Shown: one piece after another, positions 1-33,508 of the stretch
How positions within the stretch are numbered: the stretch's first letter is position 1
Layout: each line of letters begins with the position of its first letter
From: Parvularia atlantis
Lineage: Eukaryota > Opisthokonta > Rotosphaerida
DNA: 33,508 nucleotides
Direction: 5' to 3'
Assembly (NCBI GenBank): GCA_943704415.1
Contig: CALSCO010001329.1
Span: 1-33,508 of the forward strand
Program-made: the position numbers and the translations under genes
Notes under the pieces: generated by a model
Seen by the model: only the letters and a program-made list of their open reading frames with translations
The model's database searches: none
Told to the model about the DNA's origin: nothing

Positions 1-11
1 ATCTCAAGAAC

Positions 12-28
12 CACGAGCACTGCTCGTG
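12..28. repeat. Short perfect inverted repeat near the window edge
   Basis: Eight-base arms (CACGAGCA and TGCTCGTG) flank a single central C. It lies about 150 bp upstream of the first gene. It could be a dimer-binding palindrome or a short hairpin. No gene is seen in bases 1-173. Function is unknown, and a chance match is possible in GC-rich DNA. Confidence 0.35.
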
Positions 29-109
29 ATGCGGAGGGAAACCCCTGAGGCTGCCTCGGGCCACCAAGGACGACTCGGCTCCACAGTGAAACAAGGAGTT
101 CAGTTTAGG

Positions 110-119
110 TTTAAAAAGG
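110..119 (+). promoter_or_regulatory. TATA-like AT-rich element upstream of the AN1 gene
   Basis: TTTAAAAAGG is an isolated AT-rich run in a very GC-rich region. It lies about 55-65 bp upstream of the proposed AN1 gene start at 174. The position suits a core promoter element with a short 5' leader. This rests on sequence resemblance only. Confidence 0.35.
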
Positions 120-173
120 CACTTTTGTAAGAGGCGTTCACGTTGAGCAGTTTGTGACATCGCGCAAGCCACC

Positions 174-1142
174 CTGGAGTTCCCGTCGCTGACCGAGCGC
201 TGCAGTGCGCCGCGTGCGCGCCTCGCGTGCCCATCGCGCTGACGCCCCCGTGGCCCACTCGCTGCGCACCCTAGGCTACGCTGCGTGCCAGCGCATCGGT
301 GCGCGCGCGTGCGCCGCTGCCGCTCGCGATCGCGTCCTGACGGAGCGCGCCGGTGCCGCAGACTTCCTCCCATTCAAGTGCGTCGGCTGCGGGCGCGTGT
401 TCTGGTGCGCGCGTGCGCGTGCGCGTGCTGGCGGCGCAAGACCGATGCGGGCGCGCAGCCTCGACCACCGCACGTTCACCGAGCACGAATGCACCGCGCC
501 GACGCGAGACGCGCAGCTGCTGATCTGCCCGCTGTGCGCCGCGCCGGTGCCAGGCCCACCCGGGGACGACCCGAACGTCCGCGTGCGTCGCGTCGCGTCG
601 CGTGGATCGCGGCGCGGCTGACGTGGGCGGCGGCGCGCAGATGGACGAGCACATCGCGGGCGGGTGCGCGGTCGCGGCGAAGAAGCGATCGGCCGCGAAC
701 CGGTGCAGCGCGGCCGGGTGCAGCACCAAGGTGCTCGTGCCCGTCGTCTGCCCAAAGTGCCGCCGCGGCTTCTGCGTCAAGCACCGGTTCGAGCTGGACC
801 ACCGCTGCGAAGGGCCGCGCGCCGGTGAGCGTGGGTAGTCGCGTGTGTGCGTGCTGATTGGCGTGCGCAGCTACTGCTTCTGCACGGCCGGCAGCAGCTC
901 AACCCGCACGGCCGGCAGCAGCCCACCCCGCACGGCCGGCAGCAGCTCAACCGCCGTCGGCCAACCCGTTCGCGGCGATCATGGCACCCGCGGCGGCGTG
1001 GACGGCGGCGCAGGCGCCGCTGACGGCCGAGCAGGAGGAGCGCATGCTGGCCGAGGCGATCGAGCAGTCCCTGGCGGACCAGCAGCAGCAGCCCGCGCAG
1101 CAGCAGCAGCAGCAGACTGTGGACATGTGCCGTGTCATGTGA
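174..1142 (+). CDS. ZFAND2B: AN1-type zinc-finger protein of the AIRAPL/ZFAND2 family, with UIM and C-terminal CaaX-like box
   Basis: Exons 174-204, 275-298, 362-404, 459-582, 641-824 and 871-1142 join into 225 residues. Spliced exons 1-3 restore the first AN1 finger (start LEFPSLTERCS, then CQRIDFLPFKC and FCLDHRTFTEHEC). A second AN1 finger covers about residues 65-130 (HIAGGC, CPKCRRGFC, HRFELDHRC). An Ala/Pro-rich linker, a ubiquitin-interacting-motif-like helix (ERMLAEAIEQSLAD) and a polyglutamine tail follow. The last four residues, CRVM, look like a prenylation box. Family knowledge: AIRAPL proteins associate with the proteasome and p97/VCP, and vertebrate AIRAPL combines two AN1 fingers, UIMs and a CaaX box. 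No in-frame ATG precedes the first finger. A CTG in the context GCCACC-CTG-G sits where relatives have their initiator Met, so I placed the start there. An unseen upstream exon is the alternative. Confidence 0.85.
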
Positions 1143-1293
1143 AGGCAGCTGTCTGAGCGCCAGACTCAGTGGAAAAGATAATGTGCATTTGGGGGGCATG
1201 CCGAGGGTGAAGGGAGTGGTTGAATGGGAGAGGGCGGGGAGCGGCAGGGCATTTCCTCACGGCGAACTTCTGAAAGAATGAACGAACGAAGGG

Positions 1294-1870
1294 TCAGACG
1301 TGCAGCCGCGGCAGAGAGCGCAGGGGCAGGGAGAAGTTGCCCTTGTTGCCCCGGAGGAAGTCGTCCATGGCCGTGAACGGCGAGCGCATGGGGATGAGCG
1401 ACTGCAGCGCGGCGAACGACGGCAGGCTCGACGCGCTGGCCGAGGCCGAGGCTGCGGCTGCGGGCGACGAGACAGCGGTGGCGGCGGGCGAGGGGTCGGA
1501 GCTGCTTGCGACGGCCGCAACCGACGGCAGGCTCGCGCTTCGCGGCTGCTGCTGCTGGTGCTGCTGCTGCTCCATCTGCTGCTGGCGCGCGGCCGCGAGG
1601 GCGATGACCGAAAACTGCTCGAGGATGCCCGCGGCGGCCGTGACCGAGGGCTCAATGCCGTCGTCCATCGCGTCGTCGTGCTGGTGCCGCCGCGAGCCGC
1701 TGGTCCGGCGCACGTCATTGGTCGGCACCTTGCCCGCGGCCGAGACGGCCCCGTGGCCCCGCCGGCGCGAGCGCGCCCGGCCGATGTCGGCGAGAAGCGG
1801 CGACCCCGCAAGCAAGTGCGGCGAGCCGCCGTCGCTGGACGAAGTCGACGAGCCGGGCACACCGCGGTCG

Positions 1871-1908
<38 letters not shown>

Positions 1909-2550
1909 AGCCGTCGCTTCCGAGTCGTGCCCGCTCGCGACCGTGCCCTTGGTCGGCGCTGACCCGTAGGCGTAGTACGGGAACGGCTGGGCCAGGCTGG
2001 CGGGGAGCGGCTGGGCGTTCACGGCCGGGGCGGCGCCGCCGTAGAGCAGGTGGCCGTACGAGAGCGGCGGGAGGCCGGCGGCGAGGAGGGCGTAGTGGTG
2101 CGCCGGGAGGGTGAGAGGCGCGCCGTCATCAGCCAGGGCGGGGGCGGCGTGGACCGGGGTGGGTTGCGCGAGCTCGGCTGTCCTGTCGACGGCGTGCTTG
2201 TGGTGGTGGCCCTGGCGCTGCTCGGCCGCGCCGAGGCGGCGGATGGAGCGCTGCTGCTGGTGCGCGGGCGTGTGGATGCGCAGGTGGCGCGTGAGCTCGT
2301 CCGAACGCGAGAAGCGCTTGTGGCAGCCCGGGTGCGTGCACTGGTGGGGCTTTTCGCCGGTGTGGGTGCGCACGTGCCGGTTGAGGTGCTCGTGCCGGTA
2401 GAACATCTTGCCGCAGGTCGCGACGGGGCACTTGAACGTGCGCTCGCTGCCGGCGCGGCCCGAGGCGGGCGCCGAGGCCTTGCGCGGCATGGGCGGGGCG
2501 ACGTTGGGCTGCTGGTGCGGCGGCGGCGCGGGGGCGAAGAAGCCGTCCAT
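1294..2550 (-). CDS. C2H2 zinc-finger transcription factor with Mig1/CreA-type fingers
   Basis: An uninterrupted 418-residue frame, the only clearly intronless gene here. Two tandem C2H2 fingers lie at about residues 38-95, each C-X4-C-X12-H-X3-H, joined by the HTGEKPH linker. The recognition helices read RHEHLNR and RSDELTR. Their base-contacting positions (-1, 2, 3, 6) match those of fungal Mig1/CreA, which bind GC-box sites. The rest is low complexity: histidine- and glutamine-rich stretches, an acidic D/E-rich tract (about 215-230), serine-rich segments and a [13 protein letters not shown] run, typical of a regulator with disordered activation or repression regions. Family knowledge places such fingers in carbon-catabolite repression or stress responses. 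The exact orthologue cannot be assigned from fingers alone. Confidence 0.85.
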
Positions 2551-3874
2551 CCGCGCGGCGACGGGCGACGAGGAAAGTGCCGCCGGCAGAGCGCTGGAGC
2601 CGAGAGCGGCGCGGGGGTCCGATGTCGCGGCTGGGTGATGTGGGGCGCGATGCGGATACGCGATGCGGATGCGCGATTTGGCCCTGCCTCGTCGCGAAGA
2701 GGGGGGGGGAACGTCCTCGGCGACCTGCGGGGTGCGCGGACGACGGACGGGGGGATGAGCGGAACTGCGGGCGGCAGCGGCCCCGAAGGGGGGACGAGGC
2801 GCGGAGAGGCAGTGTGCGGCGGTGGCGGTGGCCGCGCACGTGGTAGCGCGAGTCGAGCAGCCGCGCCGCGTGAAAAAAAACGCCAGTGCGCGGGCGGCGC
2901 GGTGCCGTGGGGACGGCGCAGGGCACGGGGAAGGCGGCGAGCAGCAGCAGCAACAGCAACAGCAGACTGAAGTGGCAGCGGCAAGCCGCGGTTATTTTTT
3001 TCACGTGCCGCGCGCCGCCTGAAAGGAACGAGCGGGCCGCGCGCGCGCGGGGCGGGGCGGAGGCACGCGCGCGGCAGGGCAGAGGGACAGAGAGGCGCAA
3101 AGGGGGCGTTGCGCGCGTGTCGGCGGATTCGGCGGCGCGTTGATTCGGCGCCCACGACGCGTCGCCGACGGGAGCGGGGGCGGGCCTGTGACACGTGAAA
3201 ACGCGGGGAGAACCGGGTGCGCGGGGCGGCGACGCGTTCGCCGTGTGTGGGGCGAGCAGTGCAGCGCAGGCAGCGCAGGCAGCGCGGGTGTGAGGCAGGG
3301 GCGGGCAGCGGCGGAGGAGGCGGGTGGGCCGTCGGCGAGGCGGCGGGGAATGAGGCGCGGTGGGGCGTGGGGAAACGGCGCTGCGGCCAATCAGGGCGAA
3401 GCGCACGTGGCGCGGCCGGTCACGATGCCGAACGCGATCACGCGGGGCGCGGCTGACAGCGATAGCCGCACGCGCACCCACGCGCGACGCGCACACACGC
3501 GCACCCACGCGCGTGGCAACGAACAACAGAGACGGGCAGGCGCGCTGAGATGATGTGGGCACGGCACGCGGCACAATCACTCGGGCGCTCCCCCTCTTCC
3601 GCGCACTCGCCCGGGTGACAGCGACGCGCGCGTGTGCGTGAAAGTCCTCGATATCCCATCAGCTCGCCGCCCCACGCCCCACGCCTCACGCCTCACGCGC
3701 CGCGCCCCTTTGTCAGCGTGCACTTTCGCCGGCATCACCATCGGCTTAGCACGCATCAGGCGAGAGGTGTGGCCGCGTGATGCTCATCGCCTCGTCATCA
3801 CCCGCTCTCGCTCACGCTCACGCTCACGCTCACGCTCACGCCCGTGCCCGCGCAGCGACGACGCCAGAGCACCG
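2551..3874. promoter_or_regulatory. 1.3-kb shared upstream region between the C2H2 factor and HPS1
   Basis: This is the longest stretch without a supported gene. Several long open frames cross it, but they are GC-driven, repetitive and match no family I recognise. It holds four perfect CACGTG palindromes (2837-2842, 3002-3007, 3192-3197, 3404-3409), one CCAATCA box (3387-3393), G/A-rich runs, CAG repeats near 2941-2963 and GCGCACCCACGCG-like repeats at about 3470-3520. It lies upstream of two divergent genes and probably carries the promoter of the C2H2 factor. Regulatory function is inferred from motifs and position. Confidence 0.5.
3811..3840 (+). repeat. Five perfect tandem copies of a 6-bp unit (CTCACG)
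   Basis: Five uninterrupted CTCACG copies end 34 bp before the HPS1 ATG, so they lie in its probable 5' leader or core promoter. Imperfect related units continue on both sides. The repeat is also the reverse complement of CGTGAG. No function is known. Confidence 0.85.
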
Positions 3875-6426
3875 ATGCGGCGCTTCCTCGTGACCGACGA
3901 CCAGGGCAACCCGGTCTTTGTCGACGCGCACTTCGACCCGGACATGGCGCGGATGCTGTGCTTGCCCTTTGCGACGACGCAGGATGTGATGCAGGTGCGC
4001 GCGCACCGTGGCTGCCGCCGCCCGCTGCCATGCGCACGCGCTCAACGACCGACGTGCTGCAGAGCGTGTTCAGGGAGAAGTTTACGGCGATGCGCTGCGG
4101 CGACAGCCAGTTTGTCTTCACCCAGTACGACGAGCTGCTGTACATGGTCGTGAGCGACGAGGGCGAGTCGGTGCCGTTCCTGCGCCGCCAGCTGCAGCTC
4201 ATCCACGAGCTGCTGCTGTTCAAGTTCGGGCCCAAGCCGACCAACGTGCGCGGCGCTCGTCGCCCGCCCGCCGTCGCAGCCCGCCTCTCGGCTCATGCGA
4301 CATGCGCCCCCACTCAGAACCGCGCGCCCATGCACCGCCAGACGTCCAAGTACGCCGCCATCCTGCGCCCGCTCATCCACACCATGGGCACGCTCGGCAG
4401 CGCGCAGCAGAGCTACCTCGTCCAGTCGATCGAGCGCCTCGAGGTTAACGACGACCTGCGCGCGCGCTGGTGCGGGGGCAAGGCCGCACCGTTTGTGCGC
4501 GCGCCTGACGCAGCCATTGCGCGCATAGCATGACCTCGCTCGAGGAGGCGTGCATGGTGCACCGCGGGCACGGTGCCGCGCACGTGCTGCTGTTTGTCGG
4601 CGCGAAGCTCGTCGCGCACTATTCGCGGTCCGACAACCTGCGCCTGTCGCCGTCGGACATGTTCCTGATCAGCCTGTACATCCGCAGCCTGCAAGTGCGT
4701 CGGCGCCACGTGCTCAGCGTGCGCACTGATCACACGTGCGTGCAGGAGCCCCAGCGCGCCGACGCGCCCGCGACATCCGTGCCGCCGATGGCCACGTCCA
4801 TGGCCAACGACCAGTTTGTCTCGCCCTCGTCCGACAACATCAAGCTGTCGGACCCGGAGGATGTGCGTCGCGCGTCACCCACCCCGCCACAGCGCTGAAC
4901 GCCGCGCCGCGCGCTGTAGGAGTTTGTGCTCGCGCGCGAAGACCACGACGCCGAGGACGGCGAGGGCAGCTGGGCCGGCGGTGCGCGCACGGCGAGCACT
5001 ACGGGCGCGAGCGACGCGGGCGGCGAGCGCGGGCCCGACGGCGACCAGGACCACCAGGAGTTTGACATGAACGACGTCGGGGACGAGTCCGTGCCCGCGC
5101 CTGACCGCCCCTCGCTCGACTTGGACAACATGAGCGCGGTCTCGCAGGAGGCGCCCGTGCGTGCTGCGCGGCCGCTACGAGGGTGTGTGCTCACACGCGG
5201 GTGCGCGCGCACAGCCCGAGCTGTCCGTGCTCGAGCGCCTCTACCTGCGCACGCCAAACTACGCACCGTTCACAGTCTACATGGGCCAGGTCGCACCGAT
5301 GACGACGATGGTCGTGATCAGCGACAGCATGAAAGGCTCGGACCAGGAGCGGCCGGTGCGCCCCGTGCGTTGCACGCGGTGCCCCCGTGCTCATGCACCC
5401 CGCAGGTCATGGCGCTGATGCAGCAGTCGATCCAGCGCTCGCTGTCCAACTTCATCGACTTCCTCATCATTAAGGAGCAGACGCACCTGACTGTGCTCTC
5501 GTTCCTGTCGCACTTCCCGGGGCTCGTGCACTTTATCCACGTCGACCGGTCCAACCACCAGGTGCGCGCTGCTGTGCGCCCGGGCGGGACGCGTGTTCAC
5601 GCGGGGCGGCGCAGGTCATCGCGCCCGTGATCATCCCGCTCGACAACGAGCTCGACGCGTACGCGCAGGCCACGGCGTCGATGGCGGGCGCGGCCGCGCC
5701 GGGCGCCGCCGGGCCGGGCGCCGCGGCGAACGCGAGCGAAGACGACGAGGACGACGCAGCGCAGCTCGCGCAGGCGCAGACGGCCAAGTCGTCGCCCGAG
5801 CCGCAACGTGGCGCATCCACCCAGGCGCCACCACCGCCGCCGAGCGCATCGGTGACGGGCTCGGTCCCGGCGAGCGGCGAGCCCGCCAGCCCCGACCTGT
5901 CGCAGGCCAACGCGCCGCCGGCCGGCACGTCCGAGTCGGGCGACTCGTCGTCCTGGAGCACGCTCAAGCGGCGCGTTTGGAAGATGGTCTTCTGCGCACA
6001 GGACCGGCTGTCGCAGGGCTACACGTCGATGGTGATGCAGGCCGGCGGCTTCCAGTACTCGTACCATCTCTGGTTCGAGGACATCGAGGGCAACATGTGC
6101 GCACGCCTGCTCACGCTGCGGGCGGCACTGACCCTGCCCGCTGCAGCCTGCCGATCGAGCAGCCTCTGCCCTCGCCCGAGCTTTCGTACGACGGCAGCTT
6201 CTACCGGTGCGTGCGCCGCGGCCGCGTCGGGGCGCGCCGACTGACGGCAGCGCGTTGCAGGGAGATGACGCGGCGCCTGTTCCCGACCATGCACGCGCGC
6301 GTCAACTGCTACGAGCTGTACACGCTGCACCTCGCCGCCGTGCCCTCGCGCACGCTCATCGCGCACAACCGGCGGCTGATCCGCAAGCTGCGCGAGGGGC
6401 GGGTGTCGCGCCGGCCGGTCTTGTGA
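3875..6426 (+). CDS. HPS1: HPS1-like subunit of BLOC-3 (Rab32/38 guanine-nucleotide exchange factor)
   Basis: Eleven exons (3875-3994, 4063-4245, 4318-4469, 4529-4694, 4746-4862, 4920-5156, 5215-5355, 5406-5561, 5615-6096, 6147-6206, 6261-6426) give 659 residues, against 700 in human HPS1. The N-terminus is longin-like (RRFLVTDDQGNPVFVDAHFD; later QLQLIHELLLFKFGPK). A variable acidic middle follows. The C-terminal half is diagnostic: FPGLVHFIHVDRSNHQ, GYTSMVMQAGGFQYSYHLWF and NCYELYTLHLAAVP match human HPS1 segments at equivalent positions. Family knowledge: HPS1 pairs with HPS4 to activate Rab32/Rab38 in lysosome-related organelle formation. HPS4 is not in this window. The acceptor before 4318 could instead be at 4341; both keep the frame. 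Mon1/Ccz1 relatives were considered but match the C-terminus poorly. Confidence 0.88.
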
Positions 6427-6457
6427 GCGCACACACTTGTCCTTGTCCCGTCCGATC

Positions 6458-7152
6458 ATGCCGCTTCGACCGATGCTGCGCGCGCCGTTGCGGTCTGTGC
6501 CGCCTGCCTCGTCGTCGTCGTCGTCGTCGTCGTCGTTGTCGCGGCGCTGACGTGGCGCGAGCCGGGCGCAGCGCGTTCCACGTCGGCCAGAGCGCGAGCA
6601 TCCACAAGACGGTGACCGACAGCGACATCCGCGCCTTCGCCGCGCTCTCGCTCGACACGAACCCGCTGCACCTGGACGACGCCTACGCCAAGGTGCCGGC
6701 GGCGCCCCGATCGCAGATGGCGCACGACGCGTGACGCGCGGGCGGGCGGCCGCAGACGACGCGCTTCGGACGGCGCATCGCGCACGGCATGATCGCGGCG
6801 AGTGTGCTGTCGGGCGTGCTGGGGACGCGGTGTGCCGTCGTCGTTCTCGTCGTCGTGGTGCTGATCGAGCGGGTGCGGCGCGCAGCCTGCCCGGCCCCGG
6901 CGCCGTGTACCTCTCGCAGACGCTCAAGTTCACGGCGCCCGTGTACGTGGACGACGCGGTCGAGGCGCGCGTGACCGTGCTCAGCATGGACGAGGCGTGC
7001 CGGCGCATGACGCTCGAGACGGTGCGCGGTCGTGTGTGCCGCGTGTGTGTCGTGCGGCGTCGTGCTGATGCATGCGGCAGGTCGTGAGCAAGGCCGACGG
7101 CACCGTCGTGATCACGGGCGAGGCGCAGGCGCTGCTGCCCAAGGCGACGTGA
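6458..7152 (+). CDS. HTD2: MaoC-like hot-dog hydratase, probable mitochondrial 3-hydroxyacyl-thioester dehydratase
   Basis: Exons 6458-6492, 6572-6692, 6756-6829, 6886-7021 and 7081-7152 give 145 residues. The first 12 residues (MPLRPMLRAPLR) are arginine-rich without acidic residues, as in a mitochondrial presequence. The hot-dog fold follows: FHVGQSASIHKTVTDSDI, then the active-site block with Asp40 and His45 (DTNPLHLD), spaced as in R-specific enoyl-CoA hydratases. Next come RFGRRIAHGMIAAS and LPGPGAVYLSQTLKF. Family knowledge: these enzymes dehydrate (R)-3-hydroxyacyl thioesters, in mitochondria mainly on acyl-carrier protein for type II fatty-acid synthesis and lipoate supply. The ATG is 31 bp after the HPS1 stop. 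A peroxisomal or PhaJ-like role is the alternative; no PTS1 is present. Confidence 0.85.
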
Positions 7153-7199
7153 GCCGTGTGCCCGCCTGCTGCCCAAGGCGACGTGAGCCGTGTGCCCGC
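7132..7199 (+). repeat. Perfect 34-bp tandem duplication spanning the HTD2 stop codon
   Basis: Copy 1 (7132-7165) holds the last codons and stop of HTD2. Copy 2 (7166-7199) is identical and lies in the 3' untranslated region. A third partial match (CTGCTGCC) begins at 7200. The identity suggests a recent slippage or replication duplication. The protein is unaffected because the stop is in copy 1. Confidence 0.95.
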
Positions 7200-7238
7200 C
7201 TGCTGCCGTTGCCGCGCACGACACAGCCCCAAGCCCAT

Positions 7239-8693
7239 TCACAACGAGACGACCTCGGACGCGGCCTTGCGCAGCCGGTTCATCACGGCCAGACCCGCCG
7301 CGTCCTCGCGCACGCCCTCGACCACGACCACGCGCGCGCCCGCCGCGTCCAGGTCGCGCAGTGCCGCAAACAACCCGTGCGCGACCTCGTCGGCCGACGC
7401 CGTCGCGCTCAGCACGTACTCGATCGCGCCCGCGACGCCCGCGGCCGTCACCCCCGGCGTCCACGGCACGAGCGGCACGGCCGTACTGCTGCTGCTGCGC
7501 GGCTGCGTCCGCACGATCGCGCACGGCACGCCCTCGCGCACCAGCGCGGTGACGCGGCGGTCGGCCTCGGCGGCGAGGGCGGCGGGCGCAGTGCCGTCGG
7601 CCGGATCGAGCAGAACGATGCGCGCCTCGGGCGCGTAGTGACGGTACTTCATGCCGGGCGTGGTCGGGGCGGCCTCCAGTGCGGCGCTGTGAAAGTGCTT
7701 GGCGTAGACGCGCAGGCCCGGCAGCAGCTCGCGCAGCTGCTCGTAGGTGACGCCGCCGGGTCGGAGCAGCGCGGGTGGGTCCTGAAGCACGTCGACCACG
7801 GTCGACTCGACGCCGACGTCGGCAGCGCCGCCGTCCAGCACCAGCGGCACGCGTCCCGCGCCCAGATCGAGCGCGTCGGCGACGTGGGCGGCGCGCGTCG
7901 GGCTCGGCCGGCCCGAGCGGTTGGCCGAGGGCGCGGCGAGCGGGAAGCCGCAGCGGGCGATGAGCAGGCGCGCGACGGGGTGGGCCGGCATACGCACGCC
8001 GACGGTCGGCAGGCCACACGTCACGGCGGGGGCGACTGCGGCCGGTGCGCGCGGGGAGAGATCAGTGCGCACGACGCCGAGCACCGCGACGGGCACGACG
8101 CCGAGCACAACGCCGAGCACGCACCGACGTCCGGTGCCACCGGCAGCAACAGCGTCAGCGGCCCCGGCCAGAAGCGCTCGATCAGCAGCCGCGCGGCCGG
8201 CGGGACGTGCGCGACGAGCGGCGCGAGCATCTCGAGCGAGGCGACGTGGACGATCAGCGGGTTGTCGGCCGGGCGCCCCTTGGCCGCGAAGATGCGTGCG
8301 GCCGCGGCGGGGCGCAGCGCGTTGCCGCCGAGCCCGTAGACCGTCTCGGTCGGGAAGCCGACGACGCCGTCGGCGCGGAGCAGCTCGACGGCTGCGCGGC
8401 GTGTGAGCGGGGCCGGCACACGGGGCGCGAGAGGGGCGAGGCCGATGCGCACCGCGGTCGAGCGCGGCGTCGCTCGCGGCATCGGCCGGCGCGACGTCAA
8501 AGACGTGCAGCGTGTTGGCGCGGACGTGCACTGCGACGGGCAGCACCTCGGTCGTGCTGCTGCTGCTGCTGCTGCTGCTGCTACTACTGCTGCTGCTGCT
8601 GCTGCTGCTGGTCGTGGTGGTGGCGCTGGCGGACGACATCGTGCGGCGGAGCAGCGGCGCGACGGCACGGCGCATCGATTGAGCGTTGTGCAA
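7239..8693 (-). CDS. SUA5: Threonylcarbamoyl-AMP synthase (YrdC + Sua5 domains) for tRNA t6A37
   Basis: Three exons (8453-8693, 8125-8391, 7239-8035 on the minus strand) give 434 residues. The N-terminus (MHNAQSMRRAVAPLLRR) is basic and free of acidic residues, followed by a second Met (MSSAS) and a long poly-serine tract. The YrdC domain contains GVVGFPTETVYGLGGNAL, KGRPADNPLIVHV and WPGPLTLLLPV, then TVGVRMPAHPVAR and APSANRSGRPSPT. A linker leads to the Sua5 domain with the conserved PGMKYRHYAPEAR. The enzyme makes threonylcarbamoyl-AMP from threonine, bicarbonate and ATP, the first step of t6A. The basic leader before the second Met fits dual mitochondrial/cytosolic supply from alternative starts, which is inference. 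The start is only 36 bp from the ELP5 stop. Confidence 0.93.
   Translation of the reverse strand: MHNAQSMRRAVAPLLRRTMSSASATTTTSSSSSSSSSSSSSSSSSSTTEVLPVAVHVRANTLHVFDVAPADAASDAALDRGAHRPRPSRAPCAGPAHTPRSRRAAPRRRRRRLPDRDGLRARRQRAAPRRGRTHLRGQGAPGRQPADRPRRLARDARAARRARPAGRAAADRALLAGAADAVAAGGTGRRCVLGVVLGVVPVAVLGVVRTDLSPRAPAAVAPAVTCGLPTVGVRMPAHPVARLLIARCGFPLAAPSANRSGRPSPTRAAHVADALDLGAGRVPLVLDGGAADVGVESTVVDVLQDPPALLRPGGVTYEQLRELLPGLRVYAKHFHSAALEAAPTTPGMKYRHYAPEARIVLLDPADGTAPAALAAEADRRVTALVREGVPCAIVRTQPRSSSSTAVPLVPWTPGVTAAGVAGAIEYVLSATASADEVAHGLFAALRDLDAAGARVVVVEGVREDAAGLAVMNRLRKAASEVVSL
8557..8610 (-). repeat. CTG/CAG microsatellite encoding poly-serine in SUA5
   Basis: About 18 triplets, mostly CTG on the plus strand with two CTA interruptions, read as serine codons on the minus strand. 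They lie between the N-terminal leader and the YrdC domain of SUA5. Length variation would change only a disordered linker. Confidence 0.9.
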
Positions 8694-8729
8694 TCTGCCT
8701 CAATCAAAGCGTGTCACAACGGGGCGGCG

Positions 8730-9691
8730 TCACACGTCCAGGTCGTCGTCCGGGTCGTCCAGGTCGAGCGCCCCGCCGTCCTCGTCCGCGTCCAGCGCCG
8801 GGTCGTACTCGATCGTCGACGCGCCCGCGGGCGCCTGCTGCGCCGCCAGGTACGGCAGCTCGACCTGCGCACGCGCCGCGCGCTGACGCTCCGTCAGCGT
8901 CAGGTTGAAGGGCACCTCGGCGGCCGCGGCGGGTGGCGGGACGGGCGCGGCCACTGCGGGCTCAGGCGGGGCTGCGGGCTGCGTGTCGTCGTCGTCGTCG
9001 GTCAGCGCGATGGCGCTAGCAGTGAGTGGCGGCGTGCCTTGGCCTTGGTCAGCAGCTCAAACGTGCAGTCGGCGCCCGCCCGCGTCGGCAGCGTCACGAC
9101 GTCGCGCTCGTGCTGCGTGCGCGCCCCGGGCGTCCGCACGCGCACGCGCACGGTGAAGCGTCTGAGCGGCGGTGCAACGGGCAGCAGCGCGGCGTCGTCC
9201 ACGTGATCGGCATCGATGTCGTCGTCGTCGTCCGCCACGACGGCCGCGTCCGCCAGGGCGAGCAGACGTGCGGTGACGGCCGGGTCGCAGGCGTCGGCGT
9301 GGTGCAGGACGACGACGCGGCGTGCGAGGGCCGTCCAGCCGTGCAGGGCGCGCCAGGCGGCGGCCTCGTCGTGCGGCGGCAGCGCGAGCAGCGCCGCGAG
9401 CGAGTCGACGAGTAGCACGCCGATCGGCCCGGCCGCGCGCACGCGCCGCTCGAGCGCCGCGAGCCCGTCGAGCGCCGCCGCCTCGATCACGGTTGCCGCA
9501 TCGCCGAGATCGAGGCCGTCGCGGCCCGTGCGCGGCTCGAGCAGGACGGCGACGACCCGCGATGCGCCGTGCGCGTCCCCGGGCGCGTGCGACCGCGCGC
9601 ACCGCGTCCAGAGCGCGCGCAGCGGGCGGCGCAGCGCGTCGACGACCGCGACGAGGCCCGGCGTATGCCCCATCGCTGACTGCAGCAGCAT
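8730..9691 (-). CDS. ELP5: Elongator subunit Elp5 (RecA-like fold)
   Basis: Two exons (9038-9691 and 8730-8978, minus strand) give 300 residues, the usual Elp5 size. The RecA-like body shows GHTPGLVAVVDALRRPL, SRVVAVLLEPR, GPIGVLLVDSLAALLALP and ARRVVVLHHAD. The C-terminus is characteristic of the family: FNLTLTERQRAARAQVELPY, then an acidic tail ending DDPDDDLDV. Elp4-Elp5-Elp6 form a hexameric ring in Elongator, which makes cm5U34-type wobble modifications. No GT donor lies near the required junction. The frame is restored by a 59-bp intron (8979-9037) starting GCACGC and ending CACGCAG, with CTGACC before the acceptor. The start is the first in-frame ATG, 23 bp from the divergent Aquarius ATG. 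Confidence 0.85.
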
Positions 9692-9714
9692 ATGCGCGTG
9701 TATTGAAGGAAGCG
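9692..9714. promoter_or_regulatory. 23-bp gap between the divergent ELP5 and Aquarius start codons
   Basis: Only 23 bp separate the two ATGs, so both core promoters must be shared or overlap the opposite gene's coding sequence. The gap is slightly AT-richer than its surroundings (it contains GTATTGAAGGA). One or both true starts could lie further in, but conserved sequence begins soon after the ELP5 start. Confidence 0.5.
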
Positions 9715-12700
9715 ATGGCGCCCAAGCGTGGCCGTGGCGCCGCCGCCGCCTCAACGTCGCCGCCGCCGGCACGGCGCGGCAAGCGCGGCGCAAAGCAGCA
9801 GCAGCAGCAGCAGCAGCACGACGAGGACGACGAGCAGCAGCAGCAGCAGGACGCGGCGGAGCAGCACGAGAAGGACGAAGAGGAAGAGGACGACAAGAGC
9901 GCCAAGGGCAAGAGCGCCGAGGGCAAGAAGCGCGCGGCAGAGGACGACGGCGAAGGCGAAGACGAAGGCGACGGCACAAGCGGAAGCGACGTGCGCAGCA
10001 ACAAGCGGCTGGCGCGCGCGACAACGACGAAGGGCGACGCGGCGCCGCCTGTGACGCTGCCGAGGGCGCCGCAGCCGGCCACCGCTGTCACGTTGCAGAC
10101 GTCGGCGGCCCCGCAGGCGCCGCGCCGCCGCGCACTGTTCAACCCGACGCTGCAGGAGCTCGAGGATGACCCGCTGACCAAGCTCGCCGACGCGCACTGG
10201 CGCGGCCGCGATGGCGCGCGCTTCGACGCCGACGTCGTGCTGCGCGTCTTCCACGACGAGCTCGAGCCCAGCCGCTTCGCCTTCCCGCGCCTCATGCTGC
10301 TCGAGTACTCGCAGTACCTCGAGCGGTGCGCCGCGATGCGCTGTTTGTTATCCACGCGCCAAAGCTGACCGCACCGCGCCAGGTACCTTTGGCCGCACTT
10401 TGACCCGGCGCGAGCATCGCTCGCGCACGTGCTCTCGATTGTGCTGATGGTGCGCGTGGCACAGCGCACAAGCAGCCGTCTGACCGTCGCGCCACGCAGT
10501 TCAACGAGAAGGCGCGCGAGCGTGTCGCCGCGTTCGACGTCGTCACGCCCGCCGACGCGCCCAAGTTTGGCGGCCTCTTTGCGCGTATCCTGCCCGAGTT
10601 CTTGTGCGTGGCTGCGGCATGCTGCGCGGTCGTGCTTACGGTGTGCCGCGCAGCAACGCCGCGCACCCGCCGCAGGTGCACAGCGCGCTCGTCATGTTCA
10701 TGATCAAGTGCTGCCAGAGCCTCGAGCACGCCGTCGTGCGCGGCGAGGTCCTGCGCCTCGTGTCGCTCACGACCTGGGTGCGTGCGCCGGGGCAGCGCGC
10801 TCGCGTGTGGTACTGACCGTTCTGCCAGCAGCACACGATCCTCGACGGGCGCCGCGAGGAAGAGTTCCGCGCGCACCCGAAGCTGCGCAAGGTCTGGAAG
10901 CAGCTCAACAAGCAGTACGAGATCAGGTGCGCGTGTTGGTTGCTGCGCGCTGTGGCAGCGATTGCGCACTAAGGCCGTCCTCGTAGCGATGACGCCAAGC
11001 TCGCCGTGCTCAAGCAGCAGCGCTCGTTCCTGTCGTCGCTCATCAAGCGCTTCCACCAGGTGCTCGCGACGATCAGAACGACGGCACCAGTCGATCCCGC
11101 TGCCGTGCGGTGCGCCTCACTTGCGTGTGCCACTGCGGCGTCTGACGGGGCGCGTATGGCCCGTGGCAGGTACTGCGACCGCGTTGTCGAGCTCATGATC
11201 GACCTGCAGAGCCAGTTGCCGACGCGGCGTTACTCGACGATCGTGCTGGACGACCACCAGCTGCTCGTGACGTGCCGGTGCGTGCGCCAGCCCCTGCAGT
11301 GTGCGCCGCCGTGGCCCCTGACACCTGCGCAGCTGCTCCGACCTGGCCAAGATGCGCGAGGGCGCGCTATTCCGCGAGCTGCTCGACCGTCTTGAGTTCT
11401 ACCTCGGCTTTGAGATCAACAACCACACGGGCGCGGCGCTGACCGACGCCGAGATGGTGGAGCTGGTGCGCGCCGTGGCCGTGCGAGCCACACAGTTCGC
11501 GCTCACACATGCGGCGCAGCAAACGACGAGCATCGTGTCGCTGCAGCGCGCCGTGTTCAAGCTCTACCCGGACACGATGAAGCAGTTCTCGCTTGCGCAC
11601 GTCGACGCGATCAACTCACGCCCACAGCTCGTTGCGTTCTTCGGCGGTCTGGACGACGCGCAGCTGCGAGCCATCGCGGGCATTTTGCACCTGCGGTTCG
11701 TACTGCTACCTGCTCACTTGCAAGCCGAGCTCACACGCCGCCCCACTGCCAGCACCGTTGACCTCGACGGCGTGCCGTACCCGCGCGAGACGCTGATGGA
11801 GGTGCTCGTGCGCCGCAACGAGAAGCGCGCGTCGCAGATCGACGCAATCAACGCCATGCCGCTGTACCCGAACGAGGCGCGTTGGCCGCAGCTGAGGCGC
11901 CGTGCTGTGCGCCTGACGTGTGCGCTTAGGTGCTGCTGTGGGACCCGACGAGCATCAAGACCGACCAGTACTCGGGCGAGCACTGCCTCGCGCTGCCAAA
12001 GCTAAACCTGCAGTTCCTGACCGTCCACGACTACCTGCTGCGCAACTACAACCTGTTCCGTCTCGAGGGTTGCGCGCCCGCTCGCGCGATGCGCTATTGC
12101 GGCTTCCTCACGCCCGTGCGCCGCGCCGCGACAGCCAACTACGAGATTCGCGAGGACATTGAGGAGGTCGTCGAGCGGCTGCAGCCGCGCCTGGCGATCG
12201 ACGGCTCGACCGAATTTGGCGGCTGGGCGCGCATGGGCGTGAAGGTGCACACGCTCGAGATCAACAAGGTCGCCAAGCCGAGCCTGGGCGAGCGCAAGCC
12301 CTCGCGCGTCACGGCCGACGTCACGTTCTCGCTCGGCATGTACCGCGACCACATCCGCCGCGAGTGGGAGCAGCTGCGCCAGGTGCGCGTGCGCTGATGC
12401 TCTGTCAGGGCGATTGGCTCACGGTCGGCGCGCAGCACGACATTCTCTTCCTCATCACCATCCGCGCCAACGACAGGAGCCCGACCAAGTACGACCGCGA
12501 GAGCGGCCACAGCTTTGCCGAGCACTACGGCGTGGTGCGCTCGTCAGCTTAGCCGCTCGGTGCGTGCTGCTCACCAGAGATCGGCCGCCGCAGGTGTGCG
12601 TGCGCGGCTGCGAGCTCGAGGCCGTTATCGGCGGCGACGGCAAGCCGATCGAGGAGTGGCGGCTCAACGACCCGTCGCAGCGCCCCGCGTGCGTCGCCTG

Positions 12701-13958
12701 CTAAGCGAGCGTGTACCGAGCTCATCATGCGCGCGGCGCTGTTAGTGGCGACATGCGCACGCTGCGGGTGCGCCTCGACACGAACCAGTACCAGGCGGAC
12801 CTGGACGCGGGCCGGCTGGGCGACGCGGACCTGTACTCGACGTTCAACGTGCTGATGCGTCGGCGGGTGCGTGCGTTTCGTGTGGCGCGTGCGTAGCTGA
12901 CACACTGCACGCGCGCTGCAGCCTCACGAGAACAACTTCAAGGCCGTGCTCGAGACGATCCGCGACCTGATGCAGACGGACGCGGTGGTGCCCGCGTGGC
13001 TGCACGACGTCTTCCTCGGCTACGGCGACCCTGGTTGATGCTCGCGTGGCGGCCTGTTGGGCCGCAGCACTGACGCGATCGCTGCGCAGGCGCGGCCCAC
13101 TACAGCAAGATGGCCACGCAGCAGGCCGAACTCAACATGAACGACACGTTCATCTCAGCCGACCACGTCACCGCGTCGTTCCCGGCGCACCACGTCCAGT
13201 TCACTACGCCGCCCGCGCAGCGCCAGCCGCCGTTCCAGGCACGCGCGAATGCGTTCGTTGCGTGGCAGTGCTGACCGCCGCCGTGGCTGCAGATCCAGTT
13301 CACGGATCAGAAGGCCACCGACGGCAAGCCCGTCGTCGTCGCCAAGCCGTACAAGCTGCCGAACCGCGGGCCGTACCCGACCGACAAGGCCAAGAGCAAC
13401 GCCGTGCCGTTCACGCCGACGCAGGTATGCGGCACGCCAGCGCGACTGCGACAAGGGACCGCTCACCCGCCTCCCGTGACCGCAGATCGAAGCCATCCGC
13501 TCGGGCATGAGCCACGGCCTGACGATGATTGTGGGCCCGCCGGGCACGGGCAAGACCGACGTCGCCGTGCAGATCATCAGCAACCTGTACCACAACAACC
13601 CCGAGCAGGTGGCCGCCGCGCAGCTTGGTCCTGGTTGCGACTGACGCGCTCGCTCAATCGCGCGCAGCACACGCTCATCATCACGCACTCGAACCAGGCG
13701 CTCAACCAAATCTTCGAGAAAGTCATCCACCTCGACATCGACGAGCGCCACTGCCTGCGCCTGGGCCGCGGCGAGGAGGAGCTGATGACCGAGAAGGTGC
13801 CGCTCGCCGCGCGACCCATGCGGCGGCCGTGCTCACCGTGCGCCCGTTCGAACTGCAGAATTTCAGCAAGTACGGCCGCGTGGACTACTTTCTGCAGAAG
13901 CGTGTGGAGCTGCTGAACGAGGTCGACCGCCTGGCGCGCAGGTGCGCCGCCCGGGCGG

Positions 13959-13990
<32 letters not shown>

Positions 13991-16318
13991 GCTGACATTG
14001 TGCGACGGGCCAGCCTCGATGTCGTGGGCGACCACGCGTACACCTGCGAGACGGCCGGGCACTTTTTCCAGTTCCACGTGCAGCCGCGGTGGGACACGTA
14101 CCTGAAGCGTCTCGAGGGTGTGGCCGGCGTGGTGGTCACCGTCGCGGCTTGGGTGCTGACTTAGCTATGCCGCAGCTGCAGAGAACCCGACGCCCAGGGC
14201 GGTCGCGTCGCTGTTCCCGTTCCACACGTACTTTTCCACCGCGCCGCAGGTGCGCTCGCTCGCCTGCGCACAGCCTGTCGCAAGGTGCTGACGACTGTGT
14301 GTTGCGCAGCCGCTGTTTCCCGAGACAGTCTCGCTCGACGAGGCGAAGGAGATCGCGCACGGGTGCTTTGACGGGCACCTGCGCCACCTCTTCCACCAGC
14401 TTGAGGAGATCCGCCGTGCGCGCGACGCCTCGCGTGCTGCGTGCGGGCAAGCCGTGCTGACGCCTGTTGTGCGTCGCGCAGCGTTCGAGCTGCTCCGCGG
14501 CGGCTCTGACCGGGCCAACTACCTGCTGACGAAGCAGGCCAAGATCATCGCGATGACGTGCACGCACGCGGCGCTGAAGCGGCGTGAGGTGCGTGCGCAC
14601 AGGGCCGCAGCAGCCGTCTGATGCGGGCGGTGCGGCAGCTGGTCGAGCTTGCGTTCAAGTACGACAACATCGTGATCGAGGAGGCCGCGCAGATCCTCGA
14701 GGTCGAGACGTTCATCCCAATGCTGCTGCAGACGCCCGACGACGGGTGCGGGCGTGCGCGCGGCTTTGCGGTGCTCGCGGTCTTACAAGCAGCGCAGCGT
14801 CTCGCGGCTGAAGCGCGTCGTGCTCATCGGCGATCACAACCAACTGCCGCCGGTGGTCAAGGTGCGCTCACGACCGCGCGTGTCGTGGTGCGCTGACCCG
14901 CGTGCGCGCAGAACATGGCCTTCCAGCGGTACGGCAATATGGAGCAGTCGCTGTTTGCGCGCTTCGTGCGCCTGGGCGTGCCGACGGTCGACCTGGACGC
15001 GCAGGGCCGCGCACGGTGCGCGTCTGGCGCCGGCATGGAAGAGGGACGCTGACGTAGCGCACAGGCCCTCGCTCTCCAAGCTGTACTCGTGGCGGTACAA
15101 GGGGCTCGGTGACCTGCCCATCGTGCACGACAAGAGGCTCGTTGCTGGCGCCCGCTGCAGCACGCCGCCGCTGACCGCACACACGCGCGCACAGCTTCCA
15201 GACGGCCAACGCGGGCTTTGCGTTCGAGAAGCAGCTGGTGGACGTGGGCGACTTCATGGGCAAGGGCGAGGTCGAGACGTCACCGCACTTTTACCAGAAC
15301 GTGGGCGAAGCCGAGGTGCACAGCGGCAGAGGCCGTCGCGTAGGCTCACGCTGCGCGCAGTACATCGTCGCCGTGTACCAGTACATGCGCCTCGTGGGCT
15401 ACCCGGCCGAGAAGATCTCGATCCTGACGACGTACAACGGCCAAAAGGACCTGATAGTGTGCGTGCAGCCGCTCGTGTGCGGGCGCACGGCGTGGGTGAT
15501 GACACGGCTGTGGGGTGCGTAGCGACGTCGTGCAGCGGCGCTGCGCGTGGAACGCGCTGTTTGGCCGGCCGGCGCACATCTCAACAGTGGACCGGTGCGC
15601 ACACGCGCGTGCGTTGGCAGCGGTCGCAGCGACTGAGCATATGCGGCGCGCAGGTTCCAGGGTCAGCAAAACGACTACATCTTGCTGTCGCTCGTGCGCA
15701 CGCGCGGCGTGGGCCACCTGCGCGACGCGCGGCGCCTGGTCGTGGCCCTGTCGCGCGCGCGGTACGCCATGCCACCGCCGCGCGTGACCCCAGGCTGACG
15801 CGTGGTTGTCGTGTCTTCGCTCAGGCTCGGCTTGTACGTGTTCTGTCGCAAGCAGCTGTTCGAGGACTGCGTAGACCTGCAGCCGGCGTTCGCGGTGCTC
15901 AACGAGACGCCGAGCAAGCTGCGGCTGACGATGGGCGAGACGTGCGCGACCACTGTGCGAGACGCCTCGGCGCGCGCTGACGGAGCGCGCTGGCAGGTTC
16001 CCGACCGAGCGGGCTGTCGGCGAGGCGGGTGCGCAAACGGTCGACATCGAGGACGTCGAGGTGCGCCAGGCATGTCGCGCGTGCCAGCGTGTGGCTTACG
16101 CCGCGCCGCGTCAGCAAATGGGCCAGTTTGTGCACAAGATGACGCAGGAGCAGATGAAGCGCGTCGAGACAGCCGCCAACGAGGCGTACCATTTGCTGCT
16201 CAAGCAGCAGCGCGAGGCGGCCGAGAAGGAGGCCGCAGCCGCGGCTGCCGCTGCCTCCGACGCCAACGGCGACGAGAAGGAGGGCGGCGAGATCGCTGCC
16301 GACGCGATGGAGCGGTGA
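9715..16318 (+). CDS. AQR: Aquarius, intron-binding spliceosomal RNA helicase (SF1)
   Basis: Thirty-five exons and 34 introns of 45-72 bp join into about 1,557 residues; human AQR has 1,485. Exons include 9715-10325, 11520-11876, 12135-12382, 13486-13608, 14912-15015, 15654-15761 and 16115-16318. Residues 1-140 are a family-atypical low-complexity extension rich in Gln, Lys and Glu. The armadillo-like region and middle follow human AQR closely ([48 protein letters not shown]). The helicase core has Walker A GPPGTGKT (about 956-963), [42 protein letters not shown] and VALSRAR. Family knowledge: Aquarius contacts introns upstream of the branch site as part of the XAB2/IBC complex. Three introns (11877-11929, 13239-13292, 15137-15194) need GC donors. 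The acceptor before 10829/10832 is ambiguous by one codon. Confidence 0.95.
13960..13989 (+). repeat. Ten CTG triplets inside an Aquarius intron
   Basis: Ten perfect CTG copies lie in intron 13942-14013, between the GTGCGCC donor and the CTGACATT branch-like site. They make this intron one of the longest in the gene (72 bp). Length changes would alter donor-to-branch spacing but not the protein. Confidence 0.9.
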
Positions 16319-16376
16319 GCCAGCAGCGCACAAAGAGAAAGCAAACTGTTAGGCCGGCTGCAGATACAGGCTTGGT

Positions 16377-17720
16377 CTATGTCCGCGTGGGTGCACTGCT
16401 GGGCGCGCTTAAGGCGGCAGTGGGGTCGAGCGCGGACTTGAGCGAGACCTTGCCGGAGCCGCGCTTCTTGGGCTTGGGCTGCGACTCGGACGGCTTCCAC
16501 CCGATCATGTAGAAGACCTCGAACGTGGCCGGGATGCTGCCGTCTGGGTTCTTGTAGACCGCTGCGGCGTGCGTGCGTGCGTGAGCATGAGCCAGCGTAC
16601 GGCGAGGAGTAGTGGGGCGCGCGCACCGGCGTACGTAGCCGCGGCGGCCATCAGCGTGTCCTTGCCGACAAAGTTGGCGCTGGCGCGTCGGCCGGGTGAG
16701 GCGGCGCGAACGGGGCGGCCGTTGCGGCGAGGCGCGCACCGGTTCGCGACGGCGTTGCTCTCGCCCATGTCCTTCAGGTCGGCCACGAGCTCGAACATGG
16801 ACGGGTAGTTGATCGTCAGCCGGTCCTGGTCGACCGTCGTGAGCGTGAAGCCGCCGCGCCCGAGCAGCCCGGCGAGATCGCTGACGTCGGCCATGGGCGA
16901 GACGTGCTGGCGCAGGCCGCCGTGGCGCTCCTGCTCGGCCTGCTGCAGCGACGTGCTGCGGGCGGAGCGGGGAGCTGAGCGCGTGCGGGACGGTCGGGGA
17001 CGCGCCGCACCGCAGCTCGTAGAGCGTGCTGCCGCCGAGCATCGCGCCGATGAAGGGCGCGTCGGGCTTGAGCGCGCGGCTGATCTGGGCAAAGGCGCCT
17101 GCGCGCGCGCCCGCTCAGCCTGCCGGCGCAGCAAGCGTGAGGCGCGCGGGCGCACCGGGCAGGTCGTTGACCCAGTGCAGGCTGAGGCTGCTGACGGCGG
17201 CGTCGAGCGAGTTGTCGGCGAACGGGAGCAGCTCCTCGTCGCCCTGGACGCGCAACGTGGCGACGCGCAGCACCGCGGCGTCGTCCTCGGCGTCACGCAC
17301 GAGCATCGCGCCTGCGCCCGCACCCGCGCACGATCAGCGGCGAGCGACATCGGGAAGGCGGCGGCACACGCGACGGCTCCAGCTGCACGAGCAGGTCGAC
17401 CTTGTCCGGGTCGGCGGCGCGCGCGATGTGCCCGCAGCCGGCGCCGACGTCGAGCACGATCGGGAAGCGGCGGGTGATGTCCTTGGTGCGGCGCGACGTG
17501 GCGCGAAGCGTGAGGCCCGAGACGCGCGCCCCACTGCGCACTGATCTAGGCGCACCAGCAGCCGGTCGGCCACGCCCTCTGCCACGGCGTCGCGCAGGTA
17601 GTCGGTCTGGCGCGCGATCGTGCGCGGGGCGCGTGTGGCGGCGGCGTCGCGCTGGTGGCGCTTCGTGCCGCGGTTGAAGACGAGCGCGGCGGGCGCGATG
17701 GTCGAGACGGCTCGCCGCAT
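16377..17720 (-). CDS. NDUFAF5: NDUFAF5-like SAM-dependent enzyme, mitochondrial complex I assembly factor
   Basis: Minus-strand exons 17556-17720, 17370-17481, 17156-17311, 17011-17098, 16740-16955, 16627-16679 and 16377-16561 give 324 residues (human 345). The N-terminus [20 protein letters not shown] resembles a mitochondrial leader running into the conserved VFNR motif, then [22 protein letters not shown] motif I is [10 protein letters not shown] (about 63-72). [30 protein letters not shown] and [20 protein letters not shown] are family signatures. The end is [20 protein letters not shown] plus a Lys-rich tail. Family knowledge: NDUFAF5 hydroxylates an arginine of NDUFS7 early in complex I assembly. 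Its presence implies the organism keeps complex I. The stop is 58 bp from the Aquarius stop (convergent); the start is 56 bp from PDX2 (divergent). Confidence 0.92.
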
Positions 17721-17776
17721 CGTCCGGTGTGCAAGGCAATAGCCATCGATATCTACCGGGATACACCGTCAGCGCC

Positions 17777-18621
17777 ATGCCATCCGAGCCGACTGTCAAG
17801 ATCGGCGTGCTCGCGCTGCAGGGCGCGTTCATGGAGCACGTCAACATGCTGCGCCGCCTCGGGCCCGTGCCGCCCGTCGTCGTCGAGGCGTGTGGCGCGC
17901 GCGCGTGTGCCGCGATGGCGACGTGCTGACGATCGGCAACCCGGCGCGCAGATCCGCACGCCCCTCGAGCTCAACGACCCCGCGCTCGACGCGCTCATCA
18001 TCCCCGGCGGCGAGAGCACGACGATGGCGCTGGTGGCTGAGCGCTCGGGCCTCGTTGAGCCGCTGCGGCAGTGGATCGGCAGCGGGCGCCCCGTCTGGGT
18101 GCGCGCCCGTGTCCCTCGTGGCGCCGTTGCCTCGCTCACACGGCGGGCACGGCGCCGTGACCCAGGGGACATGCGCCGGCCTCATCATGATCGCGAAGGA
18201 GGCGTCGCGCGTCAAGCAGGACGGGCAGACGCTGTTGGGCGGGATGGACGTGGGCATCATCCGCAACTACTTTGGCACGCAGGTCAACTCGTTCGAGACG
18301 CCCATCCGCATCGACGGCCTCGACGCGCCCTTCCCGGCGGTCTTCATCCGCGCGCCGATCATCTCGCGCGTGGGCGAGGGTGTGCAGGCGCGCCGCTTGA
18401 GCCCTGGCGCGTCTCGTCGAGCGCTGACGTGTGCACGCGCCGCATAGGTGCTCGCGCAGATCCCCGCCAAGGATGGCGAGCCCAGCGTCGTCGCCGTGCG
18501 GCAGGGCAGCCTCCTCGGTACGTCGTTCCACCCGGAGCTCACGACCGATACGCGCGTGCACCGCCTCTTCGTCAACCAAGTGCGCGAGGCCAAGGGCCTG
18601 GCGCCGCTGCCGACGCCGTGA
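17777..18621 (+). CDS. PDX2: Pyridoxal 5'-phosphate synthase glutaminase subunit (Pdx2/Sno)
   Basis: Exons 17777-17887, 17952-18098, 18166-18381 and 18448-18621 give 215 residues. The start is [30 protein letters not shown] is the Pdx2 oxyanion and substrate segment. The class I glutamine amidotransferase triad is complete: Cys89 (GTCAGLI), His186 and Glu188 (SFHPEL). It releases ammonia from glutamine and passes it to Pdx1/Snz, which builds PLP from ribose 5-phosphate and glyceraldehyde 3-phosphate. Pdx1 is not in this window. The first intron (17888-17951) has to start with GC (GAG|GCGTGT): every GT nearby breaks the frame, while this junction gives [12 protein letters not shown] as the family requires. 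The ATG lies 56 bp from the divergent NDUFAF5 start. Confidence 0.93.
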
Positions 18622-18773
18622 GCGAATGCGTGTGCTTCTTTCGGCATGTGCGGGCGGCATTGCGCACACAGACTCACAAAGTTGCACACACGCACTCACA
18701 TGGACGGAAAAGGGGAGAGGAAGCGCGGAATAACGGTCACGGCCTCGGGGCAGCCAAGCGCGGAGACGCGCGC

Positions 18774-19635
18774 TCAGACAGCCACGACCGGCGAGGGGCG
18801 GGCGCCGCCACCGCCACCCAGGCGGCCGTTCTGCGCCGCGAGAAAGGCCACAAACAGCCAGCCGATGAGCGAGAAGAAGCCAAAGGCCGAGCATGCGCCG
18901 GCGTTGCTGTTGAGGCTGGAGCCGAAGCGCCCCGCGACGACGGCGCAGCCGATGCCGACGATGAACATGTTGACGGCCATGAAGATGCTGCCGAAGAGCT
19001 CGATCTGGGTCTGGTTGTTGGCGAGGCCGCCGACCTGCGTGCGTGTGCCGTGAGCGTGCTGCTGCGTGTGCTTGCCGTAGGCCATCGCGCACCGACTGCG
19101 GCGACACGTTGAGCACGATCATGATCGCGGCGAGGATGAAGCCCATGACGCCGGCGTAGACCGCGAAGCCGAACATGCTGCACGCGTCGCGCGCGCGCGC
19201 GGGCGGTGTCGTCAGCAACGGTCACGCGCGCGCGCGCGCGGGGCACACCCGAGGCCCATGCCGAACGGCGCAAGATAGGCGAGGCTGCCGCCCGTGCCGA
19301 GCACGACGAGCGCGAAGACAAAGAGCACGGCGAGGACGATGACCTTGGGCGAGAAGAGGACGCTGCCGCCGCCGCTGCGTGCCGCACGTGGTGCGCCGGA
19401 TCAGCGAGCGCACGCGGCGCAGGCGGGGCCACGACGCACACGGCCGCGGGGGGCGCGCCGCCGGCGGACGCAGGCTGCGCGTACTGCGACTGGCGCTGCT
19501 GCGGGTGCGCGGCCGCGTCAGTTCCCCTGCCGTCGTCATCCGTGCTGCAGAAAAGAAAAAAAAAAAAGAGATCCATCGGCCCCTGCGCGCGCGCACCTGC
19601 TCGTCGTACTGCTTGTACTCGCCCGTGTCGGCCAT
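18774..19635 (-). CDS. Four-helix membrane protein, family not recognised
   Basis: Minus-strand exons 19597-19635, 19440-19498, 19249-19374, 19093-19177 and 18774-19034 join in frame to 189 residues. A short polar, Gln-rich N-terminus ([13 protein letters not shown], then QRQSQYAQ) precedes four hydrophobic segments at about 43-65 ([16 protein letters not shown]), 76-98 ([20 protein letters not shown]), 118-139 ([19 protein letters not shown]) and 153-172 ([17 protein letters not shown]). The tail is Gly-rich. The even helix number with both ends probably cytosolic recalls tetraspanning MARVEL- or SCAMP-like trafficking proteins, but I see no diagnostic motif. Intron 1 (19499-19596) is long for this genome, has a strong T-rich tract and needs the distal acceptor after ACTGACG to avoid a stop. 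Topology is inferred from hydrophobicity. Confidence 0.75.
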
Positions 19636-19779
19636 GGCGTGCGGGAGGCGGGCGGGCGGGGGCGAGGTCTGCGGCGCGGCGCAGGCGTGAGACGGGTGGG
19701 CGCGCCCTAGTGGGGGCACTCAGAGAAGGCGCGAAATAACGTGATCCCCGCTGCGTACATCGCACTATAAGCCGCCGCC

Positions 19780-22413
19780 ATGTCGACGAGAAGCGTGACA
19801 GCGCGGGTGTGGAGGGGCACGGGGCCACGCGCGCGGCGCGCACCGCGAGCGATCGTCCGCATCGGCGCGGCCGACGGCGGCGGCGACACGCGCGGCGGCG
19901 AGGCGGACGGGGCGCATGCGGGCGGGCGAGGCGATGTGGCGGCGGGGACCAGCGGCGAGGCCGACGGCGAGGCGTGGGGACCGATCGCGCTGCCGCCCGC
20001 CGACGCGGTGAAGCGCGTGCCGCAGACAGCCGCGCGGCAGAGCGCGCTCGGGCCGCGGCACGCGCCGCTGCTGACGATCAGCGCTGGCTACGGCACGAGC
20101 GCCGAGCGCACGACGCGCCTTGGCGGCGGCCCCAACGGGCAGCGATGGCGCCCGCACGCCCGCCAGCGCCTCGGCCAGCCGCTCATGCCCGGGCTGCAGG
20201 CCCTGCCCGGCTACGACAGCGACTCGGACGACGCGCACGACCCGCGTGACATCTCGCCGTTTAACCTCATGGCGCGCACGTTTGTTGAGAGCATCGACGA
20301 CACGCGCCGCGCCAGCGCCGCGGCAAACAACGCAGCCAGCGGCGACCGCAGCCGCGAGGGCGGGCCGCAGCTGCGACGGCACAGCCTCGTGAAGCAGGCG
20401 CTAGCGAGGCTGCGTGAGGCGGAGGAGGACCGGGACGCAGGCGACGCGGCCGACGCGGCGCGTGTGCAGCGGCTCGAGGAGGACATCAACGATCTCGACA
20501 CGGACGACGATGACGACGATGACGACGCAGACGACGACGCGAACGAGGTTGTGGACAACGGCGACGACGCGAGCGACCGCGCGGCCGACGACAGCAACGA
20601 TGCTACGCCGCCCGAGACGGCGCCCCGCGCGGGCGTCGACCGGGACGCGTGGGAGGTCGCCGTTAGGGAGCAGGTGCGCCCGGGCCGCATGCACCGGCGC
20701 AAGTACCGCCGGCTGCTGCGGCGCTGCCTGAAGGACCCGAGCGCGCTGTCGCTGCTGATGGCCACGCCGGCCGGCCCGATCGTCGTGGACCAGGAGTTTG
20801 AGGTAGACGTCGAGCGCGTCGACCAGAACTACGTCGGGCACGCGACCTACGAGGGCCAGCCGCTGATCGTGCACCACGTCATCCCCGGCGAGCGCGTGTT
20901 TGTGCGCGCGTGGCGCTACGACACCACGGGCCGGGTGCGCACGCTGTGCTGGCTCTGCGGCTGATGGTGACGGTGTGCGTGCAGCACTGGGTTACGGCGC
21001 TCGTGAAGGTGCTCAAGCCATCGCCGCACCGCGTCAAGCCGCCGTGCAAGTTCTACGGCCAGTGCAACGGGTGCCAGATGCAGCACGTCAAGTACGCCGA
21101 GCAGACGTCGTGGAAGAGCTCGGTGCGGCTGTGGCTCTTTGGCTTCCCGCGCAATCGCGATGCGGCTGACGGCGGCCGCCCGCAGACCGTGCAGCAGCTG
21201 TTCAGTTATGCCAACGTGCCCATCGCGCCGATGGTGTCCTCGCCGGCCAAGTACCACTACCGCTCAAAGCTCACGCCGAGCTTCCGCAAGCCCGGGGAAG
21301 AGCTGCGCATCGGCATGCACAGCTGGCGCCACAAGCGTGAGATCGTCGACGTCGACCGGTGCCTGATCGCGACCGAGGCCATCAACGCCAAGCTGGCCGA
21401 GATGCGCAAGGAGACGGCGGAGACGCTGAGCAAGCAGGCGGCCACGAGCGTGATGCCCAATGTGCGTGGCGCAAGTGCATGCTGCGGGGCCGCTGACTGT
21501 GGGCTTGTCGCGATCGCGTCAGGGCGCGACGCTCTTCTTCCGAGACACACTGCGACCGTCCGGGGCCGAGTCGGGCGAGCGCGTGTGCATCACCGACCCG
21601 CACGCGATGGCGCTCGAGCAGGTCGGCACAAAGGTCTACAGCTTCACGGCCAACTCGTTCTTCCAGAACAACCCGTTTGTGCTGCGCATGATGGTGCGCC
21701 GGCAGAGGGCTTGCCTGCGTCGCTCAGCGCTGACCGAGCACGCGCAGGTCGACACTGTGTGCAAAGAGGCCGTCGGCACGGACGTGGAGTACCTCGTGGA
21801 CGCGTACTGCGGCGCGGGCCTGTTTGCAATCTACGCGGCTGAGTACTTCCGCGCTATCGTCGGCATCGACATCAACAGCGAGTGCGCAGGCCGGCGGCCG
21901 GCCGCGGGGCGTGCAGCTGACACGCGACTGCAGATCTATCAGCTGCGCCAGGCTCAACGCGCGCGTCAACAGCGTGCACAAAAAGGTCTCGTTCCTCCAG
22001 GCCGACGCGCAGACCATCTTCAGCAGCCTCAAGTTCCCCGGGCGGCGCACGACGGTGCTGCCGCTGCGCTTTTGTGCCGTGCGCGCGTGCCTCGCTCATG
22101 CCCCGCTGCGTGCGCCCCAGGTCGTCATGGACCCGCCGCACGCCGGCAGCGACCTGTCGTTCCTGCGGCAGCTGATCAAGTTTGCGCCGCGGCGTATCGT
22201 CTACGTCTCGTGCAACCCCTTCACGCAGCGGCGCGACATCCGCTGGCTGCAGGTGCGCCGCCGCGCTGCATGCATCAGCCGAGCTGACGGCGCGCGCGCG
22301 CCCACCTACAGTCGCAGATGCCCGCGTACCGCATCATGTCGATCCGGCCGATGGACCTGTTCCCGCAGACGTCGGCCATCGAGAACGTCGTCACGCTCGA
22401 GCTCCAGATGTAG
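19780..22413 (+). CDS. TRM2: tRNA (uracil-5-)-methyltransferase, Trm2/TrmA-RumA family, with TRAM and Fe-S motifs
   Basis: Exons 19780-20934, 20985-21461, 21523-21693, 21748-21881, 21943-22054, 22121-22252 and 22312-22413 give 760 residues. The first ~325 are low complexity with a long D/E run (residues 240-270). A TRAM-like beta domain (VERVDQNYVGHATYEGQPLI, GERVFVRAW) follows. The cysteine set C-X5-C-X2-C (CKFYGQCNGC) plus a later Cys in VDRCLI matches the 4Fe-4S ligands of RumA in spacing. The catalytic domain has VDAYCGAGLFAIYA (SAM site), DPPHAG, the nucleophile Cys in VYVSCNP, and a C-terminal DLFPQTSAIE with the proton-abstracting Glu. It makes m5U54 in the T-loop of tRNA. The stop is 96 bp from that of the convergent SCCPDH-like gene. 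Confidence 0.92.
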
Positions 22414-22509
22414 ATTGTGGACAGCCATCAGCCGCACATTGCACATAGACGACGACGGCAGGCGAAGAGGAGGAACGACACGCGGGGAGCGACTGCGCGG
22501 GAGGGCGGG

Positions 22510-24152
22510 CTACGACACGGTCATGATCTTGCGCTCGTGCAGCAGCTCGAGCAGGCGGAAACCAAACGCGCTCGCCGGCGTGAGCACGCCGCCCGTGCCC
22601 GCCAGCACGCCGCTCTCGGCCGAGGCCGGCACGGGCACCTGCAGCAGCATCAGCGTGACCTCGCTGATCCACTTGGCCGTTGTGCCGTACGCTGGCCGTG
22701 GGACGCGTGTGAGCGTGTGGCCGGCAACACGGGAGCGCGCACGTACCGGGGTCAGACGCGGTGACGTTGACGATCTGCCGCACTGAGGCCGCGGGGCCCT
22801 TGCCCGTGTGCGACGCGATGGCAGTCAGGCGCAGCGAGCCCGCGGCGCGCTCGGCGTCGGTCGGGCCCTCGTGGCCGTCCGTGCGCAGCCACTTGAGCAC
22901 GGCCTTGCGCAGGAACGCGATCTTGCCGACAAGCACGAGCAGCGGCACGACGGCGAAGAGCGCCACGATGATGATGATCGGCGCAAACGCCGTGCGCAGG
23001 ACCGTGTACTGCGCCAGGTGCACGTCCGGCGGCGGGGCGTTGCGGTCGCGCCGCGCGACGAGGTTGAGCGAGCGGCGCGCGACGGTCGAGTCGAGAATCG
23101 GCAGCGGCATGACCCAGCCGCGGATCGCGCGGCTGTAGTGCGGGTAGAGCTTGACGCGGGGCTAGGGGGCGCGAGGGGCATCAGGCCGTGGTCACCGTGA
23201 TCACAACCGTGAGGGGGCGCACCCTCGACGGAAACACGCCGCCGACGCCGACCCAGGCCGACCAGAGGTGGCCAAACTCGCCGATCAGGTCGAGCTTGCG
23301 GAAGACCTCGAGCGCGGACGCAACCGTGCCCGCCGACGGCTTGAAGCGTACCTCACCAAACAGCTCGACCTTGTCGACGCTCGGCAGCACGGCGCCTGAG
23401 CGGTCGTGCGCGGCCGCGAAGGCCGAGAGGTCCTGCGTCGGCGCCGCTGCGTGAATGCGCATGCGGCCGGCGCGCGCGCGTGTGGTGTGCGAGGCGCACC
23501 CACGGCAGCGAGTCAAGTCCGCAGGCTGCGCGTATCGCCGTCAGCGAGGGAGGCGCGCGAGGTAGGAAAGGGGCGCACCGGGGATGATGCACACGCCGGT
23601 CGCGCGTGCGCGCTCATGGAAGCGGTCGACGACGCGGCGGTAAAAGTCGGTCTCGCCCGTCGTGTCGACGTAGTGCGCGAGGTTGTTGATGCACGCCTCA
23701 ATCACGTTCTCGCCGCCCGACGTGGCGAAGGGGCCGGCGGCGTTGATGACGATGCTGGTCTGGACGGCCATCGTGGCGAGGGCGCTGCGTCGCGGGGGGG
23801 CGCGTGCGCGGCTGTGGGCGAGGCGCGCGAGGGTCGGGGCGGAGTGCGCACGGCTTGTTGTCGCCGGCGCAGACGATCAGCGGCACCTCGGCCCAGGCCG
23901 CGGGCAGCGTCGCGCGGACGGCGTGCAGCTTCTCGGCGCTGCGTCCGGCCAGGGCGATGCTGCGGCCGCGCGGGGCGTGGGCGCGCGATGGGCGCGGGGC
24001 GCGGATCGGAGGGCGAGCGCGCACCGCAGCTTGGGCGCGCGCACGGCGAGGTACTGCGCGATCAGGCGGCCTGTGTAGCCGGTGGCGCCGAAGACGACGA
24101 CATCGAGCGCGCGCAGGCCGCGCGTGCCCGCCTGGGCCTCTCCCTCGGCCAT
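22510..24152 (-). CDS. SCCPDH: Saccharopine dehydrogenase-like oxidoreductase (SCCPDH / trans-acting enoyl reductase type)
   Basis: Minus-strand exons 24025-24152, 23852-23959, 23579-23784, 23500-23525, 23223-23432, 22747-23161 and 22510-22691 give 424 residues (human SCCPDH 429). The N-terminal Rossmann motif is VVVFGATGYTGRLIAQYL, then RIALAGRSAEKL. INAAGPFATSGGENVIEACI, HYVDTTGETDFYRR and ACGLDSLPWDL are typical of the family. A strong transmembrane helix (IIIIVALFAVVPLLVLVG) lies near residue 300, and the end is GVLTPASAFGFRLLELL. The family is named for sequence similarity; it lacks the lysine-pathway substrate residues, and human SCCPDH is found on lipid droplets. The substrate is unknown. 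Exon 4 is a 26-nt micro-exon whose removal would break the frame. Confidence 0.9.
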
Positions 24153-24321
24153 AGCTGCTGCGTGGCGCGCGTGCTGCGCGGTGCGGGATGGGTCGCCGGT
24201 CAGCGATCGCGCTGGAGGAGAGGCAGAGCGGTGATAGGCGTGGCCGCGTGTCATGCTTCGTTGGTGCTCCGCCTGTCGCGACGGCGCCGGCGCCACACGC
24301 CGCCGCAGCAGCAGCAGCACG

Positions 24322-27088
24322 ATGGCCGCCGCGCCGTCCAACACGCCGCTGATCGTCGAGGAAGAGCGGCTGGCAGGCCTCGTCGCGCAGTGCGTCGCGA
24401 GCCACGAGCCGCCGCTGGCGCACCTCCGCGTGCGTCGTCGCGTCGTGCCCCCTGGAAAGCACGCGAGCGACAGGCTGAGCACCGCGCACCGCAGGCCGTG
24501 ATCGACAGCACGCCGCGCCACGTCGCGCCGACCGATGACGAGCCGCTGCTGTGGCTGCAGGCCGCCGCGAGCCTGCGCTTCGCCCAGCTGGTGCGGCCGC
24601 GTGCTGCGCCCTCCGATTGGCTCATGCGCACTGCGCAGCCCGCGCAGGCCCTCGAGGTCACGGCCGACGCCATCGGCCGCTTCGGCAGCGACCCGCGGCG
24701 CCTCGTCGCGCTCGCCCGCGAGACCGCTGCCGCCCTCGCGCAGCTGCGCAGCCGCACGCCCGGCGCCTTCACCGCGCAGCACGCGACCTACCTGCGCACG
24801 CTCGACCTGCTCCGTGCGCGCCACCCGCACACGCGTCACGCGACAGCTCACCGCCGCGTTGCATCGCCGCGCCCAGTCAACGCACAGCAGCCCGCATGGC
24901 GCGCCATCGCCGTCGCCGCGATGGACGCCGGCTTCCACCGCGTCGGGCAGGTGTTCCTCATGCACGTGGGCAAGCGCGTCCTCCCCGCGTGGTTCCAGCG
25001 CTACCCGCCCGGCACAGAAACGCCGCCGTCCTCGTCGTCGGCGGCGGCGGCGGGTAAGCGCGCCAGCCCGGGCAGCGCATCGCAGATGTACGTCTGGGAC
25101 AGCTCGCCGAGCAAGCGCCCCGCCGTGCGCAGCTCGTTCGTCGTCGCCGACAGCTTTGGGTTGCCGCCGCTCGCGCAGGTGGCACTCGTTGCATCCGTGT
25201 GGCCCCGTTGCTGAAGCCCACATGCGCGCAGCCCGACCTGAAGACGGCAACAGCACTTGTGCCTGCGACAGCTCTGCCGTCGCCGCCGATGTTAACCGCT
25301 GCCGAGACCGGGTCGGCCGCGGCGTCACCCGACGGGATGCGCGACGGCGTGCTGCGGCTGCAGGTGCCGCAGGGTGCGGCGCTGGACGAGGCCGCCGTGG
25401 AGCAGCAGTGCCTGGGCGCGCCGATCGCGCTGCTCTCCGGGCTGCCGGCCGCGTGCGGGATAGACTTGGCGCAGTTGAGCACGGCGACGATGCTGGCGCA
25501 GGGCCACGCGCTGGACGAAATCGATGTGCGCGCTCGTGTGCACGATGAGCAGGAACGTGACACGCGCGCGGCGCAGGTGCTCCAGCAAAACTACCGCGAG
25601 CACCAGGCGCGGCTGCGGTCCTCGCCCACGTGGGAGTACAAGTTCCAGCGGCGCAGCGGCACGCTCGGGGCATACGCGAGCTACCAGGAGCACATGCTGA
25701 AGACGGACGGGGCGGCGGCGTCCGAGGGCATCGTCGACTTTTGCACCAACATCGACGTGGCCGACCACGACCGGTGCGCCCTCGGCGGGCCCCTGCAAGA
25801 GCAGTTCGCTGACGTCGGTGTGCGACTTGCGCAGCTGGGAGCCGCAGCTGCGCGAGCTAGCCAAGCTGCCGGAGTTCCTGCGGCCGCAGTCGCCCAAGGA
25901 TTTGCTGGCCGTGTACCCGTACCCTATCCTGGGCGTGAACCGAACGCAGATGTACCTCAAGGTGCACAACTGCCGCACGACGGGTGCGTGGCGCGACACC
26001 TCTGCCGAGGTGACACTGACGGTGCGCGCGCAACAGGCCACCAGGAGAACAACATGCTGTGCTCGGTCAACGTCAACATTGGTCCGGGCGACTGCGAGTG
26101 GTTCGCCGTCGACTGCAAGCACTGGACCGACATCGACGCCCTGTGCAGGCGGTGCGCGCGCGCTTGCACGCGACGGGTGAAGGCGAGATGGCTGAGCCGC
26201 GCTCGACGACGGCAGGCAGGGCATCGACTACCTCAAGGACAGCTGGTGGCCGACCTCGCGCGACCTCGACGTGAGCCACGTGCCCTACACGCGCTTCCTG
26301 CAGCGGCCAGGCGAGGTGGTCTTTGTGTCGTGCGGGACGGTGCACTGGGTCGAGAGCAAGGTGCGGCGTGGCGGTGGTACCTCTGTGCATGCGCATGCTG
26401 ATGACGACGCGCGCGGGCCGCAGGGCGTCACAAACAACGTCGCGTGGAACTACGCCGCGCCAGTGCTGCACCAGTACAAGATGGCCATGGACCGCTTCTG
26501 GTGGAACAAGAAGGAGCAGTACAAGTCGATCGTGCCGATGGAAACGATCTCGTGGATGCTCGCGGGCTTCCGGCTCAAGGATTGCGCGCTGGCCGAGTAC
26601 CTCCTTTGCGTCACGGTTTTGTGGCAACTGTGCGTGGCGTCTGACCGTCGTGTGCTGCCGCAGGTGGATCTTGCGCGAGTCGTTCGAGCGCGAGCAGCAG
26701 CTGGCGGCCCACGTCGCGCGGGGCAAAATTGCGGTCGATGAGGGCAACTCGGAGCGGTGGCACACCTTCTACTGCGTCAAGTGCAACGAGGAGCTGTTCA
26801 ACCACGTCTTTGTCGTGCGGCCTGGTGTGCGGTGTAGCAAGTGCGGCTTGCACGCGCTACGACTGACTGACAGCGGGTGATGCGGCAGCCGGCGTGCTCA
26901 ACCCAGCGGCGAGCGAGACGTTCTGCTGGGCGTGCACCAAGCGCGTGCTGAACCGGGCGACGGTGAGCGGGATGACGTCCAAGGCGACCAAGCGCGAAGT
27001 GCAGGTGCTGCGGCGGTACGGCCTGGCCGAGCTGGCGCAGCGGTTGCAGCAGCTACAGCAGAGCCTGTCGGACGCGCCTGTGTCGTGA
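24322..27088 (+). CDS. KDM6: JmjC histone demethylase of the KDM6 (UTX/JMJD3) family, predicted H3K27me3 eraser
   Basis: Exons 24322-24429, 24495-24590, 24639-24813, 24877-25178, 25232-25773, 25835-25983, 26037-26151, 26216-26360, 26424-26620, 26664-26824 and 26889-27088 give 729 residues. Residues 1-227 match nothing I recognise and show no clear TPRs. From about 330: [35 protein letters not shown], then the JmjC core [20 protein letters not shown]. Fe ligands are His459, Glu461 and His539 (CGTVHW), with the same 2- and 80-residue spacing as UTX. After [12 protein letters not shown] comes the KDM6-specific zinc domain (YCVKC and, after splicing, FCWAC). The enzyme would remove methyl groups from H3K27 using 2-oxoglutarate. 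Introns 24591-24638 and 24814-24876 are multiples of three and could be retained. The gene ends 106 bp before EED. Confidence 0.88.
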
Positions 27089-27194
27089 CCGGTCCGAAGT
27101 CACGGTGTGTGTGTGTGCAAACCAGGGCGCGCGGTACGCCTTTAGTTTGTCTGCAGCCACTTCGTTCCGTGACGATCATCAGACGGAGCGTGCG

Positions 27195-29117
27195 ATGAGC
27201 GACGCCGGGACGCCCAACAGCAGCGCGAGTGGCGCCAGCAACGGCGGCCTCGGTGCGGCGCCGGTGGGGCCGGCGCGCCTGCGCTACGTGACGCACGTCA
27301 AGGTGCGGCGTGGCGCGGATGCGGCGGCCGATGCGCTAGCCGCTCACGCGACGACATCGGCGGCGGCGCGCAGGAGACGCACCGGCACCCGCTCTTCGGC
27401 GCCGCGTTTGATCCGCACGACCCGGCCGGCGCGACGTTCGCGGCCGTGGGTGGGCCGATGGTGCGCGAGGGGCGCGACGGCACCGCTCATTGGGGTGCTC
27501 ATGCGCGCGCGCACACACAAGGCGTACGTGTACGAGTGCACGAGCGCGGGCGGCCTGGCGCTGCTGCAGGTCTACCGTGACGCGAGCGTGCGCCCCTGCG
27601 CGCGATCCGGCCCGTCGTGGCCTGCGGTGTTGACGGCGGGCGCCGGCGCAGGCCGATGAGTCGCTGTACACGTGCGCGTGGACGATGCACGCCGTCTCGG
27701 GCGCGCCGCTGCTGCTGTTGGGCGGGTTGGCGGGCGTGCTCAAGGTGCTCGACACGAGCGAAGGGCGCGTGGTGCAGGTGCCGCCCACCGTCGCCGCACC
27801 GCACACGCGCGCGCTGAGACTGCGCATAGGCGCTCGTGGGCCACGGGCACGCCATCAACGAGGTCCGCACGCACCCGCACCAGCCGCAGCTCGTGCTCAC
27901 GGCCAGGTGCGCGGCCTGCCCTGCCCTGCCCTGCCCTGCCCTGCCCTGCACGCGGCCGCAACCGCTCGCTCACGACACACACGACGACGACGACGACGCG
28001 CAGCAAGGACACGTCCGTACGCCTGTGGAACGTCCAGACGATGTGCTGCGTCGCGATCTTTGGCGGCGACGCCGGCCACCGCAACGAAGTTCTTAGCGTG
28101 GTGCGGACCATCTCGCGCGGCTGCTCGGCACGCCTCACGGCGCGTCGCGCACAGGACTGGCACCACAGCGGCCTGCGCTTCGTGTCGGGCGCGATGGACA
28201 ACAAGGCCATGGTGTGGTCGCTCACGCCGCAGAAAGTGCAGGACGCGCTGGCCTGTGCGTGCGCCTGCGCGTGGTCTTGCCGCCGGCCGGCCGACACCGC
28301 CGCCGCGCGCGCGCAGTATCCGCGTCGTACAGCGTGCACGTCTCGCGCCGCTCGTTCAAGTCGGAGGTCGTGCACCAGCCCGAGTTCACCAACAGCACCG
28401 TGCACCGCAACTACATCGACTGCGTTCGCTACCTGGTCCGCACGCCCACGCTGTCGCGCACGCACATAGCAGGCACGCTCACGGCCGCCGCGGCCGCAGG
28501 GCGACGTCATCCTCAGCAAGTCGACCGACAGCTGCATCAGCATGTGGCTGCCCGACCGTATCGTCAGCGCGGCCAGCCAGGACCAGGAGGGCTCGATCGT
28601 GCACCTGCACGACTTTCGCTTCGACAAGTGCGACATCTGGTGCGTGCCTGTGACGAACTGTGCGTCTGTGTCGACTGCTGAGCAGCGCACACATGGCGCA
28701 GGTTTGTGCGGTTTGCGCTCGACCTGGAGCACCAGCAGCTTCTGTGCGGCACCATCGACGGCCGCGTGAGCGTCTGGGACCTGAACACGAACGGCACGGC
28801 CGTCAGCGGTGCGGCGACTGCACGCGTGCGCCGCGCGAAGCCCACTCAGCGCTGCCGGCGTGCGACGCAGTGCAACTGTTCGCGCCCATCCGGCTCCAGA
28901 GCAAGTCGGCCGAAAGCTTGTCGCACGCGCGCTGCCGGGCCACCGTGCGGCAGGTCGTCGTGGGCCCACAATCACGGTGCGCGCATGCCGGCCATGTGCA
29001 GCGCGGTGTGCGGGCCGACACGACCGCAGGCACGTCGTCGCTGTCTGCGAGGACAGCTCGATCTGGCGCTGGGACGCCGCACCGGCCGACACCAAGGACG
29101 GTACGGCCGAAAACTAG
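27195..29117 (+). CDS. EED: EED/ESC WD40 subunit of Polycomb repressive complex 2
   Basis: Twelve exons (27195-27302, 27374-27460, 27522-27587, 27652-27777, 27830-27906, 28004-28100, 28155-28254, 28317-28435, 28500-28639, 28702-28808, 28871-28976, 29030-29117) give 406 residues (human 441). Blade signatures match EED in order: HPLFGAAFDPHDPAGATFAA, YVYECTSAGGLALLQVY, ADESLYTCAWTM, LVGHGHAINEVRTHP, TSVRLWNVQTMCCVAIFGG, DNKAMVWSLTP, HRNYIDCVRYLGDVILSKST, FDKCDIWFVRFALD and VAVCEDSSIWRWD. The aromatic cage that binds trimethyl-lysine is intact: Phe44, Tyr93, Trp307 and Phe308 correspond to human F97, Y148, W364 and Y365. Family knowledge: EED holds EZH2 and allosterically activates it on reading H3K27me3. 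Intron 27907-28003 carries a CCCTG repeat. Confidence 0.93.
27908..27954 (+). repeat. CCCTG pentanucleotide repeat in an EED intron
   Basis: Several consecutive CCCTG units start shortly after the GTGCGCGG donor of the 27907-28003 intron, enlarging it to 97 bp where neighbours are 52-71 bp. The intron also holds a CGA/CAC-rich run before its acceptor. It is noncoding in my model. Confidence 0.75.
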
Positions 29118-29136
29118 GGCAAGCAAGAGCATATTT

Positions 29137-29616
29137 TTAGAAGGGCCGACGGACGCAGGCTCGGCGTGCCATCGCGGCCGCCGCGGCGGGCTGAGACGAG
29201 AAGGGCGCAGGCAGCGCGCCATGGTTGTCGATGAGCTTCTTCAGCAGGTCGAGGTCGTTGGCAGGTTGCTGATGCGGTGCACGACGCGGTAGCCGTTGAT
29301 CGAGAGCTCTTCATGGTCCCGGCCTGAGTGCTGCTCTGAACGGTGCTACCGCGCATCACGCTCGCGTGCGCCGAGGCAGCGGCCGGTGCCGACTCGCTCG
29401 TGGCCGCGGCGCTGCGCTGGCGGCGTGCGGGCGGGCCGACGAGGCGCTGGTCCACGTCCTCTCTTTTGTGCGCGCCGCGGCGGCCGACGGACGAGCTCGC
29501 CGCCAGCACGATGCGCGCGCGGCAGCTGGCGGGCATCGTACCGTACGACCCGACAGCCGCGATCCGCCGGGTGCGCTGCGGGCGAGCCGTGAACCGCGTG
29601 TACTTTCGAGGAGACG
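29137..29616 (-). other. Unresolved minus-strand reading frames, possible small gene
   Basis: This interval lies between the EED stop and the carnitine acetyltransferase ATG. On the minus strand, two adjacent segments look protein-like: HEELSINGYRVVHRISNLP (about 29255-29312) and NDLDLLKKLIDNHGALPAPF (about 29180-29245), the second running to a stop at 29137-29139. They abut in frames offset by one base. An intron ending CATCAG, or a single-base sequence error, could explain this. Upstream (29320-29600) one long minus frame is Arg/Ala/Ser-rich and could be coding or a composition artefact. I recognise no family. A short gene divergent from the acetyltransferase and convergent with EED is the best reading, at low confidence. 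Confidence 0.3.
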
Positions 29617-30803
29617 ATGGGCGCCCCACTGCCGCCGCTGCCCGTGCCGCCGCTCGATGCGACGCTGCAGCGCTACCTCGCCTCGTGGTGCGCGCATCGA
29701 CGCACCTCACGCGCACACGCGCACCTCACGCCCCTCACCGACCCGCCCAGCGAGCCGCTCTACGCCGACGCCGCCGAGCGCCGCGCGACCGAGGGCGCCG
29801 TGCGCGCGTGGGCCGACGGCATCGGCCCGGTGCTGCAGGCGCGACTCGAGGCGCACGCGCGCGCCTGCAACGCCGCCGGCACGTCGTGGCTGGCGCGGTG
29901 GTGGCTCGAGCGCGCGTACCTGGCCTGGCGCGCACCCCTCCCGATCCTCTCGAACTGGTACCTCGGCCTTCACGACCTCGCCCCCAACCTCGGCGCCTCG
30001 TCGCACGCGCGCGCCGCCGCCCTCGTCGCCGCGGCCGTCGCCTTCAAGCGCACCGCCGTCGACCCGCTCACCGCGCACGCCGACGAGGCACCGCTCCGCC
30101 GCGCGCTCGGCATCGGCGCGGACGTGGCCGTCGACCTCTCGCAGTTTGGCCGCCTCTTCGCCACGTGCCGCGTGCCCGCCCGCGACATCGACTGCAGCGT
30201 CGCCGAGGTGTGCCGCCCGCACTGTCCGCCCCGCCGCCCCGCCAACAGCGACCGTAGGACCACCTCGCGCCGCACGAGCACGCGCCGTACATCCTCGTCA
30301 TTGCGCGCAACGCGCTCTTCCGCCTCGACGTGCTCCGCCCGGCCGACCGTACGCCCTACAGCGCTGCTGCCATCGCTCGGTGCGTGCACACGGGCCAGAG
30401 CACGCGCACCGCTCACCTGCCCGCCCCAGCGCGCTGCACGACATCGAGCGCGCGGCTGCCGAGCCGCACACGGACGACGGCGTCTGCCTGCTCACGTCGC
30501 AGACGCGCGACGTCTGGGCCGAGGTCAGTCGCGCACAGCCGCGCACGCAATCAGAGGCTGATCGTGTTTGTGTGCAGATGCACGAGCATCTGCTCGCCCT
30601 CGACCCAGCCCGCAACGGCAATGCACTCGCGGTCGTGCAACACGCACTGTTTTGCGTCGCGCTCGACGGCACCTCGCCGGCAGCGATCGACGAGGTGCGC
30701 ACACGGAAGCGCCACGTCGATACCCACTCACCCGACGCGCCCGCAGTTGTGCACACAGGTGCTCGTCGGCGAGCCGCACCTGTGCAACCGCTGGTTCGAC
30801 AAG

Positions 30804-30883
<80 letters not shown>

Positions 30884-32336
30884 CATGCAACCTGACAAAG
30901 CGCGCACAGGCCATCACGATCGTCGTCACCGCCAACGGACGTGCTGGCCTTAATGGCGAGGTGCCGTGCGACGCCGTGCACCGCCGCGCCGCTGACGCGC
31001 TGTGCGCAGCACTCGCCGCTGGACGGCATTGTCGCGGGCCAGATGGCCGACTACATCGCGGCACGGTGCGTCACCGCATGCGCATCGCTTGTGGCTCACG
31101 CGCAGCATGCTTCAGTGAGCAAGAGACTGACTTTCAGGCCCTCGCCGCTAACATGCAGCGCGTAAGCACAACCGAGCTGCCCGCATGGCAGCGCCTGCGC
31201 CTCACGGTCGACCTCCGCGTTCAGCAGGTGCGCTCCCCCCTGCGCGCACGTGTGGCAACTCACCGCGCCTCAGGCCGTTGTGGTCGCGCGGCAGCGCTGG
31301 GCCGACGATTGCGCGAGCCTCGGCCTCCGCACGCTGCAGCTGCTGAGCTTTGGCATCGACGACCTCAAGGAGTTCAGTGCGTGTGGCGGTCACTCGCACA
31401 CGCCGCGGCGTCTGACTGCCTCTGCGCGTCCAGCCACGCTCAGTGCCGATGCGTTTGTGCAGATGGCGCTGCAGCTTGCATTTGCGCGCATGCACGGCCG
31501 ACTCGCCGCGACGTACGAGACGGCGGCCACGCGCCGGTCAGCACACGTCTGCCGCTCGTGTGCGCAGGCTCATTAGTGCTCGCCGCAGCTTCTTGCACGG
31601 CCGCACCGAGTGTGTGCGCGTGCTCACGACCGAGCAGAAGGCATTCGTGACCAAGATGCTCGACCCGAACGCGCGGGTGCGTATGTCGCTGTTGATCACG
31701 ACTGGCCTGACGCTGCGCGCAGGAGGGCCAGCGGTACGCTGCTCTGCAGCGCGCGTGCGCTGCGCACGTCGACCAACTCAAGCGCTGCTCAGGCGGCCTC
31801 GGCGTGGATCGCCACTTGCTGGGCCTGCGGCTGGTGCCGTGCGCGACGCTTGCTTCCACCGAGCCTTTCCGTCTGACGCCGCGGCTTGCACGCACGGCAG
31901 GTGATGCGTCCAGACGAATCCGAGTCGGCCGGCCTGTTTGCCGACGCGCTGTTTGAGCGCTCGTCGCACTGGACGCTCTCCACCAGCAACATGAGCCAGG
32001 CCTGCAGGCATCGCACCCGCCGCCATCGCCCGTCGCCGCGCTGACGCCATGCCCCAGACGCATGTATCCCGGCTACGGCCCAGGCTACCCCGACGGCTAC
32101 GGCGCGTGCTACGCCTTCAACGACCGCGTGCTCAAGCTGGGCATCTCGTGCATGCGCAGCGCCGCTGAGCCCGCCGTTGACGCGGCGGCGTATGGCGAGG
32201 TGCGCGCGCAGCAATCCAAGCGTGCGCGGCGTGCACAGCTCACAGGCACGCACCGTCGCAGGCGGTGGTGGCCGCACTCGTCGACCTGCGCAGCCTGTGC
32301 CAGTGGCACCAGATGACGGCGCTGTCGTCTCTTTGA
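29617..32336 (+). CDS. CRAT: Carnitine O-acetyltransferase (choline/carnitine acyltransferase family)
   Basis: Sixteen exons give about 621 residues: 29617-29687, 29751-30207, 30258-30379, 30430-30523, 30578-30694, 30747-30803, 30910-30960, 31010-31065, 31116-31227, 31274-31376, 31434-31536, 31589-31676, 31723-31833, 31901-32007, 32058-32199, 32262-32336. The N-terminus has the family start LPPLPVPPLDATLQRYLAS, then SWLARWWLERAYLAWRAPLP. Catalytic His324 lies in GEHSPLDGIV, and the STS motif (LSTSNMSQ) and GYPDGYGACY follow. AFVQMALQLAFARMHGRLA and YETAATRRF are also diagnostic. It moves acetyl groups between CoA and carnitine for export from peroxisomes or mitochondria. It starts directly at the catalytic fold without a presequence. 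The C-terminus SSL is at best a weak peroxisomal signal. Two introns (30804-30909, 32008-32057) need GC donors. The exon at 30747 could start at 30759. Confidence 0.92.
30805..30880 (+). repeat. (CA)38 microsatellite inside a carnitine acetyltransferase intron
   Basis: Thirty-eight uninterrupted CA units follow directly after the apparent GC donor of intron 30804-30909 and end before its CTGACA branch-like site. It is the longest simple repeat in the window and makes this intron about twice the usual length. Such a tract is expected to vary in length between isolates. Confidence 0.98.
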
Positions 32337-32552
32337 GTTTTGTAGCGTTGCCACGGTTGCGATCGTCAGCCTGATTTCCGTTTTCCTTTCCGGCCCTCAA
32401 CCCCGCCCAGCCCGGACACCACCGGCGGTCGCACGCTGTTTCCTTACTGCTCGCACTCTAGTGTGTCGTTGCCGCACTCTGGCTGACGCCTTGTCGGGCG
32501 AAGCAGAGCGTTTCAAGTTCAAGTTGACACCCTAAACTAGCCACATGAGCAG
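32337..32552 (+). promoter_or_regulatory. Intergenic or 5' region before the last gene
   Basis: About 215 bp follow the acetyltransferase stop. The first 60-70 bp are pyrimidine-rich (TTTCCGTTTTCCTTTCC), a local drop in GC that fits a terminator or promoter. It ends with CTAAACTAG and GAGCAG, which can serve as branch site and acceptor for the next coding block. I find no convincing first exon, so the 5' end of the last gene is not located. Confidence 0.4.
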
Positions 32553-33508
32553 CCGTTCAAGGCCGCGGGGACCTACGTCGTGTGTTACGCGTCGGATGCG
32601 GCGCCGACGTACCAGGTGCAGGCGGCGGTGCAGCTAACGGCGATCCCGCTGCCGGCCGGCGACGGCCGAAACGGTGACAGGCGTGACGCCGACATCGGTG
32701 CAGCTGGGCGCGACGGTGGGGCTGGCGGTGACGGGGCTGGTGCCGTCGACGCTCAGCTACGTGGCGTTTGCGCTGGCCGACTCGCTGGGCCGGGCCGACT
32801 GCGCGACGCGCGTGCTGGTGACGGCGTACACGTCGAGCCCAGTGTCGTTCACGGCATCGTTCGCGCGGCCGGGCATCTACCACATGTGCGTGTTGACCGA
32901 CGGCGGGCAGACGTACGTCGAGCAGGCCGCGGCGCAGTCGTACCTGACCGTGACCGGTGCATGCGCGCCCCTGCACTCGCGGGTAAGCTGCAGCAGCTGA
33001 CGTGCTGTACGCGCGCGGCAGACAACGCCGTGCGCACGACGGCCACACCGACGCATCATACGCGACCGACACGAGCGTGTGCGGCTCGAGCACGGCGTAC
33101 AGCGCTGTGCGTGTTCTCTCAAACGAGCGCTCTGTCAACTGATCGGTGCCGCGCAGCTCGACTTCTACCGCCCTGCGATGCTGCTCGACTCGAGTGCGCG
33201 TGGCTGCGGCGGCCTGGTGACGACCGGCTTCAACGGGCGGTACAACGGCGACGCAGCGGCGTGCACGGCCGCGCCCGACCTCGTGAGCACGTTCACGACG
33301 GCGCTGATCTACAGGTGCGCCCTTTTGCCCTCTGTCGGGGTGCCCGCCTATTGACCGCGTCGCAGCAACCCGTCGTGGGCGTCGTGTCGGGCGGGACGAC
33401 GGTCGTGCTGTCGATCTTTTCGCTGTGCAGCAACTCGGGCATGTACTTCACGACGCTGCAGCTGCCGCACACGAGCGCCGCGGCGGCCAACACGACGTTC
33501 CTGCGCAT
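32553..33508 (+). CDS. Partial gene for a cysteine-containing repeat protein, probably cell-surface or secreted
   Basis: The window ends inside this gene. Coding blocks are about 32553-32655, 32660-32956, 33157-33314 and 33366-33508. Two blocks share a repeat: AAGTYVVCYASDAAPTYQVQ and RPGIYHMCVLTDGGQTYVEQ align without gaps as G-x-Y-x-x-C-x3-D-x3-T-Y-x-x-Q. After the first comes LTAIPLP and after the second YLTV. Between them is TPTSVQLGATVGLAVTGLVP, giving alternating beta-rich, Thr/Val/Ser-rich units that suggest an extracellular Ig-like or beta-sandwich array. Later text (MLLDSSARGCGGLVTTGF, SIFSLCSNSGMYFTTLQLPH) keeps this character. The blocks do not all join in one frame with ordinary introns (near 32655, 33022-33156 and 33315-33365). 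Unrecognised introns, sequence errors or a decayed copy are all possible. No family name is assigned. Confidence 0.55.

Follow-up and report, generated by a model that had tools for sequence, protein, structure and literature searches.

A KDM6-family JmjC gene and an EED gene stand in tandem in an apparently chytrid-like fungal genome

A gene for a KDM6-family JmjC protein and a gene for the PRC2 subunit EED lie side by side on one contig of what appears to be a chytrid-like fungus. We think it probable that the two are distinct and complete chromatin genes, with one copy found of each, and that chance has made them neighbours in a compact genome. "The window" is the whole stretch of DNA that was analyzed, 33,508 bp (contig C333; G000:C333:1-33508), and it comes from an assembly whose 616 contigs add up to 16,251,876 bases, with about 70% GC and many short introns. 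The products of the two genes would act on the same mark, H3K27me3: the KDM6 protein would remove it, and EED would read it through an aromatic cage while holding PRC2 together. Their adjacency would need no special mechanism, each gene presumably being transcribed independently as a gene of its own.

The initial annotation described the upstream gene as a UTX-type JmjC gene. The family assignment stood, but the UTX subtype did not. Pfam placed a JmjC domain (3.7e-23) and the KDM6_C-hel domain (2e-10, 40.6 bits against a cut-off of 26.8) in the predicted protein, and all nine of its PDB matches at 1e-3 were KDM6A, KDM6B or UTY, the best being KDM6B (4eyu, 1.1e-80). Judged by these nine matches, the protein appears closer to KDM6 than to other JmjC groups. 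The Pfam match to the GATA-like zinc domain (KDM6_GATAL; 3.4e-4, 20.9 bits) fell below its 27-bit cut-off, and the four zinc cysteines align in eight of the eight sequences of the alignment. The three iron ligands that had been claimed for this gene (H496, E498 and H576) were recovered in the alignment, as were the 2-oxoglutarate positions (Table 1). The iron, 2-oxoglutarate and zinc roles given to these residues are, we assume, those known from KDM6 structures.

A Pfam search found no TPR family at E <= 1e-3 in the protein, the N-terminal model being its least certain part. The layout is therefore JMJD3-like and not UTX-like, and a strict UTX label was rejected. What the protein shares with KDM6B/JMJD3, KDM6A/UTX and UTY is the JmjC domain, the iron and 2-oxoglutarate positions, the C-terminal helical domain and the GATA-like cysteines. 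It differs from all three in being apparently non-animal and in having a GATA-like domain below the Pfam cut-off, and from UTX and UTY in that no TPR was found. Family membership would make it an Fe(II)/2-oxoglutarate-dependent H3K27me2/3 demethylase, in activity and in substrate.

The downstream gene was annotated as a complete EED gene, and our model, which has one stop, at its end, bears this out. The best PDB match of its product was 3jpx, Polycomb protein EED (2e-89), whereas the best chain not called EED scored 3.6e-25, both among the best 60 of 473 matches. A putative Eed in the PDB listing is presumably from a fungus. Residues 6-394 align to human EED, and the predicted WD40 propeller seems most similar to that of EED and not to other WD40 proteins. 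The H3K27me3-cage positions F44, Y93, W307 and F308 are those that we take to correspond to human F97, Y148, W364 and Y365: the F, Y and W are the same in the two proteins, while the fourth position has changed from Y to F. All four are thus aromatic, and a cage for trimethyl-lysine is predicted. Fungal EEDs have been reviewed, and the available text of that review reports a long C-terminal insertion in those that were studied (PMC8788455); the window EED is without it. Mis-assignment of either the KDM6 or the EED protein was considered and rejected on the PDB and protein-collection searches, the best PDB matches placing neither protein outside its family.

Both gene models were spliced manually at GT-AG borders. 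Such borders could be placed for 19 of 19 introns, with a GTGCG donor in 14 of the 19, and intron lengths ranged from 43 to 97 bp (43-65 bp in KDM6, 52-97 bp in EED). Alternative donors exist at the KDM6 intron 26621-26663. Because the PDB match of the KDM6 protein begins at residue 327-328 and no upstream homologue was matched, confidence in the splicing is lowest upstream of about residue 327.

Table 1. Coordinates of the KDM6 and EED genes, their functional positions and the gap between them (window numbering).
Feature	Position	Strand	Remarks
KDM6-family JmjC protein gene	24322..27088	+	9 exons, 766 aa, JMJD3-like layout
KDM6 exons 1-5	24322-24429, 24495-25178, 25232-25773, 25835-25983, 26037-26151	+	
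KDM6 exons 6-9	26216-26360, 26424-26620, 26664-26824, 26889-27088	+	
KDM6 catalytic core codons	25959..26071	+	interrupted by intron 25984-26036
KDM6 2-oxoglutarate codons	K487 (25959), T493 (25977), S504 (26063), N506 (26069)	+	from alignment
KDM6 iron codons	H496 (26039), E498 (26045)	+	from alignment
KDM6 third iron ligand	H576, 26343..26345	+	in GTVHWV; motif aligned to KDM6B
KDM6 zinc (GATA-like) cysteines	C684 (26773), C687 (26782), C713 (26924), C716 (26933)	+	
KDM6 zinc (GATA-like) domain cysteines, span	26773..26935	+	split by intron 26825-26888
Intergenic gap	27089..27194	.	106 bp, 60% GC against 70% in the window, short GT run
EED (PRC2 WD40 subunit) gene	27195..29117	+	12 exons, 406 aa, one stop, at end
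EED exons 1-6	27195-27302, 27374-27460, 27522-27587, 27652-27777, 27830-27906, 28004-28100	+	
EED exons 7-12	28155-28254, 28317-28435, 28500-28639, 28702-28808, 28871-28976, 29030-29117	+	
EED H3K27me3-cage positions	F44 (27395), Y93 (27667), W307 (28638), F308 (28703); span 27395..28705	+	W307 codon split by intron

No second copy of either gene was found in the 16.25-Mb assembly. A 315-residue KDM6 query gave five matches, all on C333, and seven of the nine matches to a 262-residue EED query fell there as well; the remaining two were weak matches on C255 and C272 (29-32% identity) that contained internal stops. Other JmjC matches were present on C250, C273, C69, C238 and C48, none of them matched by the KDM6 query. 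A search for EZH2 and SUZ12 in the same genome, which the initial annotation had proposed, located both: the EZH2 CXC domain has one match, on C73 (19,437 bp), with a SET stretch readable by eye beside it, and the SUZ12 VEFS box has two, on C166 (28,842 bp). Neither gene was found on C333 in the assembly search, and C73 and C166 are short, so that linkage past the contig ends is possible. By its signature domains, the EZH2-EED-SUZ12 core is encoded in the assembly; it is like core PRC2 in having all three, and here the genes are spread over three contigs. A canonical H3 with a K27 tail was not found in the assembly, where the search returned only a divergent H3 (C518) and a CENP-A-like gene (C363), and the H3K27 substrate was therefore not directly seen. 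A RING-finger search aimed at PRC1 gave 31 assembly matches, the pattern being too general.

The lineage of the host can be approached through the EZH2 contig. Next to EZH2 on C73 lies a fused tryptophan synthase gene, which was read and spliced by eye and agrees with a protein search; a subtilase was also read there by eye. Among the 120 listed of 8,000 matches, the best match of the tryptophan synthase was a JGI protein, P0148 (83%), and 12 of the next 13 rows carried an organism name, with identities of 65-68%. All 12 of the named organisms are, we take it, chytrid-type fungi. This similarity, which concerns one gene on another contig and was not placed on a tree, points to a chytrid-like fungus as the host, and the GC content of the window agrees with that of the EZH2 and SUZ12 loci. 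No match supported an assignment to Caulochytrium.

A chytrid-like host would make the KDM6 gene notable in itself, because the available text of a 2008 survey, mainly of plants and animals, called KDM6 animal-specific (PMC2579438), and because the organisms that carry a name in the 120 KDM6 matches listed are all animals, many rows being without a name. A KDM6-like group in fungi has a precedent: according to the available text of a 2022 Aspergillus study, several of its 15 outgroup species, from Ascomycota and Basidiomycota, have a KDM6B/JMJD3 group (PMC9676040). A paper on choanoflagellate H3K27me3 (PMC11160669) makes no mention of KDM6, UTX, demethylase, JmjC, fungi or EED, and the available part of a paper under the accession PMC10638273 makes none of KDM6, UTX or demethylase.

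The KDM6 search of the protein collection passed 993 sequences; it used a word filter, length limits and 8,000 candidates, a scope that may hide fungal sequences. No close named relative of KDM6 or EED was found among the matches listed. The missing fungal names for KDM6 weigh little, because the same kind of search with EED named no fungus among its 27 matches, though fungal EEDs exist. Pattern searches for KDM6 relatives in a viral collection (18 matches) and in a prokaryote genome collection (36 matches) returned none.

The all-animal names would also be expected if the contig, or the KDM6 gene, were of animal origin through contamination or transfer, and the fungal assignment does depend on one gene on another contig. 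Several lines of evidence speak against such an origin. The GC content of the window is 70.4%, compared with 69.9% at the EZH2 locus and 69.0% at the SUZ12 locus; the introns are short and of one style across KDM6 and EED; and the identity of the KDM6 protein to the 120 matches listed is 33-45%. A tree was made of the window KDM6 and 22 of those 120 matches, picked for spread. In it, the window protein and two distant KDM6 relatives, P0030 and P0031 (42% identical in the alignment), group apart from the 20 other rows, sponge included, with a support of 98/100; the tree is unrooted and displayed at its midpoint, and the great length of the window branch (4.09) makes long-branch joins possible. 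Read in this way, it suggests only that the gene is not nested within any one animal group. On the tree, the GC content and the intron style, contamination or an animal origin was rejected as extremely unlikely.

That the KDM6 gene ends at 27088, 106 bp before the EED gene on the same strand, agrees with what was first annotated, and the question is how much meaning this proximity carries. Counting about 15 genes in the window by eye, we put the genome at roughly 7,300 genes. With that number, a named pair would adjoin by chance with a probability of about 2.7e-4, or about 1.4e-4 on the same strand, the pair having been chosen after the fact; if 150 chromatin genes are assumed, about three neighbouring chromatin-chromatin pairs are expected genome-wide. 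The low odds for the named pair, and the predicted action of both products on one mark, count against chance adjacency. The spacing itself is ordinary, since close packing is general in the window: a divergent gene upstream starts about 169 bp from KDM6, if the ATG at 24152 is its start, and on the far side of EED, at a distance of about 19 bp, lies the end of a likely convergent gene, near 29137 (both by eye). Pfam matches at 0.01 were obtained for 8 of 20 window stretches. They include C2H2, MON1/FUZ longin, Sua5, Aquarius, a sub-threshold AAA_11, SNO and carnitine acyltransferase, and their functions are unrelated and without a Polycomb theme. Scans of the gap identified no regulatory element, the patterns used being bacterial and uninformative on eukaryotic promoters, and the repeat matches listed for 24100-29200 were weak and GC-rich only.

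The two genes could instead form a Polycomb switch, their adjacency being kept by co-expression, or PRC2 and KDM6 acting on the spacer between them so that the mark feeds back on the amounts of both proteins. The shared mark, the common strand, the distance of 106 bp and the one copy found of each gene fit this proposal. Neighbourhood effects are possible in principle, given that co-expression of neighbouring genes has been studied in yeast and fly, as the available text of two papers indicates (PMC2045684, PMC3129673). However, genes in tandem have no divergent promoter in common, EZH2 and SUZ12 lie on other contigs, and the gap is not unusually short for this window. A genomic pairing of KDM6 and EED is not mentioned in the titles and abstract beginnings of the literature searched. 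The switch is a fair hypothesis, at present without support, and we consider it quite unlikely.

Descent could also account for the pair, as part of an old chytrid synteny block that is slow to rearrange and within which the two genes share no regulation. Everything seen is compatible with such a block, and the relatives P0030 and P0031 exist; the longest contigs that carry them measure 2,908 and 1,514 bp, which leaves no room for neighbours. The block is, however, proposed from a single genome, and it is an unlikely explanation of the pair. A more elaborate history, in which the chytrid lineage kept an ancestral TPR-less KDM6 that many fungi have lost, and kept it in a conserved, co-regulated tandem with EED whose own mark possibly sets the levels of both, strikes us as very doubtful. 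Chance adjacency of two independent genes is the reading we prefer.

The more durable point, as far as sequence can carry it, is that a chytrid-like fungus appears to have both a PRC2 core and a KDM6 protein with its catalytic positions kept. If this is a true chytrid H3K27 demethylase, animals would not be alone in reversing H3K27 methylation with a dedicated eraser, and a fungal genome of small size that encodes a PRC2 core and one KDM6 might offer a simple system for the study of writer-eraser balance. The adjacency of KDM6 and EED would matter only if it is conserved, in which case feedback on Polycomb levels would be directly testable through the linked pair.

The pair formed by the KDM6-family JmjC gene and the gene for EED, the WD40 subunit of PRC2, has a divergent gene upstream and a likely convergent gene downstream. 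The product of the divergent gene presumably resembles a saccharopine-dehydrogenase-like membrane protein, with VVFGATGYTGRLIAQY close to its start, and no Pfam family was matched in the stretches of this gene that were tested. By eye, about 19 bp separate the EED stop from the end of the convergent gene. Near window position 30800, in the carnitine acyltransferase region, there is a long CA/GT run, which among the listed ORFs reads as repeated Thr-His.

Genes flanking KDM6-EED, and the EZH2 locus
Feature	Location	Strand	Remark
Divergent gene	window 22400-24152	minus	start about 169 bp from KDM6
Likely convergent gene	window 29137-29500	minus	by eye
EZH2 locus L033	C73:1500-9500	minus	

The PRC2 subunit EZH2 is flanked on its own contig, C73, by a subtilase-like gene on one side and a fused alpha-beta tryptophan synthase on the other. 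The assembly seems to be without a canonical H3, and the only H3-like loci found in it are L037/L043 on contig C518, where the H3 is divergent (76% across 49 residues), and L038 on contig C363, which encodes a CENP-A-like protein.
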